Origin: a candidate division WOR-3 bacterium
GTDB lineage: Bacteria; Hydrothermota; Tepidihabitantia; SM23-42; JAOAFX01
DNA length: 64,000 nucleotides
Direction of reading: 5' to 3'
NCBI GenBank assembly: GCA_039802005.1
Contig: JBDRVV010000008.1
Coordinates: 1-64,000 of the forward strand
Made by a program: the position numbers and the translations under genes. Positions within the stretch are counted from its first letter, which is position 1; every line of letters begins with the position of its first letter. A model generated the notes under the pieces. It made no database searches and was not told the origin of the DNA. It was given only the letters and a program-made list of their open reading frames with translations. Positions 1 to 64,000 of this stretch are shown here, in pieces.

Positions 1-7
1 CAATGTC

Positions 8-28
8 ATGCCGAATCTATTTCGGCAT
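8..28. repeat. Short perfect inverted repeat
   Basis: ATGCCGAA at 8-15 is complementary to TTCGGCAT at 21-28 with a 5-base loop. No T-tract follows, so it reads as part of a dispersed hairpin element rather than a terminator. Confidence 0.5.
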
Positions 29-127
29 CTCATGCCATTTTCCGTATTCCAATTTTCATCGGGACAATGCTCGAAAAATCATAAAACTTTTTAAGACCCT
101 GAAATAAATTCAGTGTGACAGAGTATT

Positions 128-184
128 GTAGGGCAAACCTTTAGGTTTGCTTATTTTTGTTGCAAGGCTCAAGCCTTGCCCTAC
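128..184. repeat. Composite inverted repeat with two inner hairpins
   Basis: GTAGGG (128-133) pairs with CCCTAC (179-184). Inside lie two smaller perfect hairpins, GCAAACC/GGTTTGC (133-150) and GCAAGGC/GCCTTGC (162-179). The two halves look like diverged inverted copies of a 23-base element, a cruciform-prone arrangement typical of non-autonomous dispersed repeats. Confidence 0.6.
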
Positions 185-438
185 ATTTAACAAAACCACT
201 AACCAAACCCTATCTTATTTCCAATCCCAAACCCCACATCATACTGCCCCAAGCGATAGCGATAATTATGTTCGTGGGTGGATAGTTTTATGGTTGGAAT
301 TAATGCGTAAGCCTTTTATAAAATTCTTACGAATTAAATACACTCCCATGGTATCCCTTGATTTCCCTTTATATCCCCTAACTCGGACAAAACCGAAACC
401 AAATAAGATATCAATATAAAATCCTCTGTTTCGTTTGT

Positions 439-516
439 CGGTTGCGAAAAGCGCTTCGTCCGTCGTTGGTCGTGAAACGAAACCGACTTTCTAAGCCGTT
501 ACGCATTTCGCAACCG
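439..516. repeat. Inverted repeat with 15-base arms, copy shared at 19754
   Basis: The arm at 439-453 (CGGTTGCGAAAAGCG) is complementary to 502-516 at 14 of 15 positions. The reverse complement of the second arm is identical over 15 bases to 19754-19768, so the two sites appear to carry related dispersed elements. Confidence 0.6.
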
Positions 517-625
517 TTTTCCGAGTTTCAATTTACCCCACCCCTTTCCCTTTATATCCCCGGATAACGCATGCTTTAATTGCTGTATGCTTGAATATCA
601 TATCAGTCTTATCCAAAATTTTTGC

Positions 626-653
626 TTGACTTTTTCTATAAATTAAATAAAAT
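626..653 (+). promoter_or_regulatory. Promoter of the hydrogenase operon
   Basis: TTGACT (626-631), 16-base spacer, TAAAAT (648-653). The start point would fall near 660, just before the AGGAGA ribosome site (661-666) of the first hydrogenase gene. Confidence 0.7.
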
Positions 654-672
654 TGTCCTTAGGAGAAATATT

Positions 673-1092
673 ATGAATGAAAATTTTGAACCAAAAATCA
701 TTGGATTTATGTGTAAATGGTGTACATATGCGGCAGCGGATCTTGCAGGCGTTAGCAGACTCCAGTATCCACCTAATATAGTTCCAATAAGATTGATGTG
801 CTCGGGCGGGCTGGAACCTTCTTTTATATTAAAGGCATTACAAGAAGGTGCGGATGGTGTTTTCATTGGTGGTTGCCATTTTGGAGATTGCCATTATCAG
901 ACTGGTAATTACCAAACCAATAAGCGTATCGCCATTTTACAAAAACTTCTTGAAGAGATGGGTATAGATAAACGGAGAGTACGCTTGGAATGGATATCTG
1001 CGGCTGAGGGGACAAAATTTGCACGTACAATAAAAGAATTTGTTGAGGATATCAAAAAGTTAGGTCCCAATCCTCTAAAAAAGGAGGCGTAA
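673..1092 (+). CDS. mvhD: F420-non-reducing hydrogenase iron-sulfur subunit D (MvhD-like)
   Basis: A 139-residue [2Fe-2S] protein of the MvhD/FlpD family, which in methanogens passes electrons from the hydrogenase to heterodisulfide reductase HdrA. Cysteines at C14, C17, C43, C68 and C73 (MCKWC, MCSGG, GGCHFGDC) match the family pattern and length. A longer frame opens at 622, but that codon lies upstream of the promoter -10 box; ATG 673 follows AGGAGA and is chosen. The TAA stop overlaps the ATG of the next gene (TAATG), so the two are translationally coupled. No hdrA lies in the window, so the electron acceptor is unknown. Confidence 0.88.
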   Translation: MNENFEPKIIGFMCKWCTYAAADLAGVSRLQYPPNIVPIRLMCSGGLEPSFILKALQEGADGVFIGGCHFGDCHYQTGNYQTNKRIAILQKLLEEMGIDKRRVRLEWISAAEGTKFARTIKEFVEDIKKLGPNPLKKEA

Positions 1093-2057
1093 TGGCAAAA
1101 CCTAAAGTTGCCTTATACTGGTGTGCCTCTTGTGGCGGATGCGAAGAGGCGGTTGTTGATCTTGCTGAAGATATATTAAAAGTAGTTGATGCAGTTGATA
1201 TAATCCTCTGGCCTGTAGCAATGGATTTCAAATATAAAGATATTGAAGCAATGCCGGATAAATCCATTCTTGTTAGTTTTATCAATGGTTCGGTCCGAAA
1301 TTCAGAACAGGAGCACATCGTTAAACTTTTGAGACAGAAGTCTCAACTCGTCGTTGCCTTCGGTGCCTGTGCCCACCTCGGTGGTATCCCGGGATTGGCA
1401 AATGTCGCTAACAGAAAAGAGATTTTTGAAACTGCATACAAATTGACCCACACAACGGTCAATCCTAATAATGTCTATCCACAACCAGTTACAGAAATCC
1501 CGCAGGGGAAATTGACCCTCCCTGAATTCTATGATACAGTGAAATCCCTTGATCAAACAATAGATGTTGATTACTATCTTCCAGGTTGCGCGCCGCCGCC
1601 AGATTTAATAATGAAAGGGGTTTTAACCCTGTTGTCGGGGAACCTACCGCCCAAAGGAACAGTGATCGCCTCCGAAAAATCTTTGTGTGAAACCTGTCCG
1701 AGAAATAAAACAAAACCAGACAAGATGGTCATAAAAGAGATAAAAAGAATCCATGAAGTCATTGCTGACCCTGAAAAATGTTTTCTTGCTGAAGGGATAA
1801 TCTGTGTTGGACCGGCAACCCGCGGTGGCTGTGGTGAAAGATGTATCAATGCAAATATTCCCTGCCGGGGATGTTTTGGTCCAACAAAGGAAGTGATTGA
1901 CCAGGGTGCAAAATTCTTATCTGCCCTTGCCTCAATCATTGATGCGAATACCGAAGAAGAGGCTAAGAAGATAACAGAACAAATCATTGACCCCATAGGC
2001 CTTTTCTATATGTATTCTCTGCCCACTTCAATTTTGCGCAGAAAGCAGGGGGTGTAG
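1092..2057 (+). CDS. mvhG: [NiFe] hydrogenase small subunit (MvhG-like)
   Basis: This 321-residue protein is the electron-transfer subunit of a group 3 [NiFe] hydrogenase. The N-terminus carries the proximal-cluster motif CASCGGC (C11, C14, C17), followed by FGACAHLGG and PGCAPPPD, all typical of the small-subunit fold. A Cys-rich second half (CETCP, then GGCGERC and PCRGCFGP) supplies further cluster ligands. It has no Tat signal peptide, so the enzyme is cytoplasmic. It overlaps the upstream subunit gene by one base and lies one base before the large subunit, indicating one transcript. Confidence 0.9.
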   Translation: MAKPKVALYWCASCGGCEEAVVDLAEDILKVVDAVDIILWPVAMDFKYKDIEAMPDKSILVSFINGSVRNSEQEHIVKLLRQKSQLVVAFGACAHLGGIPGLANVANRKEIFETAYKLTHTTVNPNNVYPQPVTEIPQGKLTLPEFYDTVKSLDQTIDVDYYLPGCAPPPDLIMKGVLTLLSGNLPPKGTVIASEKSLCETCPRNKTKPDKMVIKEIKRIHEVIADPEKCFLAEGIICVGPATRGGCGERCINANIPCRGCFGPTKEVIDQGAKFLSALASIIDANTEEEAKKITEQIIDPIGLFYMYSLPTSILRRKQGV

Positions 2058-2058
2058 T

Positions 2059-3519
2059 ATGTATAAAGAAATTACAATTGACCCAATAACAAGATTAGAA
2101 GGACACGGTAAGATAGATATATTCCTTGATGATGCTGGGAATGTTGCCCATGCCTGTCTCCAGATTCCAGAATTACGCGGCTACGAAAGATTTGCGATTG
2201 GAAGACTTGCTGAAGAGATGCCGAGAATCACCGAGACAATTTGCGGGGTCTGTCCAACTGCCCATCATATGTGTTCAACCAAGGCACTCGATGATTTATA
2301 CGGAGTAGAACCACCACCTGCTGCAAGAAAGATTAGGGAATTTCAGTATAATACATTTATGTTTGAAGACCATAATCTCCATTTTTATTTCCTCGGTGGT
2401 CCGGATTTTATTGTTGGACCTGACGCGCCTGCAGGACAGCGTAATGTGCTTGGTGTTATTGCAAAGGTTGGATTGGAAATCGGCAAAAAGGTGATTGATA
2501 TAAGAAAACGGACAAGAAATATTATTCAAACACTTGGTGGCAGGGTTGTCCATCCGGTCAATGGACTTCCCGGCGGTGTCTCCAAGGGTATCACAAAAGA
2601 ACAGCAGGAAGAATGGAAGAAGATTGCCGAAGATGCAGTGGAGTTCGCCAAGTTCACACTAAAGGCATTTGATGATATTGTCTTAAAGAATAAAGCCTAT
2701 GTTGATCTGATCGTCGGCGATATCTACAAGCACAAGACTTACTATATGGGACTCGTTGATGACAATAACAGAGTAAATTTCTATGATGGTTGGATTCGTG
2801 TCGTTGACCCGGATGGAAAAGAATTTGCAAAATTCAAGGTAAGGGATTATCTCAACCACATTGCCGAAGGAGTTGAATCCTGGACTTATATTAAATTCCC
2901 TTATCTAAAGAATGTGGGCTGGAAAGGATTTGTTGATGGCAAGGACAGTGGGGTTTACAGGGTTGCACCTCTGGGCAGGCTCAATGCATCAGATGGAATG
3001 GCTACACCCATTGCCCAGGAACACTATGAAAAATTCTATGCAACTTTGGGTGGAAAACCGGTTCATAATACACTTGCAACGCACTGGGCAAGGGTCATTG
3101 AAGCGATGCAGGCTGCAGAAAAAATGGTAGAGTTGATAAATGACCCAGAGATAGTTGACCCAAAGATCAGGAATATGGATTTCAAGACTCCAAAGGTAGG
3201 AATCGGTGTGATTGAGGCACCAAGAGGAACGCTTTACCACCATTATGAAACCGACGAAAAAGGAAGATTGACCAAAGCAAACTTAATAGTTGCAACAGTC
3301 AATAACTCCGCGGCAATCAATATGTCCATTGAAAAGGCAGCAAGAAATTTGATTAAAAATGGTGTTGTAAATGATGGCTTATTGAATATGATTGAAATGG
3401 CATTCCGTGCCTATGACCCATGTTTTGCCTGTGCCACGCATAATCTACCGGGACAGGTGCCAATTGAGATAAATATCCATAATAAAGATGGTGAGGTTAT
3501 CAGAACGATAAAAAACTAA
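2059..3519 (+). CDS. mvhA: [NiFe] hydrogenase large subunit (MvhA-like)
   Basis: A 486-residue catalytic subunit that binds the NiFe(CN)2CO centre and oxidises or forms H2. The N-terminal DPITRLEGHGKI stretch, the ICGVCPTAHH motif near residue 60 and the C-terminal DPCFACATH motif (C455, C458, H461) give all four nickel-ligating cysteines. A 25-residue tail follows H461; such tails are removed by a maturation endopeptidase, and a candidate protease gene lies just downstream. The MvhD-MvhG-MvhA order is the methanogen-type group 3c set, here without Hdr genes. Confidence 0.92.
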   Translation: MYKEITIDPITRLEGHGKIDIFLDDAGNVAHACLQIPELRGYERFAIGRLAEEMPRITETICGVCPTAHHMCSTKALDDLYGVEPPPAARKIREFQYNTFMFEDHNLHFYFLGGPDFIVGPDAPAGQRNVLGVIAKVGLEIGKKVIDIRKRTRNIIQTLGGRVVHPVNGLPGGVSKGITKEQQEEWKKIAEDAVEFAKFTLKAFDDIVLKNKAYVDLIVGDIYKHKTYYMGLVDDNNRVNFYDGWIRVVDPDGKEFAKFKVRDYLNHIAEGVESWTYIKFPYLKNVGWKGFVDGKDSGVYRVAPLGRLNASDGMATPIAQEHYEKFYATLGGKPVHNTLATHWARVIEAMQAAEKMVELINDPEIVDPKIRNMDFKTPKVGIGVIEAPRGTLYHHYETDEKGRLTKANLIVATVNNSAAINMSIEKAARNLIKNGVVNDGLLNMIEMAFRAYDPCFACATHNLPGQVPIEINIHNKDGEVIRTIKN

Positions 3520-3545
3520 CCGATTGATATTTTTATAATCTCCCT

Positions 3546-3571
3546 AAGTCCCCCTTTTTCAAGGGGGACTT
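3546..3571 (+). terminator. Perfect 11-bp hairpin after the hydrogenase genes
   Basis: AAGTCCCCCTT (3546-3556) pairs perfectly with AAGGGGGACTT (3561-3571) around a 4-base loop and is followed by a T-rich run. It can act as an intrinsic terminator. The sequence also resembles the hairpin found inside the macroglobulin gene near 49350, so it may be a dispersed repeat in terminator position. Confidence 0.6.
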
Positions 3572-3616
3572 TGTTTTGGTTATTTTGTCGTGTTCTTTGA
3601 TTGTCTGGTAAATCTC

Positions 3617-3644
3617 TTGATTATATAAACTTTTGGAATATAAT
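3617..3644 (+). promoter_or_regulatory. Promoter of the hydrogenase maturation protease gene
   Basis: TTGATT (3617-3622), 16-base spacer, TATAAT (3639-3644). The ATG at 3652 starts 7 bases after the -10 box, so a leaderless mRNA is predicted. Confidence 0.7.
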
Positions 3645-3651
3645 TACCAAG

Positions 3652-4095
3652 ATGAAAAAATTGCTTTTAGGACTTGGTAATGAATATTGTGGCAATGATG
3701 CTTTGGGTATAATCATTGCTCAAAGATTAAAAGACATTTTTCCTGATTATGAACTAAAGACCGGTGCCTTCAGTGGCATTGATTTTCTTGAGGCAATAGA
3801 AGGTTTCGATGAAGTAATTGTAATTGATAGTTTTTTAAAACCTGATTTACCACCGGGCAGTTTAATAGAATTAAGACTTGAAGATTTTGCGGGGTTAAAA
3901 AGTTTTTCTTATTTACACAGCTTGAATTTTGCTAATGCTGTTGAACTCGGTAGACAATTAAATATTAAATTGCCCGAAAAAATAAAAATTTTTGGCATTG
4001 TTGTTGATAAAAAAGGAACGATTGGAGAAGAAATAAGTGTTGGATTAAAAAAAAATTTGGATAAAATAATGCATAGCCTTAAGTCAAAAATTTAA
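3652..4095 (+). CDS. Hydrogenase maturation protease (HyaD/HycI family)
   Basis: A 147-residue endopeptidase of the family that trims the C-terminal tail of the hydrogenase large subunit once nickel is inserted. It begins with the typical GLGNEYCGNDALG stretch, and conserved acidic residues follow in FSGIDFLEAIEGFDEVIVID. The same frame opens with TTG at 3601, but the promoter lies inside that extension, so ATG 3652 is the start. It has its own promoter after the hairpin at 3546, yet its position next to mvhA makes MvhA the obvious substrate. Confidence 0.85.
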   Translation: MKKLLLGLGNEYCGNDALGIIIAQRLKDIFPDYELKTGAFSGIDFLEAIEGFDEVIVIDSFLKPDLPPGSLIELRLEDFAGLKSFSYLHSLNFANAVELGRQLNIKLPEKIKIFGIVVDKKGTIGEEISVGLKKNLDKIMHSLKSKI

Positions 4096-4110
4096 CTTTT
4101 AACTTCCCTC

Positions 4111-4138
4111 TTGACATAATTGAAATTATGGATATAAT
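4111..4138 (+). promoter_or_regulatory. Promoter of nrdR-nrdD
   Basis: TTGACA (4111-4116), 16-base spacer, TATAAT (4133-4138). The spacer contains a perfect palindrome (4115-4130) and a NrdR-like box follows downstream, so the promoter is probably repressed by NrdR. Confidence 0.8.
4115..4130. promoter_or_regulatory. Palindrome in the promoter spacer, candidate operator
   Basis: CATAATT (4115-4121) and AATTATG (4124-4130) form a perfect 7-base inverted repeat between -35 and -10. Its left end lies 33 bases from the left end of the NrdR-like box. It does not match the NrdR consensus well, so its ligand is uncertain. Confidence 0.4.
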
Positions 4139-4147
4139 GGGTGCGTG

Positions 4148-4163
4148 GCTCTATATGTAGTGT
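4148..4163. promoter_or_regulatory. NrdR box
   Basis: The 16 bases GCTCTATATGTAGTGT match most positions of the known NrdR box (ACACTATATATAGTGT-like), with the right half best preserved. It lies about 4-20 bases past the expected transcription start of nrdR-nrdD, suited to autorepression by NrdR when dATP/ATP signals repletion. Confidence 0.65.
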
Positions 4164-4201
4164 TTTTTATTGGTAGGGATACCATATAAAAGAAGGAGAT
4201 T

Positions 4202-4675
4202 ATGAAGTGTCCGAGATGTGGTCACAATCGTGATAAAGTACTTGAAACAAGAGGTTCGCAGGCAGGTTCTGTAACAAGAAGGAGAAGGGAATGTCTAAAA
4301 TGCCATTTTCGTTTTACCACCTATGAAACAGTTGAAAGAATGCCGTTGGTTATTATAAAACGAGATGGCACAAGGGAACCTTATGATCGTTCAAAACTTT
4401 TGGGTGGTATTGCGCTTGCCTGTCGAAAAAGACCCATCTCAGCACAAAAGATTGAATCTATCGTTAACGAAATAGAAGATTCTCTTTCAGACCGTTATAA
4501 AATGGAGGTGAAATCTTCAGAGATTGGGCAGATGGTTTTAGACCGTTTATTAAAAATAGATGAGGTTGCTTATGTAAGATTTGCATCCGTTTACAAAAAA
4601 TTTAAAAATATAGACTATTTTGCTCAAGAATTACAAAAATTAAAAAAGGAGCGAAGATGGAAGAAAAAGCATTAA
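4202..4675 (+). CDS. nrdR: Transcriptional repressor NrdR
   Basis: A 157-residue zinc-ribbon and ATP-cone repressor of ribonucleotide reductase genes. The N-terminal ribbon uses C3, C6, C31 and C34 (MKCPRCG, ECLKCHFRF), and the ATP-cone spans about residues 46-136 beginning with VIIKRDGTREPYDRSKL. Length and motif order are those of canonical NrdR. A good ribosome site (AGAAGGAGA) precedes the ATG. It overlaps nrdD by 19 bases, so repressor and target enzyme are made together, and the box at 4148 suggests autoregulation. Confidence 0.95.
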   Translation: MKCPRCGHNRDKVLETRGSQAGSVTRRRRECLKCHFRFTTYETVERMPLVIIKRDGTREPYDRSKLLGGIALACRKRPISAQKIESIVNEIEDSLSDRYKMEVKSSEIGQMVLDRLLKIDEVAYVRFASVYKKFKNIDYFAQELQKLKKERRWKKKH

Positions 4676-7080
4676 GACTCAGCCTTGGTGAGGATATTCC
4701 TAAGGAAAAAATTTTTCAATATGTTATAAAAAGGGATGGAAAGGTTGTTCCGTTTGACAAATCAAAGATTGCCAATGCAATATTCAAGGCGGCAAGGGCA
4801 GTAGGTGGAGAAAATAGAAAGATTGCGGAGGCATTAGCGGATGAGGTGGTTTTATTCCTTTATACAATAAAGGGGGATAAACCACCGACAGTAGAAGAAA
4901 TTCAGGATGCAGTTGAAAAAGTTCTAATTGAAAATGGTAATGCCCGAACTGCAAAGGCATTTATTTTATATAGGAAACAAAGAGAAATATTAAGAAAGAA
5001 AAGATTATTAGAAAAAAAACCCGAAGAACGGGAAACTACAGATTATGCATTATTTGTGCGTACTTCGGATGATGATTTTATATCCTGGGACCGTTCCAAG
5101 ATAGTTGATGCTTTATTAAATGAAACAAATATTGACCGTGATACTGCGGAAAAGATTGCCCGGGAGACTGAAGAAACGATATTAAATTCAAATGTTGAGT
5201 TACTATCTTCAGCCCTTATAAGAGAAATTGTAAATATGAAACTCATTGAACACGGGCTTGAGCATGCCCGTTTGCGCCATATGCGTCTCGGTGTGCCACT
5301 ATATGATGCAGAAAAGATTATTCTTTATGCAAACCGTGAAAATGCCAATATTCCCCATAATCCGGAAGCAACGAATATGACCCTTGCCGAAACGATAAAA
5401 AAACAATATATGCTGTCTCAGATATTCAGCCGTGAGGTCGCCGATGCCCATATAAGGGGTGATATTCATCTTCATGATTTGGGGTTTGGGGACCGTCCTT
5501 ATTGCTCAGGACAATCCCTTGAATATGTAAAAAAATTCGGTTTGAATTTGCCGAATGCATTATCAATTGCAAAACCCGCGAAACACCCTGATACACTTCT
5601 TGCCCATATGGTGAAATTCTCGGCAGCACTCCAGGGACATTTTGCCGGTGCTATTGGCTGGGATGCAGTAAATATATTCTTCGCTCCTTTTTTAATTGGA
5701 ATGTCTGACAAAGAAATCCATCAGGTCGCCCAGATGATGGTCTTTGAATATTCCCAGCAATCGGTAGCCCGCGGCGGACAGGCAATATTCTCAGATTTAA
5801 ATATTTACTGGGAAATCCCAAAGCACTTTAGAGAGGTTGATGCCATTGGTCCTGGTGGTCAATATACCGGAAAGAAATATATTGATTATCAGACTGAAGC
5901 ACAAAAATTTGCCTGGGCATTATTTGATATATATCTTGATGGAGATGGAACCGGTAGACCATTCTTCTTCCCCAAGCCACTTGTCCATATTACCGAAGAT
6001 TTTTTCCGCACCCCTGGATGGCAGGATTTTCTAAATCACATTGCCGAAGTTTCTTCAAAACGTGGTAATACCTATTATGTCTTTGACCGTGGTGAAACCG
6101 CAAAGATTTCAGAATGTTGTAGATTATCATTTAAACTGGAACAAAGCGACATAGATGACGCCAAAACACCGTGGAAAATGCGTTATACAGCATTACAGAA
6201 TGTCACTCTAAATCTTCCCCGTGCAGCATATTTCGCAAAAGGTAATGATGAATTATTATTCAAAAAGATTGACCAGTTGCTTGATTACGCAGTTAAGGCA
6301 CATATTCAGAAAAAGTTATTTATTGAAAAATTGATAAATCTCAAGGACGAAGGACCGCTTGCCCTTTTAACAATGGAACAGGATGGCGAACCCTATCTTC
6401 GTCTGCACCGAGCAACTTTTCTCATTGGCCTTTTAGGATTAAACGAACTCGTTCAGTATCATACCGGTAAAGAAATGCATGAAGATATAGAGAGCTTAAA
6501 ATTTGGATTAAAAGTTATATCTTATATGTATCATAAAGTAAAGGAACTTTCTAAGCAATATAATATGCGGTTTGTTATGGAACAGACACCTGCTGAGTCT
6601 GCTGCCCACCGTATGGCGCGTCTTGACCTTGAGCATTTCCCCAATGAAGCACTATCTGTTGTCAAAGGCGACATTAAAACGAATTCCGTATATTATACAA
6701 ACTCAACTTATCTGAATATCGGTATGGCTATTGATCCGATTGAGCGCGTAAAGGTTGAAGGGAAATTCCATGATATGATTGAGGCTGGCGCATTGACCCA
6801 TGTCTGGTTGGGCGAGTCACAACCACCAAAAGAATCTATTGCAAATTTTGTAGTAAAGACATTTAACAATACGCGCAATGCCCAGATTGCATTCTCTCCA
6901 GAATTTACAACCTGCAATTCTTGTTTCCGAACATCGCGGGGGCTGGCGGAATCTTGTCCATTATGCGGGAGCAAAAAGATTGACCATATCACAAGGGTAA
7001 CCGGTTATTTCAGTAAAGTATCGGGTTGGAATAAAGGTAAGAAAGCTGAGTTAAAAGACCGATTTAGATCTAAGTTTTAG
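4657..7080 (+). CDS. nrdD: Anaerobic ribonucleoside-triphosphate reductase (class III)
   Basis: An 807-residue glycyl-radical enzyme that reduces NTPs to dNTPs under anoxia. Two ATP-cone regulatory domains come first (about 20-110 and 125-215), then the large catalytic barrel. The C-terminus has the zinc site C753/C756/C767/C770 and the glycyl-radical motif RVTGYFSKVSGWN with the radical glycine near G783. A duplicated ATP-cone implies elaborate nucleotide control. The activase NrdG is not in the window. The start ATG overlaps nrdR and follows AAAAAGGAG. Confidence 0.93.
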   Translation: MEEKALRLSLGEDIPKEKIFQYVIKRDGKVVPFDKSKIANAIFKAARAVGGENRKIAEALADEVVLFLYTIKGDKPPTVEEIQDAVEKVLIENGNARTAKAFILYRKQREILRKKRLLEKKPEERETTDYALFVRTSDDDFISWDRSKIVDALLNETNIDRDTAEKIARETEETILNSNVELLSSALIREIVNMKLIEHGLEHARLRHMRLGVPLYDAEKIILYANRENANIPHNPEATNMTLAETIKKQYMLSQIFSREVADAHIRGDIHLHDLGFGDRPYCSGQSLEYVKKFGLNLPNALSIAKPAKHPDTLLAHMVKFSAALQGHFAGAIGWDAVNIFFAPFLIGMSDKEIHQVAQMMVFEYSQQSVARGGQAIFSDLNIYWEIPKHFREVDAIGPGGQYTGKKYIDYQTEAQKFAWALFDIYLDGDGTGRPFFFPKPLVHITEDFFRTPGWQDFLNHIAEVSSKRGNTYYVFDRGETAKISECCRLSFKLEQSDIDDAKTPWKMRYTALQNVTLNLPRAAYFAKGNDELLFKKIDQLLDYAVKAHIQKKLFIEKLINLKDEGPLALLTMEQDGEPYLRLHRATFLIGLLGLNELVQYHTGKEMHEDIESLKFGLKVISYMYHKVKELSKQYNMRFVMEQTPAESAAHRMARLDLEHFPNEALSVVKGDIKTNSVYYTNSTYLNIGMAIDPIERVKVEGKFHDMIEAGALTHVWLGESQPPKESIANFVVKTFNNTRNAQIAFSPEFTTCNSCFRTSRGLAESCPLCGSKKIDHITRVTGYFSKVSGWNKGKKAELKDRFRSKF

Positions 7081-7573
7081 GATTCTTACTGCGGTTCCAG
7101 AAAAGTTCGTTTATAATCAATAAAATAGCACTTACTACGACAAATGCATCTGCAAGATTATAGGTAAACCATCTCAGGTTACCTATGCCCATATCAATGA
7201 AATCTATTACATATTTCAATCTGATGCGGTCGGCAATATTACCAATGGCACCACCTACAATTAATCCAAAAAGGACAACTCGGAATTTTGAATTCTGTGA
7301 AAGTCCCAAGATTGTGAATATTATAATACCAATCATATGGAATAAATAATATAAGTACGGAGGACCAAAAGAGATGCTGAAAACACCATAGGGATTATAC
7401 GCGAGATTGAATCTAAGGATTGAGCCGATTACTTCATACGGTGGATCAAATGGTGTTAAATAATTTACGACTAATATTTTTGAAATCTGGTCTAAAAATA
7501 ATGCAAGAACGACCGGGATTAAAAAATATTTAATATTTTTACTTCGCGGTGCATTTGATACAGAATCTTGCAT
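7070..7573 (-). CDS. lspA: Lipoprotein signal peptidase
   Basis: A 167-residue, four-helix inner-membrane aspartic protease that cleaves prolipoproteins after lipidation. The LDQISK motif lies at the first helix, and the catalytic aspartates are in GNIADRIRLKYVIDFID and YNLADAFV. Several predicted lipoproteins in this window (for example at 14290 and 59722) are plausible substrates. The gene overlaps the DksA/TraR gene by 35 bases and converges with nrdD, overlapping its end by 11 bases. Confidence 0.93.
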   Translation of the reverse strand: MQDSVSNAPRSKNIKYFLIPVVLALFLDQISKILVVNYLTPFDPPYEVIGSILRFNLAYNPYGVFSISFGPPYLYYLFHMIGIIIFTILGLSQNSKFRVVLFGLIVGGAIGNIADRIRLKYVIDFIDMGIGNLRWFTYNLADAFVVVSAILLIINELFWNRSKNPKT

Positions 7574-7907
7574 AGGGGACTATCTTTAAACGTCTTTTCT
7601 CAATCAATTTTCCGCATTTTTCACAAATACCATAACGGCCCTGGACAATCTTTCTCAATGCATGGTCAATATTAAATAATGTCTCTCTTTGACGGGTAAT
7701 ATTTAAAGAAGATAACTCCCTCTTTTCTGTTTCTGTTCCCTGATCAGCCATATGGTTTGCATACGCTGAAAGGTCACCCGATGCCTCAGTCTGGGTAGTA
7801 GAAATCTGTCCAGTTCCATAATCTATCCCCTTCAATATTTTTTCTCGCTCCTTGAGTAATATCTTTTCAAATTCTTTTAATTCTGACTTTTTGAATTTTT
7901 TAACCAT
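7539..7907 (-). CDS. DksA/TraR family zinc-finger regulator
   Basis: A 122-residue protein with an N-terminal coiled-coil region and a C-terminal C4 zinc finger (C95, C98, C116, C119). DksA-family proteins bind RNA polymerase through the secondary channel and modulate promoters with ppGpp. The conserved acidic tip is not the classical DxxDxA, so it may be a general TraR/YocK-like member rather than true DksA. It overlaps both neighbours in a three-gene operon. Confidence 0.85.
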   Translation of the reverse strand: MVKKFKKSELKEFEKILLKEREKILKGIDYGTGQISTTQTEASGDLSAYANHMADQGTETEKRELSSLNITRQRETLFNIDHALRKIVQGRYGICEKCGKLIEKRRLKIVPYARFCIKCTAK

Positions 7908-8607
7908 TCTTTTTCTCCTTTAGCATATTTAAATATGCCTTTGCCTTGATATTCGTAGGATCTATCTTCAAAACCTCTTCCCACTCTTTTTTTGCATTAT
8001 CGTGTTTACGCTGCTGATAATAGCATAAACCCAAAAGAACTCTTGCCTCAAGATATTTTTTGTTACGATTTAATATATCGTGGAGCAATTTTTCTGCTGC
8101 TTTATGGTCACCAAGCTGGTTATAGGTTTTAGCCAGTTTCAATTTGATATCAAGAAAGTTTGGGCTAACTTCCATTGCCCTCTGGTATTCATCTCTTGCC
8201 TTTTTATATTCCTGTAATTCATAATAGGTATCACCGAGCTGCATATAGGTATTGGCAAGTTTGATCTTTAACTGAGGCGAATATCCTTTTTCCTTTGTTT
8301 CAAGGGCGGCTGCTTTCTCAAATGACTTTATAGCCTCATCAAACTGACATTGCTCATTATAGACAATCGCCATATTTACATATGCCTCAATGTATTCAGG
8401 ATTGATTTCTATTGCCTTTTTAAAACTTTCAATCGCATATTTGTAATTTCCGGCGAGCGAATAAGCAAGCCCAAGGGCATTATGGACATCAGGATAATTG
8501 GGATATGCTGAAGCCACCTTTCTGAGACCTTCAATTGCCTCCCTAACCTGTCCTTTTTCATAAGCCTGGAGGGCGTCGCTGTATATCTTTGCCATTGCCT
8601 GGTCCAT
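7900..8607 (-). CDS. Tetratricopeptide-repeat protein
   Basis: A 235-residue protein built almost entirely of about six TPR units, for example VHNALGLAYSLAGNYKYAIESFKKAIEINPEY compressed here as NALGLAYSLAGNYKYAIESF. TPR proteins are scaffolds for protein contacts; no catalytic domain or signal peptide is visible, so it is probably cytoplasmic. It heads the operon with the DksA/TraR and lspA genes. Its ATG lies 5 bases after a TATAAT box, so the transcript is predicted to be leaderless. The specific partner cannot be told from sequence. Confidence 0.85.
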   Translation of the reverse strand: MDQAMAKIYSDALQAYEKGQVREAIEGLRKVASAYPNYPDVHNALGLAYSLAGNYKYAIESFKKAIEINPEYIEAYVNMAIVYNEQCQFDEAIKSFEKAAALETKEKGYSPQLKIKLANTYMQLGDTYYELQEYKKARDEYQRAMEVSPNFLDIKLKLAKTYNQLGDHKAAEKLLHDILNRNKKYLEARVLLGLCYYQQRKHDNAKKEWEEVLKIDPTNIKAKAYLNMLKEKKNG

Positions 8608-8612
8608 GGTGA

Positions 8613-8640
8613 ATTATATTTATAAATTAATAGATGTCAA
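8613..8640 (-). promoter_or_regulatory. Promoter of the TPR-dksA-lspA operon
   Basis: On the minus strand TTGACA (8640-8635), 16-base spacer, TATAAT (8618-8613). The ATG at 8607 is 5 bases from the -10 box: predicted leaderless. Confidence 0.75.
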
Positions 8641-8751
8641 TATGCCAATTAAAAAGTTTCTTTCCTAACACAATAAATCCAAAAATTATAATAAATTTTT
8701 TCATTCCAAATACTACATTTATTTAATGAATTAAATCACCAAAATTTGCTT

Positions 8752-9195
8752 TTATTTCTTAAGCTTACTGAATTTTATGCCGGATTGTTTGAGCATTTGA
8801 ATCGCCAATTTATCCGGGTATGGCTCTTTGAATATTATCTTTTTGATCTTTGCATTTATCAACATCTTTGTGCAGATAAAACAGGGCTGATGCGTAGTAT
8901 AGATTGTAGAACCTTCAATGTTTACCCCAAAATTTGCTGCCTGGATAATTGCATTCTGTTCAGCATGGACACCACGGCATAATTCGTGTCTTTCACCTGA
9001 TGCAATACCCATCTTCCCGCGCAAGCACCCTACCTCTTCACAATGGGCAATCCCGCTCGGTGCACCATTATAGCCGGTTGCAAGGATTCTCTTATCTTTC
9101 ACAATGACCGCCCCCACCTGCCTGCGTAAACAGGTGGAACGTTTTGCGACAAGTTCTGCAATCGCCATAAAATATTCATCCCAGGATTGCCTCAT
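8752..9195 (-). CDS. dCMP deaminase (cytidine/deoxycytidylate deaminase family)
   Basis: A zinc enzyme that makes dUMP from dCMP, feeding thymidylate synthesis; a tandem ThyX is encoded at 28909. The catalytic HAE (GVHAEQNAI) and zinc PCFIC motifs are intact. The frame stays open to GTG 9255, but those 20 extra residues are basic, come from repeat-like sequence (see 9200-9260) and lack a ribosome site; the family usually begins close to [10 protein letters not shown], so ATG 9195 (147 residues) is preferred. It lies 80 bases behind gyrA and may share its transcript. Confidence 0.87.
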
Positions 9196-9275
9196 AGAAT
9201 CCCGTAAATCGTCATACGGTTTCGCAGCCCGTTTCGTTGATCGTCTTCGTTTCACGGTATGCGTTGCACGCCTGG

Positions 9276-11696
9276 CTATACCTCAGCCTTTATCCTTGCA
9301 ACTGAAGCGACCTTATCGCCCTTTTCAAGACTGATGATTTTTACGCCCTTTGCTGCCCTTCCCATTACCCTTATCGCATTCACTGGGGTCCTTATGCCTT
9401 TACCACTCTTGGTCATTGCAATCAAATCATCTTCGTCATTAACATTTACTGCACCCGCAACCTTTCCAGTCTTTTCATCAATTGTCATTGCCCGAACACC
9501 CTTACCACCTCTTCCTTTCTCATTCACATCAGCAAATTTTATCCTCTTTCCAAGCCCATTTTCACCAATAATTAGCATATCCTCTTCTTCACGGGCGATA
9601 TTAAAACTCACAACCTCATCACCCTTTTCAAGTTTCATTCCCCTGACACCGCTTGCATTCCTTCCCATCGGTCTTATCTTCTTTTCAGAAAATCTCAGCG
9701 TCTGGCCATCCCGTGTCGTCAATAATACAGAATCCTTTCCGGTTGTGAGTTCCGCAGCGATCAATTTATCGTCTTCTTCTAATTTTATTGCAATAATCCC
9801 TTTCTTCCTGACATTCTCATACTCATCAAGCGCGGTCTTTTTCACTTTGCCAAATTTTGTCGTCATAAAGATAAAGAATTTATTTGAAAATTCTTTTATA
9901 CCAAGACAGGCGGTGACCTTCTCACCCTCACCCATTTCAATCAAATTTGCAATTGACCTGCCTTTTGAAAATGGACCTGCCTCAGGAATTTCATATACCT
10001 TTGTCGCATATACCTTTCCCGTATCGGTAAAGAATAAAAGGGTATCGGTGGTCTTTGAAATCAACAATTGATTTGCAAAATCCTCTTCTCCGGTCTCAAC
10101 AAGTTTTCTCCCCTGTCCCCCACGGGTCTGATTGCGATAAGTTGTGATAGGCTGTCTCTTTATATATCCACGCTGGGTAAGGGTAATAACCATATCCTCT
10201 TCCGCGATCAGGTCTTCAATCGTGAGTTCTTCAGGCTCCATTTCTGTAATCGTGGTCCTGCGGCTATCCTGATACTTTGCGGCAAGGTCGTTCAATTCTT
10301 TTTTTATTACACCATATACCCCTTTTGGTGATGAAAGAATTGATTTCAATCGAGCAATTTCTTTTATTAATCCTAAGTATTCTTTTTCCAGTGCCTCTTT
10401 CTCAAGATTGGTCAATCGGGCAAGCCGCATATCAAGTATTGCCTGCGCCTGAACCTCGGTGAGTGAAAATCTCTTCATCAATCTTTCTTTTGCAGTCTTT
10501 ACATCTGCAGATTTTTTAATAATATTTACTACCTCATCTATATTCTCTATCGCAATCTTCAATCCTTCAAGGATATGTGCCTTTTTCTCTGCCTCGGCAA
10601 GTTCAAACTTTGTCCTGCGGGTTATGACCTCAAAACGGAAATCAAGGAAATACCTTAGTGCCTGTTTTAGAGTGATAGTCTTAGGAACTCCATCAACCAA
10701 TGCAAGAATTTGAATGCTATATGTTGTTTGTAAATTTGTATATTTATAGAGATTATTCAAAACAATTTCAGGATTGGCATCCCTTTTTAATTCAACAACG
10801 ACCCTTATCCCATCCTTATCTGATTCATCCCTTAAGTCCGAAATGTCTTCAATCTTTTTCTCTTTGACCAGTTGCGCCATCTTTTCAAGGAGTGCTGCCT
10901 TGTTTACCTGATACGGAATCTCCATTATCACAATCGCCTGTTTTCCACCCTTTAAATCTTCAACCTTTATCTTTCCCCTTACAAAGATTCTACCCCTGCC
11001 GGTTAAATATGCATCTTCAATACCCTTTTTTCCAGCGATGATTCCACCGGTTGGGAAATCCGGTCCCGGAATGTATTTTAAAAGTTTTTTATCTTCTATC
11101 TCAGGGTCATCTATCATTGCGTTTAGCGCATTAATAACTTCACCAAGATTATGGGGTGGGATATTCGTTGCCATTCCGACTGCAATACCTGAAGCACCAT
11201 TACACAGTAGATTTGGAAAACCAGCAGGCAGGACGACAGGTTCCTTTAACCTGCCGTCAAAATTCGGAATAAAATCTACCGTATCTTTTTCTAAGTCTCT
11301 TAAAAGTTCTTCGGCAATCGGTGTAAAACGAACTTCGGTATAACGATATGCCGCTGCTGCATCACCATCTATTGAACCAAAATTACCCTGGCCATCAACC
11401 AAGGGATAGCGCATTGAAAAATCCTGTGCCATTCTGACCAGGGCATCGTATATTGCCATATCACCGTGGGGGTGGTATTTACCAAGCACATCACCGATCA
11501 CCGTAGCACTCTTTTTATGGGCACGGTTTGAAGCAAGCCCTGCCTCATTCATTGCATATAGAATCCGGCGCTGGACTGGTTTTAAGCCATCGCGAGCATC
11601 GGGCAAAGCCCGACCCACAATGACGCTCATTGCGTAATCAAGATAACTTGATTTTATCTCTTCTTCGATATATACGGTATTTATGCGTTCTTCCAT
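9276..11696 (-). CDS. gyrA: DNA gyrase subunit A
   Basis: An 806-residue type IIA topoisomerase subunit. The DNA-breaking tyrosine is Y119 in AAAAYRYTE, inside a standard winged-helix and tower region. The C-terminal half contains six beta-pinwheel blades that wrap DNA; the GyrA box appears as QTRGGQG rather than QRRGGKG, so a ParC-like role is not fully excluded. In the quinolone region, residue M80 occupies the position of E. coli S83, while D84 (D87) is kept. The ATG lies 5 bases after TATAAT: predicted leaderless mRNA. Confidence 0.9.
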
Positions 11697-11701
11697 ATTT
11701 A

Positions 11702-11729
11702 ATTATACCCAGAAAACGCACCGAGTCAA
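11702..11729 (-). promoter_or_regulatory. Promoter of gyrA
   Basis: Minus strand TTGACT (11729-11724), 16-base spacer, TATAAT (11707-11702). The gyrA ATG is 5 bases downstream of the -10 box. Confidence 0.75.
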
Positions 11730-11747
11730 GGTTTAACGAGGTTTAAT

Positions 11748-13403
11748 TCACACCAACCCAATAAGTTCAAAAATTTCAACGGGCTGACTTATATTCTTTA
11801 ATTTGACGGGTGATAATGGAGCAACCTTTACATTTCCTTTTACCAGTTCATAGGTGTTTCTACTGATTAAAATCTGACCCGGCTTTGCAATATCTTCAAG
11901 CCTTGATGCAATATTCACTGCGGTAGAAACGACTGTGTATTCAAGCCTTTTTTCGCTTCCAATATTACCGGCAATAACCTCACCGGTATTAATCCCGATT
12001 CCGATTTCAAATGATGCAACATCTTTTATATTTAGTTTTTCCTTCCATCTCTTCTTTAATTCTTCAACCCTGCTCTTCATTCCTAAGGCACACTTTATCG
12101 CCCTCAGTGGGTCATCGGGATGGACAACCGGTGCACCAAATATCGCCATTACACAATCTCCGATATATTTATCAAGGGTCCCTTCATGTACAAATACCTC
12201 TTCGGTCATACTGCTCAAAAAATCATTCAAAATCTCAAGTGCAATAACCGTATCAATCCTTTCGGTAAGCGATGTATAACCACGGATATCACAAAAAAGA
12301 ATTGTAGCGATGCAGTGCTCACCGCCCGGTTTTATTGCCTTTTCTTCAGCAATAATTTTTTTTACAACTTCGGGCGAGAAGAATCTCTGTAATCTTTCCG
12401 TAATCCTTTCTTCTTTTTTTATCTTCTCATATAACTGGGCATTTTCAATCGCTATCGCTGCCTGACTCGCAAAAGACTCAATGAACTGAATATCATCTTC
12501 AGAAAATCTATTTAAACCAACTGGATTATCAAGATAAATAACGCCGAGGATATCTTTTTCTTTTGTGAGAAGCGGGGCACATATGACCGAACCAATGGCA
12601 TAGGTGATAACACTCTCCTGGGTCTTGAATCTATTATCTTTTGTTGCATCCTCAGTTGTAATAATATTCTTGGTTTTGAAGGATTCAAGAGCAATGCCCT
12701 GGCTGATTCCAGAAGATTTTTTAGGATCAATCTCACCACCCATATTCCTTGCAACCTTGGTCTTAAGGGCATTAGATTTTTCATCATACAACATTATAAA
12801 TCCCCTTTTTGCCTGGATTATTCTTAATGCGAGGTCCATCAAGAGATTCAAAAGGACATTCAGATCAAAGACAAAATTTATAACCTTGCCTACTTCACAC
12901 AGGGTTGAAGCAATTTCCCTTGATTTTTCAGCCTCAACGAGATTCTGTTGGTACAAATCTACTGTCTGTTTTATTTCATCTGTAATTTTTAATAATTTGT
13001 CCTTTTTTTCACCCTTTGCAATAAGCGTCTTTAATTCTTCTAATTTTTTATCAATACCAACAAAATCCCCGAATCTTCTTTTTACAGTCTTTCGTTCAGG
13101 AATAGGACCGAGTCGCTTTTCGTCAACAAATGTAATCAAGACATTCCCCAGTTGTATCTCATCACCATAATCTAATTTCTTTTCGGTTATTCGAATCCCA
13201 TTTACATAGGTCCCATAGCGACTCTTCTGGTCTCTGATTATGTATGTTTCTCCTTTTTTGACCACCTCAGCATGATGTCTTGAGACAAAAATATCATCAA
13301 GGACTATGTCATTATCTTCGCGTCTGCCTATCGTGAAAAATTCCTTTTCTAATTTTACTACCTGGGTCTCTTCATTACTTTTATGGATTAAAAATGTTGC
13401 CAC
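11748..13403 (-). CDS. FHA-GAF-class III adenylate/guanylate cyclase
   Basis: A 551-residue signalling protein. An FHA phosphothreonine-binding domain (about 1-95, with the SRHH-type motif VSRHHAEV) is followed by a linker coiled coil, a GAF domain (about 175-320), and a class III nucleotide cyclase domain (about 355-551). The cyclase has the metal aspartates in ATILFCDIRGYTSLTERID and GDCVMAIFGAP. The GTG start overlaps the TAG of the lipoprotein gene. The FHA domain is a natural reader of the Ser/Thr kinase encoded at the head of the same operon. Substrate (ATP or GTP) cannot be assigned with confidence. Confidence 0.88.
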   Translation of the reverse strand: MATFLIHKSNEETQVVKLEKEFFTIGRREDNDIVLDDIFVSRHHAEVVKKGETYIIRDQKSRYGTYVNGIRITEKKLDYGDEIQLGNVLITFVDEKRLGPIPERKTVKRRFGDFVGIDKKLEELKTLIAKGEKKDKLLKITDEIKQTVDLYQQNLVEAEKSREIASTLCEVGKVINFVFDLNVLLNLLMDLALRIIQAKRGFIMLYDEKSNALKTKVARNMGGEIDPKKSSGISQGIALESFKTKNIITTEDATKDNRFKTQESVITYAIGSVICAPLLTKEKDILGVIYLDNPVGLNRFSEDDIQFIESFASQAAIAIENAQLYEKIKKEERITERLQRFFSPEVVKKIIAEEKAIKPGGEHCIATILFCDIRGYTSLTERIDTVIALEILNDFLSSMTEEVFVHEGTLDKYIGDCVMAIFGAPVVHPDDPLRAIKCALGMKSRVEELKKRWKEKLNIKDVASFEIGIGINTGEVIAGNIGSEKRLEYTVVSTAVNIASRLEDIAKPGQILISRNTYELVKGNVKVAPLSPVKLKNISQPVEIFELIGLV

Positions 13404-14290
13404 TATCTGCAGATAATTACATCATCAAAGTTTACTGATATCGGGGGTGCCGTTTCTCGGCTTATAAATAGCCCAACCTTGCCTTGAGAGAATTCTGTAT
13501 CGCTCTTTTCAATCTTTAAATCGCCATCAAAGTATATTTTAAATTCGCTGCCGATTGCATCAACCCACAATTCATACCACTGGTTTTGATTGATAAATAA
13601 TGGGTAATAATCAAGAGGAATTGGATTTCCATTCTTTATTTTAGCAAAAATCAAAGCCTTTCTTGATACAGAAACAGAATAATAGTTTATAGTATCCTTC
13701 ATCCTTAAAATAACACCTGCATAACTGAATGTATCCACCGGGGTTAGAAACTTGAAATTTAATCCGATTGAGAAATCAGAAACCGTTTTAGCATAGTTAG
13801 ATATTCCAATCTGGCTGAAGCAATTATATGCGTTTGGTTGAGATGGGGCAGTGCTGTCATTAACCACCCGCCAGTTGCCATAAAGTCTCTTAAAGTCTGT
13901 TGGCTCGACAGTACCGGTATCTTCTTCATCAAAGGTATATTTCACTGCGTTGAAGTAAAGTTCAACTGTATCAGAAGAACCTGCAGGAAGGCTCTCCGGT
14001 GAATATTCGGTGGGAATAAAATTACGGGCAAAGGCAATTAATTTATAGATTCCCGGGTTAACATTTGTAAATTCATACCAACCTGCGGAATTCGATGATG
14101 TTATCGAATATATAGAATCATCCATAGTCAGCAGTTTTACCTCTGCACCAGAAATTTTACCATCTGCAGAACTAACATAACCAGCCAAATATGCCTTATT
14201 TGGGTTATCTGGGTCGTATGGATTATCCCTCGGTGGTTTTAAACAACCGGCGAATAGGGTAATCATTGCAATAACTATAATTTTCTTCAT
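13403..14290 (-). CDS. Lipoprotein with carboxypeptidase-like and LamG-like domains
   Basis: A 295-residue predicted lipoprotein: signal MKKIIVIAMITLFAGC with the lipobox cysteine at about residue 16. Residues about 35-110 resemble a carboxypeptidase regulatory-like beta domain (AYLAGYVSSADGKISGAEV), and about 125-295 resemble a concanavalin/LamG-like jelly roll (FSYAGVILRMKDTINYYSVS, WYELWVDAIGSEFKIYFDG). It likely binds surface glycan or acts structurally. It sits between a TPR-membrane protein and the cyclase in a kinase-led operon. A ribosome site (AGGGGGA) precedes the start. Confidence 0.75.
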   Translation of the reverse strand: MKKIIVIAMITLFAGCLKPPRDNPYDPDNPNKAYLAGYVSSADGKISGAEVKLLTMDDSIYSITSSNSAGWYEFTNVNPGIYKLIAFARNFIPTEYSPESLPAGSSDTVELYFNAVKYTFDEEDTGTVEPTDFKRLYGNWRVVNDSTAPSQPNAYNCFSQIGISNYAKTVSDFSIGLNFKFLTPVDTFSYAGVILRMKDTINYYSVSVSRKALIFAKIKNGNPIPLDYYPLFINQNQWYELWVDAIGSEFKIYFDGDLKIEKSDTEFSQGKVGLFISRETAPPISVNFDDVIICR

Positions 14291-14314
14291 TTTATCCCCC
14301 TTAATTTAAAAAAT

Positions 14315-15154
14315 TTATTTTATCTTAAAATTGTATCCAACGTCCAATTCTTCACCATTAAATCTACAGTAAATTCTATTATTATCTTCTATCATCGAGG
14401 ATCTGATTCCAGGTTTTGAAGTTATAACATCATAAATATTATAACCATAAAATCCAAGATAACCGAGCCAGCAGATTGCAGAGATATTGTACCATGCCCT
14501 GTATTCTTTATAAGCGCGGTCCATTTCATCTTCATTGCCTGGCTCAATCTTAAGATAATTTTCGTGTTTTACATTTTGAATTGAAGTCGCAATAAGCGTG
14601 GTGGGAAAAAGAATTGCCGTGGTGATGAGCATTATCTTTCCCTTTGAATCTTCACCTTTATACATCTGTCCCCAGCCCGGGAGGCAGCAGCTGCGTAATA
14701 GTGCGCCAGAGGTACTCACACTCTTTGGTTTTACAACTGGCTCAACCGGTTTAGGTGGGGTGGGTTGAACCGGTTGAGGAACAGGTGTAATAGCGATCAT
14801 TTCAGCCTTTGCTTCTTCAAATACTTTTATGATTTTCGGTGAGACAGTAGCAGGGTCTAATTCTAACTTAGGGTCAAGACTGAGTGCCTTTTTAAATTGT
14901 TCTTTTGCCTTTTCTTTATCACCAAATGCAACATAACTGAATCCAAGATATTTGTATGCCTCAACCTGTTCATTTTTGTTTAACTGTTTAAGATACTGAA
15001 GTGCACCTTCCAATTGTTTGATTGCATTCTCATATTCACCATTATTATAATATAATTTTGCACTGTCCAGCATTCTTAACAAAGAATCTCCAGTCACCTG
15101 CTGTCCAAAACAAATGCCAGATAAAATAGCAAAGAGAATAAGTTTTTTGAACAT
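14315..15154 (-). CDS. TPR-containing membrane protein (DUF5683-like)
   Basis: A 279-residue protein with a signal peptide (MFKKLILFAILSGICFG), two or three TPR-type helices (NNGEYENAIKQLEGALQYL, AFGDKEKAKEQFKKALSLDP), a proline-rich linker (VPQPVQPTPPKPVEPVV) and a C-terminal module LRSCCLPGWGQMYKGEDSKG followed by two membrane segments. That C-terminal PGWGQ pattern is typical of DUF5683-like proteins, common in FCB-type genomes, function unknown. It is cotranscribed with the kinase and lipoprotein. Confidence 0.72.
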   Translation of the reverse strand: MFKKLILFAILSGICFGQQVTGDSLLRMLDSAKLYYNNGEYENAIKQLEGALQYLKQLNKNEQVEAYKYLGFSYVAFGDKEKAKEQFKKALSLDPKLELDPATVSPKIIKVFEEAKAEMIAITPVPQPVQPTPPKPVEPVVKPKSVSTSGALLRSCCLPGWGQMYKGEDSKGKIMLITTAILFPTTLIATSIQNVKHENYLKIEPGNEDEMDRAYKEYRAWYNISAICWLGYLGFYGYNIYDVITSKPGIRSSMIEDNNRIYCRFNGEELDVGYNFKIK

Positions 15155-15176
15155 AAACTCTCCTTTCTAAAACTTT

Positions 15177-17081
15177 TTATTTTTTCTCAAGTTCAATATC
15201 CTTTTTCAAAACCTGATTCGGCTTGATCGTAATAACTTCTTCATAGGTCTTACATAAAGGATTTATCAATTTTAATCTATGCTGTCCAGCAGATAATTTA
15301 ATCGGCTGTGCAATCGGTGTTGTTTCATAGAATTTGCCATCTATATAGACATCTGCCCAGGGTTTAACAACGAGTTTTAAAGCTCCTTCAAGTGGTTCAA
15401 GCCGCACATTTAAATCAATGGTTTCGTTCGGAGCGAATTTAATATTTCTCTGCCATATTTTAAAATTTGGATTCTCAAGGCGTATATTATGAACCCCTGA
15501 ACTGACAGTTAAATTACCGGCAATGGGTGTAGTTTCAATATACTTGCCATCAATATATATTTTTGCCCAGGGTTCAACCTTCACTTTTAAATAACTCGTT
15601 CCCTGAACCGGAGGCAATGGCTTTTTGTTGGCCGGATTTTTAACTTCAATTACAGTATCTTGTTTTGCAATTTCAGTTATTAGCGTTATGTCAAGTCTTA
15701 CTGTGTCATTGCCCTTGATTTCAAACTTCTGAACAAATGGTTTATAACCTTCTTTTTTTAATTCAATTTGATGCTCTCCGACCTTTAAACTTTCCAACTC
15801 TGCAGGGGTTATCTTCCCTGTGCTATCATCATCAAGGATTATTAAAGCTCCATAAGGTATCGTATTGACTATTGCGAGACCCTTCAATTCTTTCACTGGA
15901 ATATTTCTAAAAGAATGGAATATAAAATAAACTATTAGTGCGATAACGATTAACCCCAAAAATAGTCCTGTAAAAACAGGTGTCATTCTTGTCGGTTTTT
16001 TCTCTTTAATCTTCTTAGATGATGGTATCCTCTCTTTCTTTTTCTTTAATTCTTCAAGATAACCCTTTGCCCTTTTGTCATTGGGATCTAACAATATAAC
16101 TTTTTCAAATTCTGCAATTGCGTCATCAATTTTTTCATAGCCAGAATTCATAAAATATATACCACGCTCAAAATGGCGCTCTTTTCTTTTTTCCAGTAAA
16201 ATTTTAATTTTTTCTTCCGGAGCAGATACAAAATCACCGATATCCTTACGGACCACTTCAATCCTTGACCGCCTCATATGAATAGTAATGTCCTCAGAGA
16301 ATTCTTCAATATTCTGGTATCTTTTATCCGGGTCTTTTTCCAGAACCCGCTCAATAATTGTGCTCAATTCTTTTGAAATCAAAGGATTTGCCTCAAATGC
16401 CTTGGGCGGGGTTACTGTAAGAATCTCATGGATAACCGAAGAATAATTTTCACCCTTGAACGGCTTTGCACCTGTGAGCATTTCATAAAAAACAACCCCC
16501 AGGGAAAAGATATCCGAGCGGTTGTCCACCTTTTTTCCTGCCGCCTGTTCAGGAGACATATATGCAGGTGTTCCAACTATCGCACCGGTAACAGTGATAG
16601 TGGTCAAATCCTGTGCCTGGGCGAGTCCAAAATCTGCAATCTTAACACATCCATCATAACCGATAAGGATATTTGCTGGTTTCATATCCCGGTGCACAAT
16701 TCCTTTTTGGTGGGCGTATCCAAGGCCCTTTGCAATCTCAAGGATAATACCAAGGGCAATTTCTTGAGGAATAAATTTTACCTGATTCAATAAATCCTTA
16801 AGACTCTTACCATCTACATACTCCATTGCAATGAAATAAACTTCTTCTTCCTGTCCAAAATCAATGATATTTACAATATTCTCATGCTGTAAATTTGCCG
16901 CAGCCTTTGCCTCTCTTTCAAAACGGATTATAAAATCTTTATCCTGAGCAAGATGGCCATGAAGAATTTTTACAGCAACAATCCGATCAAGGGTTGTTTG
17001 GTTTGCTTTATATATTGCCGCCATGCCACCGGTAGCGATGAGTTCTTTTATCTCAAAATTTCTTATTCTGCGGGCTATCAT
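15177..17081 (-). CDS. Ser/Thr protein kinase with PEGA domains
   Basis: A Hanks-type kinase. The catalytic domain covers about residues 5-265 with VAVKIL, HRDMKPANIL, DFGLA and the APE-equivalent SPEQA, all intact. A TPR-like segment, a single membrane helix near residue 370 and three extracytoplasmic PEGA-type repeats follow (KVEPWAKIYIDGKYIETTPI, VKPWADVYIDGKFYETTPI). Extracellular PEGA modules may bind wall or surface ligands. The frame begins at TTG 17090, but ATG 17081 fits better with the -10 box at 17094-17099 (11-12 bases upstream). It is the first gene of the operon ending with the FHA-cyclase. Confidence 0.88.
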   Translation of the reverse strand: MIARRIRNFEIKELIATGGMAAIYKANQTTLDRIVAVKILHGHLAQDKDFIIRFEREAKAAANLQHENIVNIIDFGQEEEVYFIAMEYVDGKSLKDLLNQVKFIPQEIALGIILEIAKGLGYAHQKGIVHRDMKPANILIGYDGCVKIADFGLAQAQDLTTITVTGAIVGTPAYMSPEQAAGKKVDNRSDIFSLGVVFYEMLTGAKPFKGENYSSVIHEILTVTPPKAFEANPLISKELSTIIERVLEKDPDKRYQNIEEFSEDITIHMRRSRIEVVRKDIGDFVSAPEEKIKILLEKRKERHFERGIYFMNSGYEKIDDAIAEFEKVILLDPNDKRAKGYLEELKKKKERIPSSKKIKEKKPTRMTPVFTGLFLGLIVIALIVYFIFHSFRNIPVKELKGLAIVNTIPYGALIILDDDSTGKITPAELESLKVGEHQIELKKEGYKPFVQKFEIKGNDTVRLDITLITEIAKQDTVIEVKNPANKKPLPPVQGTSYLKVKVEPWAKIYIDGKYIETTPIAGNLTVSSGVHNIRLENPNFKIWQRNIKFAPNETIDLNVRLEPLEGALKLVVKPWADVYIDGKFYETTPIAQPIKLSAGQHRLKLINPLCKTYEEVITIKPNQVLKKDIELEKK

Positions 17082-17093
17082 AGAAATCAAAAT

Positions 17094-17121
17094 ATTATAT
17101 AGAAATATTATATTTAGTCAA
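17094..17121 (-). promoter_or_regulatory. Promoter of the kinase-cyclase operon
   Basis: Minus strand TTGACT (17121-17116), 16-base spacer, TATAAT (17099-17094). It lies back to back with the greA promoter; the -35 boxes are 16 bases apart. Confidence 0.7.
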
Positions 17122-17137
17122 GAAAAGATTAAATCCC

Positions 17138-17165
17138 TTGCCCATTTCAATTTTTTAAATATAAT
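17138..17165 (+). promoter_or_regulatory. Promoter of the long GreA gene
   Basis: TTGCCC (17138-17143), 16-base spacer, TATAAT (17160-17165). ATG 17172 begins 6 bases after the -10 box: predicted leaderless. Confidence 0.7.
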
Positions 17166-17171
17166 ATCCCG

Positions 17172-19232
17172 ATGATTGAGAAAGCAAAAAAGTTGATTGA
17201 AGAAAAAAATTTTTCAGAACTTGAAAACCTCTGGATGGAGATGCTTGATGATAAAAGCATTCCCATAAAAGATTTTTTAAGTATTGCTGATGGACTAAAG
17301 TCAATAAAGGAAACATCCAGAGGATTTATGCTTCTTGAAATCCTTGCCTGCCACCTTATTAACCAGAATGATATTCACGGGGCGATAGAGGTATATAAAC
17401 ATATGCCTTATTTCACCGAAGATGATAATATTATTAGAAGGACACTCGTTGATTTATATAAAAAAAGATATGGGGATAACGACCGAATTGAAAGATATAT
17501 TGAGCTATCTCGGATTGAAAAAGGTGAACATCTTTTCAGGTGTCTCGAGCGGCTTGACGAATTCTTAAAATACGACATCGGCAGGGTGTTCTATTTCGAA
17601 AAATATGGAATTGGTGAGGTCGTGGCGATGAATCCCGAGAAGAAAGAACTTGTTCTGGATTTTCAGAAGCAAAAGGGCTATTTTGTAAAATTTGATGTAG
17701 CCAATAAACTATTAATACCCGCACCCGAAGGTCATTATCTTTATAGGAAGTTTAAAAATATAGAAGAATTAAAAATATACGCTAAGGAAGATCCATACGG
17801 ACTGGTTATTTATCTATTAAAGAGCTTTAAAGAACCATTGAGTTCAAGCGAGATCAAAAATCATTTAAGAGATGTAATAACAGAAGATGAAATTGATAAA
17901 TTCTGGGAAAAAGTAAGAAAGAAATTAGAGAAAAATGAGCATATAAAAATAGAGTTAAAAAAAGGACAGAAGACCTATCATTTTATTGAAGGTCTTAATA
18001 AAAAAGAAGCATATATTGAAACTTTCAAAAAGGCAAATATTGATGAGAAATATTTACTCACTGAAAAATGCGCCCGCGAGAATCCTGAAATATTTAGCGA
18101 AATGATTGATCTGCTTATTACATTCGCTAATGAAAATTACCAAAAAGAACCAGCATTGGCGCTTGATATTCTGTATCTCTGCAATGAATATAGAAAAAGC
18201 GGAATTAATTATACGATTGATGACCTACTGCGGATTAAGGGCATTAAGGAATTACTATTAGATTTGAAAGATTATGACCATAAAATAAAATTTCTTGACG
18301 AAGTCAAAAAGCGCGAACCACAGGACTGGCAAAAAATATTTCAACAGATACTCACAGACTCTGATGATACGAAACTTATTGAGGAGATTGAAGGACAATT
18401 AACAGCCTCAGGATTTGAACTAAGGGATTTTTATAAGTCAGTAATTTTAATGCCCCAAAAATTTCCTGGAATTTTTTTATACATATTGAAGAAAATTGCA
18501 AACGGTGCTTTTAAGGAATTCACGGACTCAAAATATATGTCACGCTTGATAAATAGCCTTGAACATATCAAGGGGGCAAAACAGCTATTTATTAAATCTT
18601 TTCCTTTGGAAAAATTTGATGAAATTATAAAGACCGGAGAGATTAATGAAATTCTGAAGATAAAAGATTCCCTTATTAAATCAAGTGCACTCAAGGATTA
18701 TGAAAAGAACGATTATTTAAGAATCATCAATTACCATTTTCCTCAACTATTTGAGAAAAAAGAAGATTACATATATACGACACAGGAGTCACTTATTCGC
18801 AAAAAAAACGAACTTGAGCACTTGCTGAACGTTGAAATACCCGAGAATAAAAAAGAGATAAGCAGGGCAAGAGAATATGGGGATCTTAGCGAAAATTTTG
18901 AATATAAGGCAGCCAAGGAAAGACAGGATCAATTATACCAGAGACTAAGAACGCTTGAATCCGAACTTCAGAAGGCAAAATTAATTGATTTCAATAATAT
19001 TGACATATCAAAAGTCGGTATTGGGACAAAAGTAATCCTGAAAAATCTTCAGGGAGACAATATCCTTGAATATACAATCCTCGGTCCCTGGGATTCTGAT
19101 CTTTCAAAAAATGTCATATCCTATGAATCTCCACTGGCAAAGGAAATGTTATTAGAAAAAAAGATAGGTGATAGGATAAATCTGGAAGATAAAATCTACG
19201 AAATAATCAGAATTGAAATCGCAAAAAATTAA
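17172..19232 (+). CDS. greA: GreA-type transcript cleavage factor with long N-terminal region
   Basis: A 686-residue protein. The last 150 residues are a complete GreA/GreB module: the coiled coil carries AREYGDLSENFEYKAAKERQ, keeping the acidic tip needed to stimulate RNA polymerase's intrinsic cleavage, followed by the FKBP-like domain (KVGIGTKVILKNL, YTILGP). About 540 helical residues precede it, with no recognised catalytic motif. E. coli GreA is only 158 residues; long forms with N-terminal extensions are known, for example in Chlamydiae. The extension probably mediates other contacts. Confidence 0.85.
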   Translation: MIEKAKKLIEEKNFSELENLWMEMLDDKSIPIKDFLSIADGLKSIKETSRGFMLLEILACHLINQNDIHGAIEVYKHMPYFTEDDNIIRRTLVDLYKKRYGDNDRIERYIELSRIEKGEHLFRCLERLDEFLKYDIGRVFYFEKYGIGEVVAMNPEKKELVLDFQKQKGYFVKFDVANKLLIPAPEGHYLYRKFKNIEELKIYAKEDPYGLVIYLLKSFKEPLSSSEIKNHLRDVITEDEIDKFWEKVRKKLEKNEHIKIELKKGQKTYHFIEGLNKKEAYIETFKKANIDEKYLLTEKCARENPEIFSEMIDLLITFANENYQKEPALALDILYLCNEYRKSGINYTIDDLLRIKGIKELLLDLKDYDHKIKFLDEVKKREPQDWQKIFQQILTDSDDTKLIEEIEGQLTASGFELRDFYKSVILMPQKFPGIFLYILKKIANGAFKEFTDSKYMSRLINSLEHIKGAKQLFIKSFPLEKFDEIIKTGEINEILKIKDSLIKSSALKDYEKNDYLRIINYHFPQLFEKKEDYIYTTQESLIRKKNELEHLLNVEIPENKKEISRAREYGDLSENFEYKAAKERQDQLYQRLRTLESELQKAKLIDFNNIDISKVGIGTKVILKNLQGDNILEYTILGPWDSDLSKNVISYESPLAKEMLLEKKIGDRINLEDKIYEIIRIEIAKN

Positions 19233-19234
19233 AC

Positions 19235-19310
19235 TGGCGCCAACGGGATTCGAACCCGTAGTCTTCGCCTTGAGAGGGCGATGTCCTGAACCAAGTTAGA
19301 CGATGGCGCC
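19235..19310 (-). tRNA. tRNA-Glu (anticodon CUC)
   Basis: The minus strand folds as a full cloverleaf: acceptor GGCGCCA/TGGCGCC, anticodon stem TCGCC/GGCGA around loop CTCTCAA (anticodon CTC, plus-strand 19272-19274), T-arm ACGGG-TTCGAAT-CCCGT, discriminator A at 19235. The 3' CCA is not encoded and must be added after transcription. It reads the GAG codon. Confidence 0.95.
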
Positions 19311-19317
19311 GTGCGGA

Positions 19318-19346
19318 ATTATATATAAATTATTGACTATTGTCAA
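19318..19346 (-). promoter_or_regulatory. Promoter of tRNA-Glu
   Basis: Minus strand TTGACA (19346-19341), 17-base spacer, TATAAT (19323-19318), ending 7 bases before the mature tRNA 5' end. It is the only promoter seen here with a 17-base spacer. Confidence 0.65.
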
Positions 19347-19381
19347 TGAAATATTTATCAGATATTAAGACTTTCTTTTTC

Positions 19382-19409
19382 TTGACAAAACTTTCATAAT
19401 GAATACAAT
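19382..19409 (+). promoter_or_regulatory. Promoter of the small EF-Tu-domain-like gene
   Basis: TTGACA (19382-19387), 16-base spacer, TACAAT (19404-19409). An AAAGGAG ribosome site follows at 19415, so this mRNA has a short leader. Confidence 0.7.
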
Positions 19410-19426
19410 TAAAGAAAGGAGCCAAA

Positions 19427-19684
19427 ATGGAGAAATTGATTGGTAGGGTTACCCATTTTTTTAATAAAATCGGCGTGGCGGTTATTGAAATAACTGATGA
19501 CGAATTGAATGTTGGCGACACTATACACATAAAGGGTCATACGACTGATTTTAAACAAGTTGTAAACTCTATGCAAATTGAACATAAGCCGGTTGAAAAG
19601 GCAAAAAAGGGCGAGAGCATAGGCATGAAGGTCGATTCAACTGTTCATGAGAAAGACCAGGTTTATAAGATAATACCCGAATAG
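19427..19684 (+). CDS. Small translation-elongation-factor-like protein
   Basis: An 85-residue protein that looks like an isolated EF-Tu/IF2 domain 2 beta-barrel: GRVTHFFNKIGVAVIEI, LNVGDTIHIKGHTTDFKQVV and KGESIGMKVD are the strands and turns of that fold. No GTPase domain is attached. Stand-alone proteins of this kind are annotated as elongation factor-like in bacteria and archaea, with no settled role; peptidase U32-type proteins are frequent relatives. It is monocistronic with its own strong promoter and ribosome site, suggesting good expression. Confidence 0.75.
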   Translation: MEKLIGRVTHFFNKIGVAVIEITDDELNVGDTIHIKGHTTDFKQVVNSMQIEHKPVEKAKKGESIGMKVDSTVHEKDQVYKIIPE

Positions 19685-19753
19685 GACAAATATATATAAT
19701 AAATCCATAAGTTATAAATCATCCAGAGTATTAAAAATTTTTTAGTGGGTTTT

Positions 19754-19832
19754 CGGTTGCGAAATGCGATACTTCTGGAAAATTGATTTCGTTTTAGAGA
19801 CAAACGATAGACGCATCGCTTTTCCAAAACCG
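19754..19832. repeat. Dispersed element sharing 15 bases with 502-516
   Basis: CGGTTGCGAAATGCG at 19754-19768 is the exact reverse complement of 502-516. A partly complementary arm lies at 19812-19832. The element ends about 20 bases before the start codon of the glycosyltransferase gene, which has no ribosome site. Confidence 0.5.
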
Positions 19833-19852
19833 ACAGGCAATAGCGCATATCC

Positions 19853-21334
19853 GTGAATAGAAATAATATATTGATTTTTGTAGCCTTAATCGCTATTCTT
19901 CCCCGTTTGTTCCGAATTTTCTATCCTTATGCCTGGTTTGAAGATTCTGTATATTTATACCATGCATTTGCCTTCAAATCAGGATTAAAACCATTCATCC
20001 AGACACTCTGTGTCCAACCACCAACGATTGAATACCTGCTTGCTGGATTATATAGTATCTTTGGAGTTTCTTATCGGGTTGCCGAAATTCTAACCGCAAT
20101 AATTGTATTAATTTCAACAGTTTTACTTTTTGATATCGCCCGCAGGCTTTTTGATAAATATATCGCTCTATTCGTTATCGCTATTTTTAGCTTTTCTTCT
20201 CTGCTTTTTCGCTATCATATTTTTGAAAGAGAGCTCTTCACACTTTTCATTGCAATATTAGTAATGTGGTTCATTGTTTGCAGGGATTCTAAACCATTGA
20301 ACTGGTTTTTTATCGGCCTCCTTGCAGGTATTGGAGCAAGCATTAAATTATCAGGATTATTTATTCTGCCCGCGGCAGTAATATATTGGGTGGTTGAAAA
20401 AAAATTTAAAGCCATACTATATCTCTTATCAGGGTTTCTAATCATTACTATTGGTCTCTATGGCTATTTTTTGATTACCTACAAAAACCCTGCTTTTTAT
20501 CAAATTTTTCATTTTCATTTTTTTAAAGGTTATGACACTGCAATCAGTTTAAGGTTTTTTGACCCATTTTTGATAAGTTTGAATTATATGTGGATTTTAG
20601 GTGCAAGTGGCATTATTTTATGCTTTTTCTTTGCTAACAAATTTCTTATTTTTCCGCTGGCAATATTCTTTGAATACTCATTATTCTTTCTTTTCATAAG
20701 TTCAACTTGCTGGCCACATAATATGATTGATTTATTGTTGCCACTGGCAATCGCTAATGGATTAACCATTTATTGTTTAAAAAATATTTCCTTAAGAAAG
20801 AAGAAAAATATGATACAATTAATTATTATTATATTCCTGTCAGGTTTTTTTATATATGCCGGAAGTTTAAATCCTCTTTATTATCAGGGATTGGGTTATA
20901 TCCCGCGCAATGAAGTAAGAAAATGTGCAGAGATTATTGAATCCAAAACACCACCCAATAGGCCGGTTCATATCTCAAATTATCTTGCGGTTGAATCACA
21001 GCGATTAAAGCTCATAGATTATGAAGAATGTATCGGTCCGTATCGGCTGATGTTGAAAATTATACAAGATAAAAATGACCCGACAGTAAAAAATATTAGA
21101 TTTCATAGTTGGGGACATTTGATTGAAGAGACTCTGATATTATGGCGATATGAAATTGACGAAGCGGTAAGGAAAAAGCACATTTCCTGCGTTATCTGGG
21201 ATAAGATATTTCCAGAATGGTCGTTAATGTATAAGTTGGATAAATACCTTGAAACCGAAACCAAGTTTTTATCTGGCTCAGGTTATAAGGTCATATATGA
21301 TAGCCCGTATTATACAATATGGATAAACGAATAA
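19853..21334 (+). CDS. GT-C family membrane glycosyltransferase (PMT/GT39-like)
   Basis: A 493-residue protein with about ten hydrophobic helices. The first periplasmic loop carries the acidic motif WFEDSVYLYH, as in dolichol/undecaprenyl-phosphate-sugar dependent GT-C enzymes. Such enzymes transfer a lipid-linked sugar to protein or lipid in the periplasm. The GTG at 19853 is the chosen start because it opens the frame just before the first helix (NILIFVALIAILPRLFRIFY); there is no ribosome site, and a repeat element lies directly upstream, so the start is uncertain. The next gene overlaps by 16 bases. Confidence 0.72.
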   Translation: MNRNNILIFVALIAILPRLFRIFYPYAWFEDSVYLYHAFAFKSGLKPFIQTLCVQPPTIEYLLAGLYSIFGVSYRVAEILTAIIVLISTVLLFDIARRLFDKYIALFVIAIFSFSSLLFRYHIFERELFTLFIAILVMWFIVCRDSKPLNWFFIGLLAGIGASIKLSGLFILPAAVIYWVVEKKFKAILYLLSGFLIITIGLYGYFLITYKNPAFYQIFHFHFFKGYDTAISLRFFDPFLISLNYMWILGASGIILCFFFANKFLIFPLAIFFEYSLFFLFISSTCWPHNMIDLLLPLAIANGLTIYCLKNISLRKKKNMIQLIIIIFLSGFFIYAGSLNPLYYQGLGYIPRNEVRKCAEIIESKTPPNRPVHISNYLAVESQRLKLIDYEECIGPYRLMLKIIQDKNDPTVKNIRFHSWGHLIEETLILWRYEIDEAVRKKHISCVIWDKIFPEWSLMYKLDKYLETETKFLSGSGYKVIYDSPYYTIWINE

Positions 21335-23685
21335 TGAATTTAAGAAATATTTTTGTCTTAATCATATTATTGATAATTTATGCAATCTCAATTCAATATC
21401 GGATACGCTTGAGTAAAAATCCTGAATATTATGACCCTGAAGACCCCACTGCCTTTTACTGGACCGAAAATGCATTACAGTACCATTATGCAGAACTTAT
21501 TGGTGATGGTAAACCAATTCCTGCCTTTGACCCAAAACTACAGGCACCCGAGGGTGTAAAAGTTTTTGAAAATCTCACAATCTTAATGGAATATCCCTGT
21601 GGCTGGTTATATAGATTTTTGAAACTAAAAGAAAGAAGTATTCTTTTTCATACCTGGGCGATAATATTTATTGCCGGTTGTGCAAGTTTAAGTATATTTG
21701 CAGTTTATTTTCTCAGTAGAGCAATAGGCATAAACCATTTTTATTCAATAATGGCGGGTTTATTATTTAATTTCTCCCTTGTTGCAGTGGGTCGTTCAAC
21801 ATTTGGCTTTCTTAATGAAGACTTCGCCCTGCCCTTTATTATATTTGGAATTGCTGGATATTTTTATGCATTAAATAATCCGAAGAATAAAGTCTTTTTT
21901 TCAATTTTATCTGGCGTATGTTTCCTTATCAGTCTTTGTTCATGGCATTTCTCAAGATTTGTTTTTCTTACGTTTATTCTTATATCAATCTTTAACATCT
22001 GGATATTTGAAAAAAACTCAAAGATAAAAGAAAATTCCATTGTGCTTCTTTATACACTTCTGATACCCTTCTTAGGAAGTTTCTTCATACCTGTATTAAA
22101 GAGCAGACTTTATTTCATTTCAGTCCCATTTGCATTGGGTTTCGGAGCGATATCAGGTATTTTTCTCTTTGCAGTAAAATCCGAGAAACCTTTAACATAT
22201 TCACTAAAGGGCTGGTATTCAGTCATAATCGGTTTGCTATTTCTTATTGCGAGTGTAATAATATCAAAAAGTTTAAATATTGAGGCTGAATATACTCATG
22301 TCTGGTCTTTGATTATAAACAAGATCAAATTTTTCGGGATTAAACCTACGAATCCGGAACTCCTTGATTATCCTGCAAGGTCATTATGGATTGAGGCATT
22401 TAATAGCCCTCATCCTGTGAGTCTATTCAAAAATCTATTTCCTATTATTATCCCTGCAGTATTTGGTTTTATCTATTTGATAAAAAACAGATTTTCGGAA
22501 TCAGTCATCAGGCAATTTATTTTTTTATGCATAATATTTTTCTTAAGTTATATTATGATTGAAAGGATGGGAATAGTAAACAACTATTTCGTTTCAATCC
22601 TCGGTGTAATAATCGGAATGATAAGATTAAAGAAAAACCAGAAATTTTATAAATATCTTATACCCTCGGTCATTATGCTAATATTTCTATTTAATTTTCA
22701 TCAGGGATATAATCTTCACAATCCAACCGGATATATAAAATTACTCCGCAAAATATTTGGTGATGAAACCAAAACAGAGATATACAACTGGCGGTTGAAT
22801 AACATTGAAGTTGTTAGATTTATAAAATACAAAACTACTGACGATGCAATATTCTTATCTTCATTTGGTGTGGGACCACTTATCTTTACTTATGCCCATC
22901 GCGCCATTGTCCTCCAGCCAAAATTTGAAGTAAAAAATTGTCAGAAGCGCGTAAGAGAATTTTTTGAATCCATTTACAGTGCAGAAAATGATTTTTATAA
23001 TTTCTGTAAAAAATATAAAGTCAATTACTTTTTATATGACATAAAAATTCTACTTGATAAATCAGGTGATGGAGGTCGCTGGATCGCAGGGAAAATTAAG
23101 ATTAAGCCAAATTCTGTTGCTTTTCTTATGCATTTCTTCCCTGAAGAATTAAAACATTTTGAATTAATATATCAAAATAACTTTTATCGGTTGTACCGGG
23201 TTATTGGCGAAAATGAATCCAAAACTTTTATTAATTTTGCTTACCAGCCAGTTTATGACCTAAAGGCTTTCGGACAGCAAACAAAAGAAATAGAATTTTT
23301 TGATGACCGATATACCAATGAGGTCATTGAAAGAATTAGAAAGGCAAAATCTTTATTACAGCAGGCAAATGCAATTTTAATAAAGGATCCGGAAAAGGCA
23401 TACCAGTTGATGGAAAAATCAATTACTTTGTATCCCTCTTTAATTGGTTCTGCCACAACATTTGGAATAGCCAGTGCCCTGACCGGCAGAATTGAAATGG
23501 GTTTAACCTTATGCAAAAAAGAAGTAGAAATAAATCCTTTATTCCCACTTGGACACTACAACCTTGCTTATTGTCTTTATCTCAATAATGATCTTACTGG
23601 AGCAATCAAAGAATTAAAAGAAACCCTGAAATTAGAACCTAATTTTTCTCCTGCCCTTGAGATGTTAAAGCAACTACAATATTGA
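21319..23685 (+). CDS. STT3-like GT-C membrane protein with C-terminal TPRs
   Basis: A 788-residue protein. It has about twelve membrane helices over residues 1-470, with a first external loop (DPEDPTAFYWTENALQYHYA ... FDPKLQAPEG) resembling oligosaccharyltransferase STT3/PglB or related GT-C proteins. A soluble domain (FLSSFGVGPLIFTYAHRAIV) sits where STT3 proteins have WWDYG, but that exact motif is absent. Residues about 670-788 form TPR repeats (HYNLAYCLYLNNDLTGAIKE). It is coupled to the preceding glycosyltransferase, so both probably act in surface glycan or glycoprotein assembly. Confidence 0.62.
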   Translation: MDKRIMNLRNIFVLIILLIIYAISIQYRIRLSKNPEYYDPEDPTAFYWTENALQYHYAELIGDGKPIPAFDPKLQAPEGVKVFENLTILMEYPCGWLYRFLKLKERSILFHTWAIIFIAGCASLSIFAVYFLSRAIGINHFYSIMAGLLFNFSLVAVGRSTFGFLNEDFALPFIIFGIAGYFYALNNPKNKVFFSILSGVCFLISLCSWHFSRFVFLTFILISIFNIWIFEKNSKIKENSIVLLYTLLIPFLGSFFIPVLKSRLYFISVPFALGFGAISGIFLFAVKSEKPLTYSLKGWYSVIIGLLFLIASVIISKSLNIEAEYTHVWSLIINKIKFFGIKPTNPELLDYPARSLWIEAFNSPHPVSLFKNLFPIIIPAVFGFIYLIKNRFSESVIRQFIFLCIIFFLSYIMIERMGIVNNYFVSILGVIIGMIRLKKNQKFYKYLIPSVIMLIFLFNFHQGYNLHNPTGYIKLLRKIFGDETKTEIYNWRLNNIEVVRFIKYKTTDDAIFLSSFGVGPLIFTYAHRAIVLQPKFEVKNCQKRVREFFESIYSAENDFYNFCKKYKVNYFLYDIKILLDKSGDGGRWIAGKIKIKPNSVAFLMHFFPEELKHFELIYQNNFYRLYRVIGENESKTFINFAYQPVYDLKAFGQQTKEIEFFDDRYTNEVIERIRKAKSLLQQANAILIKDPEKAYQLMEKSITLYPSLIGSATTFGIASALTGRIEMGLTLCKKEVEINPLFPLGHYNLAYCLYLNNDLTGAIKELKETLKLEPNFSPALEMLKQLQY

Positions 23686-24318
23686 AATTTTAGCATTAAC
23701 ACCCAGTCCGAATTGATTGACCATATATTTTGTTCCTTCATTATTACCCCAGAGCCAGTTAACTTCTGGAATAAATTCTATATCTCTACCAATTTTTAAT
23801 CCTAAACAATGACCAAAATGGGATATATATCTGGGCGGTCTATCAGTATGCTCCTGGCGGTCGCGATAGTGCATTGAATAGATAAATTTCGGTGTATATA
23901 AGAATCTGATATTTTTAATTAAATGTTTTTCTAATAAGAAATAACCATAAAAATCATAGACATAATCGGTTATATAACCTATCCTTGTGCCTTTCATATA
24001 TCCAAAACCAAATTTAAAAGCACTCCAAATCGGTGTATCTGTTATCTGGTATTTTATTGCAATAAGTCCGGCAGTTGGATATGAGTATTTTAATTCAAAT
24101 TCTAATTTCTTTATAACACCGGACTTTGCCCAGAGATCAAATCTCCTTTCATCATAGGCAATTGTATCATTGGTACTGCTGTAAATACAATAATTGTCAA
24201 TTCCAAAGCCAATACTATATTCAGCAGGGTTCAAACATTCTGCTTTATCAAATGTAGAATAACTCTGAGACCAGGTAAAGGGTAAATTCTGACTTATGAT
24301 ATACAAAATCAAAATCAT
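23674..24318 (-). CDS. Predicted outer-membrane beta-barrel protein
   Basis: A 214-residue protein with a cleavable signal (MILILYIISQNLPFTWSQ) and alternating aromatic/hydrophobic strands (LEFELKYSYPTAGLIAIKYQ, AFKFGFGYMKGTRIGY, VNQFGLGVNAKISIL) ending in a hydrophobic terminal residue, as in small outer-membrane barrels. I do not recognise a family. It lies directly behind the sugar-phosphate transferase on the same strand and its end overlaps the end of the converging TPR glycosyltransferase gene by 12 bases. Confidence 0.6.
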   Translation of the reverse strand: MILILYIISQNLPFTWSQSYSTFDKAECLNPAEYSIGFGIDNYCIYSSTNDTIAYDERRFDLWAKSGVIKKLEFELKYSYPTAGLIAIKYQITDTPIWSAFKFGFGYMKGTRIGYITDYVYDFYGYFLLEKHLIKNIRFLYTPKFIYSMHYRDRQEHTDRPPRYISHFGHCLGLKIGRDIEFIPEVNWLWGNNEGTKYMVNQFGLGVNAKISIL

Positions 24319-24319
24319 T

Positions 24320-25633
24320 TCAATGTGCTCCCTGTCTTTTTAGTACCGTAAGAACTGTTTTCAAAAATATTTTTAAATCCATTCTTAATGAAATATTATT
24401 TATGTATTCAAGGTCATATTCAAGTTTTTTCTTCACATCTTCAATCGTGCGGTCGTAAGAATATTTTACCTGAGCAAGTCCAGTAATACCCGGATGGACT
24501 GTATGACGCAAAGGATAAAGGGATATTTGATTGACAAATTTTGATACGAAATGCGGTCTTTCAGGCCTTGGACCGACAAAACTCATATCTCCTTTAAGGA
24601 CATTAATTAATTGCGGTAATTCATCCAACCTGAACGGCCTCATTATCTTTCCCATCCGAGTGATTCTTTTATCATCCTTTTTTGCCCAGACTGGTCCTGT
24701 ATATTTTTCAGCATCTTTAATCATCGAACGGAATTTAATCAAAGAAAATTTCCTTCCTCTAAAACCTACCCTTTTTTGTGTATAGAAGACCGGCCCTGGA
24801 GAATCAATCTTTATCAAAAATGCAATCACTCCTATTAAAGGAGACAAAATTATTAATGCAATTGATGCCAGCAATATGTCAGTTAGTCTCTTTAAAAATC
24901 TATCCCAGGCAGAAAGTGGATGGAATATTATCTGAAGAAGATTTGAATCTGGAACTTTTTTTATGAGAAAATGTTGATACACAATGGGATAAAGTTTTGG
25001 GGAAACAAAGATATCATAATTACTCTCTGTGAACTGAGATATCAACTGTAAAATATCCACCTGCGTATGCCCATTGCTTTCAATCACAATCCCCTCTATT
25101 CGGTTTTCTTTAAAAATTTTTCGGGGAACATCCGCGGTCATTTCTGAAAATTTTATCTCTTTTACCTTGGAAAACCCATGATATTCACAATCTGATAAAC
25201 CATCGCCATTTTTAAAGAGAATAACCTTTTTGGGCATTTTCTTTACATATTCTCCAATCAAACCCCACAAAAGGAATCGCCATAGTATCAATGAAGAAAA
25301 CATTATGCAATAAGCAGGTAAAAACCCTTTTGCCTTGAAGAAATCCACATTCATTAAATAGGCAAACGAAAGGAGTATTGCCATTCCCAATATAATTGAT
25401 TTGAGCAGGCTAAAAAGGCCGTTTATTATCTGAATCTCTGAACGAGTTTTATATAAATCAAAAGACCGGAAAATGAATAGCCAGAAAAGCATAAGTGCAA
25501 TGTTTGCTATAATAGCGTGTTCACTTGTGGCTGACTGATTTATTTCTGATGACTGCCACGCAATAAAAAATGACCCCAATAAAAGTAGAATATCACCTAT
25601 GAGGGTTATTGATAATTCATATTTTCGTGCCAT
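24320..25633 (-). CDS. Polyprenyl glycosylphosphotransferase (sugar transferase)
   Basis: A 437-residue initiating transferase that loads the first sugar phosphate onto undecaprenyl phosphate for polysaccharide synthesis. Four N-terminal membrane helices, a CoA-binding-like middle, then a further helix (LLASIALIILSPLIGVIAFL) and the bacterial sugar-transferase domain (SPGPVFYTQKRVGFRGR, FRSMIKDAEKYTGPVW, LDELPQLINVLKGDMSFVGP). All catalytic blocks look intact. It faces the GT-C pair across a convergent junction, making a surface-glycan locus. A nine-residue reading frame lies in its leader (25642-25671). Confidence 0.88.
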   Translation of the reverse strand: MARKYELSITLIGDILLLLGSFFIAWQSSEINQSATSEHAIIANIALMLFWLFIFRSFDLYKTRSEIQIINGLFSLLKSIILGMAILLSFAYLMNVDFFKAKGFLPAYCIMFSSLILWRFLLWGLIGEYVKKMPKKVILFKNGDGLSDCEYHGFSKVKEIKFSEMTADVPRKIFKENRIEGIVIESNGHTQVDILQLISQFTESNYDIFVSPKLYPIVYQHFLIKKVPDSNLLQIIFHPLSAWDRFLKRLTDILLASIALIILSPLIGVIAFLIKIDSPGPVFYTQKRVGFRGRKFSLIKFRSMIKDAEKYTGPVWAKKDDKRITRMGKIMRPFRLDELPQLINVLKGDMSFVGPRPERPHFVSKFVNQISLYPLRHTVHPGITGLAQVKYSYDRTIEDVKKKLEYDLEYINNISLRMDLKIFLKTVLTVLKRQGAH

Positions 25634-25641
25634 CTAACATC

Positions 25642-25671
25642 TTAGGCGCCGCTATCTAACCTCCCAATCAT
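25642..25671 (-). CDS. Possible leaderless upstream reading frame (9 codons)
   Basis: On the minus strand an ATG lies 6 bases after TATAAT and opens a frame reading MIGRLDSGA then TAA. The stop is 8 bases from the ATG of the sugar transferase, which lacks a well-placed ribosome site. Translation of this frame could allow reinitiation. It may also be chance. Confidence 0.35.
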   Translation of the reverse strand: MIGRLDSGA

Positions 25672-25677
25672 ACTATC

Positions 25678-25705
25678 ATTATATCCAAAATCTGAAAACT
25701 GTCAA
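25678..25705 (-). promoter_or_regulatory. Promoter of the sugar transferase gene
   Basis: Minus strand TTGACA (25705-25700), 16-base spacer, TATAAT (25683-25678). It is divergent from the promoter of the GGGPS-family gene. Confidence 0.75.
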
Positions 25706-25719
25706 TAGGCAAAAATACC

Positions 25720-25747
25720 TTGATTTTTTCAAAAATTGGGTTATAAT
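25720..25747 (+). promoter_or_regulatory. Promoter of the GGGPS-purD-recJ operon
   Basis: TTGATT (25720-25725), 16-base spacer, TATAAT (25742-25747). ATG 25755 starts 7 bases after the -10 box: predicted leaderless. Confidence 0.75.
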
Positions 25748-25754
25748 CTTATCA

Positions 25755-26492
25755 ATGACAAAAAAAGAAGTTTGGAAGAAATTAATTAGCGTAAAACCTG
25801 GAATAATTGCGTTATTTGACCCAGACCGTATTCCAAACAAAGCTTTATCAAGGTTGACGAAATTTGTTTCTAATTGTGATGTAAATGCCATTCTTGTTGG
25901 AAGTTCTTTGTTAAAGAATGAAAATTTTGATGGATTTGTGTTGGGTGTAAAAAAAGAAGCCAAATGTCCGGTTATATTATTCCCGGGTGGTTCACATCAA
26001 ATTTCAAGATACGCAGATGGCATATTCTTTCTTTCTCTTTTGAGTGGTCGTAATCCGGAATTTCTTATTGGAGAACATGTAAAATCTGTATTTTTAATAA
26101 AATCGTTCGGGCTTGAGGTAATTCCTGTTGGTTATATCTTGATTTCCTCGGGGGGTTATACTGCGGTAGAGTTTATTTCAAATACCCGTTCCATACCCAA
26201 AAATAAACCAGAGATAGTCGTTGCCCATGCCCTTGCTGGAGAATACCTTGGAATGAAAGCAATTTACCTTGAGGCAGGCAGTGGCGCAGATGAACCAGTA
26301 TCTGAAAAAATAGTTAAAGAAGTGAAACAACAGATTTCTATTCCATTAATCGTTGGGGGCGGAATAAGAAAGGAGAGCGATGCAATGAAATTATTTGATG
26401 TGGGTGCGGATTTTATCGTACTCGGAAGTATTATAGAAAAGTCTCCATCAAAATTTAAAAAAATTGTTGATTTTGTTAAAAGTCGGCTATAA
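25755..26492 (+). CDS. GGGP/heptaprenylglyceryl phosphate synthase family protein
   Basis: A 245-residue TIM-barrel prenyltransferase homologue that joins a polyprenyl diphosphate to sn-glycerol-1-phosphate, the first committed ether-lipid step in Archaea. Diagnostic pieces are DPDR near the N-terminus, VGSSL, FPGGSHQIS, AHALAGEYLGMKAIYLEAGSGA and the phosphate-binding VGGGIR and VLGSIIE. Bacterial members occur in Firmicutes (PcrB) and widely in FCB-group lineages. No G1P dehydrogenase or DGGGP synthase gene is in the window, so product and use are open. It leads a housekeeping operon. Confidence 0.85.
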   Translation: MTKKEVWKKLISVKPGIIALFDPDRIPNKALSRLTKFVSNCDVNAILVGSSLLKNENFDGFVLGVKKEAKCPVILFPGGSHQISRYADGIFFLSLLSGRNPEFLIGEHVKSVFLIKSFGLEVIPVGYILISSGGYTAVEFISNTRSIPKNKPEIVVAHALAGEYLGMKAIYLEAGSGADEPVSEKIVKEVKQQISIPLIVGGGIRKESDAMKLFDVGADFIVLGSIIEKSPSKFKKIVDFVKSRL

Positions 26493-26539
26493 TATAACTT
26501 TGCAATAAACAAACTATTATTTTTAAATAAAGGAGCAGT

Positions 26540-27829
26540 ATGAATATTCTAATCATTGGTAGTGGCGGAAGGGAACATGCCCTCGCCTGGAAGATAAATA
26601 AATCAAAAAAAGTAAAAAATCTGTATGCAGCGCCGGGGAACCCGGGTATCGCAAAGATTGCAACCTGCGTAAACATACTTCCTACGGATATAAATGGGTT
26701 GATTCGTTTTGCGAAAGAAAAAAATATTGACCTTACAGTCGTTGGTCCGGAATTACCTCTATCTTTGGGTATCGTTGATGAATTCAACAGAAATGGTCTG
26801 AAGATCTTTGGACCCACCAAGGCTGCAAGCAAGATTGAAGCAGATAAATCCTTTGCCCGTGAATTTATGGCTCAATATGGGATTCCTTCTCCTAAATTTC
26901 AAATTTATGATAGTGCGCTGCAAGCACTTAAATATTTAAAAACGACCAACACCTTTCCTGTGGTAATAAAAGCAGCGGGACTTGCCAGTGGAAAGGGTGT
27001 ATTTATTGTAAACAATAAGAATGAATACGAAAAAATCGTGGATGAAATTTTTGTCCAGCATAAACTTGGTGAAGCGGGCAAAAAGATAGTTGTTGAGGAA
27101 TTTTTAACTGGACAGGAATGTTCCATTTTTGTTCTAACCGATGGCTTAAGGGCATTGTATCTTCCCTCAGCACAGGACCACAAAAGGCTTTATGATGGAA
27201 ACCGCGGACCCAACACAGGTGGTATGGGTGCTTACTCTCCTTATCCCACGAGTAAAGTCGTAAGTGACTTTATAAGGGAATTAATTATTCAACCCACAAT
27301 CTTGTGTATGCATGAAAATGGATTTCCGTTCAAGGGTGTCCTTTATGCCGGTTTGATCATAACTGCATCGGGTCCAAAAGTTCTTGAATTTAACTGTCGA
27401 TTTGGCGATCCGGAGACACAGGCAATGATCCCCCTGATTGAGAATGATATAGTTGAACTCTTTCTTGGCGTTGTAGAAAACAACCTGCAAGAGATGCAGG
27501 TAAAAATTAAAAATTTATGGTCTATATGTGTCGTCATTGTATCGGCGGGTTATCCATTTGATTATAAGATTGGTGAAGAAATACAATTTAAGGAATCATT
27601 TGAATCTGGAACACTTCTCTTCCATGCAGGAACCAAGATGGAAGATGGTAAACTTGTGACTGCAGGTGGCAGGGTATTAAATCTGGTGTGCACTGCCGAC
27701 AACCTGAGGGTCGCCAAACAAAAGGCATACGAAGAGATTAAAAAGATTCATTTCAATGGTATGTTTTACAGAAAAGATATTGGAAGCAGTGGGATGAAAA
27801 AGATGAAACGCAAAAGGAAGGTGCGATAA
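26540..27829 (+). CDS. purD: Phosphoribosylamine-glycine ligase
   Basis: A 429-residue ATP-grasp enzyme, second step of purine synthesis (phosphoribosylamine + glycine to GAR). The opening MNILIIGSGGREHALAWK, the ATP-grasp VIKAAGLASGKGV, the QDHKRLYDGNRGPNTGGMGA block and the metal site EFNCRFGDPETQ are all present, and the length is standard. A strongly basic tail (KKMKRKRKVR) is added at the C-terminus. The ATG follows AAAGGAG. It is probably cotranscribed with the GGGPS-family gene 48 bases upstream. Confidence 0.96.
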   Translation: MNILIIGSGGREHALAWKINKSKKVKNLYAAPGNPGIAKIATCVNILPTDINGLIRFAKEKNIDLTVVGPELPLSLGIVDEFNRNGLKIFGPTKAASKIEADKSFAREFMAQYGIPSPKFQIYDSALQALKYLKTTNTFPVVIKAAGLASGKGVFIVNNKNEYEKIVDEIFVQHKLGEAGKKIVVEEFLTGQECSIFVLTDGLRALYLPSAQDHKRLYDGNRGPNTGGMGAYSPYPTSKVVSDFIRELIIQPTILCMHENGFPFKGVLYAGLIITASGPKVLEFNCRFGDPETQAMIPLIENDIVELFLGVVENNLQEMQVKIKNLWSICVVIVSAGYPFDYKIGEEIQFKESFESGTLLFHAGTKMEDGKLVTAGGRVLNLVCTADNLRVAKQKAYEEIKKIHFNGMFYRKDIGSSGMKKMKRKRKVR

Positions 27830-27838
27830 GGTTTTATT

Positions 27839-28912
27839 ATGATAGTAAAAATCTCCGACGACACAGAGATTTATAAAAAGACCGCAGAGATATTAAATAG
27901 TAATGGCATAGTTGCCATTCCTACCGATACTATTTACGGATTGGCTGTAGATGGCACGAACTATGAGGCAATAGAGCGACTGAGAAATTTAAAGAAAAGG
28001 ACGAATAAACCATTTACTTATTTCATTCCAAGGCGTTTACTACAAAATTATGCAATCATTACCAAAAAGAAAATAATTGACTATTTTATTCCTGGGCCAG
28101 TTACCGTTATATTAAAAAAGAACCCGGAATGTAATCTGGGAGATGAAGAAGAAAAAATTGGAGTGCGAATTCCTGCGCTTGATTTTATAATCAACTTCCT
28201 TGATTATTATAATAAACCGATTGCAGTCACAAGTGCCAATATTTCAGGTGAACCAGAATTACATAGTCCGTCTGAGATATCCGAAAAATTTCCTGAAATT
28301 GAATTGATAATAGATGCAGGACCTTTATATGGAAAGTCCTCCACGGTCATTGATTTAACTACACCGGTTCCCGTTATTAGACGTAAAGGTGCGGTACCAA
28401 TCCTTGAGATTGAAAAAATCTATGGCCGAAGGATAAAACTTGACCCATCATTAAAATTTAATCTGCTATTTGTCTGCTCGGGCAATTCCTGTCGTAGTCC
28501 TATGGCTCAGGGAATTATAAAAACCATGTTGAATGAAAGATATGTTGATGTAAAATCAGCTGGTACCGCAGCAATAGACGGACTTCCGGCAAGTGAAAAT
28601 GCACGTGTTGTAGTAAAAGAATTTGGTGGCGATATCACAGACCATAGAACAAGATATATAACAAAAGAATTGATTGATGAAGCGGATTTGATACTTGTTA
28701 TGGAATTTAAACATTACGAAACAATTTTAGAACTTTCACCTGATTCCGCAATAAAAACATTTTTATTGAAGGAGTATAAAAGAAGAACAAAATATAATGA
28801 GGTATCAGATCCCGTAGGTAAGGATTTATCCGCCTATCGTGATACTGCGCTGGAAATGTTTCCTTCCCTGAAGTTTGTTGCCGAAGATATAAAAAGGCGG
28901 TTAATGGAATGA
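27839..28912 (+). CDS. TsaC/YrdC - low-molecular-weight phosphatase fusion
   Basis: A 357-residue two-domain protein. Residues about 1-195 are a Sua5/YrdC/YwlC domain that makes threonylcarbamoyl-AMP for tRNA t6A37 (AIPTDTIYGLAVDG, LKKRTNKPF, SANISGEPELHS). Residues about 203-357 are a low-molecular-weight phosphotyrosine phosphatase/arsenate-reductase-type domain with the catalytic loop FVCSGNSCRSPMA and a distal DP (SDPVGKD). The two activities have no evident biochemical link; in Bacillus ywlC and ywlE are near neighbours, so fusion from an old gene pair is plausible. It overlaps the thyX gene by four bases (ATGA). Confidence 0.88.
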   Translation: MIVKISDDTEIYKKTAEILNSNGIVAIPTDTIYGLAVDGTNYEAIERLRNLKKRTNKPFTYFIPRRLLQNYAIITKKKIIDYFIPGPVTVILKKNPECNLGDEEEKIGVRIPALDFIINFLDYYNKPIAVTSANISGEPELHSPSEISEKFPEIELIIDAGPLYGKSSTVIDLTTPVPVIRRKGAVPILEIEKIYGRRIKLDPSLKFNLLFVCSGNSCRSPMAQGIIKTMLNERYVDVKSAGTAAIDGLPASENARVVVKEFGGDITDHRTRYITKELIDEADLILVMEFKHYETILELSPDSAIKTFLLKEYKRRTKYNEVSDPVGKDLSAYRDTALEMFPSLKFVAEDIKRRLME

Positions 28913-30384
28913 AGGTTACTCTCGCCGGGTATAATATTGATACAGAGCTGATTAAAATATTAAAAAATAATAAAAAGAGTTTTGTCTTTACCCCGGAAAC
29001 AATTTCTGCGGCCTATGCAAGGATAAGTCGGAGTCCAAAATCTGTCGGTGCTTTAAGAAAAGAGGCATTAAGAGAGATTGAAAAGGCAAGACGTTCAAAT
29101 AGAAGAATTATCTTTGAAATGAGCCATCACTCCATCGCTGAGCATGCGGTATTCAACTTTGATATAGTCGGCATATCACGCCGGGCAGTAGAAGAATTTG
29201 AAAGGTTCAGGCTCTGTTCCTATACAGAGAAATCTCAGCGTTATGTTACATTAAAAGGCGATTTTGTAATTCCAGAAGAAATTAAAAAGACAAATCTGTT
29301 GAATGAATATTGCGAGGTCATTGAACTCCAGAACAACCTTTATAAAAAATTATTTGAAAAGTTAAAATCTTTTAAATTGAAAAATTGTCCAATTTCAAAT
29401 GACCCTAAGTCACTCAAGTTTATTGAAAATTCGGCAAAAGAGGATGCAAGGTATATACTTTCCTTTGCAACCCAGACCCAGCTCGGAACAACAATAAATG
29501 CACGTAACCTTGAGCTTATGATTCGCAGATTCGCCAGCCACCAACTTAAAGAAATTCAGGAACTGGGCAGAAAATTATTTAAAGAAGTTAAGCATATTGC
29601 TCCATCAATTATTCTTTTCTATAAGGCTAATGATTACGACCAGAAGACTTACTTAGAATTAGAGAAATATTGCAAAAAACTTCAAATAAAAGAAAATAAT
29701 ATTGCTGAAGTTGCACTTGAAGATTACACAAAAAATAGCGATGACAAAATACTCGCTACTTTACTATTTCGGGTTAAAAAATCTTCTTTTGGTAAATGTT
29801 TGGATACTGTAAAAAAAATGACCAAAGATGAAAAAATAGAATTATTTAAGACTGCCTGTCAGTATCTTGAATTATATGATACGGTTTTGAGGGAATTTGA
29901 GGTGGTAAATTACACATTCTCGGCAGTGGTATCGGGTGGGTGTTTTGGCCAGTTAAAACGCCATCGCATAATGACCTTGATAAATCAGGATTACGACCCG
30001 GAATTGGGTATCACTATTCCTCCCTCTATCGTCGAAATCAAAATGGTTGATGAATTCAAAAAGGTTATCAATAAAACCGAGAAATTATACAAAAAGTTCA
30101 TTAAAATTGCTCCGATTGCGGGGTCTTATATTCTTACCAATGCCCACAGAAAAAGGGTGCTTCTAAATTTAAATTTAAGAGAATTGTATCATTTCGCACG
30201 CCTGCGTGAAGATCCAACTGCCCAGTGGGATATCCAAAATCTTGCCCGGGCAATGAGCAAAGAGGCAAAGAAGGTATCACCAATCACAACCTTGCTCTTA
30301 TGCAGTAAGACAGAATATCCAGAATTTTATCATAAATTATATAGAAAATACCCAAAGGTTACAGAAGTTCCACCACCTGGTTAG
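28909..30384 (+). CDS. thyX: Tandem-domain flavin-dependent thymidylate synthase (ThyX)
   Basis: A 491-residue protein made of two ThyX-type halves. The first half has RFRLCSYTEKSQRY (R99-Y112), matching the ThyX signature RHRxxSxNExSxRY with F for H, preceded by SHHSIAEHAVFNF. The second half has a weaker copy, LKRHRIMTLINQDYDPE near residue 350. Normal ThyX is about 220-250 residues and forms a tetramer, so this may be a pseudo-tetramer built from two chains with one degenerate half. It would convert dUMP to dTMP; the dCMP deaminase at 8752 can supply dUMP. No thyA is present here. Confidence 0.83.
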   Translation: MKVTLAGYNIDTELIKILKNNKKSFVFTPETISAAYARISRSPKSVGALRKEALREIEKARRSNRRIIFEMSHHSIAEHAVFNFDIVGISRRAVEEFERFRLCSYTEKSQRYVTLKGDFVIPEEIKKTNLLNEYCEVIELQNNLYKKLFEKLKSFKLKNCPISNDPKSLKFIENSAKEDARYILSFATQTQLGTTINARNLELMIRRFASHQLKEIQELGRKLFKEVKHIAPSIILFYKANDYDQKTYLELEKYCKKLQIKENNIAEVALEDYTKNSDDKILATLLFRVKKSSFGKCLDTVKKMTKDEKIELFKTACQYLELYDTVLREFEVVNYTFSAVVSGGCFGQLKRHRIMTLINQDYDPELGITIPPSIVEIKMVDEFKKVINKTEKLYKKFIKIAPIAGSYILTNAHRKRVLLNLNLRELYHFARLREDPTAQWDIQNLARAMSKEAKKVSPITTLLLCSKTEYPEFYHKLYRKYPKVTEVPPPG

Positions 30385-30399
30385 TTCACAATCTAAAAT

Positions 30400-32097
30400 A
30401 TGTCAAAATGGTTGAGTAAACATAAAGGTGAAATTGGAGAAGATTTAATCATTCGTGGGAAGAAAATTCCCGCAGTGATAGTTCAAATTTTAAAAAACCG
30501 TGGCTACAAAACACCTGAAGAGATTGAATCTTTTTTTGCTCCCACAATCAACAATCTCTACGACCCTTTTTTAATCTCTGATATGGAAAAGGCTGTGGCA
30601 AGAATAGATACTGCAATTAAAAAAAATGAAAAGATTTTAATACATGGTGATTATGATACAGATGGGATTACAGGCATTTCTCTTCTCTATAGTCATTTAA
30701 ATAAATTGGGTCTAAATGTAGAATATTATATCCCGCACAGATTATATGAAGGTTATGGTGTTTCAAAGGCAGGGATCGATTTTGCAATAGATAGAGGATG
30801 TTCATTGATTATTACTGTTGATTGCGGAATCACGGCATTTGAAGAACTACATTATGCAAAATCAAAAAAAATAGATGTTATCGTCTGCGACCATCATAAT
30901 CCGAAATCCGAACTTCCCGAGGCATATGCCCTGCTCAATCCTAAATTGCCCCAATCCAATTATCCATTTAGGGAACTCGCTGGAGTAGGTGTTGCATTTA
31001 AATTTCTTCAGGCGATATACAGAAGGCTCGGACGAAATGAAGACGAACTATTTGCGGACCTTGACCTTGTTGCCTTGGGTAGTGTTGTTGATGTTGTTCC
31101 ATTGATTGATGAAAACCGGTATCTTGTAAAATTGGGATTAAAGAAAATATCAAAGACCAAAAAACCTGGCATACAGGCTTTAATAAACGTAGCCGGACTC
31201 AGTGGAGAATTGACTGCCTACCATCTCGGGTTCATCATTGGACCGCGAATCAATGCCTGTGGCAGATTGCGTGACGCAAAGACGGCAATTGAACTTTTGA
31301 TAACGAATGATTATTCTAAGGCATTGAATCTTGCCCAGGAGCTTTCTGCAGACAATCAAAGACGCCAGCAGATAGAAGACGAAATTCTTAGAGAAGCAAT
31401 AAAAATCATTGAAGAAAATAAATTGTTTGAAAGACGCATTATCGCCTTAGGCAAAGAGACCTGGCATGAAGGGGTCATAGGAATTGTTGCCTCAAGGATT
31501 GTTGAAGAATATGCTAAACCAGCGATAGTCTTCACCCTAAAACAGGATACTGCCAAGGGCTCTGCCCGTTCGGTCAGTGGATTTGATATTGCTGCAGCAT
31601 TGAATTTTTGTTCTGAACTATTATTAAAATTTGGTGGTCATAAACAGGCAGCAGGGCTTGAATTATCAAGAAAGAATCTTGAAGATTTTGTGGAAAAAAT
31701 AAATCAATATGCACAAAACTTTGATGAGAATATATTTACGAAAAAGCATTATTATGATATGGAACTTGATTTAAAAGATATAACAGAAGATGTCGTATAT
31801 TTTCTGAAGTACTTTGAACCCACAGGCACAGAAAATCCCCAGCCGGTATTTTTGGGTAAAAATTTTGAAGTCGTGGGTGTTCCAATCATAGTGGGAGAAG
31901 AACATCTCAAATTTTCATTGAGAAAGGATAAGGTTGTCTTTCCTGCAATTGCCTTTTATCACGCCGATAAAATACTCAAAATGGTTCCTGGAAAGACACG
32001 CATTGATTGCCTGTATACAATTTTTGAAGATTCACTCGTGGGTAAGAAGAAGGTCGTCCTGAAAATAAAAGAGTTAAAAAATGTGGAAGTTGATTGA
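30400..32097 (+). CDS. recJ: Single-stranded-DNA-specific 5'-3' exonuclease RecJ
   Basis: A 565-residue DHH-family nuclease for recombination and mismatch repair. Metal-binding motifs are visible in order: GDYDTDGITG, VDCGIT, CDHHNPKSELPEA, and in the DHHA1 part GSARSVSGFDI and KFGGHKQAAG. The OB-fold region follows to the C-terminus. Length is normal. It begins 15 bases after the thyX stop and overlaps pgeF by 17 bases. The start lacks a clear ribosome site, suggesting coupling to upstream translation. Confidence 0.93.
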   Translation: MSKWLSKHKGEIGEDLIIRGKKIPAVIVQILKNRGYKTPEEIESFFAPTINNLYDPFLISDMEKAVARIDTAIKKNEKILIHGDYDTDGITGISLLYSHLNKLGLNVEYYIPHRLYEGYGVSKAGIDFAIDRGCSLIITVDCGITAFEELHYAKSKKIDVIVCDHHNPKSELPEAYALLNPKLPQSNYPFRELAGVGVAFKFLQAIYRRLGRNEDELFADLDLVALGSVVDVVPLIDENRYLVKLGLKKISKTKKPGIQALINVAGLSGELTAYHLGFIIGPRINACGRLRDAKTAIELLITNDYSKALNLAQELSADNQRRQQIEDEILREAIKIIEENKLFERRIIALGKETWHEGVIGIVASRIVEEYAKPAIVFTLKQDTAKGSARSVSGFDIAAALNFCSELLLKFGGHKQAAGLELSRKNLEDFVEKINQYAQNFDENIFTKKHYYDMELDLKDITEDVVYFLKYFEPTGTENPQPVFLGKNFEVVGVPIIVGEEHLKFSLRKDKVVFPAIAFYHADKILKMVPGKTRIDCLYTIFEDSLVGKKKVVLKIKELKNVEVD

Positions 32098-32707
32098 AGA
32101 ATCTGATTTAAAATATTTTAAATTTATTTTTGAAGATAAAATATTTCTTTATTCAACAAAATACGGAACTGAAAAGTTTTTAGAAAAATTCAAACCCATT
32201 ATGCTGAAACAGATACATTCTGATATAATCGTTGATATTGACGAAGAACAGAATACCACAGGGGACGGTTTGATCACCTCGGGTAACAAATGTATTGGGG
32301 TTAAAATCGCTGATTGTCTGCCGGTATATCTATTTTCCAAAGAAAGAATCGCAATACTGCATTGTGGATGGCGTTCAATAATCAAAGGTATTGTAAAAAA
32401 AGCAAAAGATATTCTAAGAGATTACAGATATGTTCTCGGTGCCAGTATTGGTCCCTGCTGTTATGAAATCAAATCAGACCTTGAATCTTTATATCAAAAA
32501 CATTATCCTGAAGCAGTGATAAAGAAAAATTATAAAATTTATCTAAATTTAAAAAAAGCAGTCATAATTGAACTTGGTGAGAAAAATCTTGTTGCTGATT
32601 TAGATTACTGTACCTATTGTAATACATTATATTTCTATTCTCATCGACGCGGGGACAAAGCACGAAATTACGCAGCATTTATGAGAGACCACCAGACATT
32701 TCAGTAA
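32081..32707 (+). CDS. pgeF: YfiH/PgeF-family multicopper-oxidase-like purine/peptidoglycan-editing enzyme
   Basis: A 208-residue protein of the YfiH (laccase-domain) family. Metal ligands are visible in LKQIHSD, ADCLPVYLF, LHCGWRS and SIGPCCYE, plus a terminal CTYCNTLYFYSHRRGD. Family members have been shown to act as purine nucleoside phosphorylase/adenosine deaminase-like enzymes and as a peptidoglycan-editing factor in E. coli; which applies here is unknown. It ends the five-gene operon starting at 25755 or 26540. Confidence 0.85.
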   Translation: MWKLIEESDLKYFKFIFEDKIFLYSTKYGTEKFLEKFKPIMLKQIHSDIIVDIDEEQNTTGDGLITSGNKCIGVKIADCLPVYLFSKERIAILHCGWRSIIKGIVKKAKDILRDYRYVLGASIGPCCYEIKSDLESLYQKHYPEAVIKKNYKIYLNLKKAVIIELGEKNLVADLDYCTYCNTLYFYSHRRGDKARNYAAFMRDHQTFQ

Positions 32708-32753
32708 TTGTCTTTCTAAATTGTATTACAAAGATTTCCTTTTAATATCTATA

Positions 32754-32781
32754 TTGACTTTTTTCAAAAAATTTATATAAT
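32754..32781 (+). promoter_or_regulatory. Promoter of the ligase-aminotransferase-M20 operon
   Basis: TTGACT (32754-32759), 16-base spacer, TATAAT (32776-32781). An ATG (32788) opening a 27-codon frame starts 6 bases after the -10 box. Confidence 0.75.
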
Positions 32782-32787
32782 GGAGTC

Positions 32788-32871
32788 ATGGAATTGAGAC
32801 TAATATCAAGTTCTTCCCACCATATTATGAGAGATAATAAGAATAAGGGTCCGGGCTTTCTGCTTTTATGA
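32788..32871 (+). CDS. Candidate leader peptide (27 residues)
   Basis: The frame starts at the predicted first transcribed bases and reads MELRLI, four serines, two histidines, then a charged middle, and ends GPGFLLL before TGA. The last codons overlap the 5' arm of a hairpin that competes with a terminator. The serine/histidine run and leucine run are the kind of codon clusters used in attenuator peptides. I do not recognise a known leader family with certainty. Confidence 0.6.
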   Translation: MELRLISSSSHHIMRDNKNKGPGFLLL

Positions 32872-32894
32872 GTCTTTGCTTTAGCGGAAAGCCC
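32853..32894 (+). promoter_or_regulatory. Antiterminator-like hairpin of the leader
   Basis: GGGCTTTCTGCT (32853-32864) pairs with AGCGGAAAGCCC (32883-32894), 12 pairs including one G-U. Its 3' arm shares 32888-32894 with the 5' arm of the terminator, so only one of the two can form. The leader-peptide stop lies in the loop. Confidence 0.6.
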
Positions 32895-32913
32895 ACCAAA
32901 ATTGGTGGGCTTT
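32888..32913 (+). terminator. Intrinsic terminator before the ligase gene
   Basis: AAAGCCCACCAA (32888-32899) pairs perfectly with TTGGTGGGCTTT (32902-32913), and the RNA continues in a U-tract. It stands 25 bases before the ligase start, between promoter and gene, so it is an attenuator unless read-through is regulated. Confidence 0.8.
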
Positions 32914-32938
32914 TTTATTTTATGAAAGGAGGTATAGT

Positions 32939-34639
32939 TTGCGATTAAGGTTGGAGAAAATAAAGACCCGGCAAGTTCTTAAGGCATTAGAACTTGCAGA
33001 AAGAGAAGGTGAGACGAATCTTTATGGCATTGAGAAAGAATTTGCATTTATCAATGCATCAAGTCTTTATGCGGTCCAGAAGATAGGGAGACAATCTGCC
33101 TATAAATTCATAACTACATATGGTGATATTCCGTTTGAATTTCGCAGTAGAATAATGCCTGAGGTCTTTGATTACATGATTGAAGTCATTACTGAACCCG
33201 AATTTACTTATCAACAGGCAGTTGAAGAGATATTAAGAGCAGAGGCAAGTTTATGGTCTTCACTTAACCATATCCAGAATGAATTTCCCAATATGGAAGA
33301 GATACTTTTAAGCAGTGGCACATTATATAAACCAGCACAGATTGAGAATGAAAACATCCCTGAAGTCTGGGGTAAAGATAAGAAGGCATACCTTGAAGAA
33401 ATGGTAAGACGCTATGGTGAGAAATTGACACCGCAGGGTATGCACGGAAATATCTCTATTCCCGAACCCCTGATTGCATACCAGTACCACCGTTCTAATG
33501 CAAAAAAAGAGCGTGGAAGCACAGGTTATATTGATTTCAAGAATGAAATTTATATCTGGCTCGCCTGTAGGTTAAGGGCATTTGTAAGTCTGTTCATTGC
33601 GATTGAAGCAAATTCTCCCTTTGATTATGTTATAGAAAATGGAAATATCTATACCGTCTTGACTGGTTATCAATCTAATCGCTGGATGAAATTGCCCCGG
33701 ATTGAGAGCACCAATCATCCATCTATTTTAAGTGATTATACACATTTTCAAAAAATCTCATTAATGTTGATTAACCAGGGGATTATCATCGGTGCCAATA
33801 ATTATATGCCGGTAAGGCCCAAAGGTGAAAGAAGGCTCGGCGAAATGCCATTATCATTTGAACGGGCATGCTGGTTCCATGACATTGTTCTCGATAAAAA
33901 TGAAATAGAATCAGACCCATTGCTATGCGATTTACAGGGTTATGACGATTTAACATTTATAGAAAAATTAGCGATTGCCGAAAAAACCGGATGGTTGAAA
34001 AAGAAAGGATTTACCTTAAATGATTTAATAAAATTATGGCAGAGAGATAATGTTCGGAGGCTGTTAGGTGTTCCATTAAGCCGACTGGAAATCAGGTGTG
34101 AAGAAGCGGGTGGAGATTATTACTTTGAACGGGCAAAATCTGGTTTCATATTTACCCTTGCACTTTATCTATTTGCGAACCCAGAATTTGGCGTTGAATT
34201 CACCTATGACCGAAAAGATCTAAAAAAGGCAGAATTCAACGAAAATCAAGCAATGAAGCAAGGATTGAATAGTGAGATAATACATCCTTTCCTCAATAAA
34301 AATATTAAGATGCGTGAATTCCTTTCTATGATACTGAATACACTTAAAGACTTTGCCTGTGAGTTGGGAACATACGAGGATTTAAAACCACTTTATGAAT
34401 TGAGTAAAGGTAAAGAAAATGAAGCCGAGAAAAAGATAAATAGAGTCCTTAAAACTTTAGGAAAAAATCCGCAAAAAACAAAAAATGGTTTTATCATTGT
34501 TCCTGATGAAATAATCAGGCACGATCTAATAGAGCGAAAGAAATATCTGCTTGAAGACCTGTCAGAAAAATTAGACTGGGATATCTACGAATTTAAAGAT
34601 TATCCCCAGGATAATATAATTATTAAATCATATAAATAA
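32939..34639 (+). CDS. GCS2-family carboxylate-amine (glutamate-cysteine-like) ligase
   Basis: A 566-residue ATP-dependent ligase homologue. Features of the glutamate-cysteine ligase type 2 fold are GIEKEFAFI near residue 28, a MHGNISIPEP strand in place of the usual HVH block, LRAFVSLFIAIEANSPFD, and GANNYMPVRPKGERRLGEMPLS. It is longer than YbdK-type ligases (about 370) because of a C-terminal helical region. It would form an amide between a carboxylate (often glutamate) and an amine; the substrates are unknown. The TTG start is set by AAAGGAGGT at 32926. It is the first structural gene behind the attenuator. Confidence 0.68.
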   Translation: MRLRLEKIKTRQVLKALELAEREGETNLYGIEKEFAFINASSLYAVQKIGRQSAYKFITTYGDIPFEFRSRIMPEVFDYMIEVITEPEFTYQQAVEEILRAEASLWSSLNHIQNEFPNMEEILLSSGTLYKPAQIENENIPEVWGKDKKAYLEEMVRRYGEKLTPQGMHGNISIPEPLIAYQYHRSNAKKERGSTGYIDFKNEIYIWLACRLRAFVSLFIAIEANSPFDYVIENGNIYTVLTGYQSNRWMKLPRIESTNHPSILSDYTHFQKISLMLINQGIIIGANNYMPVRPKGERRLGEMPLSFERACWFHDIVLDKNEIESDPLLCDLQGYDDLTFIEKLAIAEKTGWLKKKGFTLNDLIKLWQRDNVRRLLGVPLSRLEIRCEEAGGDYYFERAKSGFIFTLALYLFANPEFGVEFTYDRKDLKKAEFNENQAMKQGLNSEIIHPFLNKNIKMREFLSMILNTLKDFACELGTYEDLKPLYELSKGKENEAEKKINRVLKTLGKNPQKTKNGFIIVPDEIIRHDLIERKKYLLEDLSEKLDWDIYEFKDYPQDNIIIKSYK

Positions 34640-34650
34640 GGGGGTAGTTT

Positions 34651-36042
34651 ATGAGAAATTATAATGTTTGTTATCCAGACCAGGACATTTCAAAAAATCT
34701 CATCCCTCAATTTTGCGACAAAGAAGAAAATCTGATTCCTGTTTCAAAATACAATCGCCGTGATGTCTGGCCCTCCAAAATGTTTACCATAAAACTGGAA
34801 CTCGATGAATTCTCTAAAAATAATCCGAACATACCTGTTTATGATGCATCCCAGGGTGATGGTGGAATGAGCCTCGGTGGCATTCCAAAACAGGAGATTG
34901 CTGAGGCGTTATTGAAATACCTACCTGATAATAGAACTACTAAATACGGGGAACCAAATGGAAGTTTCATATTGCGCAAGGCGATATATGAAAATTACTA
35001 CAGATTTGATTCCGATACCGGGCTGACACCAGAAAATATTTTGGTCGGTGATGGTGGTAGGGATATATTACAGAAATGGTATCAGGCTATTTCCCAGGAT
35101 ACGGGTGGAAACGGTGATTTTATTCTCGTCTCTGCCGCACCATGGGGTTCTTATCCTGAAGGCACTTATATCAATGGATTTAATATGGTGTGTGCTCCAG
35201 GAAATCCGGACAATGCCTTCAAGATAACCCCAGAAGGGATCGACCTTTCAATAGAATTTGTCCAAGAACATTCGCGGAAAATAATCGGCCTTATCATTAC
35301 AAGTCCTGATAACCCCACAGGAAATTATCTCAGCGAAGATGAAATGGTTACACTAATTGAACATGCCTCCGCAAGAAAAATCAAACATATCTTCGTCGAC
35401 CTTATATATCAGGCAGTGACCGACCCTGAAATCGGTTGTTATAATGTGAATAGAATCTATAAAAAATTGAGTTTTGAGGCAAAGCAGAAAGTTTGTTTTA
35501 TGGATGGATTAACAAAGATGGCCGGTGCATCTAATATCAGGAATGCCCACCTTGTCTGTGGTTCAACTGAAATAGCAAAGAAGTTAAAGGGAATCTCTAC
35601 ACATACCATTCTTCCCAATGTTGCCGGTGAGGCCGTCGCATACGAAATTTATAGGCTGGAAAAACCACTTGAACATCCATGGGTAAAAAGGGTCATTGAA
35701 CCCACTGCGAAGAGCCGAGCAATTGTGAAAAAAAGATTAAAAGAACTTGGATTCAAATCCATTTGTGACCAGGGGTATTATGCATTTATCAATATTTATC
35801 CCTGGCTTGGCAAAAAGATTCCTGCTGGAAAAGAATTGATTGAGGAATCTCAGAGAAAGATTATAAATATTGAAAATGTGGAAGTGCTGAAATCGTATCT
35901 TTCTGCAAAATGTGGTATTGCAGTGATACATGGTTCGGTCTTCAGACAACCCCATTTCATAAGATTTTCTTATGCAAATTCACCCGAATATACTGATGGC
36001 GCAATCACAAGGCTTGATGCAAGTCTAAAGGAGCTTAAATGA
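34651..36042 (+). CDS. Class I/II PLP-dependent aminotransferase
   Basis: A 463-residue fold-type I aminotransferase. The PLP pocket is visible: TSPDNPTGNYLSEDEM, the aspartate/tyrosine pair in IFVDLIYQAV, the Schiff-base lysine in MDGLTKMAGASNIRNAH, and the substrate-carboxylate arginine in HFIRFSYA. The N-terminus is longer than in aspartate aminotransferase. Substrate is not predictable, but position between a carboxylate-amine ligase and an M20 peptidase suggests that it transaminates an amino-acid derivative. It overlaps the peptidase gene (ATGA). Confidence 0.82.
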   Translation: MRNYNVCYPDQDISKNLIPQFCDKEENLIPVSKYNRRDVWPSKMFTIKLELDEFSKNNPNIPVYDASQGDGGMSLGGIPKQEIAEALLKYLPDNRTTKYGEPNGSFILRKAIYENYYRFDSDTGLTPENILVGDGGRDILQKWYQAISQDTGGNGDFILVSAAPWGSYPEGTYINGFNMVCAPGNPDNAFKITPEGIDLSIEFVQEHSRKIIGLIITSPDNPTGNYLSEDEMVTLIEHASARKIKHIFVDLIYQAVTDPEIGCYNVNRIYKKLSFEAKQKVCFMDGLTKMAGASNIRNAHLVCGSTEIAKKLKGISTHTILPNVAGEAVAYEIYRLEKPLEHPWVKRVIEPTAKSRAIVKKRLKELGFKSICDQGYYAFINIYPWLGKKIPAGKELIEESQRKIINIENVEVLKSYLSAKCGIAVIHGSVFRQPHFIRFSYANSPEYTDGAITRLDASLKELK

Positions 36043-37214
36043 ATAATCTTAACATTGAGAAAAAGGAAAAAGAGATTTTGAACGTAGCAATGCATTTGAT
36101 AAAAATTCCTGCGTTCAGTATTGGTAGATTTAAGAACCTTAAAGGAATTTCTGAGTGTTTTGATTTTATCGTTGATTACTTTAAAAAAGCAGGTTTAAGG
36201 GTGATTGAATTTAAAGATAAAAAGACCATACCGGGTTTATATTGTGATCTGGGCAATAAAGAAAAACTTTCGGGTAAAATGCTTTTTGCCGGGCATTATG
36301 ACCGTGTTTCCCCGATATCTGAAGAACAGATGAACCCAATGATTGATGGAGAATGGCTTAAGGCACGCGGTGCTACAGATATGCTCTGCACCGTTGCCAC
36401 AATTATGGTATTGTTTAAAGATTTGAAACTTGCAAAAGAAGATTTAGAATGTGGATTGCTCCTTGTTGGAAATGAAGAGCCCGGTGAGACTGAAAAATGG
36501 GGCACACATTATATCCTTGAAGAATTGAAAAATAGAAATGATTATTATCCTGATTTTGTTATTGTGGGTGAAAGAACCGGCGAAGGAGGTCAGAAGTTCG
36601 GAAAATTGGAATATAAAAATCGTGGGCTCGTAAGGATAAAGATGGAAGCATCAGGCAGTGCTGTTCATACTGCCCAACTAAGGGGGTTAACCGTGGTTGA
36701 AAGAATAATGGAATTTAGAAAAAGAATTAATGATTACCTTGCAGAATCTTTTGATAATGAATGGAAGACGACATTTACTTTTCCTTATTTTATCACTGGT
36801 GAAGATGGGAATTTTAATACTACACCGACAGGTGCAAAGGCAGGGTTGGAAATAAGACCAATCCCTGAGCAGGATTTTAATGGGATAATAAAATATATCG
36901 AAGAAACATCTAAAGAGTTTAATCTTGAGATAGATTTCGTCAATAAAGAACCAGGAATAATAACATCTTTAGAAAATCAATACATTCATAAACTTATCCA
37001 ATCAATTGTGAAGATTACTGGTGGAAATCCATCTGATTATCTTGGGGTGGGCAAACCCCACGCTACACAGGCAAGATTCATAAAATCACCGGTGATTATT
37101 TTTGGTCAATCGGGCATTAATCCCCACGGTGATAACGAAGCTCATTACATTCCAAGTATAATGCCGTATTATCGTGTGCTCCATGAATTTTTATTAACAA
37201 CGGGTCAAACATAA
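36039..37214 (+). CDS. M20-family metallopeptidase/deacylase
   Basis: A 391-residue enzyme of the ArgE/DapE/ACY1 clan. The di-zinc site is formed by GHYDRV (H, D), ARGATDMLC (D), the catalytic pair GNEEPGE, and PHGDNEAHY near the C-terminus; the dimerisation domain begins around RIKMEASGSAVHTAQLRG. It would hydrolyse an amide such as an N-acyl or gamma-glutamyl amino acid. It is coupled to the aminotransferase by a four-base overlap and probably removes a group added by the ligase, which is inference from context only. Confidence 0.83.
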   Translation: MNNLNIEKKEKEILNVAMHLIKIPAFSIGRFKNLKGISECFDFIVDYFKKAGLRVIEFKDKKTIPGLYCDLGNKEKLSGKMLFAGHYDRVSPISEEQMNPMIDGEWLKARGATDMLCTVATIMVLFKDLKLAKEDLECGLLLVGNEEPGETEKWGTHYILEELKNRNDYYPDFVIVGERTGEGGQKFGKLEYKNRGLVRIKMEASGSAVHTAQLRGLTVVERIMEFRKRINDYLAESFDNEWKTTFTFPYFITGEDGNFNTTPTGAKAGLEIRPIPEQDFNGIIKYIEETSKEFNLEIDFVNKEPGIITSLENQYIHKLIQSIVKITGGNPSDYLGVGKPHATQARFIKSPVIIFGQSGINPHGDNEAHYIPSIMPYYRVLHEFLLTTGQT

Positions 37215-37231
37215 ATTCATTTATTTCTTGT

Positions 37232-37292
37232 GGATAAAAGGCTTACGTCTTAACTCCAGAAGGGATAAAAACCTCACGCCTTAACTCCAGAA
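37232..37292. repeat. Two direct repeats of 30 bases
   Basis: 37232-37261 and 37263-37292 match at 26 of 30 positions, both ending CTTAACTCCAGAA. They lie just upstream of the next promoter. No dyad symmetry is evident. Confidence 0.6.
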
Positions 37293-37314
37293 AGTTAGAT
37301 AAATCACTCTTATC

Positions 37315-37342
37315 TTGACTTAATGCGGTTAATCAATATAAT
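37315..37342 (+). promoter_or_regulatory. Promoter of the EamA-GlmU-like-ROK genes
   Basis: TTGACT (37315-37320), 16-base spacer, TATAAT (37337-37342). ATG 37348 is 5 bases after the -10 box: predicted leaderless. Confidence 0.75.
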
Positions 37343-37347
37343 CTATC

Positions 37348-37752
37348 ATGGATTATATAAAATATGCGTATATTGCATTACTCGGTTGGGGATTGTGGGC
37401 GATTGGTAGTAAGGTCATTAGCCAGCATTTGAACACGGTAAGCACTTCCTTCTGGATTTCATTGTGGTCTTTAATATTTTTGATTTTTTACATAATTTTT
37501 TTCAAAAATTCACTTCAATTTAATAATCATTCTTTATATGCAATTCCAGTGGGTTTTGTTTCGCTCATTGCGATACTTGCATTTTATCAGGCATTAAAAA
37601 CCGGTCCTGCCTCGGTTGTTATTCCATTAACCAACCTTTATGTGCTATTTCCCGTCGTTTTTGGTTTTATAATACTTAAAGAGCCCGTCACTATAAATAG
37701 GATTCTCGGCATTGCCTTTGCTATTATTGCAAGTTTTCTCCTTTCAAAATGA
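37348..37752 (+). CDS. Half-size EamA/DMT transporter protein
   Basis: A 134-residue membrane protein with four or five helices forming a single EamA domain (TGPASVVIPLTNLYVLFPVV, LKEPVTINRILGIAFAIIA). Full EamA exporters have two such domains, so this one probably dimerises as small multidrug resistance proteins do. It overlaps the next gene by four bases. It has its own promoter, so it is not certain to belong with the ligase-aminotransferase-peptidase genes upstream, though a role in exporting their product is possible. Confidence 0.75.
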   Translation: MDYIKYAYIALLGWGLWAIGSKVISQHLNTVSTSFWISLWSLIFLIFYIIFFKNSLQFNNHSLYAIPVGFVSLIAILAFYQALKTGPASVVIPLTNLYVLFPVVFGFIILKEPVTINRILGIAFAIIASFLLSK

Positions 37753-38894
37753 GAATAATTATCTACGAAGACGAACCTGAAAAATTCTTTCCGCTTATTA
37801 ATTTCTTCCCTCAATTCAATCTCCGCATAGGTATGAAAACCATAGTTGAACACATTGCCTATCATTTTCCCAAATTTAGATTTGATTATATTGGAAGAGA
37901 ATTATTTAACTTCAAATTAAATTTAAAGAATGAGCCGACAATATATCTCTCTGCAAGATTGCTTTTAAAAGAAAGAATCCATTTGCCATATGAAGAAACA
38001 AGATTTATAGTTGATGACTTTAATGCAGGATTTTTAAAGGTGAATCCGCCATTCCCGCATAATTTTGAAGAGCTCAAAAATGTCTTGAATGATATAAAAA
38101 AGAAAAAAGAAATTTCTGGAAGACTGATTCAATATCCTTGGGACATTATAAAATTCAATACGGAAATGATTGCTGAACATTTTAAACAAATTAAAAAGCC
38201 CAGCAGGATTTCAAGGAAAATAGATTTTATTGGTCCAAAAAAATCACTTTTTATTGCCCGCGATGCATCAATTCATAAATTTGTCTTCCTTGATTGTTCA
38301 GCCGGTCCGATATATATTGATAGAAAGGCGGAAATAAGACCATTTACTACAATTGTAGGACCATCATATATCGGTGAAGGAACGATCTTAGATCGAGCAA
38401 AGGTTACCAAATCAACCATCGGTCCTTATTGTCGTATTGGTGGCGAAGTTGAAGAATGTATATTTCAAGGTTTTTCTAATAAATACCACGAAGGATTCAT
38501 TGGACATTCTTTTATTGGAGAATGGGTAAATATCGGTTCACTTACTACAAATTCGGATTTAAAAAATAATTATTCAAGTGTTCGCATAAAAATTGGTAAA
38601 GAGATCTATGATACTGGAATGATAAAACTTGGATGCTTTATCGGTGATCATACAAAATTAGGTATTGGCACATTAATACCCACTGGTGCAGTTATTGGAA
38701 GTTTTGTAAACTTCTTCGGCGGTGGAATGATGCCCGTCTATGTGCCTTCCTTTAGATGGATAGGACCGGGAATCAATCAGGAATATGATTTAGACAAGGC
38801 AATAAAAACTGCGCGGGCAGTAATGGAGCGCAGAGGGATAATCCTATCCCGAGAATTTGAAGAGTTGATAAAATGGAATTATAAAAATAAATGA
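37749..38894 (+). CDS. GlmU-like sugar nucleotidyltransferase with left-handed beta-helix
   Basis: A 381-residue protein. The N-terminus (MRIIIYEDEPEKFFPLINFF, then LRIGMKTIVEHI) fits the NTP_transf_4 type of putative sugar nucleotidyltransferase found beside GlmU-like helices. From about residue 165 there are hexapeptide repeats (IYIDRKAEIRPFTTIVGPSY, IGEGTILDRAKVTKSTIGPY). Classical GlmU pyrophosphorylase motif LAAGxGTRM is absent. It probably makes or modifies a nucleotide sugar; a ROK sugar kinase follows with a four-base overlap. Confidence 0.72.
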   Translation: MRIIIYEDEPEKFFPLINFFPQFNLRIGMKTIVEHIAYHFPKFRFDYIGRELFNFKLNLKNEPTIYLSARLLLKERIHLPYEETRFIVDDFNAGFLKVNPPFPHNFEELKNVLNDIKKKKEISGRLIQYPWDIIKFNTEMIAEHFKQIKKPSRISRKIDFIGPKKSLFIARDASIHKFVFLDCSAGPIYIDRKAEIRPFTTIVGPSYIGEGTILDRAKVTKSTIGPYCRIGGEVEECIFQGFSNKYHEGFIGHSFIGEWVNIGSLTTNSDLKNNYSSVRIKIGKEIYDTGMIKLGCFIGDHTKLGIGTLIPTGAVIGSFVNFFGGGMMPVYVPSFRWIGPGINQEYDLDKAIKTARAVMERRGIILSREFEELIKWNYKNK

Positions 38895-39820
38895 AATTTG
38901 CTATCGGGATAGATGTGGGGGGGACAAATATAAAGGCAGGACTGGTATTTAAAGGCAGGGTGATTAAAAAAGAAAAACTTCCAACGCTTGCTGATGCCGG
39001 TCCTGAAGAGTGTATAAACCAGATAAAGAATGCAATAAAAAATTTTGTTAAAGCATCCTCATCAATTGGAATAGGAATTGCGGGAATTATTGATTCAAGA
39101 AATGGCATTGTAAGATATTCACCAAACCTGAAAGGATGGTATGATATTGAGCTTGCCCGAATACTAAAAAAAGAATTCAAAAGGTCAGTAAAAATTCTTA
39201 ATGATGTTAATGCAATACTTTTAGGCGAATGGATTTATGGGGCAGGAAAGGGATATAAAAATATTTTTCTTTTTACGCTCGGCACCGGTGTTGGTGGTGC
39301 GGCGATTTGTGAAGGAAAAATGTTATTCGGTGCAAATGGCTTTGCTGGCGAATTTGGACATACGGTGATAAATTTTAATGGACCAAAATGTGTCTGTGGC
39401 AATTTTGGATGTCTGGAGCGTTATGTTGGTTCAAGATATATTGTAGAACTTGCGTTACGAAAGTTAGCAAGAAAAAAAAGTAGTTTAAGAAAATATAATA
39501 ACTTAACGCCAAAGATAATAGCAAGTGAAGCAAGGAAAGGGGATTCTGTGGCAAGAGAAGTTTTTGAAGAAATTGGATATTATATTGGAATTGGGGTTAG
39601 TAATATCATAAATCTATTTGACCCTGATATCGTTATAATATCAGGTGGAATATCTAATGCCGGGAAAATTTTATTTGAACCAATCAAAAAAACCGTAAAA
39701 AGACTTATTCTTGGACCAGAATACCGTAATGTGAAGATAGTTCCTGCAAAACTTGGAGATGATGCAGGAATTCTGGGTTCAGCGCATTTTGCAAATGCGA
39801 AAATCCCCTTGACAAAGTAA
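38891..39820 (+). CDS. ROK-family sugar kinase (glucokinase-like)
   Basis: A 309-residue ROK kinase. It shows the ATP-binding GIDVGGTNIKAG, the catalytic aspartate in ILNDVNAILLGEW, GTGVGGAAICEGKML, and the zinc-binding EFGHTVIN ... CVCGNFGCLERYVG. No helix-turn-helix precedes the kinase, so it is an enzyme, not a NagC-type repressor. Glucose or an N-acylhexosamine is the likely substrate; the GlmU-like partner makes an amino-sugar plausible. Confidence 0.9.
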   Translation: MKFAIGIDVGGTNIKAGLVFKGRVIKKEKLPTLADAGPEECINQIKNAIKNFVKASSSIGIGIAGIIDSRNGIVRYSPNLKGWYDIELARILKKEFKRSVKILNDVNAILLGEWIYGAGKGYKNIFLFTLGTGVGGAAICEGKMLFGANGFAGEFGHTVINFNGPKCVCGNFGCLERYVGSRYIVELALRKLARKKSSLRKYNNLTPKIIASEARKGDSVAREVFEEIGYYIGIGVSNIINLFDPDIVIISGGISNAGKILFEPIKKTVKRLILGPEYRNVKIVPAKLGDDAGILGSAHFANAKIPLTK

Positions 39821-39836
39821 AAAATATGGATATAAT
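39809..39836 (+). promoter_or_regulatory. Promoter of the envelope operon
   Basis: TTGACA (39809-39814), 16-base spacer, TATAAT (39831-39836), inside the end of the ROK gene. The leader of about 80 bases carries a possible short frame and a good ribosome site at 39909. Confidence 0.75.
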
Positions 39837-39849
39837 CTCACTATCAATA

Positions 39850-39924
39850 ATGGATAGTTATTTATTTAGACTTAAATCTTTAATATACAATCAAATCAGA
39901 TTCCAATCGGGGAGGTTTCTTTGA
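39850..39924 (+). CDS. Possible upstream reading frame (24 codons)
   Basis: ATG 39850 lies 13 bases after the -10 box and opens a frame that runs to TGA 39922-39924, overlapping the TTG start codon of the surface-protein gene. This could couple translation of the two. The peptide is unremarkable and the frame may be fortuitous. Confidence 0.25.
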   Translation: MDSYLFRLKSLIYNQIRFQSGRFL

Positions 39925-41573
39925 TAAACTTATTGACCTTTTTATTAATTGGTCAACTTGACCATTTTGGGTTTGATAACATTACATCACCTAAAACTGC
40001 GGGTGTATCGTTTCCCATTACAATATATGCCCTGAATTCCTCAGGACAACCAGTGCCGTACTATGGTTCAGCACGAATTTATATTTCAAGCGTGAGTTAT
40101 CCGGTAAGCCCCGATACAACGGTCTACTTCAATGGAAATAGTTCCTGGCAGGGAAATATAACAGTTTCAATTGCAGGTGACAATATAAGGTTAAGATGCG
40201 AAGGAAGTGGTGCAAGTGGTGAATCAAATCCATTCCAGGTAGTTCCCAATACCCCATACCGACTCATTTCAATCTTACCGGGTCAGACTTATGCTCCAGG
40301 GAATCAAACCGGCAAGCTTGGCACCCCTTCAAGCCAGCAGGCTGGTTCATTTTTCAATATCTCAATATATCTCACTGACCGCTGGTGTAATCAGATAACC
40401 ACAGGGAGTGATTCCATACTATTAGTAAGTTCCGATGGATTCAGTAATACAATCGGCATTCGGCTAAATAATGGCAATGCAAACATAAATTACGCCTTCA
40501 GGACTGCAAACACACATAGGTTTTTTGTATATGATATCACAAATTCCGGGATAAAAACAGATACATCAAGCAACCTCTATATCTATCCAGGAAATTATGC
40601 AAAATTACTTGTCTTACTTCCTGGTGAAACACACCTGCCCGGGGATACAACAATAAACACAAATAATACACCCGGCAAATCAGGTAGTGCTCTTAATCAA
40701 TATGTGCTTGAAGATTTTCCAATCACAGTCTATGCCACAGATTCAATGTGGAATAAAACGAGTGTATCAGGTTATCCAATCCAGCTCGCTGGCTCTTCAG
40801 GCTTTTCAAATCCATCACCTCAGAATTTATTAAATGGTGAAGCAAATTTCAGCGCAAACTTTTCATCTAAGGGTGATAAGTCAATATACGCCCGTGATTT
40901 AACTAATAATATTTTTAGTTATGATAATCCACTGACATTGGTTCAGAGGGCAACTAATTTTGATATATCGGTTTCTCCTGATACAATCTCACCTGGAGAG
41001 ATTGCTTATATAAATGTTACGGTCTACGATAGGAATAACGACCCGATTGCGGGAAAATGGGTAGGATTCTCGGTCATAGGTGGTAATGGCTATATCGTTA
41101 ATCAGTATGATTCAGTTCAGACGAATACGCAAGGGGTATGTCAATCTCAGTTCACTGCTGTAAGTGGTTATTTCAATGAACTCGATTCAATCGAAATCCG
41201 TGCCGATAATTATGCCGAGACAACCACGGTCTATGTCATTATACCTGATTCTTCAGTGATGGAAGGCAATATCGTTGCCTATCCCAATCCTTTTGGAAAG
41301 ATAAATCAACCATATACAAGGTTTGTATACTATCTCCATCAGAATTGCAATGTCATTTTTGCTATTTACGATGCTTTCGGGAACCGTGTGCACCATGAAG
41401 AAATACCTTCGGGGCAGAATGGTGCAAGGATGGGCATAAATAATCTTACCTGGGATGGCAGAAATGATAAAGGGAAGAAAGTCGCAAGCGGTGTCTATTA
41501 TGTATTGATCAAAGGTTATCTCCATACGAATGTATTTTTGGAGAAACATATAAGGGTAGGTGTGATATGGTAG
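39921..41573 (+). CDS. Secreted surface protein with Ig-like repeats and FlgD-like tail
   Basis: A 550-residue exported protein. A short signal (MINLLTFLLIGQ) is followed by repeated Ig-like beta domains (about 15-340), a Big-type domain (about 345-440) and a C-terminal FlgD-like/sorting-type domain (YPNPFGKINQPYTRFVYYL, NLTWDGRNDKGKKVASGVYY). Such tails occur on cell-surface and type IX-type secreted proteins. The TTG start is fixed by GGGGAGGT at 39909. It heads the envelope operon; the next gene is a PorV-like outer-membrane protein carrying a similar tail. Confidence 0.75.
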   Translation: MINLLTFLLIGQLDHFGFDNITSPKTAGVSFPITIYALNSSGQPVPYYGSARIYISSVSYPVSPDTTVYFNGNSSWQGNITVSIAGDNIRLRCEGSGASGESNPFQVVPNTPYRLISILPGQTYAPGNQTGKLGTPSSQQAGSFFNISIYLTDRWCNQITTGSDSILLVSSDGFSNTIGIRLNNGNANINYAFRTANTHRFFVYDITNSGIKTDTSSNLYIYPGNYAKLLVLLPGETHLPGDTTINTNNTPGKSGSALNQYVLEDFPITVYATDSMWNKTSVSGYPIQLAGSSGFSNPSPQNLLNGEANFSANFSSKGDKSIYARDLTNNIFSYDNPLTLVQRATNFDISVSPDTISPGEIAYINVTVYDRNNDPIAGKWVGFSVIGGNGYIVNQYDSVQTNTQGVCQSQFTAVSGYFNELDSIEIRADNYAETTTVYVIIPDSSVMEGNIVAYPNPFGKINQPYTRFVYYLHQNCNVIFAIYDAFGNRVHHEEIPSGQNGARMGINNLTWDGRNDKGKKVASGVYYVLIKGYLHTNVFLEKHIRVGVIW

Positions 41574-42994
41574 AACTTAACTTCGCAGGATCATTTCATT
41601 CGCAGGATCATTTCATTCACAGGATCATTTCATTCGCTCGAAAGGTCAGCAAGTTAACGGCGATACTGCAGGCGCAGCGATACTGCAAATCCCGATATTC
41701 TTGTCAGGATGATACTGCAATTTTCAGGACAGGCGTTATACTTTCTACTCTCTACTTTCTACTTTCTACTTTTACCTTTGCCCAGGATGGTGGCTTGCCT
41801 GGTGCGGTTTTTAATTATGGAATGAGCCCGAGGACTACCGCGATAGGTAAGGCATTCACCGGGCTTGCGGATGATGCAGAGGCAGTTTATTTCAATCCGG
41901 CAGGGCTTGCCCAATTATATTCTCACAATATAAAATCATCATACCTTGACCTCTATGGTCATCAGCTCGGTTATCTCGGCTATGCCCTTCCCACAAGAAA
42001 GTTTGGAACATTTGGTGGAAATATAATCCATTTCCGTTCCAAAGGTATTGATTCACGCGATGTCAATATGGATCCATACGGAACCTATTATTTCTCCCAG
42101 AGTTGTGTGTTGCTTTCATATGCATATCTTCTTTCTGATGCGCTGAGCATAGGAACAAATTTAAAATTTCTTACCAGCAAAATTGCCCAGTATGGCGCAA
42201 TAGGTGTTGGTGGAGATTTAGGAATTCTTCTCTTTCCCAGACATAATTATACATTTGGTATTTCTGTTCAAAATATCTTGGGACCGAAGCTTCAGTATTT
42301 AGAAAATGGAGAAACCGAAGAATCTCCACCCACATTCAGATTTGGTGGGGCAATAAAGCTATATCAGGGCAGGGCAATTATTGTCGGAGACCTGGTTAAA
42401 AATATCCTTGAATACTCAGGTGTAAAACCCCATCTTGGTTTTGAATTTATCCCTGTATATCCAATCTTAATTCTCCGTGCTGGCTTTGATGAAAATACAT
42501 TGAATGCTGGACTGGGGGTGAGAAAACTTTTTGGTAATATGTCAACCGGTATTGATTATGCTATAGAGTTACACCACAGGTCAAATTATTTGCTTCCTTA
42601 CCGTCATAAAGTCGGGGTATTCATTGAATTTGGTGGATTCAGAACATGGGTCACTGCAACTCCCAAGGAATTTTCACCTGCACCAGGGAGAAAAGAGAAT
42701 GTTGCCTGGCTTGATTTACATTATACGACAAAAAGAGAAATTGAAAGGTGGCAATTATTGATTAAAAATCAATATGGTGAGGTCGTGAGAACCTATTCAG
42801 GCTGGGATGCACCTCCATTGAGACTTTCCTGGGACGGACTTGATGATGTGGGTAGATTGGTTTCAGATGGAAGATATTATTATGAAATAATCATAATTGA
42901 TAAAGGAAAGGAGCGTATAACATTCAGTGATTATCTTGTGAAGATTGTTACCCTTGGACCAAAAGGCGAGATAGAGTTCATTCCCCAGGAGTGA
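41567..42994 (+). CDS. PorV/PorQ-like outer-membrane protein with repeat-derived N-terminus
   Basis: The body (from about residue 75, GAVFNYGMSPRTTAIGKAFT) is a beta-barrel of the PorV/UPF0164 type with LADDAEAVYFNPAGLAQL, ending in a FlgD-like domain (LRLSWDGLDDVGRLVSDGRY). A clear signal sequence (VILSTLYFLLSTFTFA) sits at about residues 57-72. The 55 residues before it are encoded by tandem repeats (41584-41634) and dispersed sequence (41660-41719). No ATG, GTG or TTG lies between 41567 and the signal, so ATG 41567 is the only start seen; export efficiency is questionable. Confidence 0.72.
   Translation: MVELNFAGSFHSQDHFIHRIISFARKVSKLTAILQAQRYCKSRYSCQDDTAIFRTGVILSTLYFLLSTFTFAQDGGLPGAVFNYGMSPRTTAIGKAFTGLADDAEAVYFNPAGLAQLYSHNIKSSYLDLYGHQLGYLGYALPTRKFGTFGGNIIHFRSKGIDSRDVNMDPYGTYYFSQSCVLLSYAYLLSDALSIGTNLKFLTSKIAQYGAIGVGGDLGILLFPRHNYTFGISVQNILGPKLQYLENGETEESPPTFRFGGAIKLYQGRAIIVGDLVKNILEYSGVKPHLGFEFIPVYPILILRAGFDENTLNAGLGVRKLFGNMSTGIDYAIELHHRSNYLLPYRHKVGVFIEFGGFRTWVTATPKEFSPAPGRKENVAWLDLHYTTKREIERWQLLIKNQYGEVVRTYSGWDAPPLRLSWDGLDDVGRLVSDGRYYYEIIIIDKGKERITFSDYLVKIVTLGPKGEIEFIPQE
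41584..41634 (+). repeat. Three tandem 17-bp repeats inside a coding region
   Basis: Units at 41584-41600, 41601-41617 and 41618-41634 read CGCAGGATCATTTCATT with one substitution in the third. They are in the N-terminal coding part of the PorV-like gene. Since 17 is not a multiple of three, each unit is read in a different frame. Confidence 0.85.
41660..41719 (+). repeat. Dispersed-repeat block with GATACTGCA copies
   Basis: GCGATACTGCA occurs at 41660-41670 and 41677-41687, and GATACTGCA at 41711-41719. The block continues the repeat-derived N-terminus of the PorV-like gene and is unlike the body of the gene. Confidence 0.65.
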
Positions 42995-45450
42995 TTATGC
43001 TTATCATTACCCTACTTTTTGCGCTAACCGACTATAATCAACTCGTAATGGATTATGAAATTGCCCACAGACTATTTTTGCAGGAGAATTATGCTCAGGC
43101 ATTGCAATATTTTTCAGCAATGTTAAAAAAATATGGTGGTACTGATTTTGAAGATGAAATAAGATTCAGGGTAGCTGAATGTTATTTTAACATAAAGGAC
43201 TATGACCGCGCAAAAGAACATTTTGAGACAATTTTGAAAAGAAAGAAATACGCATACCTTGAACCCGAATGTCTTTATGCAATTGGCATAATAGACATCT
43301 TGCAGGGAAATTATAGAGAGGCAGAACAGATTCTCCAGAGATTGTTGAAAAATCCTGCGTATGCGGAGGAAGACAGGGCAAATTTTGCCCTGGGGGTTTT
43401 ATATTATTTTAGAGGTAGTTATCAGGAAGCAAAAGAAAAACTTGAAGGTTTGAAACTTCTTGAGGCAAAATTTTATTATGGTAAAGCATTATCCCGTCTT
43501 GGCAGCCCCCTTGAGGCGATAAAATCATTTAAAGAAATTCTTGATGAAGCACCAAATACACCAATTGCCACCCTTGCTGAATTTTCAAGGGCTGAGGCTT
43601 TATTCTTTAATAAAGATTTTGATGGGGCAAAAGTAAAATTCAGGGATTTCATTGCCTATTATCCTAAGTCTCCTTTGATTGATTATGCCCATTTCTTCTA
43701 TGCTGCGTCTTTGATTCACTATGGTGAATATGCAGGTGCTGCGGAGCATCTTATCCCGTTGACAAGACATTCAGATAACCTCCTCGCTGCACATGCAGGG
43801 TATTTTTTAGGGATATGCAGAATGAATTTAAATGATGGACTTGGTGCGGTAAGTGCATTCCAGAGGGTAAGAGCCAATTATCCCAACACAATGATCTCAT
43901 CCTATGCCAATCTCCAGTTGACCAAGGCATTGCTTGCCTATGGTGATACAATCCAGGCATTGACATCTTCAGCCCAGTTGGCAACAATGTTTGCATCCGG
44001 CGAACTCGCAAGTATTGGTGAATATCTGACCGGTATGATTTATTTTCAGAAAAAGGATTATGTAAACGCAATTAGATTCTTTGAATCATTATTATCTAAA
44101 TACCCCAAGTCTCCATTAAGAGAACCAGGCGCAACAATGCTCTTATATGCACTTTATAATTTAAAGAATTTTGACTATGCGGTTACATTTGGCAGTAAAT
44201 ATATCAAAGACTTCCCTGATGAACAAAATGAATGGCGGGGAAGGACACTATATTTCCTTGCCGAGTCATACTATTATCTGAATAATTTTAGTGAAGCGGA
44301 AAAGGCATATCTTGCAGTTACAAAAGATTATTTTGGAATTGAAGTGTCTCCTTATGCCCGATTAGGACTTGCATATTCATTGTATAATCAGGACCGCCCC
44401 AAAGAAGCCCGGGATATATTTGAGAATATGAGCAAGGTTCCTTATGAAGATTCATCTCTTGTAATGGCAATATATCTCGGACTTGGTTATACACAGTTCA
44501 ATCAACGCGATTATATGAAGTCAAGGGAGACATTTGAGGCATTATACAACACATTCCCAAAAGATGAGAGATGCGCTGTCCCTTCACTATTTTATGCCGG
44601 GATGTCATATTACAATCTTGAATACTATGCAAATGCAATAGAATCCTGGGAAAAGTTGATCGGTAATTTCCCAATGGCAAAAAAATCTGCTGAAGCTGGA
44701 TTTCGTGCTGGAGATACATATTTTAAGGCGCTTGAATATGAAAAGGCACGAAGCCTCTTTCGCTGGGTCGTTGAAAACCATCCCAATGATGATTTCGCCC
44801 GCTCTTCACAATTAGCGATTGCCCAGAGTTATTATAATCAGAAAAATTATGATGAGGCAATAAGAGAGTTCCAAAAGTTTCTTGACCTGTATCCTACCTC
44901 TGATGAGGCAACCGCAGCCAGAAAAGGCATGGAGATGTGTTATTATCAAAAAGGGCTTGAGTCCACCGAAGCAATGCAGTATTTTGTTGAAAGATTTCCA
45001 CAAAGTGAACTTGCCGCGGACGGGCAATACCAGATCGCCCAGAAATTCTTTGATGATAAAAAATATGCCCAGGCAATGGAAGAGTTTATTAAAGTTGTAA
45101 TAAATTTTCCTTCTTCTTCTTACGCACCTGATGCCTTACTACTGGCAGCAGAATGTGCGGTGAATATAGAAGAATGGCAAAAGTCTACTGAATTATATGA
45201 AAGATATCTGAGCTACTTCCCGAAAGGGAAAGAGAAGGATGCGGTCTATTTTAATTTAGGCACCGCCTATTTTAATTTAAAAGAATATGGAAAGGCAATG
45301 AAGAGTTTTCAGGTCGTTGTAGACTCCTTCCCTTCATCCCAGTACCTGACCAATGCCCGACATAATATTGGAGTTTGCAAAAAATATCTTGGGGAGGCAG
45401 GCAGTGGTTCCGAAGGTATTCAGACTGAAGGACCAAAAGGAGAAAAATGA
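42991..45450 (+). CDS. Large TPR protein of the Tol/Ton envelope operon
   Basis: An 819-residue, signal-bearing (MLIITLLFALTD) protein with some twenty TPR-like units, of the CpoB/BamD-like kind (FRVAECYFNIKDYDRAKEHF, HYNLGTAYFNLKEYGKAMKS-type helices). Such periplasmic TPR proteins coordinate with Tol-Pal machinery in cell-envelope constriction or act as outer-membrane assembly scaffolds. The much greater length than CpoB (about 260) makes this a distinct scaffold. It overlaps the PorV-like gene by four bases and precedes tolQ. Confidence 0.8.
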   Translation: MIMLIITLLFALTDYNQLVMDYEIAHRLFLQENYAQALQYFSAMLKKYGGTDFEDEIRFRVAECYFNIKDYDRAKEHFETILKRKKYAYLEPECLYAIGIIDILQGNYREAEQILQRLLKNPAYAEEDRANFALGVLYYFRGSYQEAKEKLEGLKLLEAKFYYGKALSRLGSPLEAIKSFKEILDEAPNTPIATLAEFSRAEALFFNKDFDGAKVKFRDFIAYYPKSPLIDYAHFFYAASLIHYGEYAGAAEHLIPLTRHSDNLLAAHAGYFLGICRMNLNDGLGAVSAFQRVRANYPNTMISSYANLQLTKALLAYGDTIQALTSSAQLATMFASGELASIGEYLTGMIYFQKKDYVNAIRFFESLLSKYPKSPLREPGATMLLYALYNLKNFDYAVTFGSKYIKDFPDEQNEWRGRTLYFLAESYYYLNNFSEAEKAYLAVTKDYFGIEVSPYARLGLAYSLYNQDRPKEARDIFENMSKVPYEDSSLVMAIYLGLGYTQFNQRDYMKSRETFEALYNTFPKDERCAVPSLFYAGMSYYNLEYYANAIESWEKLIGNFPMAKKSAEAGFRAGDTYFKALEYEKARSLFRWVVENHPNDDFARSSQLAIAQSYYNQKNYDEAIREFQKFLDLYPTSDEATAARKGMEMCYYQKGLESTEAMQYFVERFPQSELAADGQYQIAQKFFDDKKYAQAMEEFIKVVINFPSSSYAPDALLLAAECAVNIEEWQKSTELYERYLSYFPKGKEKDAVYFNLGTAYFNLKEYGKAMKSFQVVVDSFPSSQYLTNARHNIGVCKKYLGEAGSGSEGIQTEGPKGEK

Positions 45451-45453
45451 AAA

Positions 45454-45501
45454 AATCCGTGTTAATCCGTGTCTGCCATTCTTTCTGGCAGTTCATCCGT
45501 G
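45454..45501 (+). repeat. Short dispersed repeats between TPR and tolQ genes
   Basis: AATCCGTGT occurs at 45454-45462 and 45464-45472, with a third ATCCGTG at 45495-45501. The sequence fills the gap between the two genes; the tolQ ribosome site (AAGGAGG) follows it. Confidence 0.45.
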
Positions 45502-45539
45502 CAATTCAGTGTGTTGCAAAGCAACAAGGAGGTTAAAAA

Positions 45540-46250
45540 ATGATACTGGGTCAACCATTGATTGACATATTTAAAAACAGTATTGTAATGATAATCCTTT
45601 TATTATGCTCAATAATCGCCCTGGCTTTAATAATAGAAAGATTTTTGTATTTTGTAAGAAATAGTTTTGATACGCGTACTGGGTTTTTGCGTTTCAGCCA
45701 GGTTTTGCGAAATCAGGGCACAAGTGCCGCACTGGCTTATGCAAATCAGAAAAAAAATCCATTATTTGGATTATTTGCGGTTGCCCTGCAGAACCAGCAT
45801 CTTGATGGAGACAATCTTTATGATGTTTTATCAAGTTATGTGATTGAAGAAAAATTGAAATTTGATAGGTATCTCGGTGGTATGGGCACACTCGCAAATG
45901 CAGCCACATTATTGGGTTTACTCGGAACCGTGACCGGTCTAATCCGCGCATTCCATAATATATCAATCACCGGTTCAGGCGGTCCTGCAGTAATATCAGC
46001 TGGCATTGCCGAGGCACTTCTAACAACTGCATTCGGTTTATTCATTGGTATTCCAACCCTTTTCTTTTACAATTATTACACAAAAAAGAGCAATGAACTG
46101 GCAATGAGTCTTGAAGGTGTATGCGACAAAATTATTGTACTATTGGATACAATTAAGAAAAAATCAGGTATTGCAAATCCTGAGCCAGTTGCGACAGCAA
46201 AGCCGACGCCACCGCCCCCACCACCAGAAGATACTTCCTGGAAGTTCTGA
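45540..46250 (+). CDS. tolQ: MotA/TolQ/ExbB proton channel protein
   Basis: A 236-residue inner-membrane protein with three membrane helices: residues about 12-35, a cytoplasmic loop, then GTLANAATLLGLLGTVTGLI and AGIAEALLTTAFGLFIGIPTLFFY. The TolQ/ExbB channel forms a proton-driven complex with TolR/ExbD. The C-terminus ends in a proline-rich tail (ATAKPTPPPPPPEDTSWKF). AAGGAGG precedes the ATG. Two TolR/ExbD genes and a TonB gene follow, so the motor could serve either outer-membrane integrity or TonB-dependent import. Confidence 0.9.
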   Translation: MILGQPLIDIFKNSIVMIILLLCSIIALALIIERFLYFVRNSFDTRTGFLRFSQVLRNQGTSAALAYANQKKNPLFGLFAVALQNQHLDGDNLYDVLSSYVIEEKLKFDRYLGGMGTLANAATLLGLLGTVTGLIRAFHNISITGSGGPAVISAGIAEALLTTAFGLFIGIPTLFFYNYYTKKSNELAMSLEGVCDKIIVLLDTIKKKSGIANPEPVATAKPTPPPPPPEDTSWKF

Positions 46251-46253
46251 GAT

Positions 46254-46667
46254 ATGAGAAAGAGAAGACGCATCTATTTTGGAACAGAACCGCAGGGATT
46301 GATACTGAATTCACTCGTTGATATTGCTCTATCACTTGTCATAGGATTCATTGTTGCAATTCCTCTATTTTTTGAATCTGGAATTTTTGTGAATGCACCA
46401 GGTGTGGCAGCGGGTTCAGCAACTGAAGTAAGTGACATAAAGGTTAATATTCATCTCTTGAATGATGGTGGCATATTATTGAATGAAGAATTAGTAACAT
46501 ACGAAAGATTAGAAGAATTATTACCACAGTTGCTGGCGAGGAGTCTTGAGAAAAGAGTGATTGTTTCAACTGATACCGAAGTAACCTATGAAAGGGTAAT
46601 ACAGATACTTGATCTGGCAAAACAAAAAGGTGCAGGTGAACTTGCCTTATTGAGGAGTAGAAGATGA
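46254..46667 (+). CDS. TolR/ExbD family protein, first copy
   Basis: A 137-residue protein with one N-terminal membrane helix (LVDIALSLVIGFIVAIPLFF) and a periplasmic domain (VNIHLLNDGGILLNEELVTY ... VIVSTDTEVTYERVIQILDLAKQKGA). The helix has the conserved aspartate (VDIAL) required for proton use. It starts 3 bases after tolQ. The next gene overlaps by four bases and is a second member of the same family. Confidence 0.85.
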   Translation: MRKRRRIYFGTEPQGLILNSLVDIALSLVIGFIVAIPLFFESGIFVNAPGVAAGSATEVSDIKVNIHLLNDGGILLNEELVTYERLEELLPQLLARSLEKRVIVSTDTEVTYERVIQILDLAKQKGAGELALLRSRR

Positions 46668-47053
46668 AACGCATGGAGAATGTAGACATTCTGCCAATGG
46701 CAGCAGTCGCCCTTATGGTTGTTTTAATGATGATGATAATCGCTCCTATGACAATGACACATACCAATACACCGGTCGAAGTACCAAAGGCACACACTGC
46801 TGAAGCAAAGACTGAAGAAAATTTCACAATCACATATACAATTGATAAAAAGTTATTTATAAATGACCAGCCCATTTCGCCCGATGATTTTGACAGCATT
46901 GTCCAACAGGCAGTAGAAAAAGACCCTTATCAATTGATAGTAATCCGCGCGGATAAAGATGTTCTTCACAAAGATGTTCTTGAAATTCTTGCCCGGGTAA
47001 AACAGGCAGGTGCAAAGCGCATTGCCTGTGCAACTAAAAAACCAAAGGAATAG
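46664..47053 (+). CDS. TolR/ExbD family protein, second copy
   Basis: A 129-residue TolR/ExbD-like protein. The membrane helix (DILPMAAVALMVVLMMMIIA) is methionine-rich and keeps an aspartate just before it; the periplasmic domain (YTIDKKLFINDQPISPDDFD ... LVIRADKDVLHKDVLEILARVKQAGAKRI) aligns with the first copy. Two ExbD-type subunits in one operon suggest a heteromeric motor or two alternative complexes sharing the TolQ channel. Confidence 0.83.
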   Translation: MKRMENVDILPMAAVALMVVLMMMIIAPMTMTHTNTPVEVPKAHTAEAKTEENFTITYTIDKKLFINDQPISPDDFDSIVQQAVEKDPYQLIVIRADKDVLHKDVLEILARVKQAGAKRIACATKKPKE

Positions 47054-47055
47054 TT

Positions 47056-47961
47056 ATGTTCAGGGATAAAAGACTTGATATCGGTATTGCTATATCAATA
47101 GTCGTGCATATATTATTATTTTTACTCTTCTCCCGTTCCAGTTCTGCCTCCACCGCCAATTATGAAGATATAAAAGAGGTTACTTTCCTTGACCAATCTT
47201 ATCGCCCCGAAGTAGCAAAGGTTGTATCAAAAGGTTCAATATGGGGTGAAGTAAGTGAAACTCCCGCACCTTCCACCGGCACTTATGGTGGTAGCGATAT
47301 TGTGACTCCAGCGATTGACCTGAATGTAAAACTTGACCGTAGCCAGGCAAAGATAGATTTAAATCGTTATACACCGCAGGAAGGGGTTGGTGAAGTGATA
47401 AAGATCGGCAGTGCCAAAAATGGAACGATGAAATCAACCGAAGAAATTCTTGCCGAAAAACCAATTTCGCTTGCAAAAAATCTACCACGAGGTGCTGGGA
47501 CAGAAGGTGGAACGGGTATTGGTGTCTATGGTGGTATTGGAAAACAAGCAGAAACACCTACAATAAAGATTGATAAAAAACCACCACCCACGACCCCCAC
47601 TTCGCAGATTGGGAAACAGGTTGAAACAAAGGTTGAAGAAAAATTGAAGGTAGAAGCAAAAGGGACTGCTATTTCACTTGCCGGACCAATTGCCGACCGC
47701 GAGATAATGAAAAAGATACTGCCGCAGTACCCTGCCTGGTGTCTACAAAAAGGTATTTCGGGCGTGGTGAAGATAAGGGTGGAGGTCAATCCCGAAGGAA
47801 GTGTGAGGGAAAATATTAGAATTGAAATTTCTTCAGGTTATCCCGACCTTGACCAGAGTGTAGTAAATGCAGTTAAGGCATGGCTATTTGCTCCATTGCC
47901 TTCAGGCGTTAAACAAGAAATCCAATGGGGAATTATTACATTTAGATTTGTCTGTGGTTAA
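47056..47961 (+). CDS. tonB: TonB-family energy transducer
   Basis: A 301-residue protein with an N-terminal membrane anchor (IGIAISIVVHILLFLLF), a long periplasmic spacer and a C-terminal TonB domain (YPAWCLQKGISGVVKIRVEV, ISSGYPDLDQSVVNAVKAWLF). The spacer lacks the Pro-Glu/Pro-Lys repeats of E. coli TonB and is rich in Lys, Thr and Gly. It follows the TolQ/ExbD pair and would carry motor force to an outer-membrane protein. Confidence 0.87.
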   Translation: MFRDKRLDIGIAISIVVHILLFLLFSRSSSASTANYEDIKEVTFLDQSYRPEVAKVVSKGSIWGEVSETPAPSTGTYGGSDIVTPAIDLNVKLDRSQAKIDLNRYTPQEGVGEVIKIGSAKNGTMKSTEEILAEKPISLAKNLPRGAGTEGGTGIGVYGGIGKQAETPTIKIDKKPPPTTPTSQIGKQVETKVEEKLKVEAKGTAISLAGPIADREIMKKILPQYPAWCLQKGISGVVKIRVEVNPEGSVRENIRIEISSGYPDLDQSVVNAVKAWLFAPLPSGVKQEIQWGIITFRFVCG

Positions 47962-47974
47962 TAAGGAGTGATAA

Positions 47975-48832
47975 ATGAATATATTCTTTGTCTTATTTTT
48001 GTTCACCCAGGAGGCAAAAAAATCCGAACATGAGATTGGTGAAGAGGTCATAAAGGGTGAATTGAAATATAAGATAAGTGAACCAAAAATATATTTACAG
48101 GTCTCTTTAAATCCATTCGCCCCTCTGGATTCGGTGATTTCAAAGGAGCAGTATATATTTGATGAAAAACTTTATTCTACCATAGATGGATTAAATACAC
48201 CAATCCTTTATCTTCACAGCGAGTATTTAAGAATGCCGCTTGTAGCAAGATTTATGTACGGCAGTATCGCCCTTTTCATACCACGATTTGAAAAAACAGT
48301 CTCTTCCTGGGAACTTGTAATCACTGACGCGAAAGGTGAAGTTATTAGACGCTATGCCCAGCGAGGAATGCCTCCGCCAGTCCTTTCCTGGGATGGCAGG
48401 ACTGATAAAGGAGAAATGTGTAATATGGGTGAAGTATATAATTATGTTTTCACTGCCTTTGATGCAGTCGGCAATCCAACAAGAATAACCGGTCGGGCAT
48501 ATAAATTCAATGGCGTGGTATACGAAGAAAAAGGAAGCACAATAATTGCAGTATCCGCAAATGCATTATTTAACGAAAATTCATCAAATTTGCACAGTGA
48601 GTCAGGACCATATATTGAAGAGATTGCCAATATTGTAAAAGAAAAATTTAAAAAAGAAGTTGTTGTCTATTCTTATTCACAATCTGAAGCACTTGCCCGC
48701 TCTCGTGGGGAAATAATATTAAACGAAATTACAAAAAGGGCTGTGTTACAGAATAAGGCAGTAAGCACAGCCCCCCGTTTTATACCCGGACTTTTGCCTA
48801 AATATTCAAAGATCGAGATAGTAGTCCAGTAA
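47975..48832 (+). CDS. Exported protein with FlgD-like and OmpA-like regions
   Basis: A 285-residue protein with a short hydrophobic start (MNIFFVLFLFTQ). Residues about 100-175 resemble a FlgD-like Ig domain (TDAKGEVIRRYAQRGMPPPV, LSWDGRTDKGEMCNMGEVYN), as in the PorV-like and surface proteins of this operon. Residues about 190-285 look like a divergent OmpA/Pal-type peptidoglycan-binding domain (ANALFNENSSNLHSESGPYI, SQSEALARSRGEII). It may play the Pal role in this Tol-like set. Ribosome site AAGGAG precedes the ATG. Confidence 0.68.
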   Translation: MNIFFVLFLFTQEAKKSEHEIGEEVIKGELKYKISEPKIYLQVSLNPFAPLDSVISKEQYIFDEKLYSTIDGLNTPILYLHSEYLRMPLVARFMYGSIALFIPRFEKTVSSWELVITDAKGEVIRRYAQRGMPPPVLSWDGRTDKGEMCNMGEVYNYVFTAFDAVGNPTRITGRAYKFNGVVYEEKGSTIIAVSANALFNENSSNLHSESGPYIEEIANIVKEKFKKEVVVYSYSQSEALARSRGEIILNEITKRAVLQNKAVSTAPRFIPGLLPKYSKIEIVVQ

Positions 48833-48835
48833 AGA

Positions 48836-51800
48836 TTATTTTGTAACTTTAATTTCAAACGGCTCAGCAATAACCTCTTTATCGGTATTGTAGTATTCAT
48901 ATACCCGTGAAGACTGGACCTTTGCCCGAACCGGATATTTCGCCTTGAGGCTGTAAGATAATTTAATCGGTTTGTCTGAAGAGATTGATTCAATATAGAT
49001 AATTATCTGGCGCGAAGTCAAACTGTATTTCTGAATAACTTTTTTGTTAACATACTCATCAAGGGTCGGAGTTTGGACTTCAAATCCCGGTGGAATTCCT
49101 AAGTCAATCATCACCATCTGGGCAGTACCACTCTTTAATAATTTGATAGCAACATCAACATTGACCAAATCATTGATTGCCAGTTGCTTACGGTCATAGT
49201 TCAGGTCAATGGCAAAGAGGGGCATCGGTGGCTTTGGCAAATCCTTCCAGGGAATATAATAAGTACTCGTAAGCTCATACAGAAAACTGCCTTCGCCTTT
49301 GAGCTGGATCTCAATAGTATTTTCACCCCCTCCTTTATCCTCCCCCTTCAAGGGGGCGGAAAGGAGCGTGGGGGTCAAATCAACCTGCTGCATTACATCT
49401 GCATTGCTTTTATCAACTTTTATTTCAGTCACCTTTTTACCATTATTAAAGACAATAACCGTTGCATTCACATCTTCACTGACACTACCAAGTGCACCAA
49501 CAAGTGCACGCAGGGCAATTATCGTTCCCTGGGTTGTATACCATGTTCCACTTGGGTCTTTAGAACGAATCAGATATGTCAATGCCTTGGTTGTCACATC
49601 GGCGAATTTGCCGGATTTTACCAATGCGTAGGTAGCAAGACCGCTTGCCTCAATATCCGCACCCTTACCACGGGTAAAAGTAATTGAGGGAAGTTCTGAT
49701 TCCCAGTATATCGCACCATTATCTTCCTTTGCCATATCAATGAGTTTGCGCAAAACTTTTATAGTGATTTCGGATTTTGGTTCCATTGATACAAAGGCAT
49801 TGGCAACAAGAGCAAGGATATAGGCATCGTTAACTTTTTCCCATTTACCTTTCAAATAATCAAGTCCCTTTTGTGCCGAGCCATCTTTCTGACCAATCTC
49901 TGCAAGTGCCCAGACAATATAAGCCGTTGGCATTATTTCATTATTTTGGATCCTTCCCCAGGCTTCAGCATGAAGATATTGCTTATCCGGTGACCAGGAA
50001 CCATCTTTATTCTGTTGATTCTTTAACCACTGCGCAGTTCTTTCAATTACCCTTTCATCAATATTATATACCTTGCCCATATCATTGAATTCCATAAGAC
50101 CATATGCGCTAAGAATCTTATTTGCCGGTGCGTCACCAAACCAGGAGAATCCACCACCCTTTACTTCAAACGATAGCAATCGCTGATAGCCAATGCTGAT
50201 ATACTCTTCCGCCTTCATTTCGGTCTCGGGTTTTATCTGCTGGGTCTGACGCAGATAGTTTAAAATCAAAATATTGGGATAAGTGATTGAAGATGTCTGT
50301 TCAAAACAACCATACGGCATTCCGAGCATTTTATCCAGCCCTTCCACAACCTGGGAATAGATTCCGGGATAGAGTTTAAGAATCAGAGAATTCGCACCTG
50401 AAATTGCGTTTGCCGGGAAACTCACCTTCTTAACTACATTTCCTTCAAGTCGGTCTGATATTATACTCTCAAATCTTTTGCCATCAGGCAATACCGCAAT
50501 CTGCCTTTTAATTGCATCGGACTTTACTTCACCATATGCCTTTACGGTTATAGAATGATATCCAAGTTCCCTTACCTTTATCGGAAAGTATACAACCGAT
50601 ACTTCATCTTTATTTAGCATCTTTGTAACTTCTTTGTCGCCAAGAATCTCAAACCAATCTCCTCTTTCCAATACCAATTTGATCTTCTGCTCTTTAGGTA
50701 GATAATTATAAATTGCAATTGGAATTGATATTTCATCACCCTGGGTCAAGGCAACTGGTAAGTCTATATCAACAAAGAAATCCTGGAATACCCTTATCTG
50801 GGATAGTTCCGAACCCAATCCACCCTGCTGGGTAGATGCGAACATTGTGAGTCGCCAGGTCGTTATTGCATCGGGCATGGTTATCGAAATCTTTGCCTTT
50901 CCCTGGGCATCGGTAATCAGTGCAGGTTCAAAGATAAATGTTTCAGGGAAGTATTCACGCACCCGTGGCTCCTCGGGGCTTGCTTTTGGTTCAGTTTTAT
51001 CCATTGTCGTCTTAACCTTCGCCGCACTCGGAACCGGCATTGCGCCACCCGGAGCAAATACCCTTTCTTCCATTACCTCAAACCTTCTCCAGCCCCATTC
51101 ATTTATATCATCTTCAGTATCAAACACACCATCAGGGCCAGCACTAACAATTGTAAAGTAAGAAAAATATTCATTTTCGCAGGTTATACGATATTTTCTA
51201 TTCCATGGGTCTAAAAGGTCGCTTTCTTTTAACAATCCTTCTTTTATGAATATCTCAATTGCCTTCTCGGTTTTCGGATAGTTGTCGTATTTGTCATAGT
51301 ATTTGTTTATTGCGGTATACAATTTCTCGCGCACCTTTGAAATCTTTGTGTAGAATGCCTGAGCAATCTTTTCATTTATTTCTATCGGCGTAGTGTAATT
51401 AACCGGGAATGGCTCTTTTGGCGTAAGCGTTGAAAACATTACAACTTCTGCCCTTTCGTCAATTGCTGGTTGTTTAACAATGTTTGCTGGTTCAAATCCG
51501 TGGATTTCATAACGCGGGGTCATTATCTCTTTTTCCAGAGTAAAATAGACCTTCTCCAGCCCCGGTTGTAATTCACTCACTGCAAAGACTGCCTCATCAA
51601 CGATTGCCAGACAGAGTGCTGCGATCTTAGGTCTGCCATTTCTGTCGGTAATCTTAAAGACGATCTCACCATCCTCACCGGGTAAATACTCTTTTTTATT
51701 TGGTTCTGCTTTTATCACCAAATCATTTGCCCCGTGAATATAGCAGAATCTTGTATCACGAATGATATCTGACCCCGGAGTAACTATATATGCGTGCAGC

Positions 51801-53548
51801 CAGATTGAACCCGTAATATCTGGTGTCAGTTGCAGTTGATAATTTCCCCTGCCATTTTTAATCTCAACTGATTTGGTGAGAATAGTTTGATTATCTTTGA
51901 CAATATCAAGATAAACTCTACCTGTTTTTTTCGTTGTTAGAAATTCTAAATTGATATTATCACCAACTTTATATATTCCCCGTTTCATGCGTATTATTAT
52001 CTGTTCCTGTTCAGTATTTAGTGCAAATTCCTTTTTCACCTCTGCAGTTTCGCCTTTATTATCGGTAACCTTCGCACTAATCTTTAATTCGGCATCTTTT
52101 GGTTTATATACAAATTCTGCAACACCATAATCATCGGTCTTGCTGATCAGTTTTGTTCCTTCTATATTTAATTCAACCTGTGCCAGACAGGGAGAACCAT
52201 CAGGATAATTCGCCACGACATATATTCTGTTTTCAAGATTCGGTTTTAATTGACCACCTTCCGGCACAATTGCAATATTTATCAGATTCTGCACAACCTT
52301 TTTTGTCAAAGATATCTTTTCACTGTGATTTGCTTTATCAATTACCTCTACATCAAGACGGACAAAGGCATCTCCTTTTTCCAGTGGCTCACCAACAAAG
52401 TATTCAGGAAGTCTATAACTGAGATGATATAAACCATCTTTATTAGTCCTGCCTTCAATGACTGCTTCTTCATTGAAGCCAATATCAAATTTATATACTG
52501 TGATCTTTACCTTTCCATCCACGACCGGCTTGCCAAAGAAATACTGAACATCAATGTCTCCTTCAATTCTTTCACCAGGGAGATAGAATTCTTTATCGGT
52601 CTTCAGCGTGATTTTGAATTTGGGCAGGACATATTTTTCAATCTTTACTGTTTTCTCAGTCTTTTCATTATCAAGGATTGCACGAATCACCCAGTTGCCA
52701 AAGTTTACTTCATCGGCAAGTAGAAAAGGTGTATATGCTACACCGAATCCATCAGTCTTTACTGCTTTTTTAAAAACCTTATTTCCCTTTGCATCCTCAA
52801 TCTCAAATATCACTTCTTTATTCTTCACTGCATTTAGTTTAGGCTTATGGAGAGATAATGTTCTTATATGAATTGTTTGCCCGGGTTGATAAATTGGTTT
52901 ATCTGTAACGAGATATGTTAAATTGCCTGTATTAATTTTAAAACTTGTATTGTATTCGTCTTTGCCTAAATCAGAATTTACAATGAATTTTAATTCACCA
53001 CCCTTTACATCCTCTGGTAAATTAAAAGAAACTTCACAGTTACCAAAATAGTCTGTGCTGCCTTCATAAACGGTGCGGTCAGTCTTTTGCCCCTGTAAAA
53101 CTACCTTTATTTTTGCCCCGGTAATAGGCTCTTCAGTTCTTTGATTTTTTACGATAACGCGATATTTTATTAAAGTACCGGAAATAAAATTATCCTGCCC
53201 TAAAATCTTAACAATCATCTTATCTTGAAGTTGGAATAAAGAATAAACCTTTTCGGTTTTCTTAAATTTTACCTTTATCCTTAAAAGGTCCGGGTCTTCA
53301 ACTTCTTTTTTTAATCTTATTTTTGTCGAAAATGAATAATAATCCTTGTTTATGTATATCCATTGGCTGAATTCCCCTATAACATTATCTTCAGGGTCCA
53401 ATACCCAGACTTCACACTTGCCGATTTCTCCTTTTAATCCTTCAAACGGTATATTTAAGGTAAGTTCAGTGCCTTTACCATTGGAACCATTACCGGATAT
53501 TAGTCCTAAAGCAAGTATTCCAATGCTCAATGGTAAAAATGATTTCAT
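48836..53548 (-). CDS. Alpha-2-macroglobulin family protein
   Basis: A 1570-residue secreted protease-trap protein. It has a signal peptide (MKSFLPLSIGILALGLI), multiple MG domains, a bait-like region, and a thioester domain with GCFEQTSS near residue 1080, retaining the CxEQ thioester. Two oddities are visible: residues about 725-825 resemble a pseudopilin GspG C-terminal domain (LLDPWNRKYRI, SAGPDGVFDTEDDI), and residues about 1390-1409 are a repeat-derived insertion (TLLSAPLKGEDKGGG). Bacterial relatives such as E. coli YfhM guard the periplasm, often with a partner transglycosylase PBP1C, absent here. Confidence 0.88.
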   Translation of the reverse strand: MKSFLPLSIGILALGLISGNGSNGKGTELTLNIPFEGLKGEIGKCEVWVLDPEDNVIGEFSQWIYINKDYYSFSTKIRLKKEVEDPDLLRIKVKFKKTEKVYSLFQLQDKMIVKILGQDNFISGTLIKYRVIVKNQRTEEPITGAKIKVVLQGQKTDRTVYEGSTDYFGNCEVSFNLPEDVKGGELKFIVNSDLGKDEYNTSFKINTGNLTYLVTDKPIYQPGQTIHIRTLSLHKPKLNAVKNKEVIFEIEDAKGNKVFKKAVKTDGFGVAYTPFLLADEVNFGNWVIRAILDNEKTEKTVKIEKYVLPKFKITLKTDKEFYLPGERIEGDIDVQYFFGKPVVDGKVKITVYKFDIGFNEEAVIEGRTNKDGLYHLSYRLPEYFVGEPLEKGDAFVRLDVEVIDKANHSEKISLTKKVVQNLINIAIVPEGGQLKPNLENRIYVVANYPDGSPCLAQVELNIEGTKLISKTDDYGVAEFVYKPKDAELKISAKVTDNKGETAEVKKEFALNTEQEQIIIRMKRGIYKVGDNINLEFLTTKKTGRVYLDIVKDNQTILTKSVEIKNGRGNYQLQLTPDITGSIWLHAYIVTPGSDIIRDTRFCYIHGANDLVIKAEPNKKEYLPGEDGEIVFKITDRNGRPKIAALCLAIVDEAVFAVSELQPGLEKVYFTLEKEIMTPRYEIHGFEPANIVKQPAIDERAEVVMFSTLTPKEPFPVNYTTPIEINEKIAQAFYTKISKVREKLYTAINKYYDKYDNYPKTEKAIEIFIKEGLLKESDLLDPWNRKYRITCENEYFSYFTIVSAGPDGVFDTEDDINEWGWRRFEVMEERVFAPGGAMPVPSAAKVKTTMDKTEPKASPEEPRVREYFPETFIFEPALITDAQGKAKISITMPDAITTWRLTMFASTQQGGLGSELSQIRVFQDFFVDIDLPVALTQGDEISIPIAIYNYLPKEQKIKLVLERGDWFEILGDKEVTKMLNKDEVSVVYFPIKVRELGYHSITVKAYGEVKSDAIKRQIAVLPDGKRFESIISDRLEGNVVKKVSFPANAISGANSLILKLYPGIYSQVVEGLDKMLGMPYGCFEQTSSITYPNILILNYLRQTQQIKPETEMKAEEYISIGYQRLLSFEVKGGGFSWFGDAPANKILSAYGLMEFNDMGKVYNIDERVIERTAQWLKNQQNKDGSWSPDKQYLHAEAWGRIQNNEIMPTAYIVWALAEIGQKDGSAQKGLDYLKGKWEKVNDAYILALVANAFVSMEPKSEITIKVLRKLIDMAKEDNGAIYWESELPSITFTRGKGADIEASGLATYALVKSGKFADVTTKALTYLIRSKDPSGTWYTTQGTIIALRALVGALGSVSEDVNATVIVFNNGKKVTEIKVDKSNADVMQQVDLTPTLLSAPLKGEDKGGGENTIEIQLKGEGSFLYELTSTYYIPWKDLPKPPMPLFAIDLNYDRKQLAINDLVNVDVAIKLLKSGTAQMVMIDLGIPPGFEVQTPTLDEYVNKKVIQKYSLTSRQIIIYIESISSDKPIKLSYSLKAKYPVRAKVQSSRVYEYYNTDKEVIAEPFEIKVTK
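49325..49376 (-). repeat. Hairpin-forming dispersed repeat inserted in frame in the macroglobulin gene
   Basis: Outer arms ACCCCCTCCTTT / AAAGGAGCGTGGGGGT and inner arms CCCCCTT / AAGGGGG form a long stem. It encodes about 19 residues of low relation to the family, lying between conserved strands. The inner core is like the 3546-3571 hairpin. Confidence 0.7.
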
Positions 53549-53601
53549 TATTCCTCCTTATCTATAATTAATTACAAATTTTCTTAAAAAAAATTCCTTT
53601 T

Positions 53602-54903
53602 TTATAACTTTATTTTATTTAGTTCATTCACCGGTTTTGGTCTGCAAAGATAAAATCCCTGTCCATATTTAATTCCAAGGTTTTTCAAAAATTGTAATTC
53701 ATTTTCGTTTTCTATCCCTTCAGCAATTATTGTAGAATTAATACGATTAGCAAAATTTACAAATGATTTTATCAATTCCTGGCGAATGAGATTTTTATCA
53801 ATATCCCTTACGAGGGTACGGTCGTATTTCAAATAATCAGGTCCTATCTCGCTAATCCTTTCCAGCGTTGAATACCCCACACCTACATCATCAAGGGCGA
53901 TCTTTAATCCCCTGCCTTTTGTCCTGACCAGTATCTCCTGATAGACACCATAGTGGGGAATAGCAAATTTCTCAGTGATCTCAATGACGACACGATTATC
54001 TTTAACTCTACATTCAGAAAGAAAATCAACAAAATGGTTATCAAGCAATCTCGGTATCTGGTCCGGAGTAATATTCAAAAATATTAATGAATTAGAATTA
54101 AGTTTGGATGCCTCCCTTATTGCATTATAGAGACACAATTCTTCAATCTTTGGTAGTAATTCATACCTTGCCGCAAATGTAAATATGGTATCAGGGTCTT
54201 CAAAGAAAGAATCTTTTGGCCCACGACTGAGTGCCTCATAACCATAGATTGTTCCATCTCTTAAGTTAAATATAGGTTGATAAACCGTATAGATTGCCTT
54301 ATTATCCAGCATCTTCATTAATTCCGAGTAAAGTTCTTTTTCTTTCAATTTATCGGGATAATGGGCGGCATATTTTAAATCCTCAATCGCATGATAAAGA
54401 AGTCTCTCGGTTCTAACCATTGGGTCAAGCCTTATGATTTGATAACTTGTATGCAAATCAATCCTTTCTATTACCTCCTTATGTTGAAATTCATGTTTTA
54501 TTCTTTCAACCCTGTCTTTGAATTGTTCAGAGAGAACATTTAAATACGCTTTATCAACCAATCCACCGGATGAATTTTTGGTCAAAAAGATAAAAAAACC
54601 ATCACCCATTATTGAAGAAATGGCGATCAATGCTGAACGGGGAATTAGTTTGCCAATTTCTCCCATTACACATATTGTAAAAAGTTTTATGAGTTCGTCA
54701 TAAACCTCCCATCCAAACACAGGTTCAATCCTCTCTTGATCACCTATCGAAAGATACAATACTCCAATTATCTTCTCCTGTTCAATAATCCTTCTCAAGT
54801 CCTCCAATACCCCATAGACTGTTGGCAGACCACTTGCGCGATCATAAAGATTAACGCGATATTTATACAATTCAGATTGAACCTTTTCTATTTCGTTATT
54901 CAT
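53602..54903 (-). CDS. EAL-domain c-di-GMP phosphodiesterase with degenerate GGDEF
   Basis: A 433-residue protein. The N-terminal half resembles a GGDEF domain with the signature decayed to IMGDGFFIF, so cyclase activity is unlikely. The C-terminal half (about 190-433) is an EAL domain with YEALSR, FLNITPDQ, VIEITEK, ALDDVGVGYS, YDRTL and AEGIE, all catalytic positions looking intact, so it should hydrolyse c-di-GMP. It overlaps the receiver gene by four bases and is the output arm of the sensor system encoded upstream. Confidence 0.88.
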   Translation of the reverse strand: MNNEIEKVQSELYKYRVNLYDRASGLPTVYGVLEDLRRIIEQEKIIGVLYLSIGDQERIEPVFGWEVYDELIKLFTICVMGEIGKLIPRSALIAISSIMGDGFFIFLTKNSSGGLVDKAYLNVLSEQFKDRVERIKHEFQHKEVIERIDLHTSYQIIRLDPMVRTERLLYHAIEDLKYAAHYPDKLKEKELYSELMKMLDNKAIYTVYQPIFNLRDGTIYGYEALSRGPKDSFFEDPDTIFTFAARYELLPKIEELCLYNAIREASKLNSNSLIFLNITPDQIPRLLDNHFVDFLSECRVKDNRVVIEITEKFAIPHYGVYQEILVRTKGRGLKIALDDVGVGYSTLERISEIGPDYLKYDRTLVRDIDKNLIRQELIKSFVNFANRINSTIIAEGIENENELQFLKNLGIKYGQGFYLCRPKPVNELNKIKL

Positions 54904-55286
54904 AGATTATTTCTTTCAATATAAAGAAAAATGTCGTTAATCCTCTTAAGTAACTCGTCGGCTGTGAACGGTTTACAAATATAATCAACCGCACCTTCTT
55001 TTAATCCAATGATCTTATCATAGGCATCCACTCTTGCAGTTAGCATTGCAACCGGTATCTTTTTTAATTTTTCATCTGACTTCAACATTTGCATTACGCC
55101 CCAACCATCTATCTCGGGAAGCATAATGTCAAGTAGAATAAGATCAATTTTTTCGGTCTGGAGTAATGCAAAACCCTGCTTGGCATCCTTCGCCCTATAG
55201 ACATTGTAACCCACATCCTTCAACACCCTTTCCACAAAATCAAGGATGTCGTCTTCATCATCAATGACCAAAATGTTTTTGTTCAT
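54900..55286 (-). CDS. Single-domain response regulator (CheY-like)
   Basis: A 128-residue receiver with DDEDD, the phosphoacceptor in LILLDIMLPEIDG, the threonine in AMLTAR and the lysine in ICKPFTADEL. No output domain is attached, so it must act by protein contact, most simply on the EAL protein encoded immediately after it or by feedback on the sensor kinase just upstream. Confidence 0.92.
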   Translation of the reverse strand: MNKNILVIDDEDDILDFVERVLKDVGYNVYRAKDAKQGFALLQTEKIDLILLDIMLPEIDGWGVMQMLKSDEKLKKIPVAMLTARVDAYDKIIGLKEGAVDYICKPFTADELLKRINDIFLYIERNNL

Positions 55287-55287
55287 T

Positions 55288-56757
55288 CTACCCTCCCCTG
55301 GGTATTATAAAATAAAAAGTTGTCAATCCATCTTTGCTCTCTGCCCATATTTTGCCTTGATGGGCTTCAATTATATTTTGAGCAATGGATAAACCCAAAC
55401 CAATCCCCCCATATTTTCTTGAAGTTGTAGCATCGACCTGATAAAAGGGTTCAAAAATTTTTCCGACCTGATCTGGAGGGATCGTTGCACCATAATTTGA
55501 AATTTTAAATCTATAATATTCTTGCCCTTCTCTATTCTCTACATCAGTAACTATTTTTATTTCTGTTTCCCGATTTGAAAATTTTATACTGTTGTTTATT
55601 AAATTTTCAACCACAGTCCTTATATTTTCCTTATCACCGAAAAAGGTTGTTGTAGTCAATGATTTTTGTATAGTAAGTCCTCTCAATTTAATCTCGGGCA
55701 AAAAATTTTTTATAACATTTTCTATTAGTTCCGAGATATCAAACTCCTCGGGTTTTAACTTGACTCCTTCAAGGGTATATTTTGATACTAAAAGCAAGGA
55801 ATGAATTTCTTTGTTTAGTCGTTCTAAATTTCTGTGAATTATCTCAAGACTATGTTTTTGGTCCTGGTTTAGAGGACCCATTTTTTCTTTCTCTATATAA
55901 TCTACATACCCGATTGAGGCGGTGAGGGGCGTTCTAAGTTCATGTGAGATATTAGCGATAAACTGGGTTTTCTGCATATCCCTCTTTTTCAATTCTTCAA
56001 CCAGGCCATTTAATTCTCTTATATTATCCCTTATCTTTTCAGTCATAAAATTAAATGCATTTGCAAGGTCTTCAAATTCATCACCGGTTTTTATTTTAAT
56101 GAATTGATTGAAATCACCTTGGGCAATCTCTCTTGCCGCATTGGTTAATACTTTTAAATGACCGGTGATTCTATTAGAAGCAATTATTGAAAGTATTATA
56201 CTCAAAATTATTGTTGATACCCCCATCAATACACTATTTATTATAACTGCGGATAATTCTTTCTTCAATCGTGCACGCGAGAAATGATAAACAACAGAAT
56301 AATTATGCACACCGTATTCATCTATATATGGGGCAACAATGCATACTTGATCATCAGTATGGATATTTATCTCCATCTTCTTTGTATTATCAAGAACAAA
56401 TTTATCTTCAGTATATTTATTATCTGATGGATAGAAAAAACCTTTTTCATATAATTCCATATCGTATAGGATTCTACCCGAAAGATCAACGACCTGTATA
56501 TTTTTTAGATCGTGATTCAAATCCTTCTGACTTATGACAATTGAACGGAATTTAAAAAATGCATTTTTAAAATAGCGTAAAAATGCCTCACCAATTTTAT
56601 CGTTTGATAATCTGACAAAGACTTCTGCACCGGTAACAATTTCGGTCTGCAACTCCCTTACCCGTGATGATGCCATAAATATCCCCATTATACTGAAGAT
56701 TACTATAATTATACAGGATATAATAAATATCAATTTAGTTTTAAATGAAAATTTCAT
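55288..56757 (-). CDS. Membrane sensor histidine kinase
   Basis: A 489-residue kinase: membrane helix (about 8-28), periplasmic sensor region of about 145 residues, second helix (VLMGVSTIILSIILSIIASN), HAMP domain (about 195-250), HisKA dimerisation domain with FIANISHELRTPLTASIGY, and a HATPase domain with N, G1 and G2 boxes (NLINNSIKFSN, KYGGIGLGLSIAQN). Its start overlaps the second solute-binding protein gene, and its stop is next to the receiver gene, so all are made together. Confidence 0.92.
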   Translation of the reverse strand: MKFSFKTKLIFIISCIIIVIFSIMGIFMASSRVRELQTEIVTGAEVFVRLSNDKIGEAFLRYFKNAFFKFRSIVISQKDLNHDLKNIQVVDLSGRILYDMELYEKGFFYPSDNKYTEDKFVLDNTKKMEINIHTDDQVCIVAPYIDEYGVHNYSVVYHFSRARLKKELSAVIINSVLMGVSTIILSIILSIIASNRITGHLKVLTNAAREIAQGDFNQFIKIKTGDEFEDLANAFNFMTEKIRDNIRELNGLVEELKKRDMQKTQFIANISHELRTPLTASIGYVDYIEKEKMGPLNQDQKHSLEIIHRNLERLNKEIHSLLLVSKYTLEGVKLKPEEFDISELIENVIKNFLPEIKLRGLTIQKSLTTTTFFGDKENIRTVVENLINNSIKFSNRETEIKIVTDVENREGQEYYRFKISNYGATIPPDQVGKIFEPFYQVDATTSRKYGGIGLGLSIAQNIIEAHQGKIWAESKDGLTTFYFIIPRGG

Positions 56758-58229
56758 CTGCTAAATTTTATTTCTTTCAATCGTATTGTTTGATCAATTC
56801 TGGGTTTGAATTTAATATTCTTTGAAATACCGTATATCCTCGGTTCCCATACTATTGGAACAATCGGCATATCCTTCAATAGGAGCATTTGTATATCTTT
56901 AATAAGACTCAGTCTTTGCTCAGGGTCCTCAATTTTGAAAGCAAAGTCAATTAGACTATCAATTGTGGGGTTGGAAAAACCTGAACGATTCATCAAGCCG
57001 GTCTTCTTATCAGGATTATATGTATATAAAAAAGTTAAGAGTATTCCAGCAAGCCCATCCAAATTTGTTGCCAGAGAAGAAATCAAATACAAATCAAATT
57101 TTCTTTTTTCAACACCACTCCAGAATTCACCAATCTCAAGGGGGTTTTCATTTACTTCTATACCTGCAGCACAAAGATAACAGGCAATTTTATTCCCCAA
57201 CCTTTGAAGTGGCTTACCATAGTAAAGATTTATTTTTATCTTATTAAATTTTTTAATCAGTAACCCTGCACTATCAGGATTATATTCCAGTGGAGGTAAA
57301 TCAGGGCAATAGCCAATCAACCCCTTGGGAACGAATTGATTCGCAGGTTCAGCAAGTCCATAATATAACTCATTATCAATCTCCTGCCTATTTATTGCCA
57401 TTGACAATGCCCTACGGAAATCTTTATTATCAAAAGGGTGCTTTTTTAAATTAAATTGAAGATACCTTGTTGCTACATTAGCTATAATTTCCATTTTTAT
57501 ACTATCTTTCAGTTTATAGTATAAATCTACGGGCACACCATAAATAATACAGGATTCAGAACTTTTAAGCAACTTTATCCGCTCTTCTAATTCAGGGATA
57601 AATTTAAATACGCCCTTTACAATCATCGGTTTTTTCCCCCAATAATTTTGATATAAATCACAAATGATAGAATCTTCTGAAATAAGAAAATTCCTGTACG
57701 GACCGGTGCCCACCGGATTTGAAAAATTATTATAGCCACTGGGAACGATATATAGCAAATCAAGTTCATTTAAAAGAGAATAATAGGGAAATTTTGTCTT
57801 TATTACAATCCGATAAGAATTTATAGCATATATCGTATCAATTACTCTAACAAGCCCTGATCTTTCGCTCTCTTTTTCACGAATCGGTCGGTATAATGAA
57901 TATACAACATCCTGAGCCTTCATTTCTTTTCCATTATGGAAGAATACATTTTCTCGTAAGTCAAATATCCAGGTTAAACTATCGCTTTGATACCAATTTT
58001 TGGCAAGACAGGGAGTTATTCTTAAATCTGGTGTATAGTCAACGAGTGCCTCATAAATATTAGAAAGGATAGAAATTGTTACAATTTCGTTACGCAGGTG
58101 CGGGTCAAGTGTCCTTGGTGGATGGTCATATAAAATAGTAACGGTATGTATTTTCTTTTGGCAGAAGACAAAAAATGAGATATAAAATAGACAAAAGAAT
58201 AATGATATTTTTTTGATAAGTTCAATCAT
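56754..58229 (-). CDS. Extracytoplasmic solute-binding protein (SBP_bac_5 family), second copy
   Basis: A 491-residue oligopeptide/nickel-type binding protein, with a hydrophobic signal (MIELIKKISLFFCLFYISFF) and the family core HPPRTLDPHLRNEIVTISI ... GTGPYRNFLIS, LPPLEYNPDSAGLLIKKF. No permease or ATPase gene accompanies it; the next gene is a sensor kinase that overlaps by four bases. It could deliver its ligand to the kinase's periplasmic domain. It is paralogous to the preceding gene. Confidence 0.85.
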   Translation of the reverse strand: MIELIKKISLFFCLFYISFFVFCQKKIHTVTILYDHPPRTLDPHLRNEIVTISILSNIYEALVDYTPDLRITPCLAKNWYQSDSLTWIFDLRENVFFHNGKEMKAQDVVYSLYRPIREKESERSGLVRVIDTIYAINSYRIVIKTKFPYYSLLNELDLLYIVPSGYNNFSNPVGTGPYRNFLISEDSIICDLYQNYWGKKPMIVKGVFKFIPELEERIKLLKSSESCIIYGVPVDLYYKLKDSIKMEIIANVATRYLQFNLKKHPFDNKDFRRALSMAINRQEIDNELYYGLAEPANQFVPKGLIGYCPDLPPLEYNPDSAGLLIKKFNKIKINLYYGKPLQRLGNKIACYLCAAGIEVNENPLEIGEFWSGVEKRKFDLYLISSLATNLDGLAGILLTFLYTYNPDKKTGLMNRSGFSNPTIDSLIDFAFKIEDPEQRLSLIKDIQMLLLKDMPIVPIVWEPRIYGISKNIKFKPRIDQTIRLKEIKFSR

Positions 58230-59722
58230 TTTTTCAATTTTATCTCTTTTATGATTATCAACTCATCCAACCTTGGATTCCAATCTATTTTTTCTGAAAC
58301 ACCATATATCTCCTTTTCCCAGACCACCGGAATTTTTGGCAGGTCTTTTATTAAAATCTTCTGAGCATCATTGATGAGTTTTGCACAGGTGCGTAAATCA
58401 GAGATGCGAATCATTTTCTCAATTATAAGGTCCAATTCTCGGTTTGAATAATTACCATTGTTTAAAGTACCGAAGCCTTTTTTGAGGTCTTTAGTATGAA
58501 AAGAACTGCGCAATATGCTCACCCCTTCATTAGAAAGGGGAATGCTTCCAATAAGATAAAAGGAAGACTCTTTGTTATGAATCTTTTCCCAGTATTTATC
58601 CACAGTGAGCGAATGGGCATTTATCTTAATGCCAAGTTTTTTTAGATCTTCAATGATTGGTTTTGCAATAAAGGCGCGGGATTCTGCAAAATCAAAGTCA
58701 ATCACCGGGAGTTCATCAATCTTTTTTAACAACTTCCTTGCACTATCGGGATTATAGATAAATTGTGGTAGATTATAATCAAAACCAAATAACCCCTGAC
58801 TTATAAACTGGTTTGCAGGAACAGCAAAATTCTGATAAACATTTTCCGCAAGGAATTGCCTATTTATACCAAGATTAAGTGCCTGACGAAATTCGGGTCT
58901 ATTAAATGGAAATTTACTCAAATCCATTTCTATGTATCTAACCGCAACACCAGATGTTGCAATTATCCTTCCCGCATTTGAGATCTGTTCTAAATGTGTT
59001 AATGGAATAAATGTTATTATATCAGCCTTTTCTTCCTTCAATAATGCAATTCTTTTTTCCACTTCCGGGACAAAAATTATTGTAGCACGCTCAAAATCAA
59101 TTCTGTTATTCCAGTAATTATTGAATTTTACCAGTTCAATCTTATCTTTGCATAAATTCTTAACCTTGTAGGGACCGGTTCCACAGAATCTTCTATCCGA
59201 TGGGTCAAAATTTTCAGGAATGATAAAGATATTTGCAAGGTCATATAATAAAAAAGGATTGGGGATTTTTAGCTGAACCAAAATTTTGTTTGTATCTTCA
59301 GGAATTATAGTGTCCACATAACCCTTGAGTGCGGTATATTGTGAACCTGTAAGATTAAAAGGTCGGTATATTGAATATATAACATCTACTGAGTTTAATT
59401 TCTTATTATTATGGAATCTAACATTATTTCTTAAATAAAAACGCCAGGTAAGGGAATCAAGTTTTTCCCAGTATTCAGCGATACCGGGGATTATCTTCAT
59501 ATTCGCGTCAGCCGTTACGAGTGCTTCATATATGTTGCTCAGTATTGAAATTGTGACGATTTCTCTCCTCAAGTGGGGGTCAAAACTTGCAGGCATTGCA
59601 TCATATACGATCGTAATTTGGTTATTCTGATGAGAACAACCTATGAAAAAAAGATTAAAAGATATCAACATAAAACAAAAAATCAATTTGAAATTTGACA
59701 TTTGGCATTTGAAATTTTTCAT
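58226..59722 (-). CDS. Extracytoplasmic solute-binding lipoprotein (SBP_bac_5 family), first copy
   Basis: A 498-residue lipoprotein of the peptide-binding family, lipobox LFFIGC with C29, then MPASFDPHLRREIVTISI and FCGTGPYKVKN. It is similar throughout to its downstream neighbour, pointing to a tandem duplication. Its first dozen codons are made of a repeat of the AAATTTCAAATG type (59686-59722), so the native start may be M8 or M18; the long form still has a workable signal. The ATG overlaps the hutU stop (TAATG). Confidence 0.85.
   Translation of the reverse strand: MKNFKCQMSNFKLIFCFMLISFNLFFIGCSHQNNQITIVYDAMPASFDPHLRREIVTISILSNIYEALVTADANMKIIPGIAEYWEKLDSLTWRFYLRNNVRFHNNKKLNSVDVIYSIYRPFNLTGSQYTALKGYVDTIIPEDTNKILVQLKIPNPFLLYDLANIFIIPENFDPSDRRFCGTGPYKVKNLCKDKIELVKFNNYWNNRIDFERATIIFVPEVEKRIALLKEEKADIITFIPLTHLEQISNAGRIIATSGVAVRYIEMDLSKFPFNRPEFRQALNLGINRQFLAENVYQNFAVPANQFISQGLFGFDYNLPQFIYNPDSARKLLKKIDELPVIDFDFAESRAFIAKPIIEDLKKLGIKINAHSLTVDKYWEKIHNKESSFYLIGSIPLSNEGVSILRSSFHTKDLKKGFGTLNNGNYSNRELDLIIEKMIRISDLRTCAKLINDAQKILIKDLPKIPVVWEKEIYGVSEKIDWNPRLDELIIIKEIKLKK
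59686..59722 (-). repeat. AAATTTCAAATG-type short repeats at a gene start
   Basis: On the minus strand the first 12 codons of the binding-protein gene consist of near-copies of AAATTTCAAATGCC/AAATGTCAAATTTC. Such tracts are common dispersed sequence in AT-rich genomes and here supply part of the n-region of a signal peptide. Confidence 0.5.
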
Positions 59723-61401
59723 TATTTTTCCATTGGTATCTTCATCTTATATTTTTTTGCAAATTCAATCGCCTCTTTATATCCTGCATCGTAGTGTCTT
59801 GCCACACCAATGCCCGGATCATTGGTCAATACCTTCTCAATCCTTTTATCCATCATTCCTGTCCCATCGCAGACTAAAACCTGTCCGGCATGGATTGAAT
59901 AACCAATTCCCACACCTCCACCATGGTGAACCGAAACCCACGATGCACCTGAAGCAGTATTCAAAAGCGCATTAAGAATGGGCCAATCTGCGATAGCATC
60001 TGAACCATCAATCATACCTTCGGTCTCCCGATATGGTGAAGCAACCGAACCACAATCAAGGTGGTCCCGTCCAATAACAATCGGTGCCTTTAATTTACCT
60101 TCGCGGACGAGTTGATTTATTCTCAGACCAAATTTATCCCTTTCTCCATAGCCGAGCCACATGATTCTTGCTGGTAATCCCTGGAATGGAATCTTCTTCT
60201 GGGCAAGTTCAATCCACCTGCGAATTGAAGGATTATCACCAAACATCTTCAATACTTCACTATCAAGCAGATAGATATCTTCTTTTTCACCAGAGAGCGC
60301 CGCCCAGCGAAAAGGACCTTTCCCTTCACAGAATAGTGGTCTTATATATTCAGGTACAAATCCGGGAATTTTGAACGGATCTTCAACTCCTGCCCTTTTT
60401 GCCTGGCCACGAATATTATTTCCGTAATCAAAGGCAATCGCTCCTCTTTTCTGCATTTCCAGCATCGCCTCCATCTGCCTTGCAATTGATTCAAGAGCCC
60501 TCTTTTTATACTCATCAGGATTTCTACTACGAAGCGCAAGTGCCTCATCAAGACTCATACCACCGGGCACATATCCATTTAATTCATCATGGGCAGAAGT
60601 TTGGTCAGTCAGGACATCAGGAATGATATTTCTTTTTACAAGTTCTGGTTCAATATCTGCACAATTTCCCACGAGACCGATTGAGCGTGGAATTTTCTTT
60701 TCAACTGCTTCAAATACCAGTTTCAGTGCCTCATCAAGGTCATAAACAATCATATCACAAAAACCCTGTTTTACCCTGCGCTCAATCCTTTTGGGGTCAA
60801 CCTCAATATCAAGTATCACCCCTTCATTCATTGTGACGGCAAGGGGCTGAGCACCACTCATTCCACCCATACCACCGGTCAAAACCCATTTGCCTTTTAA
60901 TGTTCCACCAAAATGTTTTTTTGCACAGGCAGCAAAGGTTTCATAGGTCCCCTGAATGATCCCCTGGGTTCCAATGTATATCCAGCTTCCCGCAGTCATC
61001 TGTCCATACATTATCAGACCGAGCATCTCCAGTTTTCTAAAATAATCCCAGTTTGCCCAGGCAGGTACCAATAAAGAATTTGCAATCAACACCCTTGGTG
61101 CATATTCAAATGTTTTAAAGATCCCAACCGGCTTTCCTGATTGTATCAGTAGGGTTTCGTCATTTTCCAATGATTTGAGCGATTCTACAATCTTTTTGTA
61201 GCATTCCCAATTTCTTGCCGCCTTACCACTTCCACCATAAACAATCAATTCTTCAGGTTTCTCGGCAACATCGGGGTCAAGGTTATTCTGTAGCATTCTC
61301 AAGGCACCTTCCTGTTGCCAGGATTTGCATATCAATTTTGGACCCCTGGGTGCCCTTACTGGCTGATAAGAAAATTCTCTTAAAGTCGCTGTCTTCTTCA
61401 T
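59722..61401 (-). CDS. hutU: Urocanate hydratase
   Basis: A 559-residue NAD+-dependent enzyme of histidine breakdown (urocanate to imidazolone propionate). The family core is plain: [87 protein letters not shown] and [17 protein letters not shown]. No other hut genes are in the window. Its stop overlaps the start of the solute-binding protein gene, tying it to the sensory operon; the promoter is at 61440 and GGAGG precedes the ATG. Confidence 0.96.
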
Positions 61402-61417
61402 CAGACCTCCGTGTATA

Positions 61418-61445
61418 ATTTTAATCCAATTTTATTGTATGTCAA
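61418..61445 (-). promoter_or_regulatory. Promoter of hutU and the sensory operon
   Basis: Minus strand TTGACA (61445-61440), 16-base spacer, TAAAAT (61423-61418). A GGAGG ribosome site follows close to the predicted start point. Confidence 0.7.
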
Positions 61446-61602
61446 GTTAAATTTTTCGCTTTTAAATTGTTATAGTTATTTTTATTGAGAGTCTGAGATT
61501 GTCAAAAGTTTTATAAACTCAATTTCAAAAGTCAACTTTTTCCAGGCTGTCTGCAAAGTGTTGACCTTTGAATTTCTTTTATCTAAAAAACAACCCAACT
61601 AT

Positions 61603-62361
61603 TTATCTCATATAACTTCCGGCATTGATATCTATTGTACATCCTGTGGCATGGTCCATCAATCCACTTGCAAGGAACAATACCGCAGGTGCTACATCTT
61701 CTGGTGTTGTCAACTCATTTAAGGCAAGATTTTTAATAATACTTTTGACACCAAATTTTTTTATGTAATCATCTATCATCCGGGTCTTTACAAAACCCGG
61801 GGCAACAACAAAACATTTAATATTATCCTTCCCATATTCTTTGGCAATTGTTCTACTCAATGTAACTATTCCGCCTTTCGCAGCACCGTAAGCCCAGTGG
61901 TCTTTATCTTCACCCCTAAATGCCGCGCGTGAGGCTATATTTATTATCCTGCCACCACCAATTTTTTGAAAATACCTCACCGCCTCTCTGCACAAAACCG
62001 CAACCGATGTAAGATTTATATTTATAGTCCTATTCCAATCCTTTAACCATCTTAATATTTTTCTACTAATTGGTGATGATTCATATATCCCGGCATTATT
62101 GACAATGGCATCAAGCCTTTTATACTCTTTAACAACTTTGTTAATTAAAGAAGCACATTCTTCAGGTTTTGCAAGGTCTGCAAAGAATATTTTTGAATTG
62201 TTGCCAATCTCTCTGGCAAGTTGATTTGCTTTTTTTCTATCACTATAATAGTGAATCGCGATTGTCGCACCATATTCACCGAGCAATCTTACTATTGCCG
62301 AACCGATGCCACCCGTTGCACCGGTGACAAGAATGATATTATTTCTAAGATCTATTTTCAT
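61603..62361 (-). CDS. Short-chain dehydrogenase/reductase (FabG-like)
   Basis: A 252-residue NAD(P)-dependent oxidoreductase: GATGGIGSAIV nucleotide motif, NNAG, a serine in IINIASRAA, the catalytic YGAAKGG (Y, K), and a C-terminal VAPAVLFLASGLMDHATGCTIDINAGSYMR typical of FabG-like enzymes. The exact substrate is unknown; no fatty-acid synthesis neighbours are present. The gene is monocistronic and divergent from the transglycosylase gene. Its ATG lies 6 bases after TATATT, so a leaderless mRNA is predicted. Confidence 0.88.
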   Translation of the reverse strand: MKIDLRNNIILVTGATGGIGSAIVRLLGEYGATIAIHYYSDRKKANQLAREIGNNSKIFFADLAKPEECASLINKVVKEYKRLDAIVNNAGIYESSPISRKILRWLKDWNRTININLTSVAVLCREAVRYFQKIGGGRIINIASRAAFRGEDKDHWAYGAAKGGIVTLSRTIAKEYGKDNIKCFVVAPGFVKTRMIDDYIKKFGVKSIIKNLALNELTTPEDVAPAVLFLASGLMDHATGCTIDINAGSYMR

Positions 62362-62367
62362 AATCTT

Positions 62368-62395
62368 AATATAACCAAAATATTGATATAATCAA
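62368..62395 (-). promoter_or_regulatory. Promoter of the SDR gene
   Basis: Minus strand TTGATT (62395-62390), 16-base spacer, TATATT (62373-62368). The ATG at 62361 is 6 bases downstream. Confidence 0.7.
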
Positions 62396-62430
62396 GGTTG
62401 TTTTAAACCGTAAACGGACTTAATTCCTTA

Positions 62431-62458
62431 TTGACAGAACATTTATTTTATGTAAAAT
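62431..62458 (+). promoter_or_regulatory. Promoter of the lytic transglycosylase gene
   Basis: TTGACA (62431-62436), 16-base spacer, TAAAAT (62453-62458). The TTG of the -35 box is also the first codon of the longest open frame, which shows that the longer frame is not the true gene start. Confidence 0.75.
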
Positions 62459-62463
62459 TTATT

Positions 62464-63021
62464 ATGTTTTCTTTTCTGTTATTCTGTCAGATAAATATCT
62501 ATAACCAATCTGAAAATGCCCTTATTACAAACCTGCCACAAACAAACATTGAAGAATCAATAACTAATTCAGTTATAGAAGATTACGAAGTATTCATAAA
62601 TCATTACTCGCGCCTCTATAATATTGATCCTTTTCTTGTTAAATTAATAATCCAAAAAGAATCACAATTCAATCCCAGGGCAGTTTCAAGGAGTGGGGCA
62701 ATTGGATTGATGCAATTGATGCCTGAGACTGCCCGTCGCCTCGGAGTAAAAAATCCCTTTGACCCGGCACAGAATATTGAAGGCGGAATAAAGTTTTTAC
62801 GTTCCTTATTTGATATGTTTAATGGGGATTTAGAACTTACCCTTGCTGCATACCATGCCGGTCCAAGTCTGGTAAAACGACTAAAAAGGGTACCCCCAAT
62901 CCCGGAAACGATTGCCTATGTTGATTATATAATCTCAAGGTACGGGGGTTACGCACCAAAACCTGTATATTTTGTTATAACCGAAACTGGTGTGCCTCTT
63001 TTGACTAACAGACCTAAATAA
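62464..63021 (+). CDS. Lytic transglycosylase (SLT domain)
   Basis: A 185-residue peptidoglycan-cleaving enzyme with a signal peptide (MFSFLLFCQINIYNQ) and an SLT domain from about residue 45. The catalytic glutamate is in LIIQKESQFNPRAVS, followed by GAIGLMQLMPETARRLG, NPFDPAQNIEGGIKFLR and LAAYHAGPSLVKRL. A longer frame opens at TTG 62431, but that is the promoter -35 box; ATG 62464 lies 5 bases after the -10 box and directly starts the signal peptide. Confidence 0.9.
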   Translation: MFSFLLFCQINIYNQSENALITNLPQTNIEESITNSVIEDYEVFINHYSRLYNIDPFLVKLIIQKESQFNPRAVSRSGAIGLMQLMPETARRLGVKNPFDPAQNIEGGIKFLRSLFDMFNGDLELTLAAYHAGPSLVKRLKRVPPIPETIAYVDYIISRYGGYAPKPVYFVITETGVPLLTNRPK

Positions 63022-64000
63022 TCAAGCAGAAATTTTCTTTATAAAATCTTCAACCTCTTGTATTTTCTTACTGTTCCTTAGGTCAGAATATATGCCCTTT
63101 GCCTGTAAAAGGTAGTTTATTGCACTCTGGTTTTTGTTTTCTAAAATCATTGCCTCTGCAAGCGAAAATAGGCCTTCTGCTTGATAACGCAAAAGCCCGG
63201 TCTCTGCGGCAAGCGCAATTGCCTTTTTTATATTTTTTATTCCATTTGTCAAGTCATTGGCAATAATTATCTGCGCCCTTCCGAGAATTATCAATGATTT
63301 AATTTCATCCCGGCGATCACTTGAAGATTGGGTAATTTTTAGACTCTCCATAGCATATTCTATAGCCTTTGGGTCTCTTTCTTCAAAACAGATTTGCGCA
63401 AGGATTGCATAAGTCTTGGCGCGCAATTCAATATTAGTATGAATAATAGATAATTTGAGTGTATTTAGAATTAAATCCTTTGCCATTTTATAATCCTTCA
63501 AGTTTATATAATATTCGGCATAGTGGCCTAAGAGGTCCGCTTCCATCCATTCTTCTTTTCTCTCCTTAAAGATACTCTCCGCCTCATTAATATATTCTTT
63601 AAATTTTTCTGGTTGATCAAATTCAAGAAATACATCAGCAATCGCAAGTATGGAATTAAACATTACTCTAATATCTTTAATTTCACGGGCTATTGCCAGT
63701 CCTTTTTCATAATACTCTATCGCATTTTCTAATTCTCCAATCCTGCCTTTTAATGCACCAAGATTGAAGTAACCTATAGACTCACCCCTTTTGTCACCAA
63801 TCCTTGAACGGATTGCCAGACTCTTTTCGTAATACTCAAGTCCTTTTTTAATTTCACCGCTCAACTCATAGTATATCCCAAGATTATTAAATCCAAGGGC
63901 AAGAAATCTTTGATTTCCAATCTTTTGGCTTATTTCATTAGAGCGTGTGCAGTATTCAATTGCCTTTTTGAGGTTTCCGGCATTACGAAATACCGCTGCC
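63022..64000 (-). CDS. TPR protein, truncated by the window edge
   Basis: The frame is open to the right edge with no stop over the last 45 codons, so the gene continues beyond 64000. At least seven TPR units are visible (FNNLGIYYELSGEIKKGLEY, YFNLGALKGRIGELENAIEY, YEKGLAIAREIKDIRVMFN) of the LGN/Rapsyn-like or MalT-type. Proteins of this kind in FCB-type genomes often carry a kinase or cyclase domain N-terminally; that part lies outside. The TTG at 63864 is an internal codon, not the start. Confidence 0.8.
   Translation of the reverse strand, partial: AAVFRNAGNLKKAIEYCTRSNEISQKIGNQRFLALGFNNLGIYYELSGEIKKGLEYYEKSLAIRSRIGDKRGESIGYFNLGALKGRIGELENAIEYYEKGLAIAREIKDIRVMFNSILAIADVFLEFDQPEKFKEYINEAESIFKERKEEWMEADLLGHYAEYYINLKDYKMAKDLILNTLKLSIIHTNIELRAKTYAILAQICFEERDPKAIEYAMESLKITQSSSDRRDEIKSLIILGRAQIIIANDLTNGIKNIKKAIALAAETGLLRYQAEGLFSLAEAMILENKNQSAINYLLQAKGIYSDLRNSKKIQEVEDFIKKISA

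Follow-up and report, generated by a model that had tools for sequence, protein, structure and literature searches.

A putative ribosome-mediated attenuator with a predicted leaderless reading frame before a ligase operon of candidate phylum WOR-3

In a candidate division WOR-3 bacterium a promoter is separated from a GCS2-family ligase gene by a short reading frame and two hairpins. This arrangement raises two questions: does the leader govern transcription of the operon behind it and, if so, which signal does it read? The locus lies in a stretch of 64,000 nucleotides (the window) on contig C8 of the genome here called G000; the relatives with which it is compared, G001 and G002, belong to the same genus.

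The leader and its operon

The elements stand in the order promoter, leader reading frame, antiterminator, terminator, ribosome site and ligase gene (Table 1). The reading frame ends at the stop codon 32869-32871. Its ATG sits 6 nt past the -10 box, a spacing shared by G000, G001 and G002, and the predicted transcription start is therefore the A of the leader ATG itself. Among 1550 long reading frames of G000, the favoured place for a -10 box that has a -35 partner is 5-6 nt before the ATG, a sharp maximum (75 and 55 cases); all other distances account for fewer than 30 cases each, and mostly fewer than 10. Leaderless transcription appears, from these spacings, to be a major mode in this genome. 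Promoter-similar sites on contigs C15 and C10 are strong promoter matches only, with no such leader after them.

Table 1. Features of the leader and the operon in the window (G000)
Feature	Position	Strand	Remarks
Promoter TTGACT-16-TATAAT	32754-32781	+	11 of 12 consensus positions; -10 box conserved in G001 and G002
Leader reading frame, 27 codons, predicted leaderless	32788-32871	+	Frame and stop position common to three genomes
Segment A, CCCACCA	32816-32822	+	Can pair with D (32903-32909); core pairs in three genomes, weak covariation
Invariant control window ATG AGA GAT AAT AAG AAT AAG (M R D N K N K)	32827-32847	+	Inside a 22-nt block identical in three genomes
Segment B, antiterminator 5' arm	32853-32864	+	Overlaps last leader codons
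Segment C, antiterminator 3' arm	32883-32894	+	32888-32894 common to terminator
Intrinsic terminator hairpin, then U tract	32888-32913	+	3' arm holds segment D (TGGTGGG), 32903-32909
Ribosome site AAGGAGG of first structural gene (ligase)	32927-32933	+	Sequence
GCS2-family carboxylate-amine ligase, first gene	32939-34639	+	PF04107, 29.4 bits against a cut-off of 21
Class I/II aminotransferase	34651-36042	+	PF00155; adjoins GCS2 in G001 and G002 too
M20-family hydrolase (DapE/ArgE-like)	36039-37214	+	PF01546; conserved in G001 and G002

Both hairpins fold far more stably than shuffled sequences: the antiterminator (B:C, 12 pairs) with a z-score of -4.95 and the terminator with one of -5.06. They overlap in C and are mutually exclusive, and the end of the reading frame overlies B in all three genomes. 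The original prediction had described a strong promoter with an ATG at the expected transcription start, and a 12-bp antiterminator overlapping the 3' end of the frame; both descriptions hold. Its perfect 12-bp terminator is indeed a perfect palindrome, but the need for a hairpin loop leaves 11 pairs closing a loop of 4 nt. With B masked in folding, the leaders of G000 and G001 form the terminator, while in this static calculation that of G002 prefers A:D; masking the upstream part instead yields B:C in each of the three leaders.

The pairing of A with D, also part of the original prediction, is present in the whole-leader minimum-energy folds of G000 and G002 and absent from that of G001. Its core of 5-6 pairs is common to the three genomes and the flank carries one two-sided change; its covariation scores were matched by shuffles in 105-154 of 500 trials. 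A:D is compatible with B:C and would presumably favour read-through; the pairing is less well supported than the two hairpins. Apart from this possible pairing, no convincing conserved fold was found 5' of B in the three genomes, and no conserved I:II hairpin was found in the leader. No Rfam family reaches its gathering score in the leader region. A T-box, which the original prediction had judged absent, was not matched in the permissive list either; among leader-peptide families, the best was Phe_leader, at 29.8 bits against 55 and over the terminator region only.

The ligase is, to judge from its profile score, a remote GCS2 member. A sequence search of the PDB gave no match for it, and its AlphaFold model (mean pLDDT 36) is unusable for fold search. 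The aminotransferase and the M20 hydrolase are recognisable at the family level only. Elsewhere in the window, positions 28909-30384 encode one protein of 491 aa with two tandem Thy1 (ThyX) domains, and positions 27839-28912 a Sua5/YciO/YrdC domain fused to a low-molecular-weight protein tyrosine phosphatase.

Conservation and sister attenuators

Orthologues were sought in 199 genomes and in GTDB r220. Besides G000, only G001 and G002 of the 199 possess the ligase-aminotransferase-M20 hydrolase operon, and in both the leader layout is present. Although the genes further upstream differ, all three genomes keep the leader in front of the operon; G001 keeps it there even with an asparagine synthetase gene inserted between leader and ligase. 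Matches in GTDB r220 were a WOR-3 contig belonging to G002 and one ligase fragment, 67% identical (DTZN01000297.1, locus L009, 3197-3856), in a bin labelled Hydrogenothermaceae. The fragment lies directly after a purF-like gene, lacks an attenuator, and is probably the result of transfer or misbinning.

Aligned, the leader DNA contains runs of 22, 18 and 17 nt that are identical in the three genomes; across the same genomes the ligase gene has a three-way base identity of 63% and a longest identical run of 14 nt. The encoded peptides are MELRLISSSSHHIMRDNKNKGPGFLLL in G000, and MLGLSCLSHRTMRDNKNKDPGFLL and MMNILRSFHQTMRDNKNKDPGFLLS in the two relatives. The distance from the ATG to the invariant block varies by whole codons, the start codon moving with the promoter, and a 1-nt indel falls outside the frame, between the stop and the antiterminator arm. 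In both hairpins 100% of pair cells are kept, the antiterminator showing two one-sided changes in which A-U and G-U alternate; three sequences are too few for a covariation test to demonstrate compensatory signal. The frame and both hairpins, whose absence from relatives was to refute the original prediction, are conserved, and the peptide is conserved in part. The Ser4-His2 run and the three leucine codons that it had singled out vary between species. We rejected both as control codons; the invariant codons, those for RDNKNK, immediately precede B.

To find out what codons in this position signify, 2.13 Mb (84%) of G000 were scanned for terminators with an alternative helix, a downstream gene and a reading frame ending at the antiterminator. 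Nine of 85 terminator-like hairpins combine a strong alternative helix with a downstream gene, and the strongest alternative helices belong to the ligase leader and to a leader before lysA. The reversed genome, used as a control, also yielded a single strong alternative helix, whose terminator was weak. The evidence is therefore the combination of parts together with their conservation, and not any one helix.

Three further strong cases of the same design were found in G000, one before lysA-lysC-ddh and two in tandem at a leu locus. The first, on contig C22, has the leader MMKNFKRYWMKKVMKGRGFSFP. The genes behind it are lysA and those for aspartate kinase and diaminopimelate dehydrogenase, the first and last of which score above the cut-offs of their NCBIfam equivalogs. 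The lysine codons of this leader are kept in G001 and G002 and thus in three species. The tandem leaders, on contig C23, carry the runs LLVILIAI and VVIILILL; homologous tandem attenuators stand before leuA in G001, and G016, a genome of the same order, has a leader whose frame includes a Leu/Ile/Val run. The sister leaders place their last control codon 5-10 nt before B. Since they bear lysine or Leu/Ile/Val codons before matching operons, the codons just before B would name the amino acid of the operon in this lineage, a rule that these attenuators, with fitting codons conserved in congeners, support. A pattern search for CCCACC...GGTGGG terminators returned 4, 4 and 2 in the three genomes, all of them these attenuators; such terminators are absent from most other genomes of the phylum.

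The leu locus has further peculiarities. The tandem attenuators occupy C23:22797-23300 (loci L155, L215 and L217), and the second is overlain by a reading frame of 92 codons (89 in G001) that starts past the first terminator. In G016 a 69-codon frame with a similar FTxEGVPxTxPxG motif follows the leader. G001 has a full leuA behind its attenuators; at the same place in G000 (C23:23330-23810) stands no more than the C-terminal part of a gene resembling isopropylmalate dehydrogenase, the result of either a deletion or an assembly fault.

The attenuation layout seen by the original prediction thus keeps its order in both relatives and recurs in three sisters before lysine and leucine genes. On the basis of the order of parts, the exclusive hairpins, their conservation and the sister attenuators, we hold it very probable that the predicted leaderless leader mRNA carries a transcription attenuator of the classical, ribosome-mediated type. 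The parts, their conservation and the matching codons of the sisters are seen directly; the coupling of ribosome to polymerase is presumed.

The signal and the rival readings

If the leader works in this manner, then the first nucleotide transcribed would be the A of the leader ATG, and the 5'-terminal AUG would be where a ribosome loads. When charged tRNA-Asn is low, the ribosome would stall within the Arg-Asp-Asn-Lys-Asn-Lys window with its leading edge at about the start of B. A ribosome footprint reaches approximately 15 nt past the start of the P-site codon; with an asparagine codon in the A site it would end at about 32848 or 32854, leaving B almost free. B would then pair with C, the terminator would be blocked and the ligase-aminotransferase-hydrolase operon transcribed. 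A ribosome that reached the stop codon would cover B, C would pair with D, and transcription would end at the U tract. Segment A, where free, could reach past the B:C hairpin to pair with D, which would favour read-through.

Which amino acid is sensed is less clear. The asparagine codons (32836-32838 and 32842-32844) lie 17 and 11 nt before B and are interleaved with two lysine AAG codons (32839-32841 and 32845-32847), 14 and 8 nt before it; with two codons of each kind the enrichment is weak. In the three genomes every control codon is invariant at its third position too, so that the constraint may be on the RNA rather than on the codons. The gene order of G001 is informative. The gene that directly follows its leader encodes asparagine synthetase A: it scores 386.5 bits on the NCBIfam equivalog NF005054, whose cut-off is 309, and the best PDB match of the product is 3p8t, an archaeal asparagine synthetase A, at 2e-54. 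In G000 and G002 the ligase operon lacks an asparagine synthetase gene and asnA sits elsewhere; no attenuator was found at the asnA locus of G000. We considered the operon as a novel and sole source of asparagine, AsnB and GatB being missing from G000-G002, and ruled this out: with asnA elsewhere in all three genomes, it is not the only route.

The same attenuator might instead sense lysine, or both amino acids, through its AAG codons. Both lysine codons are AAG, even though AAA is commoner in neighbouring genes (239 AAA against 89 AAG); a conserved AAG of the lysA leader is equally far from B, and the ligase operon includes enzymes that are DapE/DapC-like by family score. Lysine, however, is already served by an attenuated operon with lysA and ddh, and the dehydrogenase route needs neither DapC nor DapE; moreover, the gene added in G001 is an asparagine synthetase and no lysine gene. 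A lysine signal, alone or shared, is thus unlikely, if far from negligible. The position of asparagine synthetase A in G001, together with a separate attenuated operon for lysine, favours asparagine, and we regard asparagine, read via charged tRNA-Asn, as the probable signal, with considerable room for doubt. If this reading of the codons is right, the product of the operon or its use would be tied to asparagine supply.

Other explanations of the leader dispense with control codons. The conserved MRDNKNKxPGFLL could be an arrest peptide that stalls the ribosome on a small molecule, as TnaC or SpeFL does, and the strong conservation of the peptide, residues near the stop included, fits this. 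The antiterminator arm already explains the conservation of PGFLL, however, a ribosome halted near the stop would mask B and lead to termination, and the sister leaders have runs of amino-acid codons instead; we consider peptide arrest improbable. Much the same can be said of a ligand-binding riboswitch or a protein-controlled terminator with an incidental reading frame. Although a purine-rich stretch of 22 invariant nt, together with A:D if it forms, may constitute an RNA-level signal, the frame survives indels, the sister leaders have only the frame and hairpins in common, and the region gave neither an Rfam match (T-box included) nor, beyond A:D, a convincing fold 5' of B, all of which makes such control very improbable. 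A promoter and a strong terminator approximately 130 nt apart would also suit a small RNA unrelated to the operon. The exclusion of the terminator by the antiterminator, and the persistence of the leader before the operon whatever lies upstream and even with asparagine synthetase interposed, leave little to recommend it, and we give it hardly any weight.

The boldest version of the attenuator reading is an asparagine-sensing leaderless attenuator over an uncharacterised, asparagine-linked ligase-aminotransferase-M20 hydrolase pathway, in which A:D would make the untranslated leader read through by default, unlike trp; we think it less likely than not.

Relation to known attenuators

The mechanism itself is known, being that of the classical attenuator; it appears to be new in this lineage, and the presumed asparagine specificity is probably new as well. 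A 2010 survey recorded leader-peptide attenuators in Proteobacteria and Actinobacteria and extended them to Firmicutes (PMC2965389). Searches of titles and abstracts, covering few subscription journals, returned no relevant match on asparagine or lysA leader-peptide attenuators, and none of the matches listed joined WOR-3 with attenuation. The unusual traits of the ligase leader are its predicted leaderless frame, its likely asparagine specificity and its candidate-phylum host.

The system is of interest in several respects. At least three kinds of attenuator occur in one genus of a candidate phylum, with predicted leaderless leader frames, and the design offers a natural test of attenuation with ribosome loading on a 5'-terminal AUG. 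Control codons also provide a direct and testable clue to the role of an operon that sequence families leave unexplained; if the asparagine reading is true, they tie the unusual GCS2 ligase and its neighbours, the aminotransferase and the M20 hydrolase, to asparagine.

In its promoter, its short reading frame with putative control codons, its antiterminator (II:III), its terminator (III:IV) and the presumably biosynthetic genes downstream the leader resembles the trp/his/leu-type attenuators of Proteobacteria and Actinobacteria (PMC1183508, PMC1262725). It differs from them in that no conserved I:II hairpin was found, in its possible A:D pairing, in the predicted leaderless state of its frame, in its putative signal, asparagine, and in its host, candidate division WOR-3. 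The trp I:II hairpin makes an untranslated leader terminate (PMC1183508); A:D would help read-through, and its effect would thus be the opposite.

Closer at hand, the attenuators before lysA and at the leu locus in this genus share the leaderless frame ending in B, the CCCACC...GGTGGG terminator core and a similar spacing of the control window. They differ in carrying lysine or Leu/Ile/Val codons, and the lysA leaders have no A:D partner by eye; at the leu locus, in addition, the first attenuator is followed in tandem by another, which a frame of 89-92 codons reads.

Two further systems invite comparison. In mycobacteria, leaderless cysteine-sensing upstream reading frames control the operon behind them through amino-acid codons, as would be the case here; to our knowledge they are not based on an intrinsic terminator hairpin, unlike the WOR-3 leader. 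In Firmicutes, the T-box leaders of asparagine genes bind the tRNA directly, and uncharged tRNA-Asn decides between their terminator and antiterminator; the WOR-3 leader, which has no T-box match, carries a reading frame.
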